A stretch of 64,000 bases of DNA from Acetobacter orientalis (GTDB lineage Bacteria; Pseudomonadota; Alphaproteobacteria; Acetobacterales; Acetobacteraceae). Positions within the stretch are counted from its first letter, which is position 1; each line of letters begins with the position of its first letter. The notes below the pieces were generated by a model. The model made no database searches and had not been told where the DNA came from. It worked only from the letters and a program-made list of their open reading frames with translations. Of the stretch, positions 1 to 64,000 are shown piece after piece. A program made the position numbers and the translations under genes. The stretch is taken from the NCBI RefSeq assembly GCF_000963965.1, contig NZ_BAMX01000003.1:1-64000 (forward strand), written 5' to 3'.

Positions 1-44
1 AGGCACGTAGGCACGTAGGCACGTAGGCACGTAGGCACGTAGGC
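1..44. repeat. Octanucleotide tandem repeat (AGGCACGT, five copies plus AGGC)
   Basis: The window opens inside a perfect tandem array of the 8-base unit AGGCACGT: five whole copies and a half copy, then the sequence becomes unique. The array touches base 1, so its true length and left neighbour are unknown. The unit length is not a multiple of three, so within a reading frame copy-number change would shift frame. No convincing gene lies between here and base 266. That stretch holds a short palindrome (AACCACG-CA-CGTGGTT, about 151-166) and a GC stem (GCGGGC with GCCCGC, about 184-204) downstream of epmB, without a clear U-tract. Confidence 0.9.
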
Positions 45-266
45 GAACCCTTTAAACAACTATGTTTGCAAGCAGTTTAACGGTCACTCTGGCGTATCTT
101 AGGCACCTGTGCAGCCCCTATCGTGTACCAAAAAACCATACGCTGCGCTAACCACGCACGTGGTTAAGCCGCCTTTGCTCATGGCGGGCAGGCTCTTAGC
201 CCGCAGGTCTTTGCAACACCCATGGCATTAGAAGGCTCACCTTGGTTGGCTTGTACCGCCTCGTTT

Positions 267-1316
267 CTAAAGCCTATCCAGATTATGCGTTTTCCCCTCC
301 GGGTCTCGTACGGTACGCGGGCCATCAACATAGCCGGGGCCAAGCGGCACTTTGCCGTACCCACCGGGAATATCAAGCACGTAAGTAGGCCACGCAAGCC
401 CCGTTACCCGCCCCCGTAGGCCAGCTAACAAACGCTGCCCTTCTTCTACCGGCACATGAAAACGGGCCGTACCCGGTGCGGGGTCAAGCTGGTGTAAATA
501 ATACGGCCGCATACGCGCCGCCACCATGCCACGAAACAGAGCTTCTAGCGCGTCTTCGCTATCATTCACGCCACGTAGCAGCACAGACTGCCCCAGTAAG
601 GGTATGCCCCGCCGTACAATCTGTTTGAGACACGCTTTGGCTGGCTCAGACAACTCGCGCGCATGGTTAATATGTACGGCCATCCACACCGCTTTGTCAG
701 ACTCTAACGTATCCAACAGGGCCTCTGTCACACGCTCTGGCGCGGCAACGGGCACACGGGTGTGCAGCCGTATGGTTGTCACATGCGGCATGGCAGAAAG
801 GGCGTCCATAATCTGCCCTAACCGCCGGGCAGAGAGCATAAGCGGGTCACCCCCGGTTAAAATAACTTCCTGAATTTGGGGGTGGGTACGCAGCCACTCT
901 AAAGCGCGTTCTAGGGCGGCATCATCCAACAAGCCGCCATCTGGGCCAACATGCTCGCGCCTAAAGCAAAAGCGGCAATAAAGCGGGCACACCAGCAAGG
1001 GTTTAAGCAATGCTCTGTCAGCATAGCGGTGCACAATACCCGGCACGGGCGAGAGCGCGTCATCCCCTATCGGGTCGGAGCGTTCTTCTGGGGTTACCTC
1101 AAGCTCAGCAGGGGTGGGTATAACCTGTATGGCTATGGGGTCGTTGGGGTGTTCTATCAGGTCTAAAAACGCAGGCGGTATGGCCGTGGCGTAATGCTGC
1201 GCCACGGCCTGCAACGCTGCGTGCTGGCTGGGGGGGGCTAAGCCCGCCGCTATCAGGTCTTGGGGGGTGCGCAACAGCCTGCGGGGCAAAGATTGGGGCT
1301 TGACCAGATGAGACAT
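267..1316 (-). CDS. epmB: EF-P beta-lysylation protein EpmB (lysine 2,3-aminomutase family)
   Basis: Radical SAM enzyme of the KamA/YjeK family, 349 aa, the usual length for EpmB. The radical-SAM cluster motif CPLYCRFC gives C110, C114 and C117 (CX3CX2C), preceded by the family's VPGIVHRYADRAL stretch and followed by ILTGGDPL. EpmB converts (S)-alpha-lysine to (R)-beta-lysine, which EpmA attaches to a conserved lysine of elongation factor P to relieve stalling at polyproline. The partner epmA is divergent, with only 20 bases between the two start codons, which supports the assignment. It is probably cytosolic. The EF-P gene itself is not in the window. The GC stem at about 184-204 could end transcription but lacks a T-run. 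Confidence 0.93.
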   Translation of the reverse strand: MSHLVKPQSLPRRLLRTPQDLIAAGLAPPSQHAALQAVAQHYATAIPPAFLDLIEHPNDPIAIQVIPTPAELEVTPEERSDPIGDDALSPVPGIVHRYADRALLKPLLVCPLYCRFCFRREHVGPDGGLLDDAALERALEWLRTHPQIQEVILTGGDPLMLSARRLGQIMDALSAMPHVTTIRLHTRVPVAAPERVTEALLDTLESDKAVWMAVHINHARELSEPAKACLKQIVRRGIPLLGQSVLLRGVNDSEDALEALFRGMVAARMRPYYLHQLDPAPGTARFHVPVEEGQRLLAGLRGRVTGLAWPTYVLDIPGGYGKVPLGPGYVDGPRTVRDPEGKTHNLDRL

Positions 1317-1336
1317 GCCACGGCTCTACTCTCACC

Positions 1337-2386
1337 ATGTCCTGTCCTGCAAGCACACAAACCACTTTAACACCTGCCCCTACCGGGCCAGACCCAGAGC
1401 ATATTCGCGATCGGCTGCCTTTTTTACGCAGGCGCGGGCTTATGCAGCGCGGTATTCGGGCATTTTTGGAAGCCCGCGGCCACATGGAGGTTGAAACCCC
1501 CTACGCCGTACCAACACCGGGTGAGGAAGTGCACCTGCACCCTTTCCACACCGTGCGCGAAACACCCCAAGGCGTACCAGAAACCCTGTTTCTGCACACC
1601 AGCCCAGAATTTGCCATGAAGCGCATTGTGGCAGCCACAGGCTTACCGGTGTTTCAGTTTGCGCGTGTGTGGCGCAATGGCGAGCGTAGCGGCCTACACG
1701 CCCCCGAATTTACCATGCTGGAATGGTACCACCCCCACGCAAGCCTAAGCGCCTTGATGGACGAAACCGAGGCCCTGCTAAAAGCCGTACTCCCCCCCGC
1801 CCTACACCAGCCCACCCTTAATGGCGCCACCACCCTAGACCTAACCGGCCCGTTTGAGCGCTTAAGCATGCAAGAGGCTTTCTACCGCCACGCGGGGCTA
1901 GACCTGCTGCCCACAGAGGGCAACGTGCAGGCACTGGCCCAAGCAGCCCAGTGCACCGTGCGCACGGGGGAAACATGGGAAGACCTGTTTTTTAGGTTAC
2001 TGCTGGAGCGCATAGAACCCGCCATAGGCCGTACACGCCCCACGTTTTTAACGCATTGGCCTGCAAGCCAGGCAGCCCTTGCCAAGCAAGACCCACAAGA
2101 CCCTAGAGTCGCGCTGCGTTTTGAGCTGTACGCCAACGGTATGGAACTGGCTAACGCGTTTGAAGAATTAACAGACCCCACAGAACAACGCGCCCGTTTT
2201 GAGGCCGACCGTACAAGCCGCCAAACCCAGTACCCCACGCGCCCCACTTGGCCGATAGACGAAAAACTGCTGGAAGCCCTGCCCCATATGCCCCCTTGTT
2301 CGGGCATTGCTTTGGGGTTTGACAGGCTGGTTATGCTGGCCTGCGGCACCCCACGCATAAACGATGTCTTGTGGATAGGCGTTTAG
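1337..2386 (+). CDS. epmA: EF-P--(R)-beta-lysine ligase EpmA (GenX/PoxA)
   Basis: 349 aa protein resembling the catalytic core of class II lysyl-tRNA synthetase without the anticodon-binding domain, as expected for EpmA. Class II motif 2 is visible in FARVWRNGERSGLHAPEFT, and motif 3 near the C-terminus in GIALGFDRLVML. It adenylates (R)-beta-lysine and transfers it to EF-P. The ATG at 1337 gives an N-terminus about 10 residues longer than the E. coli protein; a later start at the Met of LMQRGIRAF would cut into the conserved helix, so 1337 is preferred. It is divergent from epmB, and the two genes must share an overlapping promoter region. Confidence 0.93.
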   Translation: MSCPASTQTTLTPAPTGPDPEHIRDRLPFLRRRGLMQRGIRAFLEARGHMEVETPYAVPTPGEEVHLHPFHTVRETPQGVPETLFLHTSPEFAMKRIVAATGLPVFQFARVWRNGERSGLHAPEFTMLEWYHPHASLSALMDETEALLKAVLPPALHQPTLNGATTLDLTGPFERLSMQEAFYRHAGLDLLPTEGNVQALAQAAQCTVRTGETWEDLFFRLLLERIEPAIGRTRPTFLTHWPASQAALAKQDPQDPRVALRFELYANGMELANAFEELTDPTEQRARFEADRTSRQTQYPTRPTWPIDEKLLEALPHMPPCSGIALGFDRLVMLACGTPRINDVLWIGV

Positions 2387-2469
2387 TCTGCAAAACTTAT
2401 ATAAGGTTTATTTGCACATGACCCGGCACGGGGCCGGGCTGGCATGTTTCACCCTGTCGGAATTTGACC

Positions 2470-2886
2470 ATGACATACAGAAAACTGTTTCTCCTGGTGA
2501 GCATGCTCTCTCTGGCTGCCTGTCAGGTTCCCTCTCCCAAAGAACGCCGCCTGCTCGACTCGATGATTGGTAAGCAGGCTGTAGACGTTGTGCGCACTTA
2601 CGGCGTGCCCACGCGTGAGTTCCAGTCTGGTAACCACACCTTCCTGTCCTACATCTCGCAACAGACCGACTACACCAGCATGGGTGGTTGGGGTTATGGC
2701 GGTGGCTGGGGCTACGGCGGCTGGGGCGGTGGTTGGGGTGGCGGCTGGGGCGGCCCCGGTTGGGGTGGTGGCATGGGCTGGGGTGGCCCAATGACCGGCA
2801 CAGCCTACACCTATACCTGCCAAACCAACTTTGAGCTGGTAAATGGCATTGTAGCCGCATGGACCATGCGGGGCGACGGGTGCTGA
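2470..2886 (+). CDS. Gly/Trp-rich small lipoprotein
   Basis: 138 aa. The ATG at 2470 is preferred over the in-frame TTG at 2464 because it starts directly with a lipoprotein signal: MTYRK, a hydrophobic stretch, and the lipobox LAAC with the lipidated Cys at residue 18. The middle, roughly residues 70-110, is made almost only of Gly, Trp and Tyr in irregular GGWGYGG/GGGWGG repeats. Two flanking parts look globular: VDVVRTYGVPTREF before the repeat and YTYTCQTNFELVNGIV after it, each reminiscent of small SmpA/OmlA-like envelope lipoproteins. I do not recognise a family with certainty. A GC hairpin (CCCGGC/GCCGGG, 2422-2438) lies just upstream. It may be cotranscribed with the next lipoprotein, 57 bases downstream. 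Confidence 0.75.
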   Translation: MTYRKLFLLVSMLSLAACQVPSPKERRLLDSMIGKQAVDVVRTYGVPTREFQSGNHTFLSYISQQTDYTSMGGWGYGGGWGYGGWGGGWGGGWGGPGWGGGMGWGGPMTGTAYTYTCQTNFELVNGIVAAWTMRGDGC

Positions 2887-2943
2887 ACATGCCCAGCACG
2901 GTCTGCCATTCTGTTCTGGCATGTCTCTTCAGGAGAGACCACC

Positions 2944-3762
2944 ATGCGGCCCTTGCCTGCATTAGCCCGCCTGCGCACTAAACAGACCGTAGCACTGCCT
3001 AAAACAATACTGGTTGCGGCCCCCCTTATGCTTGGGGCCGCAAGCCTTACCGGGTGCCAAGACAAAGCCCGGCAAGATGTGTTTACAACACCCAATGCCA
3101 CCTGTGCCGCCATGATGCCCACCGTCTCTGGCACACGCACCTATGCCCCCCGCCAAGCAGACTCGCAAAACGAGAAACTACCCCCCAATAGCGTGGTGGC
3201 CTACCCAGACCCAGAAACCCCCGCCTATTGCGACCGCCCTTTGTCTGACACACTCCCCACATCTCTTGAATTGGCAGACTATACCCGCGCGCTAAGCGTA
3301 ACCGACCTGCTCCCGCTCTTGCAGCGCAAAGGCCCTTATACGGTTTTTGCCATTCCCAACTCTGCGCTGGAGCATTACGCCGCCCAGCAAGCGGGGGGCG
3401 ATGTTTTTGCACAACCCAAGCGCCCCACGCTGCACCGCCTACTGGCCTACAGCATTGTACCGGGCCACTGGGCACCAGAGCAGATTAAGGCCGCCATTCA
3501 AGCAGCCCCCAACCATGTGCTGGCCCTACCTACCCTTGCAGACCTACCGCTTTATGCGCAGCTAGACACTGCCAGCGGCCAAATTATTGTTGGCAATGGC
3601 GAGAGCACACCTGCACGTTTGTGGGTGAATGGCATTCCGCAATCTAATGGGGTGCTGTATTTTGTGCAGTCTCTTATTCTGCCCCCCACACATATCATGG
3701 CCCCAACCACACCCACTATAGCAACGGCCCCAACAGCCAGTGCCCCAGCCGTTACACGGTAG
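2944..3762 (+). CDS. Fasciclin (FAS1) domain lipoprotein
   Basis: 272 aa. The N-terminus has a positively charged leader, a hydrophobic segment and the lipobox LTGC, so the mature protein should be a lipoprotein. From about residue 105 to 250 there is one FAS1 domain: TDLLPLLQRKGPYTVFAIPNSALE (H1 box type) and NGVLYFVQSLILPP (H2 box type), with LHRLLAYSIVPG between them. FAS1 domains generally mediate adhesion or protein-protein contacts. The tail is Pro/Thr/Ala-rich and probably disordered. It follows the Gly/Trp-rich lipoprotein on the same strand, with AGGAGA about 5 bases before the ATG. Function in this organism is unknown. Confidence 0.85.
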   Translation: MRPLPALARLRTKQTVALPKTILVAAPLMLGAASLTGCQDKARQDVFTTPNATCAAMMPTVSGTRTYAPRQADSQNEKLPPNSVVAYPDPETPAYCDRPLSDTLPTSLELADYTRALSVTDLLPLLQRKGPYTVFAIPNSALEHYAAQQAGGDVFAQPKRPTLHRLLAYSIVPGHWAPEQIKAAIQAAPNHVLALPTLADLPLYAQLDTASGQIIVGNGESTPARLWVNGIPQSNGVLYFVQSLILPPTHIMAPTTPTIATAPTASAPAVTR

Positions 3763-4148
3763 GGCGGTACGTGCCCCGCTAAGCTAAAAGGCTGTTTCAA
3801 AAGCCGCCAAGTCAGTCTGGTCTGCTTTTTTGCACCAAGACTAAAGGGCTTCCTACAAGAGTATGGTGGCTGCAAAACTGTGTATGCAGCCACAAAAGCC
3901 CCGCGCCAACTTAGCCGCCCAGAATTTTTACACAGCCTCTAAGACCTGATGATGAGGCCTATAAAACCCCCTCACCTTATTGCAGCGGGCAAATGGGCAA
4001 GCCCTTTCACCAACAAAAAAACCTGCCGGGCAAACGCCACGGCAGGTTTTTAAACGACCCCATGCACCACATGCCCTAAGGGCAAACTATGCAGCGCGTA
4101 AGGCCATCACACCCCTACTGTAACGTAGAGAGATGATGGCCAAAATTT
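3763..4148. other. 386-base stretch without a gene
   Basis: No reading frame here looks coding. The stretch separates convergent genes and contains the terminator listed at 4015-4051. A second inverted repeat follows: GGCCATCA at 4102-4109 pairs with TGATGGCC at 4133-4140, with an inner CTAC/GTAG pairing. It lies just beyond the stop of the DUF2501 gene on the minus strand but has no clear T-run. Confidence 0.6.
4015..4051. terminator. Bidirectional rho-independent terminator
   Basis: An 8-bp perfect stem, ACCTGCCG (4021-4028) with CGGCAGGT (4040-4047), is flanked by six A before and five T after. It can therefore terminate both the lipoprotein genes from the left and the DUF2501 gene from the right. 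Confidence 0.85.
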
Positions 4149-4598
4149 TTAGAGAAGAGACTGGGCTTTGCTCAGCACTGTATTGCACAGCTTGGTTTTA
4201 AGCTGGCCTTTTAGGTTAGCCAGAGAGAACATCTGGTTATCACCTGTTTGCAGCAGCCCCTGCTGGCCAGCGCTATAGGCGCTAGATGAGGTAACGCCGG
4301 GCTTCTGGGTCAGGTTATTCAACACAGAGCTTGCGGTAGAGGTTGAGCTTTGCAGCACGTTATTCTGCACGCAATACCCCAAAATACCGGCAACGTTGCT
4401 GGTGCTGGCAGAAGACAGGCTGGGCAGCATAGAGCCAACCATATTCATGCCTGCGCTTTTTGCGCCGCTTGTGGCACTGCTTGTTGCACTAGACAGCGCA
4501 TCTTTACCAATGCTGCCCCAGCTCTGGGCCTGTGCCGCACCTGTGCCAGCCAGACCAGCAGCCAAAACCAGAGCTGCAACTGTTTTTGTCATACGCAT
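4149..4598 (-). CDS. DUF2501 family secreted protein (YjjA-like)
   Basis: 149 aa. The start at 4598 is chosen because AAGGATATAAGGC lies directly upstream and the protein then begins with a clean signal peptide (MRMTKTVAALVLAAG... ending AQAQS). The upstream in-frame Met would add ten residues before the signal. The mature protein is Ser/Ala-rich at first (SSATSSATSGAKSAG), then carries the conserved DUF2501 part: LGYCVQNNVL and LKTKLCNTVLSKAQSLL, each with one Cys that could form a disulfide. Members are periplasmic with unknown role; E. coli YjjA is the best known relative. It stands alone between convergent and tandem neighbours. Confidence 0.82.
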   Translation of the reverse strand: MRMTKTVAALVLAAGLAGTGAAQAQSWGSIGKDALSSATSSATSGAKSAGMNMVGSMLPSLSSASTSNVAGILGYCVQNNVLQSSTSTASSVLNNLTQKPGVTSSSAYSAGQQGLLQTGDNQMFSLANLKGQLKTKLCNTVLSKAQSLL

Positions 4599-4734
4599 AT
4601 GCCTTATATCCTTTTTTAGGGGCGGCACGCCGCCATAAGCGCGGCTATGTGCCCTACCAGCCTAATAGACCTCATACCATGCTATGCCGTAATGGGGTGG
4701 CCGAACTATGGCCAGATTGCAGCTTAGTGCCGCA

Positions 4735-5349
4735 TTAAGCGGGTATGTGCCATGCCTGTGGCGTATCCCAAAAGGTAATGGCGGGCATCATAAAGTCTGC
4801 CCCACTTGCTGCCACCTGCGCCAGTTGTGCGGGTTCTGGCACCTCTACTACGGCAGGCAGTTCCATCACCAAGCACCACCATTTGGCAAGTTCTACCGGG
4901 GTAGGCTCTGGGGTACCGGGCAAAATATCCTCTGCATCGGCAGGGGCGCCACCGGCCCCAAAACAAATGTAATCCGCACCTTCTTCACCCGCGCGCATTG
5001 CGGCATCTCGGCTTACACCAACTGCCACACCAAGTTGCAGGTCATCCCCAAGAAGTTTGCGCACATCACGCACGCTGCCCCCCGCAAACCGGGGGGAGAG
5101 ATGCACACCATCACAGCCAGTTTTTTTGGCTAATGCGGGGCGGTCTTCCAGTAGCACGGCAATATCTTGCCCCTGCACCACTGGCAGAATTTTTTGAATA
5201 AGGCTTACAAGCTGCGGCTCTGGCGCATCGGCCAGCCGTAGCAGCACAGCAGCAGGGGGCAATGTAGCAAGCCCCTGCGCCAGCTTAGGCAAAAACGCGT
5301 CAGCGTCCCGCAGGGCTGGGGTCGCGAGATAGATGTCATATGCCGTCAT
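4735..5349 (-). CDS. ThiE-like thiamine phosphate synthase family protein (divergent)
   Basis: 204 aa TIM-barrel protein of the ThiE/TenI group. The start at 5349 has AGGAGG seven bases upstream; the longer frame reaching 5493 runs back into the aldolase gene. Recognisable family parts are LLEDRPALAKKTGCDGVHLS, LGVAVGVSRDAAMRAGEEGADYICFG and a C-terminal ASGADFMMP. Several active-site features of ThiE differ: DGVHLGQ is DGVHLSP, and the usual GP...T-x-TK phosphate-binding stretch is replaced by GAGGAPADAED. It may therefore not make thiamine phosphate. It lies 40 bases downstream of the aldolase gene and is probably cotranscribed with it. No TPP riboswitch is visible. Confidence 0.72.
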   Translation of the reverse strand: MTAYDIYLATPALRDADAFLPKLAQGLATLPPAAVLLRLADAPEPQLVSLIQKILPVVQGQDIAVLLEDRPALAKKTGCDGVHLSPRFAGGSVRDVRKLLGDDLQLGVAVGVSRDAAMRAGEEGADYICFGAGGAPADAEDILPGTPEPTPVELAKWWCLVMELPAVVEVPEPAQLAQVAASGADFMMPAITFWDTPQAWHIPA

Positions 5350-5389
5350 AACGGCCCTCCTCGCGGCCCTGTATCCTGCGGTTATGGTG

Positions 5390-6304
5390 TTAGCTTTTAA
5401 AGATGGTAATAATTTTGTCCAGCAGGTCGAGTGCTTCAGCTTTAGGGCGCTGGAACACGTTACGGCCAATGATGGAGCCAAAACCGCCGCCATCCTGAAT
5501 GCCCTGAATGGTGCTTAGCAGGTTGTCGGTACCCGTTTTGTCACCACCGGAGAAGATGACAATACGGCGGCCAGCAAAGGAAGACTGCACCACGTGGCGA
5601 ATACGAGCTGGCAGGGTTGAGATATCAATATTGTTCTGCTCGTAAGCAGCTTTATTGGCATCCAGCGCCACCAGTTCCTGCGGGGGCTTTACCTTGATAA
5701 TGTGCGCACCACACAGAGCGGCCATGTGGGCGGCATACGCGCACACATCTACTGCGGTTTCTGCTGGTTTGTTCAGCAGCGGGCCACGGGGGTAGCTCCA
5801 CAGAATAACGGCAAGGCCAGCGGCTTTTGCTTCGGCTGCCAGTTCACGGAATTCTTCCATCTGCTCAAAGCAGTATTCAGAACCGGGGTAAATGGTAAAG
5901 CCAATACCCGCGCAACCAAGGCGCAGGGCGTCTGCCACGGTGCCGGTTACAGCTTGGTCTTTTTCTGTCGCAAGGCTGTTAGAGCTGTTGCATTTCAGAA
6001 TAAGCGGAATTTCGCTGGCATATTTTGCCGCACCACATTCCAGCATGCCCAAAGGCGCTGCGTAACCGCTCAGACCTGCTTCAATAGCCAGCTCAAAGTG
6101 GTAGTGCGGGTCGTAGGCTGCGGGGTTAGCAGCAAAAGAGCGTGCAGGCCCGTGCTCAAAACCTTGGTCAACAGGAAGAATGACAAGTTTACCCGTACCA
6201 GCCAGTTTACCGGCGTTCAGAAAGCGGGCGAGATTTGTTTTTGTTCCTGGATTATCGCTCTCGTACTGATCAAGAATAGCCTTAACCTGGGGGGTAAGCG
6301 TCAT
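5390..6304 (-). CDS. fbaB: Class I fructose-bisphosphate aldolase (FbaB/DhnA type)
   Basis: 304 aa. The start at 6304 (MTLTPQVKAIL) follows AAAGGGA; a longer in-frame extension has no ribosome site. Archaeal-type class I aldolase features include LVILPVDQGFEHGP, GYAAPLGMLE, LRLGCAGIGFTIYPGS and HIIKVKPPQ, whose Lys in KVK is a candidate Schiff-base residue, then IFSGGDKTGTDNLL. It cleaves or forms fructose 1,6-bisphosphate in glycolysis/gluconeogenesis in the cytosol. It is followed on the same strand by the ThiE-like gene. The hypothetical gene at 6357-6827 lies upstream on the same strand, 52 bases away, so the three may form one unit. Confidence 0.93.
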   Translation of the reverse strand: MTLTPQVKAILDQYESDNPGTKTNLARFLNAGKLAGTGKLVILPVDQGFEHGPARSFAANPAAYDPHYHFELAIEAGLSGYAAPLGMLECGAAKYASEIPLILKCNSSNSLATEKDQAVTGTVADALRLGCAGIGFTIYPGSEYCFEQMEEFRELAAEAKAAGLAVILWSYPRGPLLNKPAETAVDVCAYAAHMAALCGAHIIKVKPPQELVALDANKAAYEQNNIDISTLPARIRHVVQSSFAGRRIVIFSGGDKTGTDNLLSTIQGIQDGGGFGSIIGRNVFQRPKAEALDLLDKIITIFKS

Positions 6305-6356
6305 TGAGAGATCCCTTTCTCTAGCCTGTTTCCGCACTGATGGGCACGGAACAACT

Positions 6357-6827
6357 TTATTCGCAATAACTCCGTGAGAAATACGCGGCAAGATGCGTTG
6401 GCACAGATACGGCGCGTATAAGGTCAAATGATGGCGGCCGCGTTATGAAAACATGACCGCCACGCTGGGCATAAAGCGCAGTAACGGCTTTTGTTGCGGC
6501 AGAATCGTTTTGTAACACAATAAGGCTTTGCCCATGGCCCGCAGCCATGGCGGCGTAGCCTGCGCTTGGCCCGCAATCTAAAATATGGGGGCAGCTAAAC
6601 CCGGTTTGCTTTGCTATGGCCTGTACTAAGGCCTGCCATGCTGCCACCCCCATATAGCCAGCCGCACCGGGGGCAGAAATAAAGCCGTAAGCAGCCCGCC
6701 CGTTAAGATGCAAGGGCACCCCTGCCTGCTTTGCCGCCTGCCACACTGCCACACCCATGGCATAATCATGCAGTGTAAAGAGCCGTGCAGGCAGGGCAGA
6801 ATGTAAGAAAGATGCAACGTTTTCCAT
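6357..6827 (-). CDS. Conserved-looking protein of unknown function
   Basis: 156 aa from the ATG at 6827; a GTG two codons earlier is an alternative, and no strong ribosome site marks either. The frame extends back to 6977 but that part overlaps the divergent gene. The sequence is rich in small residues: NGRAAYGFISAPGAAGYMGVAAWQ, then ILDCGPSAGYAAMAAGHGQSLIVLQN, then GHVFITRPPSFDLIRA. The alternation of predicted strands and helices suggests a compact alpha/beta fold. I do not recognise the family. It lies upstream of the aldolase gene on the same strand and is divergent from the DUF4164-like gene. Confidence 0.6.
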   Translation of the reverse strand: MENVASFLHSALPARLFTLHDYAMGVAVWQAAKQAGVPLHLNGRAAYGFISAPGAAGYMGVAAWQALVQAIAKQTGFSCPHILDCGPSAGYAAMAAGHGQSLIVLQNDSAATKAVTALYAQRGGHVFITRPPSFDLIRAVSVPTHLAAYFSRSYCE

Positions 6828-6892
6828 AACCACGCTTGACGCCGCCGCATTTGCGGGCGATTCCTCAACAGACCATAAGGATAATGACCATA

Positions 6893-7159
6893 ATGCAGGA
6901 TCAGGCCGTGGCGCAGTCTCTCTCAGACACAAACGAACCGACCAGCATGCCCCATGGGGCAGCCCCCCCTGCCACACACCAAGACCCTATTGCCCGTTTA
7001 GACCGGGCCTTGCAAAGAATCTCCTTTGCGCTGGAAAAAGGCAAGCAGACCCAGCAACACCATGCCCTTAACACGCAAGAGCTTGTTGCCAACGTAGATG
7101 CCCTGATCTGCCGTGTGCGCGACACTTTGGCCCAGACCGCTGGCACGGAAGAGAAATAA
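6893..7159 (+). CDS. Small coiled-coil protein preceding zapA (DUF4164-like)
   Basis: 88 aa from the ATG at 6893, which has AAGGA 11 bases upstream; the ATG at 6884 is too close to that site. The C-terminal half, ARLDRALQRISFALEKG ... LVANVDALICRVRDTLAQ, reads as an amphipathic helix or coiled coil. The position directly upstream of zapA (three bases between stop and start) matches the DUF4164 gene commonly found there in alphaproteobacteria. The assignment rests mainly on this context. A role linked to cell division is inference. Confidence 0.62.
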   Translation: MQDQAVAQSLSDTNEPTSMPHGAAPPATHQDPIARLDRALQRISFALEKGKQTQQHHALNTQELVANVDALICRVRDTLAQTAGTEEK

Positions 7160-7162
7160 GAG

Positions 7163-7531
7163 ATGGCGACTGTTTCAATCCGCATTAATGGGCATAGTTA
7201 TTCTGTTGGCTGCGAAAACGGGCAAGAGCGCCACCTGCAAGCCATGGCCATGCAGGTAGAGCGCCGCGTGCAGCATATTCGTGCCCTTGGCTTTACAGGC
7301 GAAAGCCACGTGCTGGTGCTGGCCTCGCTGTTAATGGCCGATGAGATTCAAGATCTGGCGTCCCAACTGCTGCCAGCCAGCACCAATCAGGCCGTGCAAG
7401 ACGTTGACCGTATGCGCGCTGAGCAAGCACTGGCCGCCACACGCTTAACTGATTTAGCAGAACGCGCAGAAACTATTGCAGCAACGCTCGAGCGCGCCTA
7501 CATAGAGGGAGCGGGGCTGCCCGACGCGTGA
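7163..7531 (+). CDS. zapA: Cell division protein ZapA
   Basis: 122 aa. The N-terminal ZapA domain starts MATVSIRINGHSYSVGCENGQE and continues with ERRVQHIRALGFTGESHVLVLASLLMADEI, followed by a C-terminal helical tail (LTDLAERAETIAATLERAY). ZapA binds FtsZ and bundles protofilaments at the division ring. The coupling with an upstream small coiled-coil gene, and the 6S RNA and 5-formyl-THF cyclo-ligase genes downstream, form the classic bacterial zapA-ssrS-fau neighbourhood, which makes the call firm. Confidence 0.9.
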   Translation: MATVSIRINGHSYSVGCENGQERHLQAMAMQVERRVQHIRALGFTGESHVLVLASLLMADEIQDLASQLLPASTNQAVQDVDRMRAEQALAATRLTDLAERAETIAATLERAYIEGAGLPDA

Positions 7532-7672
7532 AGGCATGTCACACCCCTGGGCCGATAAGCACTTCCTAGGGAGCTGGCTCTGTTGTGGCCCTGGTCACAT
7601 TACCCGGCGCCCACCTGCACTAGCAGGTCCTGGAGGTTGAAAGACCCACGGTCATGGTGGCTCCGCACTTAC
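7532..7672 (+). ncRNA. ssrS: 6S RNA (ssrS), ends approximate
   Basis: The stretch between zapA and fau carries the features of 6S RNA. A terminal hairpin arm is formed by CACCTGCACTAGCAGGTCC (CACCTGC/GCAGGT), and the 3' part runs GACCCACGGTCATGGTGGCTC, able to pair back toward ACACCCCTGGGCC near the 5' end around a large central bulge. Position between these two genes is the standard location. 6S RNA binds the housekeeping RNA polymerase holoenzyme and mimics an open promoter in stationary phase. The exact ends cannot be read from sequence, and the 3' end overlaps the annotated fau start. Confidence 0.75.
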
Positions 7673-8241
7673 CCCCCTTTATTTCAGACCCACCCGCTGT
7701 GGCGCAGGCTAAAAAGCAAGCCCGTACCGGGTGCCTGCACGCGCTTAAAACACGCAACCCAGCACTAGACAGCCTGCTCTGTGCCCGCTTGGCAGAAACC
7801 CTGCTGGCACTACCCGCACAAAATATTGCCTGTGTGTGGCCCCTACCGCACGAGGTTGATGTACGCCCCCTATGCCACGCTTTACACAAGGCGGGCCGTA
7901 CCGTGTTACTGCCAGAAACCCCACCGCGCGGGCACCCGTTGCAGTTTAGGGTTTGGCACCCACAAGGCAGCATGGTGCCAGGCCGCTTTGGCACAGAAGT
8001 GCCTGATGGCCCCTATGCTGCCCCCCAAGCTCTTTTGGTGCCTCTTGTGGGTTTTGACCGTACTGGCAACCGGCTGGGGTATGGTGGTGGCTATTACGAC
8101 CGCACACTCGCTGGCCTGCCAGCTATTCCGGCAGTAGGGTATGCTCTTTCGGTGCAAGAGGTAGACCATCTGCCCACCGGCCCGTATGACAAACCTCTCT
8201 CTTGTATCGTAACAGAAAAAGAGAGGCTGCATTTTGACTGA
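7654..8241 (+). CDS. fau: 5-formyltetrahydrofolate cyclo-ligase
   Basis: 195 aa from the ATG at 7654. That codon lies in the 3' arm of 6S RNA, so the GTG at 7699 (VAQAKKQARTG) may be the real start; neither has a strong ribosome site. The family signature near the C-terminus is clear: LLVPLVGFDRTGNRLGYGGGYYDRTL, binding ATP and folate. It converts 5-formyl-THF to 5,10-methenyl-THF in the cytosol, feeding the pool also used by FolD, encoded at 38.4 kb. Cotranscription of 6S RNA and this gene is common in other bacteria. Confidence 0.9.
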   Translation: MVAPHLPPFISDPPAVAQAKKQARTGCLHALKTRNPALDSLLCARLAETLLALPAQNIACVWPLPHEVDVRPLCHALHKAGRTVLLPETPPRGHPLQFRVWHPQGSMVPGRFGTEVPDGPYAAPQALLVPLVGFDRTGNRLGYGGGYYDRTLAGLPAIPAVGYALSVQEVDHLPTGPYDKPLSCIVTEKERLHFD

Positions 8242-8265
8242 ACGTACACACAGAAAGACCAGCGC

Positions 8266-9081
8266 GTGAGAATTCTGTTTTTAGGGGATATTGTAGGCCG
8301 CAGCGGGCGCGAGGGGGTGTTAAGCCGCCTGCCCACCCTGCGGCAAAAGCTCGCGCTTGACCTTGTTATTGTCAACGCAGAAAACGCAAGCCACGGCTTT
8401 GGCCTTTCCCCCGGTATTGCAACCGACCTGTTTAACGGTGGGGTTGATGTTATTACCCTTGGCAACCACAGCTGGGACAGGCGCGACCTTATACCCCATA
8501 TAGATGCAGCCCCGCGCATTATACGCCCGCTTAACTTTCCGCCCGGCACACCGGGCAATGGCAGCGTACAAATTGAGCTGGCCGATGGCCGCAAAGCCCT
8601 TGTGGTTAACGCCATGGGCCGTCTGTTTATGGACCCCCTCGATGACCCCTTCCGTTCTATTAACGAGCTACTAACCCGCCACCGCCTAGGGGTAACCACC
8701 CAAGCCATTGTGGTCGATATTCATGCTGAAGCCACCAGCGAAAAATGGGCGCTGGGCAACGTGCTTGATGGCCGGGTGTCTTTGGTTGTGGGCACCCACA
8801 CCCACACACCCACAGCAGACCACCGCATTTTGCCCGCGGGCACAGCATTTCAGACCGATGCTGGCATGTGCGGAGACTACGACAGCGTTATTGGCATGAG
8901 CAAAGCCCCCGCCATGACCCGCTTTTTACGCAAAATGCCCGGCGAGCGCCTACAACCCGCTGAAGGTGAGGCCACCATTTGCGGCATTATGGTAGAAACA
9001 GACGATGCCACCGGCCTTGCCCGCCGCTTGGCCCCCTTACGCCAGGGTGGGCTGCTGGCACAAACCATGCCAGATTTCTAA
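8266..9081 (+). CDS. YmdB-type metallophosphoesterase (TIGR00282 family)
   Basis: 271 aa with a GTG start. Calcineurin-like phosphoesterase motifs run in order: FLGDIVGRSGR (residues 5-15), NAENASHGFG, TLGNHSWDRRD, then VDIHAEATSEK and GTHTHTPTADHRILP. This is the Asp/Asn/His metal-ligand set of the YmdB family, which hydrolyses cyclic nucleotides such as 2',3'-cAMP in Bacillus and Deinococcus. It lies 24 bases after fau and is followed by a strong terminator, so it ends the zapA-6S-fau unit. Substrate here is not known. Confidence 0.88.
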   Translation: MRILFLGDIVGRSGREGVLSRLPTLRQKLALDLVIVNAENASHGFGLSPGIATDLFNGGVDVITLGNHSWDRRDLIPHIDAAPRIIRPLNFPPGTPGNGSVQIELADGRKALVVNAMGRLFMDPLDDPFRSINELLTRHRLGVTTQAIVVDIHAEATSEKWALGNVLDGRVSLVVGTHTHTPTADHRILPAGTAFQTDAGMCGDYDSVIGMSKAPAMTRFLRKMPGERLQPAEGEATICGIMVETDDATGLARRLAPLRQGGLLAQTMPDF

Positions 9082-9115
9082 TGGCTCACGTTTCTTAGCC
9101 AAACAAAAACCCAAC

Positions 9116-9163
9116 AAAAAAGCCCAGAGCCGCGCCTCAACTGGCCATGCTCCGGGCTTTTTT
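9116..9163. terminator. Rho-independent terminator after the YmdB-type gene
   Basis: Stem AGCCCAGAGC (9121-9130) with GCTCCGGGCT (9149-9158), one mismatch, flanked by six A and six T. It could act in both directions between the convergent YmdB-type and HAD genes. Confidence 0.85.
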
Positions 9164-9238
9164 CATACGTACCGTATTCAAACGGCTACCTTAGTAACGG
9201 CGGGTTAACACATAGACACGTGGCGCTGTAGGTATGGC

Positions 9239-10111
9239 TTACCAGACCAAACGCGGCAGGCTGGCTACCGGGCGCAGACCGGCTCCTTCCGCTTCCTCAG
9301 CCGCAAGGGCAGCGTTATTGCCCAGCATTTCTTGGTGAATACCCCCTAAAACCCAAGCGCCATCAATACCCGCAACCGCAGCGCCACGTATATCTGTTGC
9401 CAAGGCATCCCCAATGCCCAAAATACGGCTTTGCGGCACGCCAAGCATGTCAAAAACAGGGGCATACACTTCTGCATAGGGTTTACCTACCCAACGCACA
9501 TTGCCCCCTTCCTGCTCGTAAAATGCCGCTAACGCTCCGGCGCAAATCATGCGTTTTCCGCCTTTTACCACCACCATATCGGGGTTAGCACACAGCATGG
9601 GCAGGCCGCGTTCTAGCCCTGCGCGTAACTCTGGCAGGTAGGGGTCAACCGAGTCTGTCCCGCGCTCAGCATCTGGGCCAGTATTTAAAATAAACTGTGC
9701 TTGGGTAGCGTCTGCCACGCGCTCAAGGGCTAAGCCGTCATACAAACCAAGGTCGTGGGTGCCACCAACATGCAGCACTTTATCGCCTAAACGTGCAAAC
9801 CAAGGGTCTGTACGGGCTTGCAACAGGCGGCGCACCAACTCACCGCTGGTCATAACTCCGTCATGCAGGGTGCGGTCTACCCCAAACCCTTCAAGCTGGT
9901 TGCACACTACCTCTGCCGGGCGGGGCGCGTTAGACAGCATAACAACCCGTTTACCCGCAGCCCGCAGGGCTTTTAAGCAGTCAACCGCACCGGGGTAAGG
10001 CTGCACGCCATCGTGCACGGTGCCCCACAGGTCAATAACATACCCATCATACTGGTCTGCCAAAGCAGACAGACCTTGCAGGTTTTGCATTGCAAAGGGG
10101 GCTTGCGTCAT
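9239..10111 (-). CDS. HAD-superfamily class IIA hydrolase (TIGR01459 type)
   Basis: 290 aa. HAD motif I appears as YVIDLWGTVHDG (Asp nucleophile with WGT in place of DGT), motif II in VVMLSNAPRP, a Lys motif around VGKPYAEVY, and motif IV in ILGIGDALATDIRGA. This arrangement matches the TIGR01459 subfamily, related to NagD-type phosphatases; substrate unknown. The start codon overlaps the pyrD stop codon by one base (TAATG), so the gene is probably translationally coupled to pyrD. Confidence 0.87.
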   Translation of the reverse strand: MTQAPFAMQNLQGLSALADQYDGYVIDLWGTVHDGVQPYPGAVDCLKALRAAGKRVVMLSNAPRPAEVVCNQLEGFGVDRTLHDGVMTSGELVRRLLQARTDPWFARLGDKVLHVGGTHDLGLYDGLALERVADATQAQFILNTGPDAERGTDSVDPYLPELRAGLERGLPMLCANPDMVVVKGGKRMICAGALAAFYEQEGGNVRWVGKPYAEVYAPVFDMLGVPQSRILGIGDALATDIRGAAVAGIDGAWVLGGIHQEMLGNNAALAAEEAEGAGLRPVASLPRLVW

Positions 10112-11184
10112 TACAGGGCGCTCCCGCGTACATCATCCAGCACTTCAATGCCGTCTTGGTGCATGAGGTCTAGTAGTTCGCGCTTTAGGCGGTTCACAAG
10201 GGCTGGGCCTTCATACGCAAAAGCAGAATAGACCTGCACCAGGTCAGCCCCAAGGCGAATACGCTCTAAAATATCGGCCCCGCTTTCAATACCACCGCAC
10301 GCAACCAGCGCCATACGGCCAGCAGCGGCCTGTGCCACAAGGCGCAGCATTTCGGTTGCCCGTGGCCGCAAGGGCCGCCCAGACAGGCCGCCACTTTCGC
10401 CCTTAAACATGCTTTGCAAGCTGGCAGGCCGGGCCAACGTAGTGTTGGACACAATAAGCCCCTGCGCACCACCGGCTATCGCGGCCTCTACAATTGGGCC
10501 AATGGCCTCATTTTCTAGGTCTGGGGCTAGTTTTACCAGCAAGGGCGGCCGCTCTGGGTGGCGCTCGGCAATGGCATCCAGAATACTTTTAAGGCGGGCC
10601 GCATCTTGCAGCCCCCGCAACCCCGGCGTGTTGGGAGACGACACATTGAGCACAATGTAATTAACGTAAGGTTTTACCCGCCCAACCAGTGCGGGGTAGT
10701 CGCGCTCTGGGTCTGCACCGGTTTTGTTAATACCAAGGTTAGCTCCAATAGGCGCCCCGGCCCCGCCCCCACGGCCAGAAGGCAATGTGCGGTGCAAGCG
10801 GGCCAAACGCACGGCAAAGCGGTCTATCCCTTGGTTGTTAAAGCCCATACGGTTAATAACCGCGCGGTCTTCAGTAAGCCTAAACAAGCGGGGTTTTGGG
10901 TTACCAGCCTGGGGGCGGGGGGTTACTGTGCCTGCTTCAACAAACCCGAATCCAAGCTGGGCCAACGGGCGCATAACGCGTGCGTTTTTATCGAACCCGG
11001 CCGCAATGCCTATGGGGTTAGAAAAACGCATACCCAAGGTACGGGTAGCCAAGGCTGGGTCATCAACCGGGCGTTTTACTGGCACCGACACGCCCAGCAT
11101 AAGGGCATCGAGAGCAAGCTCGTGCGCAGTTTCGGGATCGAGTTTGCGCAGCAGCGGAAGGGAGAGAGAAGCTAGGGAAGACAT
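10111..11184 (-). CDS. pyrD: Dihydroorotate dehydrogenase (quinone), class 2
   Basis: 357 aa from the ATG at 11184 (MSSLASLSLPLLRKLDPETAHEL), which begins at the class 2 N-terminal amphipathic helix. Further upstream Mets at 11202 and 11256 are possible but unsupported by a ribosome site. Motifs include NPIGIAAGFDKNARV, NRMGFNNQGID, GANLGINK, NVSSPNTPGLR (with the class 2 catalytic Ser), and VACGGIESGADI for FMN phosphate binding. It oxidises dihydroorotate to orotate at the membrane and passes electrons to quinone, in pyrimidine synthesis. The HAD gene overlaps its stop. A Fur-like palindrome lies upstream, in the divergent region shared with the gene at 11355. Confidence 0.94.
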   Translation of the reverse strand: MSSLASLSLPLLRKLDPETAHELALDALMLGVSVPVKRPVDDPALATRTLGMRFSNPIGIAAGFDKNARVMRPLAQLGFGFVEAGTVTPRPQAGNPKPRLFRLTEDRAVINRMGFNNQGIDRFAVRLARLHRTLPSGRGGGAGAPIGANLGINKTGADPERDYPALVGRVKPYVNYIVLNVSSPNTPGLRGLQDAARLKSILDAIAERHPERPPLLVKLAPDLENEAIGPIVEAAIAGGAQGLIVSNTTLARPASLQSMFKGESGGLSGRPLRPRATEMLRLVAQAAAGRMALVACGGIESGADILERIRLGADLVQVYSAFAYEGPALVNRLKRELLDLMHQDGIEVLDDVRGSAL

Positions 11185-11276
11185 AAATTCTGTCTGCCCC
11201 ATGCAGGCGCACAAGAAAAGCAGAAATTCAGCCTGATCTTTCGCTGCATAAGACATCTGCTTACTTTTTATGTTGC

Positions 11277-11297
11277 AAATGAGAATAGTTCTCATTT
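11277..11297. promoter_or_regulatory. Fur-box-like palindrome
   Basis: A perfect 21-base palindrome: AAATGAGAA, TAG, TTCTCATTT. The half site TGAGAA with its mirror TTCTCA closely resembles Fur boxes of the AATGAGAATnATTCTCATT kind. It lies 58 bases upstream of the start at 11355 on the plus strand and 93 bases upstream of pyrD on the minus strand. Iron-dependent repression of one or both genes is inference. Confidence 0.7.
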
Positions 11298-11354
11298 AAA
11301 AGAAGGTCATCACAGTTTAAGAGGATGAGGGTCTCTCCCCCTCAGGAATGCGCC

Positions 11355-11972
11355 ATGACACGTTCACCTGTTTACCTGACAGACCTTGCCTGTAGCGAAC
11401 GGCTGACAATCTGGACCATTCGCCGCCTTGCCGGTGAGGCCCCTTCTCCTGCCCCGTCTGCCTGCGGCCGACAACTTGGGCTGTTTCTGCCATGTTTTAG
11501 GCAGGAATTTTTAGCCGTATCGACCGCATTTCATGAGGCATTAAGCCGCATGGCAGCGCTCAAAATGCCATCGCTTGATATTCGGGTCGGCAGCACATTA
11601 GCCATTACCCCTACAGAATACAGCCTGCTCCTTGCCACAGAAGCCGCCCAAAACGAGCGGGAGAGCGATGTGCAGGCACTCCTGCGCCCACTCCTCCCCT
11701 TTCCTGCACTGGTGAACGGCCTTGCCTCTGCCATTACCACCCTTGGAGCATGCCTTGCCGGGGCTGGCTACTGGCTCTCTCGCCATGCCATTACCACTTT
11801 GGTGCGCCCTGCCGCACTGGCCAGCACCCCAACGCGCCATAATAGCGCAACGGGGGCAGCCCTCTCTCTGAGCCGCTGGCACGATTTTGATGTCGGCAAC
11901 CACCGCATGACCTGGCCCCTAGGGGCCCACCGCATGGAAGAAAGCGTAAACCACAGCGCCTATGTGCATTAA
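11355..11972 (+). CDS. Protein of unknown function behind a Fur-like box
   Basis: 205 aa. The ATG at 11355 has CAGGA nine bases upstream. The N-terminal half (LTDLACSERLTIWTIRRLAG ... CFRQEFLAVSTAFHEALSRM) is helical in character, and a hydrophobic segment, ALVNGLASAITTLGACLAG, falls near residues 115-135. The C-terminal part is rich in His, Arg and Trp (RWHDFDVGNHRM). I do not recognise a family. The palindrome at 11277-11297 suggests iron-responsive expression. It is followed by dinB on the same strand, but dinB has its own SOS box. Confidence 0.65.
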   Translation: MTRSPVYLTDLACSERLTIWTIRRLAGEAPSPAPSACGRQLGLFLPCFRQEFLAVSTAFHEALSRMAALKMPSLDIRVGSTLAITPTEYSLLLATEAAQNERESDVQALLRPLLPFPALVNGLASAITTLGACLAGAGYWLSRHAITTLVRPAALASTPTRHNSATGAALSLSRWHDFDVGNHRMTWPLGAHRMEESVNHSAYVH

Positions 11973-11995
11973 ACACACCACACACGCATAAAAAA

Positions 11996-12010
11996 GAACA
12001 AAAAAAGAAC
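11996..12010 (+). promoter_or_regulatory. LexA (SOS) box of dinB
   Basis: GAAC-N7-GAAC with an all-A spacer, the reverse complement of the alphaproteobacterial LexA consensus GTTC-N7-GTTC. It sits 54 bases before the dinB start codon, where a repressor would block transcription. DNA-damage induction of dinB is the expected result. Confidence 0.85.
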
Positions 12011-12063
12011 ATTTTTGCGCATAGAGGGGTTAAAACCCCCATACACTGTGGTAGGCTGGCCCC

Positions 12064-13149
12064 ATGAGCCAGCCTGTGCGCCGCATTATCCATATTGATA
12101 TGGATGCTTTTTATGCCTCGGTCGAGCAACGCGATGCGCCAGCGCTCAAAGGCCAGCCTGTAGCCGTTGGCCGCAGTCAGGAGCGCGGAGTCGTAGCGGC
12201 AGCAAGTTACGAAGCCCGTAAATTTGGTGTGCGCTCTGCCATGCCCTCTGTCGTGGCCCGCAGAAAATGCCCACACCTTGTTTTTGTGCCACCACGCTTT
12301 GAGGTGTACCGGGCCGTTTCGGCCCAAATTCACGCTATTTTTGCCCGCTATACGCCACTTATTCAGCCGCTCTCGCTCGATGAAGCATATCTTGATGTTA
12401 CGAACCCGCTCCTCCCCCGCCCGTCTGCCACGGCCATAGCGCAAGAGATCAGAGCCGCCATTTTGGCTGAAACAGGGCTGACAGCTTCTGCTGGCATTTC
12501 TTACAATAAATTCTTGGCCAAACTGGCGTCAGACTACCGCAAACCTAACGGGCAATTTGTTATTCCACCCAAGGCCGGGGCAGAGTTTGTCGCCACCCTG
12601 CCGGTCTCGACTTTTCATGGTATTGGCCCTGCCACAGCAGCCCGCATGAACGCCCTTGGCATTTACACAGGGGCAGACCTGAAAGCACAGACCCTGCCCT
12701 TTCTAAGCCAATATTTTGGCAAAGCTGCCAGCTTTTATTACGGCATTGCCCGCGGAGAAGACCACCGCCCCGTAGAAGTAGACCGCCCCCGCAAGTCTTT
12801 GGGGAAAGAAACGACGTTCGAGCAAGACCTGCACACACCAGACGCCCTGCTTGCAGCCCTAACAAACTTGGCAAATATGGTGTGGCGGGCATGTGGCAAG
12901 CGCCATATTTCAGGCCGTACCGTTACCCTTAAATTGCGCTATGCCGATTTTACACAACTTACCCGCAGTACCTCGCTCCAAACGTTGGTGCAAAACGAGG
13001 CACACCTGACTGAAACGGGCCGGTTTTTGCTTACCCCCCTCCTGCCCCTTGTGCAGGGTGTACGGCTATTGGGCTTAACTCTTTCTGCCCTAGACAGCAC
13101 AGAAAACCCAGCCACAGAAACACAGCTTTCATTGCTGCCAGATTTGTAA
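12064..13149 (+). CDS. dinB: DNA polymerase IV (Y family)
   Basis: 361 aa, usual length for DinB. The catalytic palm begins HIDMDAFYASVEQRD, carries the steric-gate region, then ASYEARKFGVRSAMP, the second acidic motif SLDEAYLDVT, and SAGISYNKFLAKLASDYRKPNG. Two thumb helix-hairpin-helix stretches follow (PVSTFHGIGPATAARMNALGI). The C-terminus ends in TQLSLLPDL, a beta-clamp binding motif. It performs error-prone translesion synthesis. The LexA box upstream predicts SOS control, independent of the preceding unknown gene. Confidence 0.96.
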   Translation: MSQPVRRIIHIDMDAFYASVEQRDAPALKGQPVAVGRSQERGVVAAASYEARKFGVRSAMPSVVARRKCPHLVFVPPRFEVYRAVSAQIHAIFARYTPLIQPLSLDEAYLDVTNPLLPRPSATAIAQEIRAAILAETGLTASAGISYNKFLAKLASDYRKPNGQFVIPPKAGAEFVATLPVSTFHGIGPATAARMNALGIYTGADLKAQTLPFLSQYFGKAASFYYGIARGEDHRPVEVDRPRKSLGKETTFEQDLHTPDALLAALTNLANMVWRACGKRHISGRTVTLKLRYADFTQLTRSTSLQTLVQNEAHLTETGRFLLTPLLPLVQGVRLLGLTLSALDSTENPATETQLSLLPDL

Positions 13150-13314
13150 AATAAAACCCCTAAAATTGGCGCAAGACTTGTCCTGAATTTTTGTTTGGTA
13201 TTAAGAACACCCTTCTCGACGCGAAGGAACACTTCCGGATTATTGTCTTTCCGCACTGAACTTGCTGGTTTTAACGCTTAACTTAGCAAACCCGGCGCTG
13301 GCGTGGCATGGCCT

Positions 13315-13353
13315 GTTTGCGGCATCCTATGGTCTACCCAGACCATGCCAAAC
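13315..13353 (+). promoter_or_regulatory. Hairpin in the leader of the permease gene
   Basis: ATGGTCT (13329-13335) pairs perfectly with AGACCAT (13340-13346) around a four-base loop. The stem can be extended by GGC/GCC and GTTT/AAAC with unpaired bases on the left side only. It ends about 58 bases before the permease start. There is no T-run, so it reads as a leader structure, not as a terminator. Function unknown. Confidence 0.45.
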
Positions 13354-13411
13354 GGCTCTGCCTGCTTTTCGGTGCATTTCAAGACATCCGGGCCAGTTTT
13401 AGGATGCCTGA

Positions 13412-14920
13412 ATGCCTCAGTCTGCCCCATTGCCCACGTCTGCACAGCCTAAACCCGCCTCTAACCTCACGTCTGAAGGCTACCACCGCGGGCTGGGCAA
13501 ACGCCAAATGCAAATGATCTCTATCGGCGGGGCTATTGGTACCGGGTTATTTTTGGGCGCAGGCTCGCGCTTGCAACAAATTGGGCCGTCTTTGGCGCTG
13601 GTCTATCTCGTTTGTGGTATTTTTGCATTTTTGATGCTGCGCGCCATGGGCGAGCTGGTTATGCACCGCCCCACCAGCGGCAGCTTTGTGTCTTACGCGC
13701 AAGAATTTCTTGGCCCCAAGGCGTCTTACATTGCCGGGTCAATGGCGTTTTTAAACTGGGCCATGGCAGGCATTGGCGATATTACCGCCGTAGCCCTGTA
13801 TATGCGCTTTTGGGGTAGTTTTGACAGCGTACCCCAATGGGTTTTTGCCCTCGTAGCCCTCGTGCTCATTACCGTTATGAACATGATAGGCGTGCGCTGG
13901 TTTGGCGAGATGGAGTTCTGGTTCTCTCTCGTTAAGGTTGGGGCACTCGTTACGTTTCTTGTGGTTGGCACCATCGTACTTGGCTTGCAGCTACCCTTAG
14001 CGGGGCACACACCGGGGCTGCACCTTATTACACAAAACGGCGGTATTTTTCCACACGGGGTACTACCGGCCCTTGTGCTCGTGCAAGGTGTGGTATTTGC
14101 CTACGCCGCTATTGAACTGGTAGGCACAGCCGCAGGTGAGTGCGAAGATGTTGAAAACGTGCTGCCAAAAGCCATTAACACGGTCATGTGGCGTATTGCG
14201 CTGTTTTATGTGGGCACAATTACCTTGCTGGTACTGCTCTTACCCTGGAACAGCTACCACGCTGGCGTTAGCCCATTTGTAACGTTTTTTGCCAATTTAG
14301 GCATACCGGGCGTTGATAGCATTATGAACATTGTAGTGCTTACCGCAGCGCTCTCCAGCCTTAACTCTGGGCTGTATTCGACCGGGCGTATTTTGCGCGC
14401 ACTGGCCCTAGATGGCTCAGCCCCGCGCTACCTTACCCACATGAACAAAAATGCTATTCCATCAGCCGCTATTCTCACCACCGTTTCAATTTACCTTGTT
14501 GGTGTGGTGCTCAACTACCTGCTGCCAGCACAAATTTTTGAAATTGTGCTAAATGTTTCTTCTATCGGTATTTTGGGCACATGGGCTTTCATTGTGCTGT
14601 GCCAAATTAAGCTCCGCCAAGCCATTAACAACGGCACCGTGCGCGCAACCTCTTTCCCTATGCCCGGTGCCCCTTTTACGTCTTGGCTCACACTCGCCTT
14701 TTACGCCTGCGTGCTGGTTATGATGGCGTTTGACTACCCCAACGGCACATGGAGCTTTTGTGCCATTCCCGTTATTGCACTGTTACTAGTTATAGGCTGG
14801 AAAACCTTCCGCCACGTACCAAACCATGAAGCCGTGCCGCAAACCGTGCCTTCTATCCAACTCACAGAAGATCTGCTGGAACATACTGAACACACCAGAA
14901 AAAGACCCAACAAAGACTAA
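13412..14920 (+). CDS. ansP: Amino acid permease, L-asparagine permease (AnsP) type
   Basis: 502 aa, APC superfamily, amino acid transporter family with 12 predicted membrane segments. It opens GYHRGLGKRQMQMISIGGAIGTGLFLGAG, the substrate-binding unwound helix 1. The segments HRPTSGSFVSYAQEFLGPKA, GVVFAYAAIELVGTAAGE and TAALSSLNSGLYSTGRILRALA are closest in my recollection to AnsP from Mycobacterium and enterics. Substrate specificity within the family (Asn, GABA, aromatic or D-amino acids) cannot be fixed from motifs alone. It is a single gene ended by a strong terminator; the upstream leader carries a hairpin. Confidence 0.85.
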   Translation: MPQSAPLPTSAQPKPASNLTSEGYHRGLGKRQMQMISIGGAIGTGLFLGAGSRLQQIGPSLALVYLVCGIFAFLMLRAMGELVMHRPTSGSFVSYAQEFLGPKASYIAGSMAFLNWAMAGIGDITAVALYMRFWGSFDSVPQWVFALVALVLITVMNMIGVRWFGEMEFWFSLVKVGALVTFLVVGTIVLGLQLPLAGHTPGLHLITQNGGIFPHGVLPALVLVQGVVFAYAAIELVGTAAGECEDVENVLPKAINTVMWRIALFYVGTITLLVLLLPWNSYHAGVSPFVTFFANLGIPGVDSIMNIVVLTAALSSLNSGLYSTGRILRALALDGSAPRYLTHMNKNAIPSAAILTTVSIYLVGVVLNYLLPAQIFEIVLNVSSIGILGTWAFIVLCQIKLRQAINNGTVRATSFPMPGAPFTSWLTLAFYACVLVMMAFDYPNGTWSFCAIPVIALLLVIGWKTFRHVPNHEAVPQTVPSIQLTEDLLEHTEHTRKRPNKD

Positions 14921-14951
14921 ACAGCTATAAGCTAGCACAATCTGTCGTTAC

Positions 14952-14986
14952 AAAAATCCGCCCTTAGTCTTATGGGCGGATTTTTT
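14952..14986 (+). terminator. Rho-independent terminator of the permease gene
   Basis: Perfect 8-bp stem ATCCGCCC (14956-14963) with GGGCGGAT (14974-14981), followed by six T. Confidence 0.92.
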
Positions 14987-15173
14987 ATGTCCTAAGCGGC
15001 TTGGTCAACAAGCACCTAACATCAAAACCAACACGCCTTGTGAGCGCCTGAAGGTATGTGGTTTTCTGCGTCCATACAGCAGCGTCAGGGCTAAAAAATA
15101 CCCTCTCCTGCTTAACAAAATACCCAGCCAGCCCTCAACGCTCCATTCTTAAAGTGCCTCTAACAGATACGCT

Positions 15174-15662
15174 CTAGCGTAAAGGCCGCTTTTCCCGAAA
15201 GCCAAAGCATACGTAGTGCATAAAGGGCCCAAAGGGAAAAGCCGCTATATCTGGGTTAGCATGCACATAAGCCCGCCCATCAAAATACGGGTTGGGGTTA
15301 CGGCCTTCTTGCAAACCATGCTCTAAAAAATGCGCTACAGGCTCTATACCCGCCTCTTTTACATCTGGGTAAATTGCAAGATACCACGCGCCATCAAACG
15401 CAACCGCGGCTTCAGCCTCTGCTGTATGGGTGTTTTGGCCAGACATAACAGCGTCCTCTGCAAACTGGTCTGCCTCATCTAAAAGGCCCGTAAAAGACAC
15501 ATCCATCTCATCAACAGGTTCCAGCTCTTGGCCTGCTGTATATGACCGCCTTGCAGCACTAGCGCGCAATGCGGCTTTACCTCGCCCCCCTGTTGCCGGC
15601 TTTGTCATACGCCGTGTTTGGGTTTTTCCTTTTCTTGCCTTGCCTACCATTGTGCTGCTCAC
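15174..15662 (-). CDS. Small protein with two YPDV/HYL modules
   Basis: 162 aa from a GTG at 15662 with AAAGG just upstream; ATGs at 15650 and 15608 are alternatives. The first 45 residues are very basic, then an acidic linker follows. The C-terminal half holds two copies of a module: residues 89-123 (FDGAWYLAIYPDVKEAG..PVAHFLEHGLQEGRNP) and 127-160 (FDGRAYVHANPDIAAF..PFMHYVCFGFREKRP). The same module forms the N-terminus of the divergent glycosyltransferase at 16142, and is known at the front of many alphaproteobacterial glycosyltransferases. Here it has no catalytic domain attached. Its role is unknown; a polysaccharide- or transferase-binding adaptor is a guess. Confidence 0.7.
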   Translation of the reverse strand: MSSTMVGKARKGKTQTRRMTKPATGGRGKAALRASAARRSYTAGQELEPVDEMDVSFTGLLDEADQFAEDAVMSGQNTHTAEAEAAVAFDGAWYLAIYPDVKEAGIEPVAHFLEHGLQEGRNPNPYFDGRAYVHANPDIAAFPFGPFMHYVCFGFREKRPLR

Positions 15663-16141
15663 TGTGCCTTTTACCCCACTTTTACCAAATATGGTTTGTG
15701 CTGCCGTTTATCTGGCGCAGTGCTTTTACACTGTGCCACAAAAGGGTTTTTCTCACGGCTTCACCCCCAAAAAAGAGACCACCAGCCTCCTGCCCTTTAT
15801 TTGTATTTTTCCAGAATTAAAATACGGTTAAATGAAACACAAAAAATATTTGATAAATATAGAAAAACATATAATATATACTTAATTGTTATGTATTTTT
15901 TATAATACAGAACATACAAACGGATATTATTGTTTCAATAACGTTTTTTATATACATTTTATGTAGATAGAACTTGAGTAAATACCCCTTACTGCTCTCG
16001 CAAAGCCAACACCGTACCATGCAGCCACAAAATATTATAGCGGATTAAAATAATGCCTTCAAAGAAAAGAAAACAAATAAGGACCCTGTATAGAATTTTT
16101 AAAAATACCGTTTATATTTTTGCACGCATATAGGCCGCAGC
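15663..16141. other. AT-rich divergent intergenic region
   Basis: 479 bases between the module protein and the glycosyltransferase. From about 15820 to 15960 the sequence is extremely rich in A and T, far from the window average, with many TATAAT-like words (for example around 15870 and 15902), so individual promoters cannot be singled out. Small frames here have no ribosome site or recognisable product. The composition suggests acquired DNA, possibly silenced by a nucleoid protein. Confidence 0.6.
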
Positions 16142-17692
16142 ATGACCGTTCTGACTACACCCCATAAAAAAGACATTCAAACTATTCTCGAGTCTGAACA
16201 GTTTGACACCACTTTTTATTTAGCAAACTACCCCGAAGTTAAACACTCAGGTCTAGATCCCTTAGTGCATTATGTCGCTTTTGGTTACAAAGAGCACAAA
16301 AACCCTAACGCAACATTCAATACTGAAATTTACCAAAGCCTATTTTCAAAAATTATTGCCAAAAATGAAAACCCTTTTGCGCATTATTTACGCAATAAAA
16401 CCAATACGCTTTTTTTTGAAAAAGGGCTGCTACAAAATTATTCGCACGATATCTTAACAAAATGCCTCAAAAAATTAAAAAACTACGCTCTTTTCGATGA
16501 AGAATATTATAAAACGCTTCACAAAACAGTGCAGTTTTCCACCATTTCTCCAACACAGCACGCTCTGTTACATGGCATTGGCGAAGGGCGCGATATTCTC
16601 TCCCCCCATCGTATGGCACAATATTATGGTAACCAATGCCAGAAAAAACTCACTTACACTCCGCTACCCTATACCCCTCAAGCCCCACAACCGCGCTCTA
16701 TTGGCGTTTTTTACCATACAGAGGGTAATAGTTTTATTCAGGAACTTGCCCAAACTCTTGCCACAGCTTTGCAGCAAAGTGGGCTTAATACCCAAACCAT
16801 GACAGAAAAAACACCTCTGGCCCGCAAACCAGAGTTGTGTATTTTCTGCGCACCACACGAATTCTTTTTTCTAGACGGTAGTGAAGCATGGAAGCAGGAA
16901 GACATAATGGCCCGCGCCATTATGTTTAATACCGAACAACCCCATACGCTTTGGTTTACACGTGGGCTAATTTACTGCCTTATGGCCGCAGGTATTATGG
17001 ATTTATGCGTGCAAAGCCTACCCGCGTTTGCACAATTTGGTGTGCCTGTTTTCCATTTTGACCCACTCCCCACACCACATAAAAATACCTTAACCAATGC
17101 CGATAAACAAACAGCGTTATTCCGCACGCTACCACCCACCGCCCGCCATGCAGCACCCCCGACAACGCCCTTAGCTAAGCGTGTGTTTGATATCAGTTTT
17201 TTTGGTAATATTTCTTATAAACGCGAAAAGTTTTTTGCAAATCATGCAAGTTTTTTTGCAGCTTATAACTGCTTTCTTTATTACCGCAAAACAGATGGCC
17301 CCTTAACCACCCAAGGTCGTTACGCCATTTTGGCACACTTACCGCGATATATTGCAGAACATTCAAAAATTTTTCTTAATATCCACCGTGATGATAACCA
17401 TTTTTTTGAATGGCACCGTATGGTTCTACAAGGTATGGCAGCCGGTGCTGTTGTGGTGAGTGAAGAGTGCTTTCCGCACCCACTCTACAAAGCAGGCACA
17501 CACTATTTAACAGAAACCACCCGCCACATGCCAAATCTTATTGAATGGCTCCTCGATACCCTAGAGGGACAACAAGAGGCCGAAAAAGTGCGTCAAAATT
17601 GTTTTAAACTTTTTAATAATAAAACGCTTATTCGCTCCAAAAAACAGGATTTAGCAAGTTATATTTCTTCTGTATGGGCAAAACAACAATGA
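16142..17692 (+). CDS. Glycosyltransferase with N-terminal YPEV/HYL modules (GT-B type)
   Basis: 516 aa. Three degenerate copies of the module also seen in the divergent small protein occupy residues 21-54 (FDTTFYLANYPEVKHSG), 59-86 and 118-152 (FDEEYYKTL ... HALLHGIGEGRDI). The C-terminal half resembles the glycosyl transferase group 1 C-terminal domain: FFGNISYKREKFF, then IFLNIHRDDNHFFEWHRMVLQGMAAGAVVVSEE, the usual nucleotide-sugar part. Acceptor and donor are unknown. The gene is markedly richer in A and T than its surroundings, with AAA, TTT and ATT favoured, and overlaps the next transferase by ATGA. Together they probably decorate or build a surface polysaccharide. Confidence 0.75.
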   Translation: MTVLTTPHKKDIQTILESEQFDTTFYLANYPEVKHSGLDPLVHYVAFGYKEHKNPNATFNTEIYQSLFSKIIAKNENPFAHYLRNKTNTLFFEKGLLQNYSHDILTKCLKKLKNYALFDEEYYKTLHKTVQFSTISPTQHALLHGIGEGRDILSPHRMAQYYGNQCQKKLTYTPLPYTPQAPQPRSIGVFYHTEGNSFIQELAQTLATALQQSGLNTQTMTEKTPLARKPELCIFCAPHEFFFLDGSEAWKQEDIMARAIMFNTEQPHTLWFTRGLIYCLMAAGIMDLCVQSLPAFAQFGVPVFHFDPLPTPHKNTLTNADKQTALFRTLPPTARHAAPPTTPLAKRVFDISFFGNISYKREKFFANHASFFAAYNCFLYYRKTDGPLTTQGRYAILAHLPRYIAEHSKIFLNIHRDDNHFFEWHRMVLQGMAAGAVVVSEECFPHPLYKAGTHYLTETTRHMPNLIEWLLDTLEGQQEAEKVRQNCFKLFNNKTLIRSKKQDLASYISSVWAKQQ

Positions 17693-18465
17693 CCCTCTTT
17701 AAACCATGGGACCCTGCACCCAACGGTATTTTTAGCCATAAAAAGAAAACACCCCCACCACCAGACCTTATTAGTATTTGCCTAACACATTATAATTACA
17801 CTGATTACGTTATAGAGTGCCTAGACTCTCTCGCCGAGCAAACACATCAAGCCCTAGATCTTGTGTTTATTGATGATGCCTCAACGCAAGATAGCGTTAT
17901 CCCGCTTATTTTATCGTGGCTTGAATCCAATAAAAATCGTTTTTACAGAATAACCTTCCTGGAAAACAAATATAATCAAGGCCCTTCTTTTTCACGTAAT
18001 ATGGCCTTTAAGCACGCCTTGGCCCCCAGTGTATTTATTATAGATGCCGATAATATGCTTTACCCAGAAGCCCTAGAAAAACTTTATGCTACCCTACAGC
18101 ATGGAAATTTTCCTGCTGTTTACTGCCAGCTTGAAGAATTTGGAGACCGCACTGGTATTGGCCGGGCCGATATTTGGGACCCAGATTTAATGCGCAAAGC
18201 CAATTATGTAGATGTTATGGCCCTTGTACGCAAAACAGCTTGGCAGCAAGTGGGCGGTTTTTCTCATATAGAAGAAGGGTGGGAAGATTATGATTTCTGG
18301 CTCAAATTTATTGACCATAACCTAGAACCTGCTTACCTGCCTGAAATATTGTGCCGCTACCGTGTGCATGAAAATTCACGCACGGCCCGCGAAGCCTTAC
18401 GCGCACACCACCGACTAGAACTCATCATGGCTTTTCGCCACCCAACGCCGCTCGACAAGACCTAA
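17689..18465 (+). CDS. Family 2 glycosyltransferase (GT-A)
   Basis: 258 aa. The start at 17689 gives an ATGA overlap with the previous gene and so probable translational coupling. GT2 features: ISICLTHYNYTDYVIECLDSL, LVFIDDAST, the DxD motif in FIIDADNML, and GWEDYDFWLKF carrying the ED catalytic base. It is a soluble, single-domain enzyme without membrane helices. The low-GC composition matches the upstream gene, which supports joint acquisition. The sugar transferred cannot be predicted. Confidence 0.88.
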   Translation: MTLFKPWDPAPNGIFSHKKKTPPPPDLISICLTHYNYTDYVIECLDSLAEQTHQALDLVFIDDASTQDSVIPLILSWLESNKNRFYRITFLENKYNQGPSFSRNMAFKHALAPSVFIIDADNMLYPEALEKLYATLQHGNFPAVYCQLEEFGDRTGIGRADIWDPDLMRKANYVDVMALVRKTAWQQVGGFSHIEEGWEDYDFWLKFIDHNLEPAYLPEILCRYRVHENSRTAREALRAHHRLELIMAFRHPTPLDKT

Positions 18466-18496
18466 GCTGGATTAGCCATAAAAATACTCAGCCAAT

Positions 18497-18533
18497 AAAA
18501 AACCCCACCCCTTAAAAAAAGGAGGTGGGGTTT
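18497..18533. terminator. Bidirectional terminator between glycosyltransferase and M16 peptidase
   Basis: AAACCCCACC (18500-18509) pairs with GGTGGGGTTT (18524-18533) around an A-rich loop, with further A before and T within the arms. The genes on both sides converge on it. Confidence 0.82.
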
Positions 18534-18553
18534 GAGTGTTCGCTAAAAAGCAA

Positions 18554-21322
18554 TTACCATGTAGGGGTAGGGCCTTTTACAATTTGTGCCATACCATCTG
18601 CCCGCAGCCATTTTTTAAACGCAGCCTGCACGTCTTCTGCACTGGCTTTATAATATGCTTGTGCCGCGCGGTCTGCTGTGTCTAACGGTAAACCAAGCTG
18701 AGTTAGGTTAATATACTCGCTTGCAATGCCAGACAGGCTTGCCCTGCGCAGGGGCAGGCTACGGAGTAAAGAGGCTTTCGCTAATGAGAGCTCTTCTGCC
18801 GTAGGCGCAGCAGACTGCATGTCTTTTAAGTCCTGCATGGCAGCAACACGGGCTTTACCCACTTTATCTGGGTCTGCACCGTAACTTATGCTGTAATTAG
18901 CGCGTGTACGGCTCCATGAAAAAGCACTGCTTACAGTGTAAACATAGCCAGTTTTAACACGCAAGTCTCGGTAAAGGCGCGACGAGAACAGCCCACCGCC
19001 TAAAACCTCGTTCCCAAGTTGGAGCAAGAAATGGTCTGGGTTAGATACGAGTAAGCCCAAGTTTTGTGCCAAAACCACCTCGTCTTGCACACTGCTTTTA
19101 TCGGGCACATTTGCACGAGAGGGTTTGTTAAGCGGCACAGTCGGTAAATCAAGGTTGGGGGTTGGGCCGTCAGCTTTCCAAGCACCAAATTCTTTTTCTA
19201 CTACCGCTTTGGCTTTTTCTGGCGTTATGTCACCAGTAATCACAATAGTGGTTAGGTCTGGGCGCCATGCTTTTTGATAGTATTTCACCACATCATCGCG
19301 CGAGATAGCCATAATACTGTGTGGTGTTGCCTCACGCAGTGTGGGGTCTTTTGGGGGTACCAAGGCTTTTTCTATCGCGCGTTCAAACAAATACCCCGGA
19401 GACTGCAACACACCGCCCTGCGCCTGCGCAGACTGTGCTTTAACAACCTGAAAAGCTTGTTCAGGAAAAGCCGGGTGCAGCTCATTTTCTGCCAGTAAAG
19501 CCATACCTTTTTCAAAATCTGGCGTTTGCACAGCTAAAGAGAAGCTCCCCCCTGCCTCCTCCCATGCAGGAATATCGTCTAACGCTTTGCGAAAAGCTAA
19601 GCGGTTATGCTGCGTTGTGCCATAAGAGAACAACTCTTCTGCCACACTGCTAATGCCTTCTTTACCTTCTGGCTCTTGCAAGTCTGGTTTTTGGCGCACC
19701 TGCCCGCTTACCTGCACCGTATGCCCAACATGGGCAGGCCACACAATAAGCTGCAAGCCATTCGCTAATGTGGTCACATAAGGCTGTTTAGATGGCTGTG
19801 GCGCTTCAAGCTGCATAAGGGCTTTTTCTGCCCATTCAGGCAGCTTTACTGGCTTATCTGGGGCAGAAGCAAACGATTCTGCGCCACCAAACCCTTTGCC
19901 TGCCACAGCTTTACCAGAGCTTTCTGGCACCAACACAGCCGTTACCGCATGGGTTGGGTCAAGTAATGTTGCTGCTAATTTGTTAACCGCTTCTCGTGTT
20001 ACGGCTTCATACGCCGCTACGGCATCACCGGGTGACTCAAGCCCCCTAAATGTCAGGGCGTCTGACCACGTTTCTGCAAGCCCGCTTACAGAGTTAGCAG
20101 AAAACTGAAGCTGCGCCACTTCACGCCGTTTAGCGGCCTCAACCAACTCTGCTGGCACACCGTCTTTGCGTATTTTTTCTAAAACACCACGCAATTCAGC
20201 TAACATTTTATTGGAATCCCCTCCTTTAGGGAAGGCTCCAAGGGCCAATCCAAACCCGGCGTGTTTTTTAGGCGCATATTCAAAACCTGCCATAAGCGCC
20301 TTGCCTTGCGGCACGAGGTCGTACAAGGCTCCACGCTGGCTGCTGAGCACGTCAGACAAAATATCAGCCGTAGCAAAGTCTGCCGCGGCCCGGCCCGGCA
20401 TAGGGAAGGCAAGCGTTGCAAACCCTACAGGGTAGTCTGTTGGGAGAGACAACGTGCGCGCTGGGGCTGGCACCGGCTTAATATCCTGCCGTTTAGGAAT
20501 TGTGCGGCGAGGAATGGGGCCAAAAATTTCGCGCACCTGCTCCAGTGTTGTTACGGGGTTTATATCCCCTGCAATAACAAGAATGGCATTGTTGGGTGCA
20601 TACCATTTTTCGTAAAACTGCCGCAGAAGTGCTGCCTTTGTTTTATCAAACGATGGCCGGGTGCCTAAAGCATCGTGCGCATAAGGTGTGCCCGCAAACA
20701 AAATTGACTGTAGCTGCTCAATATACCGATACGCCGGGCTAGACAGGTCGCGTGAGACTTCCTGCTCTATCGCGCCGCGTTCTTTGTCCCAATCGGCCTC
20801 ACTTAACGTAAGCCCACCCATGCGCAGCGCTTCAATTTTTAACAAAACAGGTAGGTCTTTTGCCTGTGCTGTATAAAAATAACGGGTTACATCTTCGGTC
20901 GTAAAGGCATTGTAACTCCCGCCTAGCCGCGTGCCTACCGCAGCCAATTGGTCTTTATCTAGCCCTTTGCTCCCACGAAACATCATGTGTTCCAGCGCAT
21001 GCGCGGTGCCGGGAAAGCCTTCTGGGGCTTCAGCGGAGCCTACAAGGTAGTTTAACTGTGTGGTCACAACCGGGGCTAAACGGTTGGGTATAATAACAAC
21101 CTGCAACCCATTAGGCAGCGTGGCCCGCACAACCTGTGCACTACTTAATGCCGCCGGAATACGGGTAGAAGGCATAGCAGGCGCCACTTGCTGCGCATGC
21201 GCTACCTGCCCCACATGGCCAGAAGACAGCGCCGTGCCTGCCAGCATGCAAACCCCTAACACCACAGGGGAAAACTTGCTGCATTTATAATTATTTTTAG
21301 CAAAAAAGTTTTTCTGTTTCAT
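18554..21322 (-). CDS. M16 family zinc metallopeptidase, double-domain
   Basis: 922 aa with a signal peptide ending at about residue 43 (AHA), so periplasmic. The inverted zinc motif HALEH is at residues 108-112, followed about 75 residues later by the third ligand region ERGAIEQEVSRD. Two further M16 C-type domains follow, and a second, inactive N-domain starts near LANGLQLIVWPAH. A C-terminal GGGLFSSRLYRDLRVKTGYVYT is typical. This is the pitrilysin/insulinase-like arrangement of two fused halves of about 450 residues. Its job is probably peptide degradation in the periplasm. It stands between a terminator and the 2OG oxygenase gene. Confidence 0.92.
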   Translation of the reverse strand: MKQKNFFAKNNYKCSKFSPVVLGVCMLAGTALSSGHVGQVAHAQQVAPAMPSTRIPAALSSAQVVRATLPNGLQVVIIPNRLAPVVTTQLNYLVGSAEAPEGFPGTAHALEHMMFRGSKGLDKDQLAAVGTRLGGSYNAFTTEDVTRYFYTAQAKDLPVLLKIEALRMGGLTLSEADWDKERGAIEQEVSRDLSSPAYRYIEQLQSILFAGTPYAHDALGTRPSFDKTKAALLRQFYEKWYAPNNAILVIAGDINPVTTLEQVREIFGPIPRRTIPKRQDIKPVPAPARTLSLPTDYPVGFATLAFPMPGRAAADFATADILSDVLSSQRGALYDLVPQGKALMAGFEYAPKKHAGFGLALGAFPKGGDSNKMLAELRGVLEKIRKDGVPAELVEAAKRREVAQLQFSANSVSGLAETWSDALTFRGLESPGDAVAAYEAVTREAVNKLAATLLDPTHAVTAVLVPESSGKAVAGKGFGGAESFASAPDKPVKLPEWAEKALMQLEAPQPSKQPYVTTLANGLQLIVWPAHVGHTVQVSGQVRQKPDLQEPEGKEGISSVAEELFSYGTTQHNRLAFRKALDDIPAWEEAGGSFSLAVQTPDFEKGMALLAENELHPAFPEQAFQVVKAQSAQAQGGVLQSPGYLFERAIEKALVPPKDPTLREATPHSIMAISRDDVVKYYQKAWRPDLTTIVITGDITPEKAKAVVEKEFGAWKADGPTPNLDLPTVPLNKPSRANVPDKSSVQDEVVLAQNLGLLVSNPDHFLLQLGNEVLGGGLFSSRLYRDLRVKTGYVYTVSSAFSWSRTRANYSISYGADPDKVGKARVAAMQDLKDMQSAAPTAEELSLAKASLLRSLPLRRASLSGIASEYINLTQLGLPLDTADRAAQAYYKASAEDVQAAFKKWLRADGMAQIVKGPTPTW

Positions 21323-21401
21323 AAAAAATCAATCATTCCTGTGTTGGGTCAGGGGCGGGAGTAAAAAAAAGCCAAGCATGCCATTACAATGGCGCTATGC
21401 C

Positions 21402-22061
21402 TTAAAGAGCTGCACCGGGTAGAGAGAACTTTTTGGCAATAGCCGAAATCTGGTGCCGCCGTAATTCTGAGCGCGCGCGGGCATCTTGAGTCATGTAGTT
21501 CAGCTGGATGGTATAGCGTTGCCCTACAAACTGCCTATGCCCATGCCATGTTGTTGGCCCATTGGGAAAAATAAGCAGCGTGCCATCAACTGGCTGCACT
21601 TCTTTGGCGTAATCTTCAATATCGTGCGGGCCACGCAGCAGGCGCAGGCAGCCCTCTTGCTTTTGCCATGTCTCACCCGCTGGGTTGAGATACAGCAAAA
21701 TGGTCACCCGTTTTGCTAAAGAATCTGTGTGAATGCGCCCGTCTTTTTCGCGGGTGCGACCCCGAATGGTCAGCATAGAAGGCGCATGCGCTAAATCGAG
21801 GTTAAATTTTTGCGCAATAAGCTGCCGTAGCTCAGGCCCTTCCATTTGCGTGACCAAAGCCTGCACTAAAGGCGAGAGGGTAAGAGCCGATGGCGGAAAA
21901 GACCCGCCAGACGTTATCTCTGGCATAGCCGCAAACAGACGCGGCAAATCCTCCTTCCTGATGAAATTTGGCACCACCACATGCGTAAAAGGCTCTGTGC
22001 AAACAGGTGCCGCAGCAAGTGCTGCATAATCTGGATGGAGGGTGTTTTCTGACGTTGTCAT
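21402..22061 (-). CDS. 2-oxoglutarate/Fe(II)-dependent oxygenase
   Basis: 219 aa. A double-stranded beta-helix iron site is readable: H111 and D113 in GRIHTDSLAKRVT, then a distal His in TWHGHRQFVGQRYTIQ (H173 or H175) with R182 available for the 2-oxoglutarate carboxylate. LLYLNPAGETWQKQEGCLRLLRG fits the PF13640-type prolyl-hydroxylase fold. Substrate is unknown; relatives near glycan genes sometimes act on sugars or peptides. It is monocistronic in appearance, between M16 and AsmA genes on the same strand. Confidence 0.85.
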   Translation of the reverse strand: MTTSENTLHPDYAALAAAPVCTEPFTHVVVPNFIRKEDLPRLFAAMPEITSGGSFPPSALTLSPLVQALVTQMEGPELRQLIAQKFNLDLAHAPSMLTIRGRTREKDGRIHTDSLAKRVTILLYLNPAGETWQKQEGCLRLLRGPHDIEDYAKEVQPVDGTLLIFPNGPTTWHGHRQFVGQRYTIQLNYMTQDARARSELRRHQISAIAKKFSLPGAAL

Positions 22062-22153
22062 GGCTTTGGGTCCAGATAGTCAAATACTAAGCCCACACGG
22101 TAGAAGGGTTGCGCCGCCCTAACAAGCCCCAGCCCAACTGGCGGCCGCTGCCG

Positions 22154-24145
22154 CTAGGGGGCAATGGCGCGGTAACACGCATTTTGTTGGGCAAATTGCC
22201 GCACCCCTTCTGGCAGGCTGTTAAGGCGTTCACTTTGCGCCAACATCTGCCGCCCCGTAGCAGACAAACCCGCCAAACCAATGCGCGGCTTGGCAAAGCT
22301 ACCACTCACACGCACCGGAATATCTAAGGCAAAACTGCCAGTTGTGGCCCGTTGGGTTGCAAAAATAAGGTCAAACGAGCGGTTGTTCAGGTTAAAACGT
22401 GCATTGGCCGATAGCGTGCCCTGCTCGGTTTTAAGGCGCAAAGGCAGCACCTGTCCTATGCCATTTTGCGCACTCACAACACCTAATAAACACGTAATAG
22501 GTGTTGTGCCTGTCGCTTTATGAAAAAGCAGCCCAAGATCAGCCGAGGCTGCCCGTATCACCGCACTTTCTAACGTGCCCCCGGTCATGCCTACCGCAGC
22601 CGCAATGGTAGCGTGGCTTATGGCCGCGTTTAGGGTTGGCTGTGTGGCCTCTGCCGTCATTTGTAAGGTGGCCCGGCCCTTAATAGGCACAGGCTGAAAA
22701 CCGAGTGCGCGCCTATACGCCTCTATATCTACACCGCTTACAAGCGCTTTGGCTTGTATATGCGTGTTACCCTGCGGGCGCGCCTGTAACTGCCCAGAGG
22801 CCGCAAGTGTTGCCCCTAAATAGCCCACCCGCATTTCCTGCACGCCTACCACACCGGGCATAACAGATGCCAAAATAGAAAAATTTTGAAAATTATAGAC
22901 ATTATAGGCAACAGACTGCGCAGTTAAATGGGCTTCTATCAACGGGTCTGGGGTTTGGCTTACAGCAAGCGGCAGGTCGGCCTCTGCACTTTGGCCTGCG
23001 TGCTCGGCCTTTACGAGCAGGGTGTTCATGTTCAAATGCTCAAATGCAATATCGGCTTTTACATGGTCTGGCTGCGTATGTGTGCCCTCGTATAATTCAG
23101 CTAAGGCAACGCTCAATTTATTCCCTTTTAGCGCAGCATGCCCTTTGGTGAGTTGCCATAGGTCACCTGCATGCACAAACTGCCCTGCCATGCTCAATGG
23201 TATATTTTGGGGCAATTTATAGCCAACTACCGCCGCTAAGGGGGCAGAGGTTGGGGTCTCTACCTGCACAGCGCCCGCCAAGCCATCTGCGTTCAGTGGG
23301 TCTGTTGCTGTGCCAGTAAACACAACAGATAAATCACCCGATGTAACACGCACAGCCATACCATAAGGCGTTTGATACTGCCGCAACATGGCAAAGGGTT
23401 GTAATGTTGCCTCTAAATGCACGGGCAACGTGTTGTATGCTCCGTCAACCACAAGGCTAATGGGGGTTTGTGCCCCTTGGGTTTGCATATGCACGGCATG
23501 CAATACGCTCTGATAAGAAACACCATGCGCGGTGCGGTAGGTTACATCGCTCTGCTCTAGCTCTGCCTCTAGTACAGTTGGGTAGTGTGCACGGTCTTTT
23601 GCCACGGGCATAATAGGCTGCTGGCTCGGCTGTGGTGGCGCATGGCCTGCACTTTGCAAGCCTGCAACGGCAGGCGGCGTAGGGGCAGCACTAGGCACCG
23701 CTAACATACCTTGTGTTTTAAAGCGCCAGTTAGGCACACCCGCGGGTGTTCTTTCTACTAAAACATGCACACCCTGTGCGCGCACATGGCGCACAACCAT
23801 GGGGCCAGAAAAAAGAGAGCTCAGCTTAACGTCAACACCCAAATAGCCTACTTGCACCATATCTGGCGCGCTGCCACCTGCTACGTTGGCTACCTGCACG
23901 TTTTGAAACTGCACCCCCACCCACGCACCCGGCGTTATGGTAAGGCTTTGTATGCTCACTGCCCGCCCCAATAAGGCAGTGGCCCGCTTACTTGCTAAAG
24001 AGGCTAAATTAATATGGCCCAGCGCAAACCACCCCACCGTAGTTGTGGCAACACCTAAAAGGGCAATACCCCCACAGCCATAGGCTAACCATGCCCGTGT
24101 GCGCTTTTTAGGCTCACTTTTCTCTGCCCTGTTTTGCTCTGCCAT
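22154..24145 (-). CDS. AsmA family protein
   Basis: 663 aa. The ATG at 24145 has an excellent AAGGATAAAGGCC just upstream, so the 18-residue longer frame is rejected. A charged N-terminus precedes one membrane helix (LAYGCGGIALLGVATTTVGW), and the rest is a long periplasmic beta-rich body: LLGRAVSIQSLTITPGAWVGVQFQNVQV is the AsmA N-terminal domain, and SVRGTFAxP-like repeats end with FALDIPVRVSGSFAKPRIGL. AsmA-type proteins are thought to form bridges that move phospholipid to the outer membrane, in line with the Mla and hopanoid genes elsewhere in the window. Confidence 0.85.
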   Translation of the reverse strand: MAEQNRAEKSEPKKRTRAWLAYGCGGIALLGVATTTVGWFALGHINLASLASKRATALLGRAVSIQSLTITPGAWVGVQFQNVQVANVAGGSAPDMVQVGYLGVDVKLSSLFSGPMVVRHVRAQGVHVLVERTPAGVPNWRFKTQGMLAVPSAAPTPPAVAGLQSAGHAPPQPSQQPIMPVAKDRAHYPTVLEAELEQSDVTYRTAHGVSYQSVLHAVHMQTQGAQTPISLVVDGAYNTLPVHLEATLQPFAMLRQYQTPYGMAVRVTSGDLSVVFTGTATDPLNADGLAGAVQVETPTSAPLAAVVGYKLPQNIPLSMAGQFVHAGDLWQLTKGHAALKGNKLSVALAELYEGTHTQPDHVKADIAFEHLNMNTLLVKAEHAGQSAEADLPLAVSQTPDPLIEAHLTAQSVAYNVYNFQNFSILASVMPGVVGVQEMRVGYLGATLAASGQLQARPQGNTHIQAKALVSGVDIEAYRRALGFQPVPIKGRATLQMTAEATQPTLNAAISHATIAAAVGMTGGTLESAVIRAASADLGLLFHKATGTTPITCLLGVVSAQNGIGQVLPLRLKTEQGTLSANARFNLNNRSFDLIFATQRATTGSFALDIPVRVSGSFAKPRIGLAGLSATGRQMLAQSERLNSLPEGVRQFAQQNACYRAIAP

Positions 24146-24348
24146 GGCCTTTATCCTTGCTTGCCCTTGGGTTGGGGCGTTTGCATGGCTCATGGGCACC
24201 CCGGCAACGCAGGCTGGGCTAAAATTAAGCTACAAGAGCATGCTGAACTCACGTAAAAAACGTATCTGAGCCCATACACCAGAAAGTACACCCCCGCCAT
24301 GCCCAGTTTACAACACACCCCCACACGCCCGGCCCGGACAGCTTAAAC

Positions 24349-25434
24349 ATGCCCCCTCATACACCGTCTTCTCAACAAGCACGGGCTGTGCTGGCCGCCA
24401 TGATGGCGGGGGTTATGGTTGTTTTTTCTTTGTGGGTTATACGGCCATTTTTACCTGCCGCCATATGGGCCGTAACGATAGGGGTTACAACATGGCCGCT
24501 TTTGCTACGCTTACAAAAAATACTCTGGGGTAGCAGGGGGTTAGCCGTAACCGTTACCACCATTTTTGCACTTTTGGTTTTTGTGCTGCCTTTTTGGCTG
24601 GCCACAACCGTTGTCATGACGCACTCTGGGGAATTGGTTAATTTTTCTCAAAATGTCATCAATTTCCGTATTCCTGCAGAGCCGCAATGGTTAGCCAACC
24701 TGCCCCTCATAGGCCACCGCACCACTGCTCTTTGGCATAAAATTGAAAATGCCCGCCTGCCCCAACTCCTTGATAGTATGCTGCCTGACGCTGGGCAAAT
24801 TATTCGTTGGGCATTAAGCTATCTGGGCGGTTTTAGTATTCTGGCACTCCAGTTTTTACTAACCCTAATTATTATGGCGGTTATACAAACCAAAGGCGAA
24901 GCCGCAGCCCAACTCATGACCGACTTTGGACAAGCCCTTGCCGGAAAACGCGGCAAAGACATGGTTTTTTTAGCAGGCCGCACCATTCGGGGCGTGGCTA
25001 TTGGGGTAACCGTTACCGCTTTGGTTGAAACGGCAGTAGGCGGCATTGGGCTTGAAATAACCGGCATGCCGTGGGCAAGCGTTTTAATAGCCATAACCTT
25101 TATGGCCTGCCTGCTACAGGCTGGGCCGGGTGTTACGCTTATTCCTGCTGTGCTCTGGATGTTTTTCTTTAAAGACCTGACCAGCGCCATTATTTTACTT
25201 GTAGTCACAATCTTAACAATTGTTATTGATAACCTGCTGCGGCCTTACCTTATTCGTAAACAGGCCAATATTCCGCTCATACTCATTATGGTAGGCGTTA
25301 TGGGGGGCTTAGCGGGTTTTGGGCTTGTTGGTATTTTTATTGGCCCGGTTATTTTGTCTGTTACCTACACATTAATAAAAAGCTGGTTGTCAGAAGCAAA
25401 GTCTGACAACCCAACTGCACCAACAGCCCCTTAA
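24349..25434 (+). CDS. AI-2E family transporter (YdiK-like permease)
   Basis: 361 aa membrane protein of the PF01594 family, with about seven to eight hydrophobic segments: two at the start (MMAGVMVVFSLWVIRPFLPAAIWAV), then a soluble middle (residues 85-150), then GGFSILALQFLLTLIIMAVIQ and the signature stretch VIDNLLRPYLIRKQANIPLILIMVGVMGGLAGFGLVGIFIGPV. Despite the family name, most members have no proven autoinducer role. It is convergent with uvrB, only 14 bases between stops, with no evident terminator. Confidence 0.88.
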   Translation: MPPHTPSSQQARAVLAAMMAGVMVVFSLWVIRPFLPAAIWAVTIGVTTWPLLLRLQKILWGSRGLAVTVTTIFALLVFVLPFWLATTVVMTHSGELVNFSQNVINFRIPAEPQWLANLPLIGHRTTALWHKIENARLPQLLDSMLPDAGQIIRWALSYLGGFSILALQFLLTLIIMAVIQTKGEAAAQLMTDFGQALAGKRGKDMVFLAGRTIRGVAIGVTVTALVETAVGGIGLEITGMPWASVLIAITFMACLLQAGPGVTLIPAVLWMFFFKDLTSAIILLVVTILTIVIDNLLRPYLIRKQANIPLILIMVGVMGGLAGFGLVGIFIGPVILSVTYTLIKSWLSEAKSDNPTAPTAP

Positions 25435-25448
25435 CCCACAAGCAAGGC

Positions 25449-27713
25449 TTACCCCCGGCTTTTTGTGCGCCCACGTTTAGGCTTTGGCTCATACCCGCCA
25501 CCGCCCGGCCCTAATGGGCGGGGCACTTGGTCTTTCTTTTTACGCCGGGGGTTTGCCCCACCACTGGCTGGTTTGCCAGCAGTAGACACAGGGGCTGGTG
25601 GTGGCTCAAGCCCAAGCTGTATGGCCTCTAGGCGTTTTACCTCGTCACGCAAACGAGCGGCAGTTTCAAACTCCAGATCTGCTGCGGCTTGACGCATGCG
25701 TTTTTCAAGCCCTGCAATGGCTGCATCTAAATCTTGCCCAACAAACTCCGCAACGCCCAAATCTTCATCAGGCGTGATGGTAACATAATCTTGCTCAAAC
25801 ACAGACGATACAATGTCCCCTATGTTTTTACGCACACTTTTAGGTGTAATACCGTGCGCTTCGTTCCATGCCATTTGTTTTTCCCGCCGGCGGGCAGTTT
25901 CTTCAATGGCATAGCGCAAAGAGTCTGTCATTTTATCAGCATAAAGCAGCACGCGCCCTTCAACGTTACGCGCAGCACGGCCAATAGTCTGGATAAGAGA
26001 GGTACGAGAGCGCAAAAAGCCTTCTTTATCTGCGTCTAGAATAGCCACAAGAGAGCATTCGGGTATATCTAACCCTTCACGCAGTAGGTTAATGCCAATA
26101 AGCACATCAAACGCACCCACCCGCAAATCGCGAATAATTTCGATACGCTCCAATGTATCAACATCAGAGTGCAGGTAGCGCACTTTAATACCCGCTTCGT
26201 GCAAATAGTCGGTCAGGTCTTCGGCCATGCGTTTGGTAAGGGTTGTCACCAAAACGCGGCCACCTTTGGCAATAGTTGTGCGGCATTCTGCCAAAAGGTC
26301 ATCAACCTGATGCTCAACAGGCCGCACATCTGTTACCGGGTCTATCAAACCTGTTGGTCTAATAACCTGTTCTGCAAAAACACCGCCGGTACGCTCCATC
26401 TCCCACGGGCCGGGGGTGGCACTTACAAACACTGTCTGGGGCCTAAACGTGTCCCACTCAGCAAAGTTAAGGGGGCGGTTGTCTAGGCAGGACGGTAGCC
26501 TAAACCCAAACTCTGCCAAAGTTGACTTACGCGCATTATCTCCACGCTCCATGCCGCCAATTTGGGGCACGGTCACGTGGCTTTCATCAACAATCAGTAA
26601 GGCATCTTCTGGTAAATATTCAAACAAAGTTGGCGGCGGGTCGCCAGGATTACGGCCAGATAAGTAACGGGAATAATTTTCAATACCTTTACACACACCT
26701 GTTGTTTCCAACATTTCAAGGTCAAAAGTGGTGCGTTGGTCTAGCCGTTCTGCCTCCAGCAGTTTGCCTTCTTTGGTAAATTTATCGAGCTGTTCACGCA
26801 GTTCTTTTTTAATACCAATATTGGCTTGGTTCAGCGTTGGCCTAGGTGTTACGTAATGGCTGTTTGCGTAAATGGTGACCTCTTGCAGGTCTGCTGTTTT
26901 TTCCCCTGTTAGGGGGTCAAATTCAATAATACCGTCAATTTCGTCGCCAAACAAAGAAATGCGCCACGCGCGGTCTTCATTCTGCACGGGAAAAATGTCT
27001 ATTGTCTCACCGCGCACCCTAAACGTGCCGCGCGTAAAGGCGGCATCGTTACGGCGGTATTGTAGCTCAACCAAGCCACGCACCAGCCTGTCGCGGTCTA
27101 GCTCGCCCCCCAGTTCAACCTTAACCACCATGCGCGAATAGGTTTCAACCGAACCAATACCGTAAATGCACGAGACAGAGGCAACAATAATCACGTCATT
27201 ACGCTCAAGCAGGGCTTGGGTCGCGGCATGGCGCATACGGTCAATTTGTTCGTTTATCTGGCTATCTTTTTCAATATAGGTATCAGAACGCGGCACATAG
27301 GCTTCGGGTTGGTAATAGTCGTAATAGCTTACAAAATATTCCACAGCATTATTGGGGAAAAACTGTTTCATTTCGCCATAAAGCTGGGCAGCCAAAGTTT
27401 TATTCGGGGCTAAAATAAGGGTGGGCTTTTGTGTGGCCTCAATTACTTTGGCCATGGTAAATGTTTTACCAGACCCCGTAACACCCAGCAGCACTTGGTC
27501 GCGCTCACCAGCTTCTACCCCGGCTACAAGCTCTTTTATGGCTTGGGGCTGGTCGCCCGCAGGGTCGTATTCAGACACAACCTGCATGTGCTTAAGCTTG
27601 GGCCGTACAGCCTGTTTTTCTGGCTTAAACAACACAGGCGGCAGGGCTGCTGCTTTCTCACTCAGAGAGGAACGCTTGGGAGACGCAGGACGGGAAGCTG
27701 ATCGTGTGGCCAT
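25449..27713 (-). CDS. uvrB: UvrABC system protein B
   Basis: 754 aa from the ATG at 27713. The conserved core starts near residue 42 ([18 protein letters not shown]), so the first 40 basic residues are an extension; a start at 27587 is an alternative. Motifs: Walker [10 protein letters not shown], the beta-hairpin [16 protein letters not shown]-like [19 protein letters not shown], and the UvrC-binding UVR domain near the C-terminus ([32 protein letters not shown]). The Lys/Arg/Gly-rich tail is probably disordered. It verifies damage and loads UvrC in nucleotide excision repair. No SOS box is visible upstream. Confidence 0.96.
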
Positions 27714-27818
27714 ACTGCCAAGATGGGGCAGCGCCAGCCCGCCCGCAAGCCCTCTACCCGCAGTAAACACCCCTCCCGCACCGGAAAAATAACACCCCTG
27801 CCAGCACAAGCCCCCCTT

Positions 27819-28268
27819 TTACTGCATATGAAACAAAACCCGAGAGAGCGGCGTATGCGACAGCACAATAGCCAGCAGGCCCAGCCCAATAGCAATGCGC
27901 CCGCCTACATACGCACAACCTTGCGCTAACTCCTGCCGAGTAGCCAACTCCATAAACCGGTCTGTGCCGGTATAGGTCACAGCATTACGCTGTGTACGGT
28001 GGCGTTGTAGTTCTTGAGCGGAAAGGCCAGCTTTAGCAAAAAGCGTTGCGCAATATTGGTCTAGGTCTTCTTTGCGGTAATGACGGCCTTTTTTATCGGG
28101 CTGCACAGAGGGCGGGCCAAGACCAACAAAGTCTAACAAGCGCAATCTTTTTTCAGAAATACCTAAATATGGTGCCGCCTGTTGCCGGGTCAGAACATGC
28201 GCACGCGGAAACCGGAACACCACCCCCGGTTTCTCTCCCTGCTCTGCACGGGGCGGAAACTGTTTCAT
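27819..28268 (-). CDS. Helix-turn-helix protein with C-terminal membrane segment
   Basis: 149 aa. Residues 25-75 form a MerR/excisionase-like helix-turn-helix: HVLTRQQAAPYLGISEKRLRLLDFVGLGPPSVQ, followed by GRHYRKEDLDQYCATL. The C-terminus has one hydrophobic segment, GRIAIGLGLLAIVLSH (about residues 123-139), suggesting a membrane-anchored DNA-binding protein. The gene is on the uvrB strand, 105 bases upstream of its start, so the two may be cotranscribed. Target genes are unknown. Confidence 0.7.
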   Translation of the reverse strand: MKQFPPRAEQGEKPGVVFRFPRAHVLTRQQAAPYLGISEKRLRLLDFVGLGPPSVQPDKKGRHYRKEDLDQYCATLFAKAGLSAQELQRHRTQRNAVTYTGTDRFMELATRQELAQGCAYVGGRIAIGLGLLAIVLSHTPLSRVLFHMQ

Positions 28269-28320
28269 GCCCTCAAGAGTGCTGAAAAAGCAAAGAGCAA
28301 GTCAATGTAAAAGCCAGAAC

Positions 28321-28349
28321 GCCAGCCCTGCGGTAGCCTCACGGCTGGC
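28321..28349. terminator. Possible terminator hairpin
   Basis: GCCAGCC (28321-28327) pairs perfectly with GGCTGGC (28343-28349) around a 15-base loop. It lies downstream of the aldo/keto reductase on the minus strand. T-rich sequence follows only loosely, so the call is weak. Confidence 0.4.
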
Positions 28350-28408
28350 TTATTCGCACATGCTACAGGCTTACAAAACAGCCCGCAGCATACTGTGCGT
28401 GCTTCTTT

Positions 28409-29392
28409 TTAAGAACGCGCAGGGGGTGCCATAAATTCTGGCCCCACTGGGCTGGTAATGTCTTGGGCAAGAATAGCGTCAATGGCTTTTAGGTCAGCCT
28501 CGTCCAGCTTCCAGCCAAAGGCGTCATCAATACCGCTAATTTGCTCTGGTTTTCTGGCTCCCCACAAAGCAATGGTCGGCCCTTTGTCCAGCACCCAGCG
28601 TATAGCTAAGGCCAACATGCTTTTATTATGCTTGTTAGCAATAGCCTTTAGGTCTTCTACCGCTTTAAGGTACTGCCCAAACCGAGGCTGCTGAAATTTA
28701 GGGTCTGTACGGCGTAGGTCATCGCCCTCAAATTGCCGCTCAGCGGTCATACGGCCAGACAACAGGCCACGACACAATGGGCCATACGCCAAGACGGCCA
28801 AGTTGTTTTTAACCGCATAGGGCAGAACATCTTTTTCAATATCGCGCTCAAACAGGTTATACGGCGGCTGTATGGTGGCAAGCGGGGCAAATTGCGCAAA
28901 CTCGTTCATTTGCTCAGGCGAGAAATTACTCACGCCCAATGCACGCACTTTACCAGCTTTAACCAATTTTTCTAACGCACGGGCGGTTTCTTCAATGGGT
29001 GTTTTGGGGTCAGGCCAGTGCACTTGGTAAAGGTCTATATGGTCTGTGCGGAGGCGGCGGAGCGAGTCTTCTACCTCCTGCGCAATACGTGCTGGCCGAC
29101 TATCTCGGAACACTTTGCCGTCTTGCCAGTTTAGGCCCACTTTTGTGGCCAGAATAACGCGGTCTCTCTTACCTTCCAGCACGCGGCCAATCACGTCTTC
29201 TGAATGGCCAAAGCCGTAAACGGGGGCGGTATCAATAACGTTAATGCCCAGATCGAGTGCTTTGTCTATGGTACGGGCCGCGTTTTCATCGTCTGGCCCA
29301 CCCCACATAGACCCACCAATGGCCCAAGTACCCAAAGCAATACGAGACGCTGGCTTAGCCAACCCAGAAATGGAGAGCGTTTCGGCTGTCAT
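28409..29392 (-). CDS. Aldo/keto reductase
   Basis: 327 aa TIM-barrel oxidoreductase. The tetrad is readable: Asp and Tyr in DTAPVYGFGHSEDVIGRVL, Lys in ILATKVGLNW, and His in DLYQVHWPDPKTPIEET. NADPH-binding parts are LAYGPLCRGLLSG and IALWGARKPEQI. In acetic acid bacteria such enzymes reduce sugars and ketones in the cytosol; the substrate here is not predictable. It is divergent from the Nudix gene with about 195 bases between, room for two promoters. Confidence 0.9.
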   Translation of the reverse strand: MTAETLSISGLAKPASRIALGTWAIGGSMWGGPDDENAARTIDKALDLGINVIDTAPVYGFGHSEDVIGRVLEGKRDRVILATKVGLNWQDGKVFRDSRPARIAQEVEDSLRRLRTDHIDLYQVHWPDPKTPIEETARALEKLVKAGKVRALGVSNFSPEQMNEFAQFAPLATIQPPYNLFERDIEKDVLPYAVKNNLAVLAYGPLCRGLLSGRMTAERQFEGDDLRRTDPKFQQPRFGQYLKAVEDLKAIANKHNKSMLALAIRWVLDKGPTIALWGARKPEQISGIDDAFGWKLDEADLKAIDAILAQDITSPVGPEFMAPPARS

Positions 29393-29587
29393 GGTACAGC
29401 ACTCCTTACATTCGTCTTACTTACTACGGCGTTGCCTACACTGCCGCGTGGCTAGACACCTTAGGCAACACTCTTGCTGTCTTTAAACCATACTCCCCCC
29501 ACGGGTTGCAAAGGCTTGGGCAGGAGGCAGCCATTCCTGCACTCCCCCCCCTTGACGCAGCAAAGGCGGCTTTTGCATTCTGCCTAC

Positions 29588-30049
29588 ATGGCAGATCTTC
29601 CCTTTTTTCCGCGCGTGGGCGTTTTGGCTGTTGTGCAGCACAATGGTAAATTTTTGCTTGTTAAGCGCGCCAAAGCACCAGATGCAGGGTTATGGGGCTT
29701 TCCCGGTGGGCGGGTTGAACCCGGTGAGACCTTACACACCGCCGCCACGCGTGAACTGCAAGAAGAAACCGGGCTAGAGGCAACTGCCACCCATGTGATC
29801 GATACGTTCGACAGCCTGCACTATGACGTGCAAGGCAACCTTATCTTTCACTACGTTATTGTTGCCCTAAATTGCACCCTCGCTACACAAGCGCATTGCA
29901 CCCCCATAGCTAATGATGATGCCTTGGAAGCCCGTTGGTTTTCTTATGACGAGATCTGCGCTTTAGGGGCACACGCCTGCACGCGCTTGCAAGAACTCGC
30001 CCAAATGGCCCGGCATAGCTCTGTGCCAGACCTAAAAACACATAGTTAG
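29588..30049 (+). CDS. Nudix hydrolase
   Basis: 153 aa from the ATG at 29588; the longer frame starts at an unsupported TTG. The Nudix box fits GX5EX7REUXEEXGU exactly: GGRVEPGETLHTAATRELQEETGL in sense, split here as GRVEPGE and RELQEETGL, about residues 36-59. The N-terminal strand FPRVGVLAVVQHNGKFLLVKRA resembles ADP-ribose or house-cleaning Nudix enzymes. No other domain. It converges with dsbB, and the stop codons overlap by four bases. Confidence 0.87.
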   Translation: MADLPFFPRVGVLAVVQHNGKFLLVKRAKAPDAGLWGFPGGRVEPGETLHTAATRELQEETGLEATATHVIDTFDSLHYDVQGNLIFHYVIVALNCTLATQAHCTPIANDDALEARWFSYDEICALGAHACTRLQELAQMARHSSVPDLKTHS

Positions 30050-30561
30050 TGAAAAATACGCCGCACAGCCTGTTTGGCGCGTTGTTTCATAACAACAAAA
30101 ATACCCAACACCACTGCGGCATACAGGCCGCCTAACACGCTCATAGAGAGCGGTACAGCAGGCACAAGATAAGTTGGGTAATCGCACGGTTTACCCGGCA
30201 ATAGCGGCATAGACGCCAAACGCTCAGCCATTGTGGTGCCATGAATATGCGGGGCATGACAGCCGGGTAAGGGGCTTGGCCACCATCCCCACTCTACCCC
30301 GGCATGGCAAAAGGCCAGCCCAACAGAGGCCACAAGCAGCGGCACGCTCAGCCAGAGCACTGGCCCACCTGCAACACCGGGCAGCAGAATATCAATGAGA
30401 CCTACCAGCAACAAAATACGCCACGGCCACCGCTCAACCAAGCATAGCTCGCACGGCATAATATGCAGAATATTTTCTACCCACCATGCCACACCAAGTG
30501 CCAGCACGCTGGCCAGCACCAGAAAAAAGCCTATTTTACGATGGGCCAGAGCCGCTTTCAC
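30046..30561 (-). CDS. dsbB: Disulfide bond formation protein DsbB
   Basis: 171 aa from the GTG at 30561, which overlaps the otsA stop as GTGA; a longer frame into otsA is rejected. Four membrane segments are predicted. The first periplasmic Cys pair is in MPCELCLVERWPW (CxxC, quinone-side) and the second pair is C in LPGCHAPH and KPCDYPTYL. DsbB reoxidises DsbA and passes electrons to quinone at the inner membrane. No dsbA is in the window. It is the last gene of the otsB-otsA-dsbB run. Confidence 0.88.
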   Translation of the reverse strand: MKAALAHRKIGFFLVLASVLALGVAWWVENILHIMPCELCLVERWPWRILLLVGLIDILLPGVAGGPVLWLSVPLLVASVGLAFCHAGVEWGWWPSPLPGCHAPHIHGTTMAERLASMPLLPGKPCDYPTYLVPAVPLSMSVLGGLYAAVVLGIFVVMKQRAKQAVRRIFH

Positions 30562-31904
30562 GCGTGTGTCTCTCCTGCAAGAGCCGTCATAAAGTCCCGC
30601 GCCCATGTCTGTGCAGTTACACGCCAAACATCGGGTTTGAGTCGCCCCCAACGGGCTTGCCGCTCAGATTGCGTCATAGTCAGGGCTTTATGCAAGGCAT
30701 CTGCTATTTCATCGGCATCATGCGGGTTTACCAGCAAGGCATCTTCCATTTCTGGGGCAGCCCCAGCAAAATGGGAGAGAATAAGCACGCCGGGGTCTTC
30801 TTCATCTTGGGCGGCAACATATTCCTTGGCCACAAGGTTCATGCCGTCACGCAATGGGGTTACAAGGGCTGCATCGGCCAAGCGGTAAAACCCTGCCAGC
30901 AAATGCCGTGGCACGGGCTGGGTAATGTAGCGAATGGGTGTCCAGTCAAAATCTCCATACATGCCGTTAATGCGGCCTGCTGTTTCATCTAACTGGCGTT
31001 TGAGCAAACGGTATTCCTCAACATTCCCACGAGAGACAGGGGTAATTTGAAGATACATGACCTTACCCCGGTGCTCGGGGAAACGTTTGAGAAATGCCTC
31101 GTACCCATGAAAACGCTCTGGTAACCCTTTAGAATAATCCAGCCGGTCTACCCCAATAATTAACGGGCGGCCGCGCAGGCTTATTTGCAGGCGCTGCACA
31201 TCAAAGTCATGCTCGCCTGCTTCGGCTTGCTGCACAAAGCTATCAGGGTCTATCCCAATCGGGAAAACCTGCGCTTTTTGGGCAATATTACACTGCACAA
31301 AGCCATCGTTCATGTTCCGGGCGTCGTCTTCGGTCTGTACACCCATAACTGTGTAGGCCTGCATGCTGCGCATTAAATGCTCTGCATCAGGCAAAGACTT
31401 CATCAGGCTCCATGGCGGGAACGGAATATGCAAAAAGAAGCCAATAGGGTTTGTAACCCCAAGGTCGCGCAAGGCCTGCCCTAGCGGGAACAGGTGGTAA
31501 TCCTGCACCCAGATTATATCATCAGGGCGGAGTTGTTTTTTAAGCTCACGCGCAAAAAGCTGGTTGACCTCCCAGTAAACCTCTTGGTCTTTTCTGGAAT
31601 AGCTCATTAACCCTGCACGGTAATGGCAAAGCGGCCATAAAATACCGTTAGAATATTTCTGGTAAAACCCATCAAATTCAGAATGGGTGAGGTCAATGGT
31701 GCTGTAGGCAACATTACGCACCTGCTCTGCACCGGCTTTGCGGTTGTCTTTATCGGCATCATCTATTTGCCGCCCCGACCAGCCAAACCATAAGCACTCG
31801 CCCTGTTTTAGAGCGTCACGCAACGCAACAGCCAGCCCTCCGGCGGGTTGCTGCCGGTCAGAAGATGACGGAACACGGTTAGAGACAATAATAAGCCGGG
31901 CCAT
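30558..31904 (-). CDS. otsA: Trehalose-6-phosphate synthase
   Basis: 448 aa GT20 enzyme. It starts MARLIIVSNRVPSSSDRQQPAGGLAVAL, has the acceptor-site W in IIWVQDYHLFPLG, FFLHIPFPPWSL, then GVDRLDYSKGLPERFHGYE for UDP-glucose, and RDGMNLVAKEYVAAQDEEDPGVLILSHFAG near the C-terminus. It joins UDP-glucose and glucose 6-phosphate to trehalose 6-phosphate, for osmoprotection in the cytosol. Three bases separate it from otsB upstream, and dsbB overlaps its stop codon, so the three are very likely one transcript. Confidence 0.95.
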   Translation of the reverse strand: MARLIIVSNRVPSSSDRQQPAGGLAVALRDALKQGECLWFGWSGRQIDDADKDNRKAGAEQVRNVAYSTIDLTHSEFDGFYQKYSNGILWPLCHYRAGLMSYSRKDQEVYWEVNQLFARELKKQLRPDDIIWVQDYHLFPLGQALRDLGVTNPIGFFLHIPFPPWSLMKSLPDAEHLMRSMQAYTVMGVQTEDDARNMNDGFVQCNIAQKAQVFPIGIDPDSFVQQAEAGEHDFDVQRLQISLRGRPLIIGVDRLDYSKGLPERFHGYEAFLKRFPEHRGKVMYLQITPVSRGNVEEYRLLKRQLDETAGRINGMYGDFDWTPIRYITQPVPRHLLAGFYRLADAALVTPLRDGMNLVAKEYVAAQDEEDPGVLILSHFAGAAPEMEDALLVNPHDADEIADALHKALTMTQSERQARWGRLKPDVWRVTAQTWARDFMTALAGETHA

Positions 31905-31907
31905 AGT

Positions 31908-32690
31908 TTAACGCTCCTGCCCTACCAGCATAGACAACCAAGACCGAAAGACCGCAGGGGTCGGAAAATCTGTTGGAATACGCAAGCCCACACCTTTAAG
32001 CCTTTTGGCTGCGGCTATGCCGTCTTCATCGGTTACGTCATCCCCCACAAAAACGGGTTTGCGGCCTTCAAACGGGGCGGCTTGCATAAGCAAAGAGACG
32101 GCGTAGCCTTTATCCACCCCTGTTGGGCGTATTTCCCACGCCATTTTAGCCGCTTGCAGGTGAAAGGCGCCGTCTGCTTCGTGCATCCAACCCTCTGCCG
32201 CTTTTTTCAGGGCCGCACCGGCTTCTGGCGCGGCACGGTAGTGCAGCACAAAGCCTGCCTGTTTGTGCTCCAAACGGGTGCCGGGGTACATTTCAACCAA
32301 AGCACGGGCTTCTATCAGCCACTGCTGGGGCAAGGTTGGCAGAGCGGCCCGCTCTATGGGGCCACCGGGGCGGTGCCGTATGGCAATGCCGTGCTCACCC
32401 GCTACAGCAAAGGGTATGTCGCCTAAAAAATGGTCTATTTGGTCAATCGGGCGGCCAGAAATAACGGCCAGCGCGTCTCCGCACTTATCGCGCAGTTGGC
32501 GCAACGTGTCTGCCAAGCCATCTGGCACCACCACTGCTTCTGGGGTAGGCGCAATATCGACCAACGTTCCGTCAAAATCGAATAAAAAAGCCGCTTCGTC
32601 CAGAGCCGGAACCTGAAAGCGGAACTCATTATTAGAAATAGTACGGACCACGTGCACCTCGCCTTGTTTTATGCGGCCAAAAGCGCGCAT
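31908..32690 (-). CDS. otsB: Trehalose-6-phosphate phosphatase
   Basis: 260 aa HAD enzyme. Motif I is FLFDFDGTLVDIAPTP (about residues 35-50), motif II VISGRPIDQIDHFL, and motif IV VFVGDDVTDEDGIAAA. Between them lies the cap typical of OtsB with GEHGIAIRHRPGG. The ATG at 32690 has no clear ribosome site; the GTG at 32651 follows GGCGAGG and could be the true start. It dephosphorylates trehalose 6-phosphate made by OtsA, encoded next. Confidence 0.93.
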   Translation of the reverse strand: MRAFGRIKQGEVHVVRTISNNEFRFQVPALDEAAFLFDFDGTLVDIAPTPEAVVVPDGLADTLRQLRDKCGDALAVISGRPIDQIDHFLGDIPFAVAGEHGIAIRHRPGGPIERAALPTLPQQWLIEARALVEMYPGTRLEHKQAGFVLHYRAAPEAGAALKKAAEGWMHEADGAFHLQAAKMAWEIRPTGVDKGYAVSLLMQAAPFEGRKPVFVGDDVTDEDGIAAAKRLKGVGLRIPTDFPTPAVFRSWLSMLVGQER

Positions 32691-32821
32691 ACGCTGCGCA
32701 CCATGCCTGCGACTAAACGATGCCGGAGCCAGTGGTTAAGGACAACCTGTCATACAGAAGACAGGCCATGCGTTAAGCCAGCGTAGTTAACCCTTGCGTT
32801 GGGCTGCTGGCTGTAGTGTCC

Positions 32822-33427
32822 TTAATATTCACCACCATATTCAGGTGCAGCGGGGCTTGCCCCCTGTGCGGGAGCGGCCCCACCTGCTGGCACTGCTTGC
32901 CCACCCTCGCCTGTGCTCTCTCCTTGCGCAGGAGCATCAGGGCCGGATGGCTGTGCTAAAACCGGAACTGCTGGCGTAGGCAGTGGCGGTGCCGCAGGGG
33001 CTACGTCATTGCCTTCACACCGCACCATGCGCACATCGTACACAGCGCTTTCAAACACACCCAAAGCAGGCTCGGCTGCTAGCATCCAGCCTTTAAACGT
33101 TGCCCCATCTGGGTGGGTATCGTGCAGTTCCAGCCACCCTGCGGCATCCGGAGATAATGTTTTGGGCCGCTGCAAGCACCGGCCCGGTGTAATATCCAAA
33201 CTCTTGTAATGCGCAGTCGTTCCAACTGGCACACTTAAAAGCTCAACATGGGCGTCTAGCCTGTCTAACACCCGCACCACAGCGGTTGCCTTACCTTGCC
33301 ATGTGTTAGCGGGGTAAATAGCCGGGGGGGCCAAAGCTTCACCCGTTGCATGGGCCATAGACACAGACAGCCCCACACAGGCCACACTCAGGCAACCCAC
33401 AACACGCTTACGTACGCCAAAGCTCAT
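32822..33427 (-). CDS. DUF2155 family secreted protein
   Basis: 201 aa. A signal peptide ends near AHA (residue 27). The DUF2155 body follows: WQGKATAVVRVLDRLDAHVELLSVPVGTTAHY, LDITPGRCLQRP, and FKGWMLAAEPALGVFESAVYDVRMVRCEG with two Cys that could pair. The last 60 residues are a low-complexity Ala/Pro/Gly tail, probably disordered. In alphaproteobacteria DUF2155 genes commonly sit next to the NDUFA12 gene, as in this cluster. Function unknown, likely periplasmic. Its ATG overlaps the stop of the small gene upstream (ATGA). Confidence 0.85.
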   Translation of the reverse strand: MSFGVRKRVVGCLSVACVGLSVSMAHATGEALAPPAIYPANTWQGKATAVVRVLDRLDAHVELLSVPVGTTAHYKSLDITPGRCLQRPKTLSPDAAGWLELHDTHPDGATFKGWMLAAEPALGVFESAVYDVRMVRCEGNDVAPAAPPLPTPAVPVLAQPSGPDAPAQGESTGEGGQAVPAGGAAPAQGASPAAPEYGGEY

Positions 33428-33642
33428 GCTGCATGCCCCACTTTGGGAGAGACAAGGCCTGCAATAAGATCTGTCAATTTCTGGCGCATATCGTGCTCGC
33501 TTACCCCCATTAAAACCGCGTCTTCAAAGGCGTCTTGCACAATGCTGTGCAATTCTTCCCAATTTTCTTCCAGAACACGCAGTTTTTCCGTGCAGGTTAC
33601 TGGCTGAGCATCATCTTGCAACCAGAGCATTTGCTTTCCCAT
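33424..33642 (-). CDS. Small conserved-looking protein between mlaD and DUF2155
   Basis: 72 aa, acidic, predicted mostly helical: LRVLEENWEELHSIVQDAFEDAVLMGVSEHDMRQKLTDLI. No signal or membrane segment, so cytosolic. It overlaps the DUF2155 start by ATGA, evidence that it is translated, and follows mlaD by 38 bases. I do not recognise the family. A regulatory or assembly role for the complex I or Mla products is only a guess from position. Confidence 0.72.
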   Translation of the reverse strand: MGKQMLWLQDDAQPVTCTEKLRVLEENWEELHSIVQDAFEDAVLMGVSEHDMRQKLTDLIAGLVSPKVGHAA

Positions 33643-33680
33643 AACGCGACCTTATTTCCGATACATGGCCAGAGTGTGGC

Positions 33681-34244
33681 TTAAGGCTGGTCTGTTTTGC
33701 CCGCAGCTTCTGGTGCCGCACCATTTGCCGGTGTGGCCTCTTTATCTGCCGCATCTTTATTGGCGCGGGTTAGGGTGTCGGTTACAGAGAAAATGAATTT
33801 GCTCAACAATTGCTCAAGGCTAATCGCGCCCTGCGTCTGGTTAATGGTGCTGCCCGCTTTAAGGGTGCTGTCATCACCACCGGGGGAGAGGGCAATGTAT
33901 TTACCGCCCAGCAGGCTGTCGCTGGTAATAATAGCCGCACTATCGGTAGGCAATTTAATATCAGGCCGCACGGTAAAAGTAACTTCAGCCTTATAAGTGG
34001 CGGGGTTAACCCGCTCTTGGGTTACTTGGCCAACCGTTACCCCTGCCAGCCTTACGTCTGAGCCAACGCCCAAACCATCAATATGGCCAAAGCTGGCATG
34101 CAGGGCATAGCCTGTGCTGTCTGTTTTGCGGCCTTCACCTACAATGGCTGCCACCAACATAAGGGCAAGACCCAGCAGCACCGCAACACCGGTAATAAGT
34201 TCTGCCATATTGCGCCGGGCTGGAGCCGTGGTAACTGAAGCCAT
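33681..34244 (-). CDS. mlaD: Outer membrane lipid asymmetry protein MlaD (MCE domain)
   Basis: 187 aa from the ATG at 34244; a GTG at 34256 overlaps the likely ribosome site. A single membrane helix (ELITGVAVLLGLALMLVAAIV) is followed by one MCE domain: GYALHASFGHIDGLGVGSDVRLAGVTVGQV, VTFTVRPDIKLPTDSAAIITSDSLLGGKYIALSPGG. The C-terminal Ala/Pro tail is low complexity. MlaD forms the hexameric ring of the inner-membrane MlaFEDB complex. The ATPase and permease genes mlaF and mlaE are absent here; mlaA and mlaC lie 14 kb away. Confidence 0.88.
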   Translation of the reverse strand: MASVTTAPARRNMAELITGVAVLLGLALMLVAAIVGEGRKTDSTGYALHASFGHIDGLGVGSDVRLAGVTVGQVTQERVNPATYKAEVTFTVRPDIKLPTDSAAIITSDSLLGGKYIALSPGGDDSTLKAGSTINQTQGAISLEQLLSKFIFSVTDTLTRANKDAADKEATPANGAAPEAAGKTDQP

Positions 34245-34345
34245 AGACGTGTGCACTCCCTGAATGAACGGAGAGGTTAGCAGGTAAAGCAGCTTACCAA
34301 CACCGTGCCTCTCCCCTTTTTCTGTAGCAGGGAATGCTTTTTAGA

Positions 34346-34714
34346 TCACGCCTCTGGCACCCAAGATTCGTAATCTCCTTGCGCGGCAGGTTTACGGCCC
34401 AAGTTATAGGCACTCCCTGCTGGGCGGTAAGCTTGGGCCGTACCAGTCTGGTTTGGCACGTGGGGTACCTGCCACGGCTTGCGCTCTTCTGGCGCAATAG
34501 GGGCATCCAGCATATGGTGCAACCACCCCCACCACTCTGGTGGCACGGCTGAAGGGTCTTCGCCCTTTAGGTAGATCACCCATCGTTCTGGCCGGTCTAT
34601 CCCTCCGCCCTTGCGGGCTAGGCCGGTCGATTCGTAGTAGCAGCGCCCCTGGTCATCTTTACCAACCAGGCGCCCCTTGCGGCGCGTGTAAAGCCGTGTT
34701 CCGAGATTTGCCAT
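34346..34714 (-). CDS. NDUFA12-family NADH:ubiquinone oxidoreductase accessory subunit
   Basis: 122 aa. It matches the NDUFA12 (B17.2) family: GTRLYTRRKGRLVGKDDQGRCYYE, ERWVIYLKGEDPSAVPPEWWGWLHHMLDAPI, then the Pro-rich KPWQVPHVPNQTGT and a C-terminal PAAQGDYESWVPEA. This is one of the few supernumerary complex I subunits found in bacteria, mainly alphaproteobacteria. It has no membrane segment and probably sits on the peripheral arm. It heads the minus-strand run of mlaD, the small protein and DUF2155. Confidence 0.92.
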   Translation of the reverse strand: MANLGTRLYTRRKGRLVGKDDQGRCYYESTGLARKGGGIDRPERWVIYLKGEDPSAVPPEWWGWLHHMLDAPIAPEERKPWQVPHVPNQTGTAQAYRPAGSAYNLGRKPAAQGDYESWVPEA

Positions 34715-34895
34715 GACTCGCATAATAATGCGCGGTTTATAGCCCGGTCTATGCCTTTTAAAGGGCTACCCGATCAACTGCGCTCGAGCAGGGCAAAAGT
34801 TATCCCCCATATCCTCATTATACTAACCATTGTATCGCGTTTGGGGCTGTTTGAGCGGGTTACACTGCTCTTGGTGGCAGGAGTAAGCTTGCACC

Positions 34896-36458
34896 ATGAC
34901 AAGAGCCAGACGCCATTGGAGTGGTGTGCTCATGAGCACATTACAGGCCGCAGCAGACCCGGATGCCCCTTTGCGCTCCGTCCTGTTGCCCGCAGAGTGG
35001 GATGCCGAAGCTGCTGCCGCGCTGGCACAGCTGGTGCCCGGAACAGATGCTATTGACCTTGCTCGCGTGGCCTCACGCTGGGTAGAGGCCCTAACGCAAG
35101 ACGATGCAACGGCCCGCTCGCTCACGTGGCTTTTGCTCATGCGCCAAGCCGCCCCAACCGAGAGTGTCTGGACTTGCACGTTTGACCGGCCACCCGGCTT
35201 TATTGTTAATTTGGCAGCCTTTGTGACACCGGGTGAAGGCTTTAGCGCCGAAACCTTTGTAGCGGCCCTGCGCCTGTTAAGCTGCGTGTTGCGCGACACA
35301 GCCCAAACACGCGCCAACCAGCGCAATGGTGAGCTGCCGCTGCCCGGCCTGTTTGCCACCACAGCGGCCCCAGTCCCCACGCAGGCAGATGCCCCAGCGC
35401 AAGACGACCCCACGCAACCCGCCCTGGCAGGCACACTGTTACTGACCAACCTAGATGCCTGCCTTGCTGGTGTCGGGCTGGATTATGATAGTGAAGATGG
35501 CCGCGCCGCCGCCTGCGCCATTGCAGCCCTAACCACCCTTACCGCGCATTGCGGTTGCGGGCCGGAGTCTCTCCCCCTGCCCCCCGTACGCACAGTACTG
35601 CCGGGCTTGGGTGAAACCCTGCGCGCTGTCTGGGCAGAAGCCGCCGTTGAAACTGAAAACCCCCTTGCTTTTATAGAAACAGGGTTTTCTAACTCTGCCG
35701 CAGTTGATGGTATTTTGGGTGTTGAGGCCTGTGGTCTCGCCCCTGTATTTTCGCTTTTACGGCCCGATGGGCAGTTAGCCCAAAGCACGCTTAACCGCCT
35801 AGATGCCCGCGGCTTTACCGCAGAAACCGCACTGGCCGCAGCCCTAGCGGGCGAGAGTGTGTTGCCCCTACCCGGCGCCACGGCCCACATGGCTATGTAC
35901 CGTGCCTTAAGCGGCTTTATTGACCGCCTACCCGCCAAGCCAGACCCCGCAGACCAACCCCTCAACCAAAAGCTGGAACGCGGCATGCGCCGTGCCCTAC
36001 CGCACAGGCATGGCGGCTTTACGCAAAAAACCGCTATCGGGGGCCACCGGCTCTTTTTACGCACCGGTGAATATGAAGACGGCACATTGGGCGAACTGTG
36101 CCTAACCCCCACGCGCGAAAGTGCAATGGTAAAAGGTCTTATGGAAAGCTTTGGGGAGGCCGTAAGTATTGGCCTACAATATGGTGCCCCGCTGGAAGAA
36201 TACGTGAACAGCTTTGCGTATTCCTGCTTTGGCCCGGCTGGCACTGTAGAGGGCGACCCAGTTGCGACCTATGCCACCTCCATGCTCGACTATGCCTTCC
36301 GTGCATTGTCTGAGGCATATCTGGACAAAAAGCTGCCAGATGGCCCCCACCAAGACATGCAAGGCGAGCCTGACCCACTTCTCCCCCTTGATTTCCCCGG
36401 AGATGGAGGCGACCCTCCTCCGCGCAAGCGGGGCAGCTTACGCTTGGTTGTAAGCTAA
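34896..36458 (+). CDS. Class II ribonucleotide reductase-derived protein, probably catalytically inactive
   Basis: 520 aa; the ATG at 34932 after GGAGTGG is an alternative start. The C-terminal part, residues 371-478, closely resembles that of B12-dependent NrdJ: GGFTQKTAIGGHRLFLRTGE, YEDGTLGE, SIGLQYGAPLEEYVNSF, FGPAGTVEGD, TSMLDYAFRALSEAYL. The middle keeps the outline of the RNR barrel: NLAAFVTPGEGF at 105-116, GVGLDYDSEDGRAAACAIAAL at about 193-212, ILGVEACGLAPVFSLL at 273-288. But there is no NxCxE radical motif, and the PTGTIG loop reads AVDGILG. The N-terminal half carrying the redox cysteines and B12 contacts is missing. It is followed by ridA on the same strand. Confidence 0.72.
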   Translation: MTRARRHWSGVLMSTLQAAADPDAPLRSVLLPAEWDAEAAAALAQLVPGTDAIDLARVASRWVEALTQDDATARSLTWLLLMRQAAPTESVWTCTFDRPPGFIVNLAAFVTPGEGFSAETFVAALRLLSCVLRDTAQTRANQRNGELPLPGLFATTAAPVPTQADAPAQDDPTQPALAGTLLLTNLDACLAGVGLDYDSEDGRAAACAIAALTTLTAHCGCGPESLPLPPVRTVLPGLGETLRAVWAEAAVETENPLAFIETGFSNSAAVDGILGVEACGLAPVFSLLRPDGQLAQSTLNRLDARGFTAETALAAALAGESVLPLPGATAHMAMYRALSGFIDRLPAKPDPADQPLNQKLERGMRRALPHRHGGFTQKTAIGGHRLFLRTGEYEDGTLGELCLTPTRESAMVKGLMESFGEAVSIGLQYGAPLEEYVNSFAYSCFGPAGTVEGDPVATYATSMLDYAFRALSEAYLDKKLPDGPHQDMQGEPDPLLPLDFPGDGGDPPPRKRGSLRLVVS

Positions 36459-36507
36459 CCCCCGCCTTGCACGGCCTGTATACCAGTACGGAAAGAGAGA
36501 ATAAGAG

Positions 36508-36972
36508 ATGAGCACAACACCAGAAGCCCGCCTTGCCGCCCTTGGCATTACCCTGCCCACACCTGCGGCCCCTGTTGCCAACTATGTTGCCTGCGTACAA
36601 ACCGGCTCTTTACTTATTGTGTCTGGCCAGTTGCCGCTGGCTAATGGCAAGCTGTTTGCAACCGGTAAGCTGGGCGGTGCCGTTTCTGTTGAAACAGCAG
36701 TTGAGGCAGCCCGCTACAGCATGATTAACGTTATTGCGCAGGTTAAAGCCGCTGTAGGTGACCTAAGCCGCGTTAAGCGCGTTGTGCGCCTTGGGGGTTT
36801 TATTGCCTGCACCCCAGAATTTACCGCGCATGCGTCTGTCATGAATGGGGCGTCCGACCTTGCGGTTGAGGTCTTTGGCGATGCAGGTCGCCATGCGCGC
36901 TCTACCGTTGGCGTGCCCTCACTCCCGCTTGACGCACCAGTTGAAGTCGAAGGATTGTTTGAAATCGACTAA
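36508..36972 (+). CDS. RidA family protein (YjgF/YER057c/UK114)
   Basis: 154 aa, longer than archetypal RidA (about 130) and closer to the YjgH-like or RutC-unlike subgroup with start PEARLAALGITLP. Motifs: YVACVQTGSLLIVSGQLPLANG, then VKRVVRLGGFIACTPEFTAHASVMNGASDLAVEVFGD and HARSTVGVPSLPLDAPVEVEG. In archetypal RidA an Arg in the RSTV(G/Q) stretch helps hydrolyse reactive enamines; it is present here (RSTVGV). A trimeric cytosolic protein is expected. It lies 49 bases after the RNR-like gene and 25 before the FemAB-like gene, so cotranscription is probable. Confidence 0.88.
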   Translation: MSTTPEARLAALGITLPTPAAPVANYVACVQTGSLLIVSGQLPLANGKLFATGKLGGAVSVETAVEAARYSMINVIAQVKAAVGDLSRVKRVVRLGGFIACTPEFTAHASVMNGASDLAVEVFGDAGRHARSTVGVPSLPLDAPVEVEGLFEID

Positions 36973-36997
36973 TACTCACTCCGCATAAGGACATGCC

Positions 36998-38146
36998 ATG
37001 CCAGACTGGTCTATAAAACTCCATGATGGCATGCAGTCTTTTACCCCAACCGAGTGGGATACCTGCGCTGGGGCAGATAACCCCTTTGTCAGCCATGCGT
37101 TTCTTTCTGCCTTAGAAGAAAGTCGATCTGTCTCGGCCCGCACAGGCTGGCTGGCCCAACATGTTAGCCTGCATGCACCAGATGGCACACTGGCAGCCGT
37201 ATGCCCCGCCTATTTAAAAGGCCACTCGTGGGGGGAATATGTGTTTGACCAAGGCTGGGCACGCGCCTTTGAGGCCGCTGGTGGCAGCTATTACCCCAAA
37301 CTACAAATAGCTGTCCCTTTTACGCCTGCACCCGGCCCCCGCCTTTTGGTGCACCCCAATGCCCCGCCAGAAACCGCAACGGTTTTAGCTGATGCACTCC
37401 GCCAGATATGCGGCCAGCTACAACTTTCTTCGGCACATGTTACTTTTTGCACCACGCAAAATAGCACAACCCTAAGCCAACGCGGCTGGCTGCCACGGCT
37501 GGGCATGCAATACCACTGGCATAATAACGGCTACCAAACATTTGACGATTTTTTAGCAGCCCTTTCCTCTCGCAAGCGCAAAGTGCTCAAGCGTGAACGG
37601 CGCGATGCCAACGCCGCAGGCCTAACTTTTGAAACCCTACGCGGCGCAGACATAACCCCCGCAGACTGGGACGCCTTTTACCAGTTTTACCAAAACACAA
37701 TTGATCGCAAATGGGGCAGCGCCTACCTCACCCGTAGTTTTTTCTCGCTGCTGTCTGAAAAACTAGGTGAGCGTGTTGTGCTTATGGTAGCCCGCCACGG
37801 CCCCCAGCCCGTAGCGGCAGCTCTTAATTTAGTGGGTACAGACACACTCTATGGCCGTAACTGGGGCTGCGTAGGCACATGGCCCTTTTTGCATTTTGAG
37901 CTGTGTTATTACCGCGCCATAGAGTTTGCTATTGCCAACGGCCTAAAGCGGGTAGAGGCAGGTGCTCAGGGTGAGCATAAAATTCAACGGGGCTACACCC
38001 CAAGCCTTACCCACTCTGCCCATTGGATAGAAAACCCCTCTTTCAGGGCCAGTGTTGCCGCCTTTTTAGAGCAAGAACGCACCGCCATACAGCAAGAGGC
38101 ACAAGCCCTTACGGCCCTTAGCCCCTACAAGCAGGAGCTGGAATGA
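36998..38146 (+). CDS. FemAB-like GNAT acyltransferase (PF04339 family)
   Basis: 382 aa, annotated in the family as peptidoglycan biosynthesis/recognition. N-terminal marks are WDTCAGADNPFVSHAFLSALEESRSV and YLKGHSWGEYVFDQGWARAFE; the middle has LSSRKRKVLKRERRDA and YQFYQNTIDRKWGSAYLTRSFF; the end has VEAGAQGEHKIQRGYTPSLTHSAHW. The double GNAT fold resembles FemX-type aminoacyl transferases, but the natural reaction of PF04339 proteins is not settled. No membrane segment, so cytosolic. It follows ridA closely. Confidence 0.85.
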   Translation: MPDWSIKLHDGMQSFTPTEWDTCAGADNPFVSHAFLSALEESRSVSARTGWLAQHVSLHAPDGTLAAVCPAYLKGHSWGEYVFDQGWARAFEAAGGSYYPKLQIAVPFTPAPGPRLLVHPNAPPETATVLADALRQICGQLQLSSAHVTFCTTQNSTTLSQRGWLPRLGMQYHWHNNGYQTFDDFLAALSSRKRKVLKRERRDANAAGLTFETLRGADITPADWDAFYQFYQNTIDRKWGSAYLTRSFFSLLSEKLGERVVLMVARHGPQPVAAALNLVGTDTLYGRNWGCVGTWPFLHFELCYYRAIEFAIANGLKRVEAGAQGEHKIQRGYTPSLTHSAHWIENPSFRASVAAFLEQERTAIQQEAQALTALSPYKQELE

Positions 38147-38238
38147 AAATACCCAGCCCTTACGCTAAAAGCCCCAACCACAGCTTAGGCTAAGCCCAAC
38201 CCCGCAACACCATTCCAGCCTCTGCCACACCATAGCCC

Positions 38239-38292
38239 AGCCGGGTACCGGCCTTATATGCCCTGCCAAGCATTGTCCCGCCCGGCTTTTTT
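38239..38292 (+). terminator. Rho-independent terminator, long loop
   Basis: AGCCGGG (38239-38245) pairs with CCCGGCT (38281-38287), followed by six T. The loop of 35 bases can form a smaller inner stem around GGTACC. It separates the FemAB-like gene from folD. Confidence 0.6.
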
Positions 38293-38355
38293 GCGTATGC
38301 CACAGCAGAGCTGACAGCCTTTTTTAACCTTCAGTTTTGCCCGGCAGCAGGAACG

Positions 38356-39264
38356 ATGAGCACATCTCCCACCCTCTCCCCAGACCATCAGGCCTCCCTC
38401 ATTGACGGCAAAGCCTTTGCCGCCAACCTCCGCAACCAGATCCGTGATGATGTGCGCACCTTCCATGATGCACACGGCGTAACCCCCGGCCTGGCTGTTA
38501 TTTTAGTTGGCAACGACCCCGCCAGCGAAGTGTATGTGCGCAACAAAGCCATACAAACCCACCACGCTGGCATGCGCTCGTTTATGCACATGTTGCCAGA
38601 AACCACGACCGAAGAAGAACTTCTGGCCTTAATTGAGCGCCTGAACAAAGACTCCGAAATTCATGGTATTCTGGTGCAGTTGCCCTTACCCAATGGGTTA
38701 GATGCGCGCCGGGTTACCAACGCCATTCGGCCAGAAAAAGATGTCGATGGTCTGGGTGAAATTAATGCAGGCCGCCTGTCTATTGGCCTACCAAGCCTAA
38801 TACCCTGCACCCCTTTAGGCTGCCTTTTACTGCTTAAAGACCAATTGGGCGATATGCGCGGCAAACACGCCGTTGTTATTGGCTGCTCCAACCTTGTTGG
38901 TAAGCCGCTCTCCTTGCTGCTGCTGGCAGAAGGCTGCACAGTGTCTATTGCGCATATTCATACGCAAGATACAGCCGCACTGGCCCGCCAAGCTGATATT
39001 TTGGTTGTTGCCACCGGGTGCAGCGGCCTTGTGCGCGGAGACTGGATTAAACCCGGCGCAACAGTCATAGACGTAGGCATTACCCGCATTACCCTAGACA
39101 ACGGCAAAACCCGGCTTGTAGGTGACGTCGCGTTTGATGAAGCCGTAAAGGTTGCGGGCCGCATTACCCCAGTGCCCGGCGGTGTAGGCCCCATGACCAT
39201 TGCCTGCTTGCTTAAAAACACCCTGAGTGCAGCAAAACTTTTAGTAACTGGTAAAGCGGAATGA
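38356..39264 (+). CDS. folD: Bifunctional methylene-THF dehydrogenase/methenyl-THF cyclohydrolase
   Basis: 302 aa. FolD motifs in order: [23 protein letters not shown] (with the catalytic Lys), [56 protein letters not shown] (GRSxxVGxP-type, but with C in place of R), and [20 protein letters not shown]. It interconverts methylene-, methenyl- and 10-formyl-THF in the cytosol. The stop overlaps the start of the MetF-like gene by ATGA, so the two are coupled. The fau product at 7.7 kb feeds the same methenyl-THF pool. Confidence 0.95.
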
Positions 39265-40010
39265 GCTTAAGTCGCCTCTCTGTTGAGCTTATCCCGCGTA
39301 GCGCAGACGCATTGCGGGACGATATTGCAGCCGTAAAACAGCTCCTACCTGCTGCTGATACGCTCAACATTCCCGACCTTATGCGCTTCCCCCTACGCAG
39401 TTGGGATGCCGCTGCCCAAATGCAGCCTTTATTCCCTCGTATTGTACCGCATGTCAGAGCCATTGATATAGCGCCAGATGCCCCTTTACCCGGTGCCAAC
39501 CAACCGGGTTTGGAAGAAGTGCTTGTGGTACATGGCGACCCACCGGCAGACCTTGCACACCGCACTTACCGCAACAGCACAGAAAGCATTATTCGCCGTT
39601 ACAAAAAAGAAGCGCCTCACCTTCGTATTTACGCAGCTTTCGACCCCTATCGCCGCGCCCCGTGGCACGAATTAGAAGAGATAGCACGTAAAAAAGAAGC
39701 CGGAGCCGAAGGTTTTTTTACCCAACCCGTGTTTGACCTCAAACTTTTTGACCTCTGCCGGGAATGGCTCAGTGGCGAGACTGTTTTCTGGGGCTTGTCT
39801 CCGGTTATTGGCCCACGCTCCCGCTCTTATTGGGAAACAACAAACCGTGTTGTTTTTCCAAAAAATTTTGTACCAACATTAGAAGCAAACATTACCTTTG
39901 CACAAACAGTCCTGAAAAGCCTTGCAACAGACAAAGGGCATGTCTACCTCATGCCGCTCCGTGTAAAGCTGGAGCAGTATCTACCCGCATTACAAGCCGT
40001 ACTGTCTTAA
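39261..40010 (+). CDS. Methylenetetrahydrofolate reductase-like protein
   Basis: 249 aa, shorter than MetF (about 290). Family features are [34 protein letters not shown], the GDPP loop in [11 protein letters not shown] (ALRGDPP in MetF), [35 protein letters not shown] (FTQ is diagnostic), and [11 protein letters not shown] near the end. The FAD-contact region is partly changed, so FAD-dependent reduction of methylene-THF is plausible but not certain. The overlap with folD argues for a role in one-carbon flow. It may be a MetF paralogue without activity. Confidence 0.75.
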
Positions 40011-40020
40011 TAACCTTTAT

Positions 40021-40055
40021 ATGCAAGGCTATAGTTCTCTCTTATAGCCTTGCAT
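40021..40055. terminator. Perfect 13-bp stem-loop after the folD unit
   Basis: ATGCAAGGCTATA (40021-40033) pairs perfectly with TATAGCCTTGCAT (40043-40055) around nine bases. There is no proper T-run after it. It is placed where a terminator or mRNA-stabilising hairpin of folD and the MetF-like gene would be. Confidence 0.55.
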
Positions 40056-40357
40056 GCACAGCCTCTTATTGTCTGCTGCTTATTGCACACAGCCACAGGC
40101 GCTTCGATTCTCTTATTTTCAGTATAGTTTAAATAAAACGAACAAAATTAACTAAAAATACTGCATTTAGTTTTGTTTTATAAAACAAATTCTTGAATTT
40201 TCTCCGTTTCTATCTTCATGATGTCCAGTATGTGAAAAAAAATCCACTTTTCACCCCTTAAGTTAACATATTTTTCATGAGTTTTCTGTAATATTTCTGT
40301 GTTGGTCAATAACAAACGCTTCCTTCTGGTTGCGTAGACGTACAGGAAGAAAAAACC
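40056..40357. other. AT-rich leader region with an 18-bp palindrome
   Basis: No gene is visible between the stem-loop and 40358. The sequence is strongly AT-rich from 40110 to 40310. TTTGTTTTA with TAAAACAAA makes a perfect 18-bp palindrome at 40172-40189, a candidate operator. AACTAAA/TTTAGTT (40149-40171) is a nearby weak stem. TTTTCA and TAATAT at about 40274 and 40290 could serve as a promoter for the next two frames. Confidence 0.55.
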
Positions 40358-40720
40358 ATGCAGCGCTCAGCTTGCAAAACTTACAACAAAGAACACAAAG
40401 GTTTTCTACCTTTGTTGAATTCTTTGCAGCAAGGGGCATGGAGCTGGGTGTTGTTGCCTGAAAAACTGGCTAACACGTCTGCGTTGTTTATAACCAATAC
40501 ATCCTATAACAGTCTGCCTTGCTCTTCTCTTTTGGCAATACCTGCCCAACGCAAAACACAGACAGTTCTATGTTTGTTTGGTTTATCTGCTTTTTCCTTC
40601 AGCCACACATCTGCGTGGTTTCCGGCTGCACAGAATATGCGCTTGCAAGTTCGGGTGCAGTTTCTTGGTCTTATCCGTTACAAAAACGGTTTTTCCAAAA
40701 TAACCAAACATAAGGCATAA
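40358..40720 (+). CDS. Unrecognised open reading frame upstream of the Hint gene
   Basis: 120 aa. The ATG follows ACAGGAAG with about eight bases of spacing, and the stop falls four bases before the ATG of the Hint-domain gene, so a two-gene transcript is possible. The product is basic and rich in Ser, Leu and Phe (SLLAIPAQRKTQTVLCLFGLSAFSFSH) with no repeat, motif or clear membrane segment. Its codon use is not convincingly that of its neighbours. It could be a real small protein, a leader, or a decayed N-terminal part of a longer Hint protein. Confidence 0.35.
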   Translation: MQRSACKTYNKEHKGFLPLLNSLQQGAWSWVLLPEKLANTSALFITNTSYNSLPCSSLLAIPAQRKTQTVLCLFGLSAFSFSHTSAWFPAAQNMRLQVRVQFLGLIRYKNGFSKITKHKA

Positions 40721-40724
40721 GAAA

Positions 40725-41828
40725 ATGACAATAGGACTTCTCTGGTGGCTGTGGTGCCATCGGCGACCACCTTGCCCGTGCTTTCTACCCGGCACCATGC
40801 TGGCAACAGATCAACGAGACAAAGCTGTTGAACAGTTTCAGGTTGGCGATCTTATTAAAACATATGACTGGAAAACGAATTCCTCATATTACAAACCTGT
40901 TGTGTGGGTCGGCAAGCAGCGCGCCGAGATAGACCGTAACCTGCCAGATGACCGCGCAGGCTATCCTGTGCGTATTTTGGCCAATGCGTTTTCAACCGGC
41001 CTACCTTACAAAGACATGCTGGTAACGGCAGAGCATTGCCTCTTCTTTAATGGGGGTTTTGTGCCAGTTCGTATGCTCATAAACGGTCGCTCGATTTTTT
41101 ATGACAAATCGTTCTCGGCGTACGAATACTACCATATCGAAACGCAGGAGCACTCTGTGATTGTTGCCGATGGCACATTAACAGAAAGCTACCTGAATAC
41201 CGGCAACCATGCGTCTTTCCAACAGGAAGGAAAAATCGTGAGCCTGCCAAACCAAACCAGACCCAAAACATGGGAAGACGATGCCGCAGCCCCTCTGATT
41301 GTTGACCGGGACAAGGTTGAACCCTTGCACGCCCAGTTTACAAATAAGGCGATAGAAGCTGGCATTGAAAGCAAAATTGCCGAACCGGAACTCACGCATG
41401 ACCCTGACCTGCACCTGATTACGGAATCTGGCCACGTCATTCGTAAAATACGTGAAAAAGACGGTAGTATTGTCTTTATGGTGCCACCAGACGTTTCAAC
41501 CGTTCGTCTTGTTTCTCGGGTTTCCCGGCCGGTTGATACTATCGGGCCCTATGTCGATGACCGACGCCAACTTGGTGTGCTGGTTAGCGATATTACCTTC
41601 TTTGAAGGTGGAAAAACGCGTAGCATTACAGAGCATTTAAAAAATCCAGACCTAACAGGCTGGAACCCGTCTGAACAAGACACATCACGGTGGAGCAGCG
41701 GCAATGCCGTGCTACCCCTAGGCCCGCGCCGCCCCCGCAGCATTGGTATGCTGGCCATTAAGGTGCTGACCTCTGGCCCATACCTTATTGAACAAGAGCC
41801 AGAACACGCGGCCCCTGTCCGGGCATAG
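40725..41828 (+). CDS. Hint (hedgehog/intein) domain protein, Hint_2 type
   Basis: 367 aa. The Hint domain starts at C19 in CFLPGTMLATDQRD and continues with VGDLIKTYD, VVWVGKQRAEI, PVRILANAFSTGLPYKDMLVTAEHCLFFNGGFVPVRMLINGRSI (TAEH is the Hint TxxH block), and YEYYHIETQEHSVIVADGTLTESYLNTGNHASF. Such domains catalyse N-S acyl shift and self-cleavage. Only 18 residues, Trp-rich and without a signal, precede the Cys, so there is almost nothing for it to process. About 215 residues follow, ending in a beta-rich ELTHDPDLHL ... LAIKVLTSGPYLIEQE part found in acetic acid bacterial Hint proteins. Function unknown. Confidence 0.85.
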   Translation: MTIGLLWWLWCHRRPPCPCFLPGTMLATDQRDKAVEQFQVGDLIKTYDWKTNSSYYKPVVWVGKQRAEIDRNLPDDRAGYPVRILANAFSTGLPYKDMLVTAEHCLFFNGGFVPVRMLINGRSIFYDKSFSAYEYYHIETQEHSVIVADGTLTESYLNTGNHASFQQEGKIVSLPNQTRPKTWEDDAAAPLIVDRDKVEPLHAQFTNKAIEAGIESKIAEPELTHDPDLHLITESGHVIRKIREKDGSIVFMVPPDVSTVRLVSRVSRPVDTIGPYVDDRRQLGVLVSDITFFEGGKTRSITEHLKNPDLTGWNPSEQDTSRWSSGNAVLPLGPRRPRSIGMLAIKVLTSGPYLIEQEPEHAAPVRA

Positions 41829-41854
41829 CGCCCTGCTTAGCGCATAACACAGAG

Positions 41855-41890
41855 AAAACCCCACTTTCAAAAAATGAAAGTGGGGTTTTT
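41855..41890. terminator. Bidirectional terminator between Hint and PEBP genes
   Basis: Perfect 15-bp stem AAAACCCCACTTTCA (41855-41869) with TGAAAGTGGGGTTTT (41875-41889), T-rich on the far side. The neighbouring genes converge on it. Confidence 0.92.
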
Positions 41891-41921
41891 CTTTAACTAT
41901 GCAGCATGCTTTTAAACGCTC

Positions 41922-42407
41922 TTACTCACCATACACTGCGGTTAGGGTTGCGGCCCCTAATGTATGGTGGTGCACCATAAAACCAACCAAGGCCGGGCTG
42001 GCCTCTGGTGTAATGTCCAACGCAGGCACATCAAGCGCATGCACGGTAAAAACATAGTGGTGCTTACGCCCCGGTGGCGGGGCGGCTCCGCCATAACCCG
42101 GCTGCCCAAAATCTGTTCGTACCTGCACGGCCTGTGCAGGTAAACCAGCTTTACCAGAACCTGCCCCTTCAGGCAGGCTGGTTACGTTTGCCGGAATATT
42201 CGCCACAACCCAATGCCACCACCCAGAACCGGTCGGGGCATCGGGGTCGTATACCGTTACCACAAAACTTTGGGTGCCTTGGGGCACGCCATGCCACGCC
42301 AGCGCGGGTGAAAGATTTTGCCCGCTTTGCCCCATGCCATTAAAAACCTGTGCCTGCGGCAGGGTGTCCCCATTTTTAAAGGCTGGGCTGGTTAACACAA
42401 ATGTCAT
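41922..42407 (-). CDS. YbhB/YbcL family PEBP protein
   Basis: 161 aa. The phosphatidylethanolamine-binding fold is evident: GQSGQNLSPALAWHGVPQGTQSFVVTVYDPDAPTGSGWWHWVVANIPA (the DPDAP ligand loop), then GYGGAAPPPGRKHHYVFTVHALDV (GxxPP...HxY). No signal peptide, so cytosolic. Bacterial members have no established biochemical activity. The small gene at 42435 lies just upstream on the same strand with 27 bases between. Confidence 0.92.
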   Translation of the reverse strand: MTFVLTSPAFKNGDTLPQAQVFNGMGQSGQNLSPALAWHGVPQGTQSFVVTVYDPDAPTGSGWWHWVVANIPANVTSLPEGAGSGKAGLPAQAVQVRTDFGQPGYGGAAPPPGRKHHYVFTVHALDVPALDITPEASPALVGFMVHHHTLGAATLTAVYGE

Positions 42408-42434
42408 GGCTGTGCTCCTTACTGTATTTTGGGC

Positions 42435-42653
42435 TTACCAGTTTTTGCTAATCAGCCAGAATTCTTCAGACGTGAGGGTAACAGCTTTCCCCGCGTCAGA
42501 TTCTGCCGCGGCACGGGCCAGAGCCTCAATACGCTCAATCATAATTACTTTACGCTGGTGCGCTTCAGAGGTTTCTTGAGCTGCATGCAGCACACCCAAA
42601 GAGGTTTTGGCAGCACTTGCTACGCGTGCGGCATCAAGTAGAGCATAAGACAT
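42435..42653 (-). CDS. Small helical protein of unknown function
   Basis: 72 aa, with ATG at 42653 and AAGGATATG-like sequence upstream (complement of 42656-42665). It is Ala-rich and predicted helical throughout: LLDAARVASAAKTSLGVLHAAQETSEAHQRKVIMIERIEALARAAAES. It ends TLTSEEFWLISKNW. No family recognised. It is upstream of the PEBP gene on the same strand, and divergent from queA with about 213 bases between. Confidence 0.6.
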   Translation of the reverse strand: MSYALLDAARVASAAKTSLGVLHAAQETSEAHQRKVIMIERIEALARAAAESDAGKAVTLTSEEFWLISKNW

Positions 42654-42866
42654 TCGGTCATATCCTTACATATCGGTCAAAAAATACCTGATAAATCTGG
42701 CTGTTGCAGGCGCGTTGTTCAAGCCCTACCCTTACACATACCCTTTAGGGAGCACGCACCACGCCCACGCCTGCCACATATTTTAAAGATGTAGAGGTGA
42801 TTTTAACACCCACAGGCCACCTACCCTCTGGCATTGCCGCAGGCTATTGCGTAAACCCAACGGGCC

Positions 42867-43952
42867 ATGAGCGACCGTACAGAAGATTTTGACTTTCACC
42901 TGCCCGAAACTCTAATTGCGCAGGAACCCGCCCGCCCCCGTGAAAGCGCACGCCTTCTGGACGTGCCATTGCACGGCCCCTTTATAGACCGCCATGTGTC
43001 AGACCTACCCAGCCTGTTACAGCCCCAAGACCTGTTGGTCGCTAACGACACAGCCGTTATACGGGCGCAATTACAGGCCATGCGTGGCGAGGCCCATATT
43101 GGTATTACCCTAGACCGTATCTTACCCGATACATCGTGGCATGTGCTGCTGCGTAACGCCAAACGGGTACGCGTGGGCGATGTCTTAACCTTTGCCAACA
43201 CCCCCCACACCGCAACCGTTACCGCACGGGAAGAAGGCGGTGGTGGCGTTTTACGTTTTTCAGCAGAAGGTGAGGCATTTGATGCCTTTTTGCGTCACGT
43301 AGGGGCGCTGGCCCTGCCCCCCTACATTCACCGCCCCCACGGCCCCACGGCGCAAGATGCACTCGATTACGCCACTATTTTTGCCGAGCATAAGGGTGCG
43401 GTAGCAGCCCCCACAGCAGGCCTGCATTTTACTCCGGCCTTGCTCAACGCCATAGATGACACAGGCGCAAGCCGCTGCACCCTAACCCTACACGTTGGCG
43501 CAGGTACGTTTTTACCTGTGCGGGATAACGATATTTCAAAACACCATATGCATGCAGAGGGCGGCATAATAACACCCGAAACGGCAGAGCGTATTAACGC
43601 CGTACGTAAAGCCGGGGGCCGCATTATTGCCGTGGGCACCACCAGCCTGCGCTTGCTTGAAAGCGCGGCTGACGCGCATGGTGTAGTGCACCCCTTTAAT
43701 GCCGAAACCTCTATTTTCATTAGGCCCGGCTACCGCTTTCGCGCGGTGGATATGCTCATGACCAACTTCCACCTACCGCGCTCAACCCTGTTTATGCTGG
43801 TAAGCGCCTTTGCCGGGCAGGACAGAATGCGCCTTGCCTACGAGCACGCCGTACAAACCGGCTACCGCTTTTATTCCTATGGAGATGCCTGCCTGCTGCG
43901 CTGCGCCCATAGTATCCATACCCCCAAGCCCGAAACCGGAGTGCCGTCATGA
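42867..43952 (+). CDS. queA: tRNA preQ1(34) S-adenosylmethionine ribosyltransferase-isomerase
   Basis: 361 aa. QueA features: [38 protein letters not shown] (NxTxVI(P)ARL), [43 protein letters not shown], and [19 protein letters not shown] near the end. It transfers the ribosyl part of SAM to preQ1 in tRNA to give epoxyqueuosine. It overlaps tgt by ATGA. No preQ1 riboswitch motif was found in the 213-base leader. Confidence 0.95.
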
Positions 43953-45109
43953 GCCGTTTTCACTGGACCTGCGAAAGCACAGACGGCGCAGCCCGTGCTG
44001 GTATGCTCCATACCTCCCATGGCCCCGTTGCCACCCCCACTTTTATGCCCGTGGGTACAGTTGGCACCGTTAAAGCCATGACCATGGATGCCGTGCGCTC
44101 AACAGGGGCGGGTATTGTTTTGGGCAACACCTACCACCTTATGTTGCGCCCCGGCGCAGAGCGCGTGCAGCAACTCGGCGGCCTGCATAAATTTATGGAC
44201 TGGTCTGGCCCTATTTTAACAGACTCAGGGGGTTTTCAGGTTATGTCTCTTGGGGCGTTGCGTAAGCTCGACCAAGACGGCGTTACCTTTAAGTCGCACA
44301 TAGATGGCTCAACCCACCGCTTAACGCCTGAAAGCTCGACAGACATTCAGCATAAGCTCGATGCCACAATTACCATGTGCTTTGATGAATGCCCGGCTCT
44401 GCCCGCTGCGCCAGAAGCCATTGCGGCTTCCATGCGCCTCTCCATGCGTTGGGCCGCCCGCTCGCGCGAGGCCTTTATACCGCGCGCAGGCTACGGCCAA
44501 TTTGGTATTGTGCAAGGTGGCACAGAAACAGACCTGCGGGCAGAAAGTGTAAAAGCCCTGACCGATATCGGGTTTGAAGGCTACGCCATTGGTGGCCTTG
44601 CGGTGGGTGAAGGGCAGGAACTCATGTTCTCAACCCTAGATACCACCGTGCCCCTTATGCCCACTAACGCCCCGCGCTACCTTATGGGCGTTGGCACCCC
44701 AGACGACCTTTTGGGCAGTGTTATGCGCGGTGTCGATATGTTTGACTGCGTAATGCCCACCCGCGCAGGCCGCACAGCCCGCGCTTATACAGAGCGCGGT
44801 ACGCTTAACCTGCGCAACGCCCGGCACGCAAACGATGCACGCCCCATTTCCCCCCACTGCGACTGCTTGGCCTGCACACGCCATAGCCGTGCTTATTTGC
44901 ACCACCTCTTTCGCGCCAACGAAATTCTTGGCCCTATGCTGCTTACATGGCACAATATTGCCTATTACCAGCGCCTCATGCGCCAAATACGCGCTGCCAT
45001 TCTTGAAGGGCAGCTCGAAGCCCTCGCAACGCGCCTACGTGCCGAATGGGCGGCTGAAGACTGGACTGAGGACGAAATGCCTCAACCCCACATACCCCCC
45101 GTGGCCTAA
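43949..45109 (+). CDS. tgt: Queuine/preQ1 tRNA-ribosyltransferase
   Basis: 386 aa TIM barrel. [11 protein letters not shown] carries the catalytic base Asp, [13 protein letters not shown] is the substrate loop, and [24 protein letters not shown] includes the Asp nucleophile. The C-terminal zinc site reads [18 protein letters not shown] with the remaining His following in the same helix. It swaps guanine 34 for preQ1 in tRNAs with GUN anticodons, such as the tRNA-Asp (GTC) encoded at 54549. It is coupled to queA and precedes queG by 75 bases. Confidence 0.96.
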
Positions 45110-45184
45110 AAAACGGGGGTAACACCCCTAAGCCTGTGGTGTGTGGCGCATTTGATTTGTTTAGCGTAAAGGCCTGCCCCCTCC

Positions 45185-46282
45185 GTGACCCAAGCCCCAG
45201 CGCCTGCCCTGCAAAACTTAGCAGACAACATACGCAATAAGGCCTTAGCGCTTGGGTTTGACGCCATTGGCTTTTGCCCAGCCCACCTTGGGCCAGAAGT
45301 GCGCGCCCGCTTGGCCGATTTTTTAGCAAAAGGCTACCACGGTGAAATGGGGTGGCTGGCAGAGCGCAGCGCACAACGTACCCACCCACAAGCCCTATGG
45401 CCAGAGGCCCAAAGCGTTATTGCGCTTGGCGTTTCTTACGCGCCAGAAGGTGATGCTCTGGCTACTTTAAAGCGGCCAGAATGCGGCAATATTTCTGTCT
45501 ATGCGCGCCACCGAGACTACCACGACCTTATTAAAGGCATGCTCAAACACCTTGCCCAATATGTGGTGAAAGAGGGCCAAGCGGCCCTAGCCAAACATGG
45601 CAATGCTGCCCCACCACAGGTAAAAGTGTTTGTCGATACGGCCCCCGTGGCAGAAAAACCGCTTGCCGCCCAAGCAGGTTTGGGCTGGCAGGGTAAACAC
45701 ACCAACCTTGTCTCTCGCACGCATGGTAGTTGGTTATTTCTGGGCGAAATTTATACAACGCTAGCCCTGCCTACCACGCCCCCGTCTGGCGGGCAGTGTG
45801 GGAGTTGTACGCGCTGCCTAACCGCCTGCCCTACGCAGGCTTTTCCGGCTCCCTACACTCTAAATGCTCAACGCTGCATTTCTTACCTGACCATAGAGCA
45901 CGCAGGCCCCATACCGCACGACCTACGCCCCGCCATAGGCACCCATATTTATGGCTGCGACGACTGCTTGGCCGTGTGCCCCTGGAACCGCTTTGCCAAA
46001 ACATCGCGCCACGCCAAGCTTCAACCCCGACCAGACCTGCTGGCACCAGAACTTGCCCACCTTGTGCAGCTAGATGATACCGCGTTTAGGCAGCTTTTCT
46101 CTGGCTCGCCCATTAAACGTATTGGGCGTAACCGCTTTATTCGGAATGTTCTGACAGCCATTGGCAATAGTGGTAAAAAAGACCTGTTGGCATATGCCGC
46201 AGCCCTGCGCCAAGACCCAGACCCCATTGTGGCAGAAGCCGCCACTTGGGCCGTTACCTGTTTGGAAAGCTTACCACCATGA
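45185..46282 (+). CDS. queG: Epoxyqueuosine reductase QueG
   Basis: 365 aa, GTG start. The N-terminal cobalamin-binding part includes LGFDAIGFCPAH and GYHGEMGWLAERSAQRTHPQ; FVDTAPVAEKPLAAQAGLGWQGKHTNLV follows. The two 4Fe-4S motifs are CGSCTRCLTACPTQAF and CDDCLAVCPWNRF, then a C-terminal HEAT-like part (FIRNVLTAIGNSG ... AATWAVTCLE). It makes queuosine from epoxyqueuosine, the last step after QueA, so the three clustered genes cover the end of the pathway. The stop overlaps the RHH gene by ATGA. Confidence 0.95.
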   Translation: MTQAPAPALQNLADNIRNKALALGFDAIGFCPAHLGPEVRARLADFLAKGYHGEMGWLAERSAQRTHPQALWPEAQSVIALGVSYAPEGDALATLKRPECGNISVYARHRDYHDLIKGMLKHLAQYVVKEGQAALAKHGNAAPPQVKVFVDTAPVAEKPLAAQAGLGWQGKHTNLVSRTHGSWLFLGEIYTTLALPTTPPSGGQCGSCTRCLTACPTQAFPAPYTLNAQRCISYLTIEHAGPIPHDLRPAIGTHIYGCDDCLAVCPWNRFAKTSRHAKLQPRPDLLAPELAHLVQLDDTAFRQLFSGSPIKRIGRNRFIRNVLTAIGNSGKKDLLAYAAALRQDPDPIVAEAATWAVTCLESLPP

Positions 46283-46500
46283 GTGCCCACCTGCGTAAAC
46301 GCAGCCTTATTCTCTCTGGCCACGACACCAGCGTTGCGCTTGAAAATGAGTTCTGGCAGGTGCTTGAGCACTGCGCTGCCCAAAAAAAACAACCACTACC
46401 CGCACTTGTTGCCAGTATTGATGCCGCCCGCACACCAAGCCAGTCTCTGGCCTCTGCCTTGCGGGTGTTTGCACTTAAAAGCCTACAAAACCAGCCATAA
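46279..46500 (+). CDS. Ribbon-helix-helix domain protein
   Basis: 73 aa. The ATG at 46279 overlaps the queG stop (ATGA). The sequence LRKRSLILSGHDTSVALENEFWQVLEHCAAQKKQPLPALVASIDAAR matches the RHH_4 pattern (PF13467): one DNA-contacting strand (KRSLILSGHDTSVAL) and two helices. The tail SQSLASALRVFALKSL is also typical. These are putative DNA-binding proteins with unknown targets; translational coupling to queG suggests constitutive production with the queuosine enzymes. Confidence 0.85.
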   Translation: MSAHLRKRSLILSGHDTSVALENEFWQVLEHCAAQKKQPLPALVASIDAARTPSQSLASALRVFALKSLQNQP

Positions 46501-46649
46501 CGCTCATTTTTACGGGGTGGGCAGCCGTTTTATGCCAGCCCTGCCTTATGGTTGCCTTCTCCTGCAGGGTAAATGCTTGTTATGGTGGCACGTAACGGTG
46601 TGTGGTGCGTTCTGTGCGCTGTGCGTAAACAAGGTTAAAGACAAACAGT

Positions 46650-47477
46650 ATGGCTATTTGGGGTAAAGTTTTTGGTGGTGTAGCCGGGTTTGCCATGGGC
46701 GGCCCGGTTGGGGCTGCTTTAGGTGCGGCGTTAGGGCACGCAGCCGATAAAGGTACCCTTTTAAACCCACCCACCGGCGGCTGGAGCGACCGCTTTGCCG
46801 CCCGCACAAACCCAGACCCCAGCGGTGCAGCAACCTTTATGGCGGCCAAACTGGCTGCCGCCATGGGCAAAAAAGAACAGCTTTACGGGCTAAGCAGCGT
46901 TATTTTGTGCGCCAAGCTGGCCAAGTGCGACGCCCCGGTAAACCGCAAAGAAATAGATGCGTTTAAATTGCGCTTTCGGGTACCAGACGAGAATATGCGC
47001 GAGCTTGGGCGCTTGTTTGACATGGCCCGCCAACGCACAGATGACTTTGAGGCCTTTGCCCGCGAACTTGGCCATGCCTACGCCACCGAAAAACAACCGC
47101 TAGAAGACCTGCTGGGCATATTATTTGCCATTGCCCGTGCAGACTTGGCCAAGGGGGAACCCCTTACCAAAGAAGAAACCCGCTTTTTACACCGTGTGCA
47201 CGCCCTCTTTGGCCTGAGCAAAGGCGCGTGGGAGCGGGCCGAGCAAGGCCGCGCCCGCCCCAGCATGGTAGAAGATGACGCCTACACCATTATGGGTATC
47301 GAGTCGTCTGCCACCAACGATGAAATCCGGGCGCACTGGAAAGTGCTGGTACGGCAATATCACCCCGACGTGATGACAGCCCGCCAAGCCTCCCCCGCCG
47401 AAATTGCAGAGGCTGAGGCTAAAATTTCGCGAATCAACGCCGCGTGGGATCTGATCAAGCGCGAACGGGGTTTATAA
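46650..47477 (+). CDS. DjlA-like TerB/J-domain co-chaperone
   Basis: 275 aa. The N-terminus is a Gly/Ala-rich hydrophobic segment (GKVFGGVAGFAMGGPVGAALGAALG) that may insert in the membrane. Residues about 80-190 form a TerB-like helical domain (AKLAKCDAPVNRKEIDAFKL ... LLGILFAIARADLAKGEPLTKEETRFLHRVHALFGLS). A C-terminal J-domain starts DAYTIMGIESSATNDEIRAHWKVLVRQYHPDVM, with the HPD motif that stimulates DnaK. This is the layout of DjlA. It stands alone between the RHH gene and mlaA. Confidence 0.88.
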   Translation: MAIWGKVFGGVAGFAMGGPVGAALGAALGHAADKGTLLNPPTGGWSDRFAARTNPDPSGAATFMAAKLAAAMGKKEQLYGLSSVILCAKLAKCDAPVNRKEIDAFKLRFRVPDENMRELGRLFDMARQRTDDFEAFARELGHAYATEKQPLEDLLGILFAIARADLAKGEPLTKEETRFLHRVHALFGLSKGAWERAEQGRARPSMVEDDAYTIMGIESSATNDEIRAHWKVLVRQYHPDVMTARQASPAEIAEAEAKISRINAAWDLIKRERGL

Positions 47478-47761
47478 GCGCACCACCCACACAACAGCCA
47501 GCCTGTAGCGTGTGCACTTAATATAGCTTGTACGCCGCACTACCCTGCGACATTCGCGCAACAGATGTGTAAAAATTTTTAAGCGTAAGAGAACTCAAAG
47601 GCCCCTAAGGCGCTTCTTTTCCTTAACCCTGCCTGCCGTGCAGAGAAGCCCTGCATTGCGTAGTGCCGTTCTCGTGGTAGACAGTGCGGCAGGATAGCGC
47701 CTAGCCATACCGGTTGGGATGTTACTCAAGGATACGTGACAGGGTGAAGGTGAAGGCGGCA

Positions 47762-48631
47762 ATGAATTCTGGACGGAACGGCAAACGAATTCGCCCTCGT
47801 GGTCAGGCACATAACGCTCAGGCCATTCAAGGCACTTCGGCTTCTCGCCGCTTTTCGCCACGCCGCGCTGGTCTGGTGCTGTCTGTGCTTGCACTTGCTG
47901 GGTGCAGCAGCATTGAAGCCCCTGTTCCCAAAGACCCAGACGCCCTTGAAGACTACAAGCAAGCCAACGACCGCTACGAGCCATTGAACCGCAAGGTCTA
48001 TAACCTGACCATGAAGTTCGACAAATGGGCGCTCCGGCCAGTGGCCAAAGCGTATGTGTGGGCTGTACCGCACCCGGTGCGTAACTCCTTGGGCAACATG
48101 ATTACCACCATGAACGAACCATCTGTGTTCTTTAACGACGTAGGCGCAGGCCGCCCACGCCGTGCGGGTGATGCATTTGCCCGGTGGTGCATTAACATGT
48201 CTGTGGGTATTGGCGGGTTAATCGATGTCGCCAAAATGGCGGGCTTCCCGCACCACGATAACGATGCAGGCCTAACCATGGCCAACTGGGGCGTGCCCTC
48301 TGGCCCGTACCTGTTCTTACCCATGGGGCCATCATCCTTCCGTGATGGTATCGGTTACGGTATTGATCAGGGGCTCTCACCCTGGAACTATGTACCGCGT
48401 GGCTATGGGCTTATCAGCTTTAACTGGGCCTATAACATGATGGGGGTTGTGCACGGCCGCTCAGAACATCTGGACGACCTAGACGCCTTACAGCGTGACG
48501 CGCTTGACCCCTACGCAACCATTCGCAGTGCCTATCAGCAGCAGCGTAAAGCGCAGGCTGAAGCCATCAAGAACGACCACCGCGCCACCGTGCCGCTGTG
48601 GTATCATGTCAAGAATAGACAACAAGGGTAG
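47762..48631 (+). CDS. mlaA: MlaA/VacJ family lipoprotein
   Basis: 289 aa from the ATG at 47762, after GAAGGCGG; a longer TTG-started frame is rejected. The long basic N-terminus leads to the lipobox LAGCSS at about residue 48. MlaA features: DRYEPLNRKVYNLTMKFDKWALRPVAKAYVWAVPHPVRNSLGNMITTMNEPSVFFNDV, then FARWCINMSVGIGGLIDVAKMAG, NWGVPSGPYLFLPMGPSSFRDGIGY. It removes misplaced phospholipid from the outer leaflet, handing it to MlaC, whose gene follows. A 66-base potential hairpin (CCTGCCG...CGGCAGG) lies in the leader at about 47630-47696. Confidence 0.92.
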   Translation: MNSGRNGKRIRPRGQAHNAQAIQGTSASRRFSPRRAGLVLSVLALAGCSSIEAPVPKDPDALEDYKQANDRYEPLNRKVYNLTMKFDKWALRPVAKAYVWAVPHPVRNSLGNMITTMNEPSVFFNDVGAGRPRRAGDAFARWCINMSVGIGGLIDVAKMAGFPHHDNDAGLTMANWGVPSGPYLFLPMGPSSFRDGIGYGIDQGLSPWNYVPRGYGLISFNWAYNMMGVVHGRSEHLDDLDALQRDALDPYATIRSAYQQQRKAQAEAIKNDHRATVPLWYHVKNRQQG

Positions 48632-48638
48632 CACCGAC

Positions 48639-49262
48639 ATGAAATTTTTCTCTGGCCGCCGCTTTATTCTCGGCTCTCTGGCACTTTTGTGTGCAGCTAA
48701 CCTGACAGCTTTGCCAGCACGCGCAGCACACAACACACGCCAGTTTATTGAAAATTTCGGCAACAAACTTGTCGCTATTGTAAACAGCCCCATTCCACTT
48801 TCTGAAAAGAAAGAGCAGGTGCTGCCGCTTATCCAGCAAAATGTCGATATTGATGCCATTGGCCGTTACTGCCTGGGCCGCTACTGGAAAGTAGCCACAC
48901 CCGAACAGCAAAAAGAATATATCGGCCTGTTTCACCAAGTGCTGGTAAACGCCATTACCGATAAACTAGGTGACTACCGTGGCGTAAGCTTTACCATTGG
49001 CAACGTAACCAAATCTGGCGACGACGAATCTGTTGATGCCACCCTGGTACGCCCACAGCAGCCCCCAGCAACCATGCAGTGGATTATTAGCAACGCAAGC
49101 GGTACCGACAAAGTGGTAGACGTTGTAGGCGAAGGGGCAAGCCTGCGCCTGACACAGCGCCAAGACTATTCCTCTTACATTGCGCGTAACGGCGGTAACG
49201 TGGGTGCGCTTATTAACGCCCTAAAACGCCAGATTGCCCACCACACACCAGACGCTCACTAA
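48639..49262 (+). CDS. mlaC: MlaC/Ttg2D family phospholipid-binding protein
   Basis: 207 aa from the ATG at 48639 with AAGGGT upstream; an ATG at 48606 inside mlaA is an alternative. A signal peptide ends at PARA (about residue 27). The MlaC domain follows: FGNKLVAIVNSPIPLSEKKEQVLPLIQQNVDIDAIGRYCLGRYWKVATPEQQKEYIGLFHQVLVNAI. It is the periplasmic carrier between MlaA and the MlaD ring. HpnM of hopanoid clusters belongs to the same family, so that name cannot be excluded. The stop is followed by a strong terminator. Confidence 0.88.
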   Translation: MKFFSGRRFILGSLALLCAANLTALPARAAHNTRQFIENFGNKLVAIVNSPIPLSEKKEQVLPLIQQNVDIDAIGRYCLGRYWKVATPEQQKEYIGLFHQVLVNAITDKLGDYRGVSFTIGNVTKSGDDESVDATLVRPQQPPATMQWIISNASGTDKVVDVVGEGASLRLTQRQDYSSYIARNGGNVGALINALKRQIAHHTPDAH

Positions 49263-49381
49263 TCGGGCCACACTTCCTGCCCAACACGCTTTGCCTGCCG
49301 CCACACCATCGTGCGGTAGGCTAAAGCTGGTTAAGACAGAAGTGTTTAGCCGCCCCGATTTTGGGCCTTAAACTGGTTACA

Positions 49382-49406
49382 AAAGCACTCTTTAGGGAGT
49401 GCTTTT
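49382..49406. terminator. Rho-independent terminator after mlaC
   Basis: AAGCACTC pairs with GAGTGCTT, preceded by A and followed by seven T. Bidirectional, between mlaC and the convergent GNAT gene. Confidence 0.92.
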
Positions 49407-49425
49407 TTTATGGGCTGTCCATAAA

Positions 49426-49929
49426 TTATGGTGTGCGTACACTTTCATAAACCAGCATGGTTTGGCCGTTACGCATAAACTGCTCGCATTCATGCATACC
49501 AATGCCTTTCAGAATACTCCGCGATGCCTGATTGCTCTCTTTAGCAACAGCAATCACGCGCTCAATACCGGCATTATGGGTAAAACTGAGGGCCGCATTG
49601 GCGGCCTCTCTGGCAATACCGCGCCCGCTGGCCCACGGGTACAGGGCAAAACGCAACCCAAAACCACGCCCATCTGGCCGGTCGTGTATGCCGGTCATGC
49701 CTACAAATTTACCGTGTTCGTGAATGGTAAAAATGCCAACACGGTGGCAGGCCCAAAAGGCTATATCATCAGCCATTTCTTTTTCAGCCTGCTGGCGCGT
49801 GCATACCCCGCCCAGCATTTGCCCAAAAGCACCGCCATCTGCTTTAAGGCGTGCCATATCGTCCATGTCGCGCCATGTAACAGGCCGTAAAACAAGACGC
49901 CCCGTACACACTGTCCGGGCATCAGCCAT
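49426..49929 (-). CDS. GNAT family N-acetyltransferase (RimJ/RimL-like)
   Basis: 167 aa from the ATG at 49929 with AAAGGGG upstream. The GNAT fold shows TGRLVLRPVTWRDMDDMARL at the start, KFVGMTGIHDRP, then motif A GLRFALYPWASGRGIAREAANAALSFTHN, and SNQASRSILKGIGMHECE. The RLVLRP opening is typical of RimJ/RimL-like enzymes that acetylate protein N-termini or small amines. The acceptor is unknown. Confidence 0.88.
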   Translation of the reverse strand: MADARTVCTGRLVLRPVTWRDMDDMARLKADGGAFGQMLGGVCTRQQAEKEMADDIAFWACHRVGIFTIHEHGKFVGMTGIHDRPDGRGFGLRFALYPWASGRGIAREAANAALSFTHNAGIERVIAVAKESNQASRSILKGIGMHECEQFMRNGQTMLVYESVRTP

Positions 49930-49964
49930 GAGCAGCCCCTTTACACACACAAGACCAAATACAC

Positions 49965-49991
49965 AAAACCCTGCCTTTTAAAAAGGCAGGG
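49965..49991 (-). terminator. Terminator of ettA
   Basis: On the minus strand, CCCTGCCTTTT and AAAAGGCAGGG form a stem (49969-49991) followed by TTTT. It lies 69 bases after the ettA stop. Confidence 0.75.
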
Positions 49992-50059
49992 CCAAGGTTA
50001 GGGCAGCATCTTATGCAAAAGCCAGATGGATGCCACACCAAGCACCCACCTAATGCTAT

Positions 50060-51739
50060 TTAGCGGGCAATAGGCCGGTAGCGAATGCGGCCCGGCTCTG
50101 TGGCATCTGCCCCAAGGCGGCGGCGCTTATCTTCTTCATAAGCCTGGAAATTACCTTCAAACCACTCAACGTGGGAATCACCTTCAAACGCCAGAATGTG
50201 CGTTGCCAAACGGTCAAGGAACCAACGGTCATGGGTAATAACCACAGCACAACCAGGGAACTCAGCCAAGGCTTCCTCAAGTGCGCGCAGGGTATCTACG
50301 TCTAGGTCGTTGGTAGGTTCGTCAAGCAGCAGCACGTTGCTTTCTTGGCGTAGCATTTTAGCCAAGTGTACGCGGTTACGCTCACCACCAGACAAAATGC
50401 CAACTTTTTTCTGTTGGTCTGAGCCTTTAAAGTTAAAAGCACCCACATAAGCGCGTGAAGCAACTGAGCGTTTACCCAAGTAGATCACGTCCGTACCGCC
50501 AGAAATTTCTTCCCAGACGGTTTTGTCCGGATCGAGATCATCACGGGACTGGTCAACATAGCCCAGCTTAACCGTTTCACCTATTTTCAGTTCGCCAGAA
50601 TCGGGTTTTTCTGCACCCACAATCATTTTGAACAGAGTCGATTTACCAGCACCGTTGGGGCCAATAACCCCAACAATGCCACCAGGCGGCAGCTTAAAGC
50701 TCAGGTCATCAATCAAGAGGCGGTCACCAAAGCCCTTAAAGACATGGTCGGCCTCAATAACCGTGCCACCAAGGCGGGGGCCGGGAGCAATAACGATATC
50801 AGCCACGCCATTCTGCTTTTCAGCACTTTTGGCCAGCATTTCTTCATACCGTGCAATACGAGACTTGCTTTTAGCCTGACGCGCTTTGGGGCTGGAGCCA
50901 ATCCATTCCTGCTCGGCGGCAAGGGCGCGCTGGCGTGCACTTTCTTCTTTCTCTTCCTGAGCCAAGCGTTTGCGCTTCTGCTCCAGCCAAGAAGAATAGT
51001 TGCCCTCAAACGGAATACCGCGGCCACGCTCGATTTCCAGAATCCAGTTGGTCACGTTGTCCAGGAAGTAACGGTCATGGGTAATAACCATGACAGTGCC
51101 TTGATAGTCGTGCAGCGTTTTTTCGAGCCAAGCAACACTTTCTGCGTCCAGATGGTTGGTTGGTTCGTCAAGCAGCAAAATGTCTGGTTTTTCAATCAAC
51201 AGGCGGCACAAGGCCACACGGCGGCGCTCACCACCAGACAGTTTATCAACGGGGCTATCTGCCGGAGGGCAACGTAGAGCGTCAAGCGCAATTTCAAGTT
51301 TGCGGTCAAGCTCCCAGCCGTCACCGGCATCAATTTTTTCCTGCAATTCAGCCTGTTCGGCCAGCAGGGCGTTCATTTCTGCATCTTCCATGGGCTCGGC
51401 AAAGCGCATGGAAATTTCGTTAAAACGGTCAACGGCTTTTTTCAGGTCGCCAAAGCCAAGTGCTACGTTTTCGCCAACTGTCAGTTTAGGGTCTAGTTGG
51501 GGTTCCTGCTCAAGGTAGCCAACTTTAACGCCTTCAGCGGCCCATGCTTCCCCACCGTATTCTTTATCAATCCCGGCCATAATTTTAAGCAAGGTAGATT
51601 TACCGGCGCCGTTAACACCGAGAACACCAATTTTTACGCCCGGTAGGAAGGAGAGCGTAATGCCTTTAAAAACTTCGCGCCCACCCGGATAAGACTTGGT
51701 CAGATCCTTCATCACATAGACGTATTGATAAGATGCCAT
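50060..51739 (-). CDS. ettA: Energy-dependent translational throttle protein EttA (ABC-F)
   Basis: 559 aa from the ATG at 51739 ([20 protein letters not shown]), in line with E. coli EttA; the frame continues upstream without support. Two ABC domains: Walker [10 protein letters not shown] and GPNGAGKST, signatures [13 protein letters not shown] and [13 protein letters not shown], Walker [16 protein letters not shown] and [15 protein letters not shown]. The linker has the P-site tRNA interaction motif region ([19 protein letters not shown]). There are no membrane segments. EttA binds the ribosomal E site and couples first peptide bond formation to energy charge. Confidence 0.95.
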
Positions 51740-51798
51740 GAGATGACCCCCGCAAATGGAATGGTGGCGCGCCATATAAGGACGTAAAAAGAAAAACC

Positions 51799-51872
51799 TG
51801 CGCCCGGCAGGACTTGAACCCGCAACCTAGCCGTTATGAGCGGCCCGCTCTAACCAATTGAGCTACAGGCGC
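51799..51872 (-). tRNA. tRNA with CAT anticodon (elongator Met or Ile2)
   Basis: The minus strand folds as a full cloverleaf: acceptor GCGCCTG/CGGGCGC, D arm GCTC...GAGC, anticodon stem GGCCG/CGGCT with loop CTCATAA, and T arm GCGGG-TTCAAGT-CCTGC. CCA is not encoded. A CAT anticodon could be elongator methionine or, after lysidine modification, isoleucine AUA; sequence alone does not settle it. It lies 59 bases upstream of ettA on the same strand. Confidence 0.92.
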
Positions 51873-52025
51873 ACACAGGTGGGTCTCTGATTTACGCAAC
51901 CTGACGCATTTGGCAAGGGTTGAGTGCATGAAAACACACAAAAAACCTTCCAGCCTTCTGACTTGGCAAGTTGCATTGCGCCAGATAGGGTCGGCCATCC
52001 GTATTTTTAGTGCTGGAGTAGCGTT

Positions 52026-52553
52026 ATGGACGTGTCAAAAATTTCACCCGGTAAAGACGTGCCTTTCGACATTAACGTCGTGATCGAAATCCCGCAGGGT
52101 TCTTCCGTAAAATACGAAGTAGACAAAGACAGCGGCGCTATTTTTGTTGACCGTTTTTTGTTTACCCCTATGGCCTACCCCACCGCTTACGGCTTTATTC
52201 CCGGCACCCTTGCCGCCGATGGCGACCCCACAGACGCACTGGTTTTAACACCCTCTAACGTTGTGCCCGGCTCTGTTATCCGCTCACGCCCGATTGGCGT
52301 GCTGAAAATGGAAGACGAATCCGGTCAGGACGAAAAAATTATTTGCGTCCCGCACGACAAGATCCACCCGCAGTTCAGCAAAGTGGAAAGCATTTCTGAC
52401 CTGCCAGAAATTACCGTTAAAGCCATTGAGCACTTCTTTACCCGCTACAAAGACCTTGAACCCGGCAAATGGGTAAAAGTAACCGGCTGGGGCAGCCGTG
52501 AAGAAGCAGCTGACTTTATCCGCCAAGGTGTAGAAGCCGCTAAAAAGAGCTAA
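52026..52553 (+). CDS. ppa: Inorganic pyrophosphatase
   Basis: 175 aa, family I soluble pyrophosphatase. Active-site parts: EIPQGSSVKYEVDKDSGAIFVDRFLFTPMAYPTAYGFIPGTLAADGDPTDALVL. The signature DGDPTDA has Thr where Leu or Val is usual, and all three Asp are present. KVESISDLPEITVKAIEHFFTRYKDLEPGKWV follows. It hydrolyses PPi to drive biosynthesis. It is a single gene ended by a terminator. Confidence 0.96.
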   Translation: MDVSKISPGKDVPFDINVVIEIPQGSSVKYEVDKDSGAIFVDRFLFTPMAYPTAYGFIPGTLAADGDPTDALVLTPSNVVPGSVIRSRPIGVLKMEDESGQDEKIICVPHDKIHPQFSKVESISDLPEITVKAIEHFFTRYKDLEPGKWVKVTGWGSREEAADFIRQGVEAAKKS

Positions 52554-52604
52554 CCAGCCCACCATGCGCCCCTACTTTTTGTAAGGGTTAGGCGCATACA
52601 CCCC

Positions 52605-52642
52605 AAAAGCCGGAGCCGGTGCAACGCACCCTCCGGCTTTTT
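52605..52642 (+). terminator. Rho-independent terminator of ppa
   Basis: AAAAGCCGGAG (52605-52615) pairs with CTCCGGCTTTT (52631-52641) and is followed by T. Confidence 0.92.
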
Positions 52643-52769
52643 TGTGCCCCTAACGCACCCAATCTCACACCATAAGTGCGAAATGTTCTCTCAAAAAGAG
52701 ATATTATCGAAGCGACAAAACGCAGTCACAGTTGCCTTCTCTTGGGTATGAAGGAGCCTGCACACTGCC

Positions 52770-53612
52770 ATGACACACGACAGCCAAACCGCAGCCCCTT
52801 TGCGCCAACCCGTGCTGTTTATACCCCATGGTGGTGGCCCCTGCTTTTTTATGGACTGGCCCAAAACATGGGACAACATGGCCGCTTACCTGCGTGGTAT
52901 CAGCCAAACATTACCCCAAAAACCAGATGCCATTTTAATTGTCTCTGGCCATTGGGAAACGCCTACCCCCACACTCACCGCCGCTAGCAACCCGCCCCTC
53001 ATTTATGACTATCATGGCTTTCCGCCCCACACCTACCACCTGCAATACCCTGCACCGGGCGCCCCAGCTTTAGCGGCAGCCATAGCCCAACGGCTGACAG
53101 ATGCAGGCATAACCGCCACAACAGACCCCACCCGCGGCTGGGACCATGGGGTGTTTATTCCCCTCATGGTCGCCTTTGAAAAAGCCGATATTCCGGTTAT
53201 CGAACTCTCTTTGCAGGAAAAACTCGACCCGGCATTTCATATTCGCATGGGCCAAGCGCTTACCCCCCTGCGTGATGAGAATGTGCTCATTATCGGCGCG
53301 GGTATGAGCTACCACAATTTGCGCCACTTTATGGCAGACACGCCTGACGCCGCGTACGAGGCTGAACGCTTTGACACATGGCTGGCACATGCCGCTTGCC
53401 TGCCAGAGCAAGAACGTAACGCAGCCCTAACGCAGTGGCACACTGCCCCCACTGCCCGCTTTTGCCACCCCAGAGAAGAGCACCTGCTACCCCTTATGGT
53501 AGTGGCCGGGGCCGCAGGCCCAGACCAAGGCCACCGCACTTACAGCGAGGCCGTTATGGGCAAAGCCTTATCTGGCTTCACATTTGGTTTTCCGTTTGGG
53601 CAAGGCACGTAA
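52770..53612 (+). CDS. DODA-type extradiol aromatic ring-opening dioxygenase (YgiD-like)
   Basis: 280 aa, class III extradiol (LigB-like) fold. Metal ligands are readable: His in FIPHGGGPCF (residues 18-27), His in ILIVSGHWETP, His in GWDHGVFIPLMVAF, and the region MSYHNLRHFM. The family's E. coli member YgiD is a zinc/iron 4,5-DOPA dioxygenase; the natural substrate in bacteria is unclear. No neighbour suggests a catechol pathway. Confidence 0.88.
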   Translation: MTHDSQTAAPLRQPVLFIPHGGGPCFFMDWPKTWDNMAAYLRGISQTLPQKPDAILIVSGHWETPTPTLTAASNPPLIYDYHGFPPHTYHLQYPAPGAPALAAAIAQRLTDAGITATTDPTRGWDHGVFIPLMVAFEKADIPVIELSLQEKLDPAFHIRMGQALTPLRDENVLIIGAGMSYHNLRHFMADTPDAAYEAERFDTWLAHAACLPEQERNAALTQWHTAPTARFCHPREEHLLPLMVVAGAAGPDQGHRTYSEAVMGKALSGFTFGFPFGQGT

Positions 53613-53688
53613 CCCGCACGCCCAAACACGCTTGCTCTGTAACAGGGCAGCCACGCTTTTGTTTTGCACCTAAATACAGGAGGTTTTC

Positions 53689-54297
53689 ATGTTTAAAGCA
53701 GCTTTTACCGCCACCTTAGCTACACTCAGCCTTACCGCTGCCGTTTGCACGGCTGCCCATGCTACACCGTTTAAAGACGCACAAAGCGGCACGTATGCAC
53801 TAGAGCCAACGCACACACAGGTTGTTTTCTCTTTGCTGCATTTTGGCTTTACCCCGTATTATGGCCTGTTTTCAGACGCCAGCGGCACCCTCAAGCTAGA
53901 CACCGCACACCCTGCCACCTCTAGCCTAAACGTTACCATACCCGTTAGCAGCGTGCAGACCACCAGCGGCAAACTCACAGACGAGCTAAAAAGCGCAGAC
54001 TGGTTTGACGCAGCCCATTACCCCACGGCCACCTTTGTTTCGTCTAAAGTAGAGCCAGATGGTAAAGGGGGCGCAACCATTACCGGCAGCTTTACCCTGC
54101 ACGGTATTACCAAGCCGCTTACCTTACACGCCCAGTATGTTGGGTCTGGCACCAACCCAATGGATAAAGCCTATACGGTAGGCTTTAAAGCCACAGGCAC
54201 CCTAAAACGCAGCGACTATGATGTTAAAAAATACGTCCCACTTGTGGGAGACGACGTAACCTTAACCCTATCTGGTGCTTTTGAAAAACAACCCTAA
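53689..54297 (+). CDS. YceI family periplasmic protein
   Basis: 202 aa. A signal peptide ends at AAHA (about residue 25). The YceI lipocalin-like barrel is clear: SGTYALEPTHTQVVFSLLHFGFTPYYGLFSDASGTLKLD, TSSLNVTIPVSSVQTTSGKLTDELKSADWFDAAHYPTATFVSSKV, ITGSFTLHGITKPLTL, and DYDVKKYVPLVGDDVTLTLSGAFEK. Members bind polyisoprenoids or related lipids. An AGGAGG ribosome site lies just before the ATG. A terminator follows. Confidence 0.94.
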   Translation: MFKAAFTATLATLSLTAAVCTAAHATPFKDAQSGTYALEPTHTQVVFSLLHFGFTPYYGLFSDASGTLKLDTAHPATSSLNVTIPVSSVQTTSGKLTDELKSADWFDAAHYPTATFVSSKVEPDGKGGATITGSFTLHGITKPLTLHAQYVGSGTNPMDKAYTVGFKATGTLKRSDYDVKKYVPLVGDDVTLTLSGAFEKQP

Positions 54298-54338
54298 GCC
54301 CCTGCTCTGCTAAAGCAGCTTGCCTATAGCGTTGCCTG

Positions 54339-54374
54339 CAAAACCTCACCCCTTACAGGGTGGGGTTTTGTTTT
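54339..54374 (+). terminator. Rho-independent terminator of the YceI gene
   Basis: CAAAACCTCACCC (54339-54351) pairs with GGGTGGGGTTTTG (54358-54370), with one wobble, followed by four T. Confidence 0.85.
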
Positions 54375-54548
54375 ATGTGCACAAAGGCGGGAGCTGCTTT
54401 TACAGCACACAAAACCCCTAACCCGCTGCCACGGAAGAAAAAAACACTAAACTGCATTTTTTTTCATAAAGCCGGTTGCCAAACAAAAAAATCCCGTTAT
54501 AAGACGCGACATACCAACGCACATCACTCTCTGATGAGCGTCTGGACT

Positions 54549-54625
<77 letters not shown>

Positions 54626-54671
54626 CTTTCTCTCACAATCAAAAATTTTGGTTTTTTAGAGAAAGGGCGCG

Positions 54672-54692
54672 GCCCCTTGGGGGCTTCTTTTT
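54672..54692 (+). terminator. Terminator of tRNA-Asp
   Basis: GCCCC (54672-54676) pairs with GGGGC (54680-54684) and is followed by TTCTTTTT. A weaker outer pairing CTTTCTCT/AGAGAAAG lies between the tRNA and this stem. Confidence 0.65.
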
Positions 54693-54767
54693 CCCTACAC
54701 TCTTTACGCACCTTACCTTATGCAGCCCGCGCACGGCCTGCTGTGTTAAGGTGACACCGTAAACCCT

Positions 54768-54797
54768 AAAAAAATGACCCGGAAACACCGTCCGGGC
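54768..54797 (-). terminator. Terminator of ahpD
   Basis: On the minus strand CCCGGA and TCCGGG (54778-54796) form a stem, followed after three bases by seven T. Confidence 0.8.
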
Positions 54798-54828
54798 CAT
54801 AGACTTTACTGCTCTTTGTAGGCTGCTT

Positions 54829-55359
54829 TTATGCATCACCCAAAGCAGCAGCACCTTGTAGGGCAACGGCAACAGCATGCACGGTCGCGGCAATACGCAC
54901 GGCAGTTTGCACGGCTTCTGCGCCCAAGGCTTCACGCACAATTTTTTCGTGGCTGGTTACACACAGGTCGCAGCCATTAATGGCAGATACCGCCAAAGAC
55001 CACAGTTCAAAATCGGCTTTATCAACGCCGGGGCGGCCAATAACGCTCATACGGAGCTGGGCAGGCATTTTGCCGTAATCGCCACCGGCCATATGCACAA
55101 AGCGGTAGTAAATGTTGTTCATGCCCATAATGGCAGCAGCAGCTTTGGCAGCCCCCAAGGCTTCTGGTGTCAGCTTATCAGCAAATTCAGCAACAATCGC
55201 TTTGGTAACGTCATCATTGCGAGACGCAATGGCAGACGCCACAAACGTACCAGCAAGCTGCTGCGGCGTGAGTGTTACGTCATTCACAAGAGAGCCAATG
55301 TTAAGACGCAGGTCTTTTGCATAATCGGGAAGACGGTCTTTCAGGGCATCAATGGACAT
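54829..55359 (-). CDS. ahpD: Alkyl hydroperoxide reductase AhpD
   Basis: 176 aa from the ATG at 55359 with AAGGAT upstream. The AhpD fold carries the CxxC active site in [16 protein letters not shown] (about residues 131-146) with the assisting His. [36 protein letters not shown] is typical. AhpD re-reduces AhpC disulfides. It lies downstream of ahpC on the same strand with an intercistronic gap of 311 bases. Confidence 0.93.
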
Positions 55360-55670
55360 CTGATAATCCTTACGAAAAAAAGGGAACAGAAAAACACCAC
55401 AGGGTTTGCACCTGCGCCACACGCGCCACCTTACTGACCAAGGCGGGTATTCTTTTATGCAGGAAAGTTAAGCCACCAGTATGCTGGCCCAACACGCCAC
55501 ATGGTGTGGCAGAGCACAAAGCATTCAAGGGGCTTTGCGTAACAGCGGGAGCGTGCCCTAACAGGCACCCTCTGCAAGTGGTTTAACCCCACTTGCAAAA
55601 AGCGGTACCGGGCAGGGCACCACAAGCAAGCTGCTTGGTATCCGGCCCAGTACATCAACCAGAGTAAGGA
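55360..55670 (-). other. ahpC-ahpD intercistronic region with a strong hairpin
   Basis: 311 bases without a gene. TGCAAGTGG (55573-55581) pairs perfectly with CCACTTGCA (55589-55597), placed 74 bases after the ahpC stop. In the minus-strand direction its T-run comes before, not after, so it is not a standard terminator. It may stabilise the ahpC message or cause uneven expression. No promoter for ahpD is obvious. Confidence 0.5.
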
Positions 55671-56213
55671 TCAGACTTTAATAAAGTCGTCGCCCTGTTT
55701 CCAGTTGCATGGGCACAGCTCGTCGCTCTGCAGGCCATCGAGAATACGCACGATTTCCTGTGGGTTACGGCCAACAGACAGGTCGTTAACAGACACATGG
55801 CGAATAATGCCCTGTGGGTCGACAACGAATGTTGCACGCAGGGCTACACCTGCGTCTTTTGCCATAACGCCAGTGCCTTCGGTCAGCTCGCGCTTGATGT
55901 CTGCCAGCATCGGAATCTGAAGGCCTTTGAGGTCTTCATGGTGCAGGCGCCAGTTCAGGTGCACGAATTCGCTGTCGATAGACACGCCGTAAACAACGGC
56001 ATCACGGTCTGCAAAGTCTTTTGCCAGTTTGCCAAAAGCCACAATTTCTGTGGGGCAAACAAACGTGAAGTCTTTTGGCCAGAAGAAAACAATTTTCCAC
56101 TTACCAGCGTCAGACTTATCAGAAATCTGCACGAACTCACCTTTCAGGCCTTCCGGGCCGCCCGGAACAGCAGTGAGGTCAAAGCTTGGAAATTTATCGC
56201 CAACTGTCAGCAT
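55671..56213 (-). CDS. ahpC: Peroxiredoxin AhpC type
   Basis: 180 aa two-Cys peroxiredoxin. The peroxidatic Cys is C53 in FFWPKDFTFVCPTEIVAF; resolving Cys candidates are in SDELCPCNWKQGDD near residues 168-170. It reduces peroxides in the cytosol, with AhpD as probable reductant. It is divergent from oxyR across an OxyR-like site, so peroxide induction is expected. Confidence 0.94.
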   Translation of the reverse strand: MLTVGDKFPSFDLTAVPGGPEGLKGEFVQISDKSDAGKWKIVFFWPKDFTFVCPTEIVAFGKLAKDFADRDAVVYGVSIDSEFVHLNWRLHHEDLKGLQIPMLADIKRELTEGTGVMAKDAGVALRATFVVDPQGIIRHVSVNDLSVGRNPQEIVRILDGLQSDELCPCNWKQGDDFIKV

Positions 56214-56331
56214 GAATTTAACTCCTTCATGGTGGGTTCACACCGCAACCGCACATCTGTGTTGTTGCTTACGGTAAGTATGTATGGCGCGGCATAACCA
56301 TTTATGCCAATGAATATTTTATATCAAAACC

Positions 56332-56346
56332 ATCGAAATGATCGAT
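56332..56346. promoter_or_regulatory. OxyR-like binding site between ahpC and oxyR
   Basis: ATCG-N7-CGAT is an inverted repeat in the spacing typical of LysR-type OxyR half sites (ATAG-N7-CTAT). It lies 81 bases upstream of oxyR and 119 upstream of ahpC. Binding is inference. Confidence 0.55.
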
Positions 56347-56426
56347 TGTGAGAAAAAGGGAAATCTCACACCTCGTTCTAACTCAAGACGCAGCCTACCA
56401 GCCCTGCTTTATTTTGAGGTCTGACC

Positions 56427-57377
56427 ATGCTCCCCCTGCCCTCTGCCCAGCAACTCCGCTACCTTATTGCCCTGTCCGAACTGCGCCATTTTGGGCGGGC
56501 TGCCGCAGCATGTGCTGTTACGCAGTCCACTCTTTCTGCAGGCATTATGGCGCTTGAACGCCAGCTCGACGCCCAATTGCTTGACCGCACGGTGGGCAAA
56601 AAGGTGGTATTTACCCCCTTAGGGCATGAAATTGCCGCTAAAGGCAGGCACGCGCTTGAAGCCCTAGAGGCTGTGCCACAACTGGCAGCAGCCGCCCGTA
56701 CACCCCTAACAGGGCCGCTCAGACTCGGGGTTATTCCTACCATCGGGCCATTTTTGGTGGCACCGTTGGTTAAAACCATTCGCACGCGCTTTCCCCAAAT
56801 CACGCTGTCCATCACGGAAGATACCACCGAGCATTTGCTGGAAAAACTAGCGCTGGGGCGGCTCGATATTTTGGTGCTGGCCATGCCCTGCTTGTGCGAC
56901 GGCACAGAGACCATACCCCTATGGCGCGACCCCTTTCAGGTTATCATGCCAGAAGGCCACCCGCTGGCCAGCCTGTCGCACGTGCCCGTAGAGCGGCTGG
57001 AAGACCAACGTATGATTATGATGGAAGACGGCCACTGCCTACGCGAGCAAACATTGGCAGTCTGCCGTCAAGGCCGTGGGTGGGACAGCGCTGAAGATGA
57101 AGGAGACTCCACCTTCACCGCCACATCGCTCCACACCATGGCAGACATGGTTGAGCTTGGCCTTGGCATAGGGGTTGTGCCCGCGCTGGCAACAGAAGGT
57201 GGGCTTTTGCAAAACCACAAGGTTATTATGCGCCCCCTCTCAGGCGGACCGGTCTGGCGCACAATTGGCCTAGCATGGCGGCCACGCTCCCCCCGCGCAG
57301 CAGACTTCCATACACTGGCCACAGCCTTTAGCGCTCTTGCCCCCCATAAGGAGCATACAGCCCTAACGCCAGAGTAA
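56427..57377 (+). CDS. oxyR: Hydrogen peroxide sensor OxyR (LysR family)
   Basis: 316 aa. The LysR HTH spans residues 7-66 ([40 protein letters not shown]). The redox pair is C204 and C213 in [14 protein letters not shown], the same nine-residue spacing as C199/C208 of E. coli OxyR. Oxidation turns it into an activator of peroxide defence. It is divergent from ahpC. Confidence 0.94.
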
Positions 57378-57457
57378 ACCTGATGAGAAAAAAGCACACT
57401 CAAGACCCGAAAACGGCACAAAACCAAAAGAAAATAGTGCGCGTGGGGTTGAAAACA

Positions 57458-57486
57458 TTGACTCCGATAACCCGGCCCGGTATGTG
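57458..57486 (+). promoter_or_regulatory. Sigma-70-type promoter for rpmJ
   Basis: TTGACT and TATGTG separated by 17 bases, 52 bases before the rpmJ start codon. An overlapping TTGAAA lies at 57449. Confidence 0.5.
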
Positions 57487-57537
57487 CGCTCACAACTTGT
57501 TTCAGTTCAATTAAGCATCGGCGGAGAAAAACGGGCC

Positions 57538-57663
57538 ATGAAAATCAGAAACAGCCTGAAATCGGCCAAGGTGCGCGATAAAGATTGCCGTGTCGTACGG
57601 CGTCGCGGCCGGGTTTACGTTATCAACAAAAAGAACCCCCGCATGAAAGCTCGTCAGGGCTAA
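57538..57663 (+). CDS. rpmJ: 50S ribosomal protein L36 (C-minus form)
   Basis: 41 aa, [17 protein letters not shown] then [18 protein letters not shown] and MKARQG. It is the zinc-free variant: the CxxC and CxxxxH ligands of the C-plus form are absent, with a single Cys kept. The typical separate location of the C-minus paralogue, outside the ribosomal operon, fits. GGAGAAAAACGGGCC provides the ribosome site. The TPR gene starts four bases after its stop. Confidence 0.93.
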
Positions 57664-57666
57664 TCT

Positions 57667-58515
57667 ATGCCTTACCCGGCCCACTCCGGCTGGTTAAAGA
57701 CGCATGACATGTGCGCAACCCGTTTTTCCGCTTGCCGGAGAAACGGGTTTTTGCGTTTAAAAGCCCCCTTACGCTTTTACGCTCAGGCAATATGCGGGGC
57801 TTTAGTGCTTGGTGTAAGCGTTTGTAGCGCTGCTGCGCTATGCACTGTGGCGCAGGCGGCCCCGGTAGTTTCCAGCACGACTCCTCCGCCCCCAATACCT
57901 GCCGCAGCACAGCCTATCCCTGCAACACCGCCCACAGGGGCGCAACAACAGCGCCCCCCTAACGGCACAGCAGTACCAAGTGCCGCAACGGGTGCTCCCA
58001 CAGCAAGCACGCTCACCCCTAAACCCTTACGCGCAGAAGAACAGATAGCCCAACTGGCAGACCAACTGGCCCACGCCAAAACGCCAGAAGAAGCCCACAG
58101 GCTTGAGGGCATGCTAGAGACCTTACGGGCAGCCAACCTTACACCTACCACGCACCTTCTCCTGCGGCGGGCAGAAAAAGACGTTGCCAACAACAAGCCA
58201 GACAACGCGGTAGACGCAATGGCCGATGCCTTGGCCCTACAGCCCGACAAAGCCATTTTATGGCGCTCCAGCGCCCAGATGCGCCTTGTAGCCGGAGACC
58301 TGAACGGTGCCGTTAAAGACCTAGGCTCCGCCCTACAGCGCGACCCCAAAGACAGCCAAAGCTGGTCTTTACTGGCCACAGTAGAAGAACACCGTAACGA
58401 CAGCCCCGCCGCCTTAAAAGCGTGGCAAAAGGTGCTTGAGCTTAACCCTATGGCCGATAAAAACCATAAACGACTCGATGCCCTACACATCAAAGCCTTT
58501 GGCCAGCCCACGTAA
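57667..58515 (+). CDS. TPR-repeat protein with signal or anchor segment
   Basis: 282 aa if it starts at 57667; a start at the Met near residue 15 is possible. A hydrophobic segment, AICGALVLGVSVCSAAALCTVAQA (split here for reading), ends in AQA and is a signal peptide or anchor. A Pro/Ala/Thr-rich linker spans residues 70-115. The C-terminal half holds three TPR-like repeats: KDVANNKPDNAVDAMADALALQPDKA, RLVAGDLNGAVKDLGSALQRDPKD, EEHRNDSPAALKAWQKVLELNP. It is probably a periplasmic scaffolding protein; function unknown. Confidence 0.78.
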   Translation: MPYPAHSGWLKTHDMCATRFSACRRNGFLRLKAPLRFYAQAICGALVLGVSVCSAAALCTVAQAAPVVSSTTPPPPIPAAAQPIPATPPTGAQQQRPPNGTAVPSAATGAPTASTLTPKPLRAEEQIAQLADQLAHAKTPEEAHRLEGMLETLRAANLTPTTHLLLRRAEKDVANNKPDNAVDAMADALALQPDKAILWRSSAQMRLVAGDLNGAVKDLGSALQRDPKDSQSWSLLATVEEHRNDSPAALKAWQKVLELNPMADKNHKRLDALHIKAFGQPT

Positions 58516-58723
58516 CGGCTCATTTCTAAAAATATGAAAAAGCTGCTCTAAAGGCTTTCTATAGGCGGCTGAGCAGGCGCTTTGTTATCAAAGCCGCTCT
58601 TTCTGGGCCACAATTGTGCAGCCTGTCAGCCAGAAACCACCGCATCCAAACACAACAATGCTGCTGGCCGGTAAGGGTGCAGCTAAGCATTGCCCTATGC
58701 CTGCATACTGCTTCGCACGTCCG

Positions 58724-59653
58724 TCAGGCTTGCCGGTTTTCAATCAGGCTTTTGCGTATTTTGCGACCGCGCTCAATGCGGTCAACAATGTAATCTTCAT
58801 CACCCCACCTGATAGCGCGTGCCATAGCCTGTGCATCTTCCATAAAGCGCGCCAGCATTTCCAGCAGGGCTTCTCGGTTTAGCAAGAAAATATCACGCCA
58901 CATAATGGGGTCAGAAGCCGCAATACGCGTAAAGTCTCTAAAGCCAGAGGCTGCAAAGTCCAGCACCTCAGAGCGGGTTTCGTCTGCCAAATCATCGGCA
59001 GTGCCGCAAATGGTAAAGGCCAGTAGGTGCGGTAAGTGGCTTACAATGGCGCACACCCGGTCATGGTGGGCGGGTGTCATATCACGCAAGCGGGCGCCAC
59101 AACGCTCCCACAGGGTGCGTATGGCTTCTACCGCGGCACTTGGTGTGCCCTCTAATGGCGTGAGCAGGCACCAGCGGTCTTCAAACAAAGTAGCAAACCC
59201 GGCATCGGGGCCAGAAAACTCCGTTCCGGCCATAGGGTGTGCAGGCACATAGGGTACGTCTGGCCGTAAAAAGGGCTTAATGGCCTCAATAACCGACACC
59301 TTGGTCGACCCAACTTCTGTTAAAATAGCGCCGGGTTTCATGGCGGGTATCACGCTGGCCGCAACAGGCCCCATGGCCCCCACAGGCACACACAGCATCA
59401 CGCAATCTGCTTTTGCAGCGGCTTGTGCGGCGTCTTCCATAACCTCGTCAGCAATGCCAAGTTCTGCCACGCGGGCACACACTGCGGGGTCAATATCAAC
59501 CGCTATGACGTGGCGTGCCAAACCCCCACGCTCTTTTGCGCGGCGTAAGACAGACGACCCAATAAGGCCCGGCCCAACAACAACCAATGTGTCAAACACT
59601 GGGGGTAAAGCCGCATTCTCTGTTACAGCAGGTACGGGGGTAGCAGGGGTCAC
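58724..59653 (-). CDS. tyrA: Prephenate/arogenate dehydrogenase
   Basis: 309 aa. The dinucleotide-binding motif is LVVVGPGLIGSSVLRRA (residues 24-40), followed by CVPVGAMGPVAASVIP, ILTEVGSTKVSVIEAI, the TyrA-specific VPAHPMAGTEFSGPDAGFATLFEDRWCLLTPLEGT, and HLPHLLAFTICGTADDLADETRSEVLDFAASGFRDFTRIAASDPIMWRDI. It makes 4-hydroxyphenylpyruvate or tyrosine. It is six bases downstream of hpnL, an unusual operon partner. Confidence 0.93.
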   Translation of the reverse strand: MTPATPVPAVTENAALPPVFDTLVVVGPGLIGSSVLRRAKERGGLARHVIAVDIDPAVCARVAELGIADEVMEDAAQAAAKADCVMLCVPVGAMGPVAASVIPAMKPGAILTEVGSTKVSVIEAIKPFLRPDVPYVPAHPMAGTEFSGPDAGFATLFEDRWCLLTPLEGTPSAAVEAIRTLWERCGARLRDMTPAHHDRVCAIVSHLPHLLAFTICGTADDLADETRSEVLDFAASGFRDFTRIAASDPIMWRDIFLLNREALLEMLARFMEDAQAMARAIRWGDEDYIVDRIERGRKIRKSLIENRQA

Positions 59654-59659
59654 GGCGGG

Positions 59660-60721
59660 TTATTCTTTCACAACTGAAGGGGCTGGCGTGTAAGGCCCTT
59701 CTGGCGCGTTAACAGGCCCCTTTTGCTCGGCAGTGCGTAAGCCGCGCATTTCCATAAACTGCCACAACAACAGTACCGGAATACCAATAGCCAACTCACG
59801 CCCACGGCGCAGCAGCGAAAGCCCCAAAGACACAGACGAGTCGATACCAAAAGCATGGCCTAGGGCAATATAGGCCCCTTCTTGCACGCCAAGGCTACCA
59901 GGCACCAAAAACCCTAAAGACATAACCGCACAAGTTACCCCTTCAACCGCAATAGCATTGGGGAAGGTCAGGTGCGCTCCCAAAAAGCCTGCGGTTAACC
60001 ACAACATGCACGCACTACCCAACCACCCCAGCAGATGGTAGGCGGCAGAGCCACAAATACGGAGCGGGTGGCTCCAAACAGCCTCCATACGCTCTTGCAG
60101 GTTATCGGCCCCGCTCAGCAGGTTTTCGTGCCATTGCGCGGCAAGGCTACTGGTAAATTTCTTACCTAGTTTGCGAAATAAATTGCCACCATGGCGCTGT
60201 GTCCAAATAAACCCGGCTGTGCCAAACATTAAAAACACGGCACCAATAATAACCGGCACAACAAAGGGGCTATTACGCTGGTGGGCCACCAAAAAGGCCA
60301 CACCAAGCAGCACAAAGGCAGTTTGGCCCATAACCTCGGTGGTAATATCAACCAAATTAGCGGCAGTAGCTTCTGGCAGGTCAACTTGCCTAGAGGCACG
60401 AGTATGCAGGCCATGCCCGGAGCATGTGGCCCTTATACCAATAACAATGCCCCCAAGCTGCGAAAACGGCAGGCATGTTGCCGCAGCATCACGCACCATG
60501 CGGGCACCGAGCAGGCGTAAATAATGAATTTGCGGTACAGCCGCGTGCCAAGCCAGCCCCAGCACGCCGTTTACCACCAACTGGCAGCATACCATAAGAA
60601 GGAAGCCGCCTAGACCAATACGCATGACAGCATGCACAACAGAGCCAAAGCCGCTCCATGCCATGGCTGCAGTAATGGCCACCAGGCCAAGCAAAGTTAG
60701 GAAAAAAGTGAGTTTCTTCAA
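59660..60721 (-). CDS. hpnL: HpnL-like hopanoid-associated membrane protein
   Basis: 353 aa polytopic protein with about seven to eight membrane segments, of the lysylphosphatidylglycerol synthase transmembrane superfamily. Features: RMVRDAAATCLPFSQLGGIVIGIRA, LVDITTEVMGQTAFVLLGVAFLV, and AIAVEGVTCAVMSLGFLVPGSLGVQEGAYIALG. HpnL is proposed to act in hopanoid transport. Its position, divergent from hpnA, supports the name. It may share a transcript with tyrA. Confidence 0.85.
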   Translation of the reverse strand: MKKLTFFLTLLGLVAITAAMAWSGFGSVVHAVMRIGLGGFLLMVCCQLVVNGVLGLAWHAAVPQIHYLRLLGARMVRDAAATCLPFSQLGGIVIGIRATCSGHGLHTRASRQVDLPEATAANLVDITTEVMGQTAFVLLGVAFLVAHQRNSPFVVPVIIGAVFLMFGTAGFIWTQRHGGNLFRKLGKKFTSSLAAQWHENLLSGADNLQERMEAVWSHPLRICGSAAYHLLGWLGSACMLWLTAGFLGAHLTFPNAIAVEGVTCAVMSLGFLVPGSLGVQEGAYIALGHAFGIDSSVSLGLSLLRRGRELAIGIPVLLLWQFMEMRGLRTAEQKGPVNAPEGPYTPAPSVVKE

Positions 60722-60930
60722 TGACTAAGCTCTGTCTACCCGAGTTAGCCCCCTAAGCACCTGTGTCCCTTAGTAAAGGGTCGTACACAGGGGGGTGTGT
60801 TTTTACGAGTTCGATCACTTACACTAGCACGGGGTCTGGCGCCACCTCAGGCAGCAGGATAAAGAAACAGACCAGACGTTCGGGCTTCTTTCGCCCTATC
60901 ATTCATACCCCTACGGGAGCGCACTTTACT

Positions 60931-61926
60931 ATGACCGCCCATACACTTGTAACTGGTGCTACAGGTTTTGTAGGCTCTGCCGTGGCCCGCACACTCTTGG
61001 AACGCGGCCATACGCTGAGGCTCATGGTGCGCGAAGGCAGTGACCGCCGCAACATTGCCGATATTCCCGCTGAGTTGGTAGAAGGCGACCTGTCCCGCCC
61101 AGAAACCTTTGCCCGCGCTGTTGAAGGTTGCCGTTATGTGTTTCATGTGGCGGCAGATTACCGCCTATGGGTGCCAGACCCCGCCCCCATGATGACCGCC
61201 AACGTAGAAGGCACGCGCCTGCTTATGCTGGCCGCCCAAAAAGCAGGGGTTGAGCGTATTGTCTATTGCTCATCTGTTGCAGCACTGGGCCTTATTGGTG
61301 ATGGCAGCGTGTCTGATGAAGCAACCCCCGTGCAAGAACACGGCGTTATTGGCATTTACAAACGTTCTAAATACCGTGCCGAGCAAGAAGTGCTGCGGTT
61401 AGTGAAAGAACAGGGGCTACCCGCGGTTATTGTTAACCCCTCTACCCCCGTTGGCCCGCGCGATATTAAACCCACCCCCACCGGGCAGATGATTCTGGAC
61501 TGCGCCGCAGGCCGTATGCCTGCGTATGTTGATACCGGGGTTAACATTGTGCACGTTGATGACGTAGCAGAAGGCCACGCTCTCGCCCTTGAACGCGGCA
61601 CCATTGGTGAGAAATACATTTTGGGTGGCGAAAACTACCTCCTGCGCGACCTGTTTGCCATGGTGTCCGAAATTGCACATGTGCCGCCGCCGCGCATAAG
61701 CCTGCCGCAAGGCGTTATCTGGCCGGTTGCTGTGGCGTCTGAATGGCTTTCACGCTCTTTTGGCTTTTCGCCCCGTGTCACGCGTGAAATGCTGGCTATG
61801 TCACGCAAGAAAATGTTTTTCTCATCAGACAAAGCCATAAAAGAACTTGGCTATAACCCGCGCCCAGCCCGCAAAGCGGTAGAAGACGCCATTACCTGGT
61901 TCCGCAATAACGGTATGCTAAAATAA
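60931..61926 (+). CDS. hpnA: Hopanoid-associated sugar epimerase HpnA
   Basis: 331 aa from the ATG at 60931; the frame extends 56 codons upstream without family resemblance. SDR-extended features: LVTGATGFVGSAVARTLLERGH (NAD site), VFHVAADYRLWVPDP, the Ser/Tyr/Lys set in CSSVAALG and GIYKRSKYRAEQE, NPSTPVGPRDIKPTPTG. HpnA is implicated in making the side chain of extended hopanoids. It heads hpnB with 19 bases between. Confidence 0.94.
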   Translation: MTAHTLVTGATGFVGSAVARTLLERGHTLRLMVREGSDRRNIADIPAELVEGDLSRPETFARAVEGCRYVFHVAADYRLWVPDPAPMMTANVEGTRLLMLAAQKAGVERIVYCSSVAALGLIGDGSVSDEATPVQEHGVIGIYKRSKYRAEQEVLRLVKEQGLPAVIVNPSTPVGPRDIKPTPTGQMILDCAAGRMPAYVDTGVNIVHVDDVAEGHALALERGTIGEKYILGGENYLLRDLFAMVSEIAHVPPPRISLPQGVIWPVAVASEWLSRSFGFSPRVTREMLAMSRKKMFFSSDKAIKELGYNPRPARKAVEDAITWFRNNGMLK

Positions 61927-61945
61927 AATTACGGAGAAGTGTCCC

Positions 61946-63166
61946 ATGCTGTTAGGGCTGGCCATTTTTTCTGCCCTTATCTGGGTTGGACTTATCTTTT
62001 TTCACGGCAAATTCTGGCAGGGCGGCCCTATTCTGCGCCCTGCACCGCCTACCCCCAACGTGGCCGATATTGCACCAGAGGTCACGGTTGTTATTCCCGC
62101 CCGTGATGAGGCAGAAGCGATTGAAACCGCCCTCTCCTCTCTCCTCACACAAGATTACCCCGGCAAGCTGTCGCTTATATTAGTCAACGACCGCAGCGAA
62201 GATGAAACCGGCGCCTTGGCCCGGGCCTTGCCAGACCCCCTTAACCGCCTAACCGTACTAGACGGCGCAGACCCCGCGCCGGGTTGGAGTGGTAAACTCT
62301 GGGCGGTTTCTCAAGGCGTTGCAGAAGCCAACCGCCAAAGCCCCGCACAAAATGGATATGTACTGCTAACCGATGCCGATATTGTGCATGCCCCAGCCCA
62401 TATCTCCACCCTTGTCGCCAAAGCCCAGACCGATGCCCTGCATATGGTCTCTGAAATGGTGGAACTTCAATGCGAAAGCCTCGCTGAGCGCGCGCTGGTG
62501 CCAGCTTTTGTGTTCTTTTTTGCCCTGCTTTACCCCTTTGCCAAGGTCAATAACCCAGCCAGCCGCACGGCCGGTGCCGCAGGCGGCACCATTTTACTGC
62601 GGCGCGACACATTGGCAGAAATTGGCGGCATAGAAGCCTTACGCGGTGCGTTAATTGATGACTGCACACTAGCCACGTGCGTTAAGCAAGCGGGCGGGCG
62701 GCTCTATCTTGGGCATTCCTGCCTCGCTAAATCCATACGCCCCTACCCCAACGCCCAAGATGTATGGAACATGATTGCCCGCACAGCCTATGTGCAGTTG
62801 CATTTTTCACCCATTTTGTTGGTTTTAACCGTTATAGCCATGGGGGTTGTTTGGGTTATGCCCAGCCTTTTGGCGGTTTTTGGGCATGGGCCAGCACGTT
62901 GGGTGGGGCTTGTAACATGGGCTGTCTCTGTGGCCTCTTTTTTACCAACCCTGCGCCGTTTTCGGCTCTCGCCACTATGGGCGTTAACACTCCCGTTTGT
63001 CGCAGTTTTCTATACAGCCGCCACCATTGGTTCTGCCATAAACCACTACCGTGGGCGTGGTGTCGTCTGGAAAAACCGTGCCTACCGTGAGGCCATACCC
63101 AATGCTGGCAGGGTTGATGTGCAGGCAGACCAAGAGCCGCACCACCAAAAAACACAGTCCAACTAA
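61946..63166 (+). CDS. hpnB: Hopanoid-associated glycosyltransferase HpnB
   Basis: 406 aa. An N-terminal membrane helix is followed by a GT2 domain: VVIPARDEAEAIETALSSLLTQDYPGKLSLILVNDRSEDET, VLLTDADIVH (DxD-like), AGAAGGTILLRRDTLAEIGGIEALRGALIDDCTLA. C-terminal hydrophobic segments complete the HpnB layout. It transfers a sugar to a hopanoid precursor in the membrane. It is terminated just downstream. Confidence 0.93.
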   Translation: MLLGLAIFSALIWVGLIFFHGKFWQGGPILRPAPPTPNVADIAPEVTVVIPARDEAEAIETALSSLLTQDYPGKLSLILVNDRSEDETGALARALPDPLNRLTVLDGADPAPGWSGKLWAVSQGVAEANRQSPAQNGYVLLTDADIVHAPAHISTLVAKAQTDALHMVSEMVELQCESLAERALVPAFVFFFALLYPFAKVNNPASRTAGAAGGTILLRRDTLAEIGGIEALRGALIDDCTLATCVKQAGGRLYLGHSCLAKSIRPYPNAQDVWNMIARTAYVQLHFSPILLVLTVIAMGVVWVMPSLLAVFGHGPARWVGLVTWAVSVASFLPTLRRFRLSPLWALTLPFVAVFYTAATIGSAINHYRGRGVVWKNRAYREAIPNAGRVDVQADQEPHHQKTQSN

Positions 63167-63185
63167 AACACCCAGCCCACCGAAC

Positions 63186-63214
63186 AAAAGGGAGCCAAAA
63201 TGGCTCCCTTTTTT
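63186..63214. terminator. Bidirectional terminator after hpnB
   Basis: AAAAGGGAGCCA (63186-63197) pairs with TGGCTCCCTTTT (63201-63212), with a three-base loop and a T-run. It also serves the convergent YegP gene. Confidence 0.93.
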
Positions 63215-63237
63215 AGCGAAACACCGTGCTGCTTGCC

Positions 63238-63573
63238 TTAGTGCGTTAGGTCGTGCAGTACGGCTTCGGCAGCGGCTTTTTTTACGGCTTCAATGCCTTT
63301 TTCGCGCCCGGCTTCACTCTCATACTGCTCACTAGTGCCAATCACCTCACCATTGCGGGCTTTTAGGTTAAAAAACGCCTTGCCAGCGTGGCTGGTCTTA
63401 CGCTCAAAGCGGGCATCTTCTGGGGCATTGTGCCGCACAGATTCAATACCATGCTCGGCGCTGGCTTTTTGCTTGTAGCCTTCGCTGGCCAGAATAATTT
63501 CGCCATTGGCGGCTTTCAAACGAAAGCGGAACTCACCTGCTTTATCTTTGAATACTTCGAATTTTGCAGCCAT
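63238..63573 (-). CDS. YegP/DUF1508 family protein
   Basis: 111 aa with two DUF1508 repeats: FEVFKDKAGEFRFRLKAANGEIILASEGYKQKASAEHGIESVRHNA and TSHAGKAFFNLKARNGEVIGTSEQYESEAGREKGIEAVKKAA. Each gives a small beta-beta-alpha unit. Function is unknown. It lies in reverse orientation between hpnB and hpnC. Confidence 0.93.
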   Translation of the reverse strand: MAAKFEVFKDKAGEFRFRLKAANGEIILASEGYKQKASAEHGIESVRHNAPEDARFERKTSHAGKAFFNLKARNGEVIGTSEQYESEAGREKGIEAVKKAAAEAVLHDLTH

Positions 63574-63762
63574 TTTACGAGAATCCCTGCGTTGTTTACC
63601 AATACAGAACCAGTTAACACCGCAATAGTGTCAGAAATCAGTTAAAGAAGACACTATAAATTCTTACCATATATCAGCCCACTAACGGCAGGAGTAGGCA
63701 GCAGCCAGAAGAGGGTGTAAAGGAAGCGGTCAAATGACCGCCCACACCACATAGAGTTAGGC

Positions 63763-64000
63763 ATGACTGAAACAGTATCTGTATGGGGCAAAGCCGACGC
63801 CTCCTCCGGGAAAGGCGCTTCGGACGAAAACTTTCCGGTTGGCTCGTTTTTACTCAGCAAAGAGTTGCGCCCGCACGTTCATGCCTATTATGCGTATGCC
63901 CGCACGGTTGATGACATTGCAGACAGCGAAACCCTAAGCCCAGAAGACAAACTGGCGCGCCTTAACGCCATGGAAGAAGTCTTGCTGGGCACGCGCGAGC
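63763..64000 (+). CDS. hpnC: Hydroxysqualene synthase HpnC, 5' part
   Basis: The frame runs off the window; 79 codons are visible. It reads GSFLLSKELRPHVHAYYAYARTVDDIADSETL, which carries the first Asp-rich motif (DDIAD) of trans-isoprenyl diphosphate synthases of the squalene/phytoene type. In hopanoid clusters HpnC with HpnD and HpnE makes squalene from farnesyl diphosphate. The name HpnC and not HpnD rests on gene order. Confidence 0.85.
   Translation, partial: MTETVSVWGKADASSGKGASDENFPVGSFLLSKELRPHVHAYYAYARTVDDIADSETLSPEDKLARLNAMEEVLLGTRE

Follow-up and report, generated by a model that had tools for sequence, protein, structure and literature searches.

A class II ribonucleotide reductase gene of Acetobacteraceae, probably hollowed out in place and kept for its C-terminal domain

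Background

An open reading frame of Acetobacter orientalis raises the question of what keeps in a genome a protein that resembles one part of a class II ribonucleotide reductase (RNR), NrdJ, and appears to lack the part that carries out catalysis. The frame lies at positions 34896-36458 on the plus strand of the window, by which we mean the whole stretch of 64,000 nucleotides that was analysed. It is open from ATG to stop and encodes a protein of 520 aa, designated here the NrdJ remnant or “mini-NrdJ”. A sequence-only reading had described this protein as a retained pseudoenzyme that might regulate the real NrdJ, bind nucleotides, or act as a scaffold.

An IscU-like structure has been reported for the C-termini of class II RNRs, and the same paper notes that the domain has no reported role (PMC9669993). 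In the NrdJd of S. nassauensis, four cysteines near the C-terminus are the proposed zinc ligands, and C933 and C945 the proposed electron carriers (PMC5704485). NrdR boxes are described as palindromes separated by approximately three helix turns (PMC9110341). Caulobacter crescentus is shown with NrdJ, NrdE, and NrdB (PMC6538847). We found no paper that joins TSCPD with ribonucleotide reductase, and the papers listed for TSCPD by itself do not deal with RNR, to judge by their titles. Literature searches for NrdJ with Acetobacter, NrdJ with transposon, RNR pseudoenzyme, and Pelagibacter with NrdJ showed no paper on such remnants among those listed, as judged by titles and the beginnings of abstracts.

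The explanation that we prefer, and consider likely as a whole, is that nrdJ was hollowed out in place and its C-terminal domain was kept for a function independent of the reductase. In the ancestry of Acetobacteraceae class I NrdAB would have taken over the supply of dNTPs. The NrdJ frame would have lost its catalytic core in place and been kept as a non-catalytic protein of ~500 aa. Selection would have retained chiefly the C-terminal IscU-like (TSCPD) domain, whose function would not depend on ribonucleotide reduction. The same domain would have been retained when NrdJ was gutted in other alphaproteobacterial lineages, and in Acetobacteraceae half of the barrel would have been conserved too. 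We demonstrate below by computation the loss of all tested catalytic motifs, the location in the nrdJ slot, purifying selection that is strongest on the domain, and the recurrence of the pattern in several lineages.

The gene and its protein product

The features of the locus are as follows.

32822..33427, minus strand: DUF2155 gene (PF09923), in the same conserved block as NDUFA12 by synteny
33681..34256, minus strand: MlaD-domain gene (PF02470), in the same conserved block as NDUFA12 by synteny
34346..34723, minus strand: NDUFA12 gene (PF05071), divergent neighbour that marks the ancestral nrdJ slot by synteny
34724..34895, plus strand: intergenic region upstream of the remnant gene, without an NrdR-box pair in the box-pattern scan
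34896..36458, plus strand: NrdJ remnant gene, 520 aa (open reading frame, NF005736 match, orthologues)
34896..35033, plus strand: residues 1-46, likely remnant of the NrdJ N-terminal hairpin (W.GV.M....DPD...LPaeW; weak hhalign match, E 0.0079, and structural alignment)
35100..35171, plus strand: residues 69-92, likely remnant of NrdJ 132-156 (..LL..R.AP....W; hhalign E 0.36, weak alone; conserved R, AP and W columns)
35196..35945, plus strand: residues 101-350, what remains of the second half of the NrdJ barrel after additional internal losses (structural and profile alignment; dN/dS 0.044-0.181)
35319..35429, plus strand: residues 142-178, fast-evolving low-confidence linker within the barrel remnant (dN/dS 0.28-0.75; pLDDT 53-65 at residues 141-170)
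35979..36332, plus strand: residues 362-479, conserved C-terminal domain (TSCPD, the IscU-like domain of class II RNR; dN/dS 0.014-0.096)
36369..36455, plus strand: residues 492-520, low-confidence tail with the family motif PLLPLD(L/F)P ... LRLV and without the six-cysteine tail of NrdJ
36508..36972, plus strand: RidA/YjgF gene (PF14588, PF01042), the next same-strand gene after the remnant

Residues 362-479 match positions 966-1083 of the 1222 positions of the NrdJ model NF005736 (E 2.8e-43), with a score of 147.7 bits that is far below the family cut-off of 1737 bits. TSCPD (PF12637), the sole Pfam match in the protein, covers residues 379-475 and passes its threshold (33.1 bits against a gathering score of 22.8). 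The C-terminal NrdJ module is kept, as had been claimed from the sequence. A phmmer search against solved structures gave no credible relative of the protein; two D-Ala ligase matches in the solved-structure search (E 0.071 and 0.12) were judged to be chance. The AlphaFold2 model has a mean pLDDT of 86.9.

Loss of the catalytic features

An alignment of 50 remnant orthologues (A1), most of which have a W-x-G-V start region and a PLLPLD(L/F)P...LRLV tail, was compared with an alignment of 19 intact NrdJs (A2; 18 from the class search described below and that of genome G282). According to hhalign, remnant residues ~103-487 correspond to NrdJ ~492-1086 with a probability of 100 and an E-value of 2.4e-65. 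Two weaker colinear pieces pair remnant residues 4-45 with NrdJ 11-57 (E 0.0079) and 69-92 with 132-156 (E 0.36). VIA-align placed residues 6-363 of the AlphaFold2 model on residues 13-920 of the R. sphaeroides NrdJ structure 7b9p (Z 25.6, rmsd 3.5, 329 aligned residues). The N-terminal hhalign pieces are weak by sequence, yet they are consistent with this structural alignment, which starts at model residue 6 and residue 13 of 7b9p. The profile-profile E-value and the Z-score confirm the eroded but recognisable barrel of the sequence-only reading. Descent from class II RNR and its fold is supported by the NF005736 match, the profile and structural alignments, and the slot that the gene occupies.

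From the alignments the remnant looks as if it lacks ~330 NrdJ residues (~157-488), further pieces in the region from ~600 to ~960, and everything beyond ~1133. The N-terminus is apparently kept, and thus the protein would have been hollowed out internally rather than truncated.

With the residue numbers of the intact NrdJ L093, all 19 intact NrdJs have C199, N475, C477, E479, C488, and the PTGTI loop, and every one of these is missing from all nine remnants checked, including the window protein. In the latter the N475, C477, and E479 columns of the NPC(S/G)E finger loop, which holds the radical cysteine, are empty. C199 and C488, which we take to be the active-site redox cysteine pair, are absent, as is the PTGTI substrate loop, which is replaced in the hhalign alignment. 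The absence or replacement of the NxCxE motif and the PTGTIG loop, as read from the sequence earlier, is thus borne out. The accompanying claim that the N-terminal catalytic half is gone holds for the radical and redox cysteines and for PTGTI, but not for the N-terminal pieces 4-45 and 69-92, which are apparently kept. A search of the whole window genome with the NrdJ model found no catalytic NrdJ pieces in other frames.

One could suppose that the protein is an active, unrecognised RNR with a different set of catalytic residues, given that its barrel fold is partly kept (Z 25.6). The ~330 missing NrdJ residues, which include the finger loop and both active-site redox cysteines, and the presence of class I NrdAB in the genome leave this supposition with hardly any probability.

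RNR enzymes in the genome and in Acetobacterales

No type of NrdJ is encoded in the window genome (2.9 Mb, completeness 100), in which the NrdJ model matches only two frames, the remnant gene and a 645-aa frame on contig 43. The second frame is class I NrdA (NF006577, 1037.5 bits against a cut-off of 620) and the sole PF02867 enzyme in the genome; class I NrdB follows next to it (NF007186, 575.9 against a cut-off of 237; PF00268). The search for a full-length nrdJ that the earlier reading had proposed thus found none, and since the genome has class I NrdAB instead, regulation of a genomic NrdJ by the remnant is rejected here. The genome has no separate catalytic NrdJa either, and so the remnant is not a split subunit of the NrdJb type.

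The long type of NrdJ exceeds the NF005736 cut-off in one of 299 Acetobacterales genomes (G282). The shorter type, with its own TSCPD, exceeds the TIGR02504 cut-off in G112, G183, and G265 (three genomes scanned), and a protein of the same Pfam make-up is encoded in G019. NrdA-type frames of 619-713 aa are present in all genomes checked except G282. In that genome, which gave no NrdA match, the remnant holds the slot; the intact NrdJ is found on the same contig, at a distance of ~26 kb.

The nrdJ slot

In the window, DUF2155, MlaD, and NDUFA12 lie beside the remnant on the minus strand, and RidA, a FemAB-like protein, and FolD on the plus strand. Among the 40 remnant loci fetched from outside Acetobacter, MlaD occurs in 39, NDUFA12 in 33, and RidA in 32 within the stretch fetched. 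Of the 19 intact nrdJ loci, 17 have this NDUFA12 block upstream in divergent orientation, and in three RidA is the gene immediately after nrdJ. Because the NDUFA12 block is shared, we regard the remnant as nrdJ at its ancestral place.

Spread and selection in Acetobacterales

A homologue of the window protein was found at E <= 1e-5 in 288 of 299 Acetobacterales genomes and in 61 of 65 genera. Five of the 11 misses carry a diverged barrel remnant without a match to the C-terminal domain, namely G013 (at a contig end), G101, and G116 of genus g12 and G144 and G181 of genus g40. The total with a homologue is therefore 293 of 299, some of them fragments at contig ends. No remnant was found in G003 or in four genomes of genus g14 (G019, G065, G073, and G112), and the weak match in G265 falls within a short NrdJ and is not a remnant.

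Three observations accompany these counts. Genera g12 and g40 reverse the usual pattern, as the barrel remnant is kept and the domain match is absent. The copy of G021 is broken by a TGA inside the frame. At least four NF005736 matches, a rough sign of an extra RNR that is seen in 19 genomes, occur in four of the six genomes without a remnant (G019, G073, G112, and G265) and in 15 of the 293 others (Fisher p 0.00016, post hoc). That another TSCPD protein can stand in for the remnant is a hint at most, because three of the four genomes belong to one genus.

Compared with ten orthologues from its own genus, the window gene has a dN/dS ratio (Nei-Gojobori) of 0.054-0.150 overall, with dS above 1 in all ten pairs. 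By parts, the same pairs give 0.014-0.096 for the C-terminal domain, 0.044-0.181 for the barrel remnant (one pair being saturated), and 0.28-0.75 for the linker 142-178. Two pairs among the eleven same-genus sequences have dS below 0.8, and their dN/dS is 0.015 and 0.127. The check on orthologues proposed with the sequence-only reading thus shows purifying selection within the genus, and together with the 293 genomes it upholds the claim that the gene is retained and not in recent decay. A recent pseudogene is ruled out by the low dN/dS and by the presence of the gene in 288 of 299 genomes.

Gutted NrdJs in other lineages

Alignment A1 was also used in a search over 240 genomes of the class. 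Among the matches listed, full-length relatives of the window protein are confined to its own family; in other families the match falls in the C-terminal part, mostly of ~1200-aa frames. Nine short frames were read among the matches listed, those of G496, G369, and G315 being among the ones left out of the reading. Three are intact NrdJs cut by contig ends (G523, G516, and G396) and six are gutted, with the following lengths (from stop to stop) and neighbours.

G514: 912 aa; RidA and FemAB-like downstream, NDUFA12 absent from the stretch; gene on two contigs, identical over their overlap
G479: 812-aa frame; NDUFA12 adjoining
G397: 667 aa; NDUFA12 and RidA; genome 10% contaminated
G306: 282 aa; MlaD, NDUFA12, RidA, FemAB-like
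G503 and G395: 280 and 278 aa; NDUFA12

Altogether, gutted NrdJs in frames of about 270-1060 aa lie in this neighbourhood in eight families besides that of the window; those that were read have lost the catalytic motifs and retain the C-terminal domain. Apart from the remnant's own weak match, the sole PF02867 enzyme in each of G514, G397, G306, G503, and G395 is an NrdA-like frame of 620-659 aa, and the three NrdA frames that were scanned (G514, G397, and G503) exceed the class I cut-off. G479 has a 656-aa NrdA-like frame and a 582-aa short NrdJ over the TIGR02504 cut-off. Five of five NrdA-only genomes sampled from other families (G310, G312, G308, G316, and G351) show neither a remnant nor the domain among the matches listed.

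The orders of G503 and G479 were sampled more widely with a profile of the domain (A3). In the order of G503, 61 of 64 genomes of family f98 (1.0-1.5 Mb and 28-30% GC, SAR11-like in these two respects only) have domain frames of 269-307 aa, and in family f154 the frame reaches at least 1180 aa in 43 of the 48 genomes with a match; all nine f98 loci fetched are domain-only and all three f154 loci are intact. In the order of G479 the profile matches 111 of 120 genomes, with 28 frames of at least 1117 aa and 83 frames of 344-1075 aa, and nine genomes have no domain match. All 17 short frames fetched there (families f146, f155, f156, and f63) lie beside NDUFA12 and lack NPC(S/G)E, PTGTI, and CNL(A/G)S; both long frames fetched are intact. 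The class and order searches rely on the domain, so that domain-less remnants are under-sampled and the frequency of domain loss cannot be read from these counts.

Conservation of the C-terminal domain

Identity of the domain to that of intact NrdJs is 0.81 in G514, 0.80 in G479, 0.73 in G306, 0.67-0.68 in G503 and G395, and 0.46 in G397, as compared with 0.83 between intact pairs. Before the domain, the six gutted proteins have identities of 0.13-0.31 to intact NrdJs over 15 to 459 alignable columns (0.29 over 459 columns in G514, 0.31 over 141 in G479, and 0.20 over only 15 in G306), against 0.69 between intact pairs. In Acetobacteraceae the identity of the domain to intact NrdJ is 0.51-0.66 in three members (0.51 in the window protein), with a mean of 0.55 over 50. 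There are 26 domain columns, each conserved at 90% or more, that are common to intact NrdJs, both gutted sets, and the mini set.

The median dN/dS is 0.046 for the domain and 0.47 before it in f98, and 0.12 and 0.67, respectively, in the order of G479; the values before the domain are rough because of poor alignability (24% and 44% mean identity) and usable dS in 30 of 55 and 115 of 153 pairs. A useless gene that decays slowly, lineage by lineage, with its C-terminal part eroding last, would account for the fast evolution of the catalytic parts in the order of G479 (median 0.67), for the broken copy of G021, and for the loss of the gene from some genomes. Against it stand the dN/dS of the domain itself (0.014-0.12), the domain-only frames that 61 of the 64 f98 genomes (1.0-1.5 Mb) carry, and the homologue in 293 of 299 Acetobacterales, and we hold such decay to be very improbable.

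Two trees were built from 126-127 columns of the domain, the second with 16 of the 50 mini proteins and without G397. In both, a single branch separates the Acetobacteraceae set from all other rows (support 99/85 and 100/100). The other remnants need four label changes per tree, and well-supported branches force four in the first tree and three in the second. We read this as at least three probable guttings besides that of Acetobacteraceae. In the second tree, remnants of f98 and of the order of G479 fall into one supported set with one intact row; these two may therefore not be separate events, though each order also has intact members.

The C-terminal six-cysteine array is present in 22 of 22 intact long NrdJs and in five of five intact proteins of another set; a CxxC within the last 60 residues is found in 0 of 50 mini proteins. 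G514, G479, G306, and 17 relatives of G479 have only the four-cysteine zinc-type pattern, and G397, G503, G395, and nine f98 loci have neither these four cysteines nor the array. The apparent loss of the proposed electron-carrying pair fits a loss of the reductase with retention of the fold. Folded alone, the domain is predicted with a pLDDT of 94.6 and a pTM of 0.87. Foldseek gave no match to the predicted domain better than E 0.42; with VIA-align the best Z is 6.3 (C-terminal region of a lipoyltransferase), and many IscU/SufU proteins match at a weak Z of 3.5-5.2.

These comparisons also bear on a neofunctionalisation specific to Acetobacteraceae, i.e., a new role, for example via the PLLPLDLP...RRRxLRLV tail, that is unrelated to the job of the domain elsewhere. 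The half-barrel and the N-terminus are conserved there too, and so is the family-specific tail motif within its low-confidence region; PLLPLDLP could conceivably be read as a sliding-clamp motif. The identity of the domain in Acetobacteraceae (0.51-0.66 in the three members, 0.55 on average over 50) is below that in all other gutted sets except G397, and only two of 25 crown members have a pair of NrdR boxes. On the other hand, retention of the same domain in several other lineages would have to be a coincidence, and the 26 common columns link the mini set to the intact and both gutted sets. We therefore regard such a family-specific role as possible but rather unlikely, and prefer a domain kept for one function throughout.

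NrdR boxes and a possible link to class I RNR

The consensus used in the scan for NrdR boxes is one that we assumed and then relaxed after the first scan; the split into crown and non-crown groups was drawn after seeing the results. With the relaxed pattern and at most nine mismatches, box-like pairs precede 21 of the 25 non-crown mini genes and two of the 25 in the crown group. They also stand before 12 of 24 intact nrdJ genes, five of 17 gutted genes of the order of G479, and one of nine f98 genes; among random windows the figure is 0.6%. The excess is smaller with the strict assumed consensus at most ten mismatches away (4 of 25 non-crown, 1 of 25 crown, and 8 of 24 intact genes versus a background of 0.3%). 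No pair of palindromes ~31-32 bp apart was found upstream of the window gene; nrdA of the window genome is preceded by a box-like pair 32 bp apart. In ten other loci no Rfam match to a riboswitch or another known RNA exceeded the gathering score.

The remnant might serve class I NrdAB as an accessory or allosteric subunit, binding NrdA and tuning its oligomeric state or activity in response to dATP. The box-like pairs before many remnant genes and before nrdA of the window genome speak for it, and so does the finding that every genome checked except G282 has an NrdA-type frame of 619-713 aa. Besides, the C-terminal region of S. nassauensis NrdJd is needed for oligomers induced by dATP or dGTP (PMC5704485). 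Several NrdA-only genomes have no remnant, which means that NrdA does not need it, and G282 has a remnant and an intact NrdJ with no NrdA match. In sum we find this subunit role doubtful.

Discussion

The hollowing out of nrdJ in place, with the domain kept for a function of its own, is the explanation that we favour, and the comparative evidence shifts the putative scaffold or regulatory role to the C-terminal domain. By analogy, the domain may act through protein-protein contact, as the C-terminal region drives oligomers in the NrdJd of S. nassauensis. More weakly, we infer a place for it in the control of dNTPs or RNR, with class I RNR as the first candidate partner, in view of the NrdR-box-like pairs before many of the remnant genes and of the NrdA found in all gutted genomes checked. 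We consider it possible but unlikely that NrdA or NrdB itself is the partner.

Several observations count against this explanation. They are the genomes without a remnant, the domain-less remnants of g12 and g40, the broken copy of G021, and the short class II NrdJ in G479. Others are the identity of only 51% between the domain of the window protein and that of intact NrdJs, the lack of NrdR boxes before the window gene, and a best fold match at a Z of only 6.3.

More generally, there is a good chance that in the class II RNR of alphaproteobacteria the IscU-like domain is bifunctional and also serves the cell in a way that does not depend on the reductase, plausibly by controlling dNTPs or replication. 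Upon replacement by class I RNR the catalytic body would have been discarded repeatedly and the domain kept in the nrdJ slot, down to the free-standing ~280-aa protein of f98. The remnants amount to a natural experiment, repeated several times, in which the domain is uncoupled from catalysis and proves to be the part under the strongest selection. They also call for caution, as naming RNRs by C-terminal similarity alone would label dead proteins as B12-dependent reductases.

Comparison with known systems

The remnant resembles the long alphaproteobacterial NrdJ (NF005736; 7b9p of R. sphaeroides) in its colinear homology, slot, barrel scaffold, and C-terminal domain. It differs in having 520 aa instead of ~1200 and in lacking the radical cysteine, the redox pair, PTGTI, and the six-cysteine tail.

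Herpesvirus RNR large subunits are catalytically dead and are kept for another role. The likeness, drawn at the level of this general description, is in retention after catalysis; unlike the remnant, these subunits are viral and derived from class I.

The shorter class II RNRs of the TIGR02504 type (761-1069-aa frames in G183, G265, G112, and G019) also carry TSCPD, but they are complete reductases of another NrdJ type. They are not the source of the remnant, because of its NF005736 match and its slot.

In the split NrdJa/NrdJb of Pseudomonas aeruginosa the C-terminal part of NrdJ is likewise encoded apart from the catalytic chain. NrdJb works with NrdJa and mediates disulfide exchange, whereas the genome of the remnant has no NrdJa and the remnant has no redox cysteines (PMC4520616).

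The closest comparison is with the IscU-like domain and zinc finger (CRD) of class II RNR, of which remnant residues 362-479 are, by homology, the folded part (PMC9669993, PMC5704485). The mini proteins differ from it in the CxxC that is missing from their last 60 residues, and G514, G479, and G306 in keeping the four zinc-type cysteines and not the proposed redox pair. Unlike in the known enzymes, in the remnants the domain survives without the reductase.

Ribonucleotide reductase genes beside and apart from the remnant

The Acetobacterales genome G282 carries an intact long NrdJ (a 1212-aa frame) about 26 kb from its remnant, and no NrdA match was seen in this one genome. The two loci are as follows:
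G282, contig C58, 46000-60000 (L093), intact NrdJ
G282, contig C58, 15000-34500 (L053), remnant

A second type of class II NrdJ, which is shorter and has its own TSCPD domain, is found in some Acetobacterales (loci L145 in G183, L146 in G265, L147 in G112, and L148 in G019). By scan, it is present in three of the six remnant-less genomes (G019, G112, and G265), and a fourth of the six, G073, may carry it as well.

In the genome of the window, the region upstream of the class I nrdA gene contains a pair of palindromes that resemble NrdR boxes, spaced 32 bp apart:
L094 (G000, contig 43), 2318-2365, NrdR-box-like palindromes upstream of nrdA

Downstream neighbourhood

Downstream of FolD the window encodes a Hint-domain protein, a homologue of which was found near the remnant at 2 of the 40 loci fetched outside Acetobacter, within the limited stretch available per locus:
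window, 40725-41828, Hint-domain protein gene (PF13403)

Separate retention of the two parts

In two Acetobacterales genera the general pattern is reversed: the barrel remnant is kept, but no C-terminal domain match was found in G013, G101, G116, G144, and G181 (loci L135-L139). In family f98 the NrdJ C-terminal domain is kept as a free-standing protein of about 280 aa that adjoins NDUFA12 (loci L273-L281, L180, and L181). The f98 genomes are compact (1.0-1.5 Mb, 28-30% GC) and resemble those of SAR11 in size and GC content.
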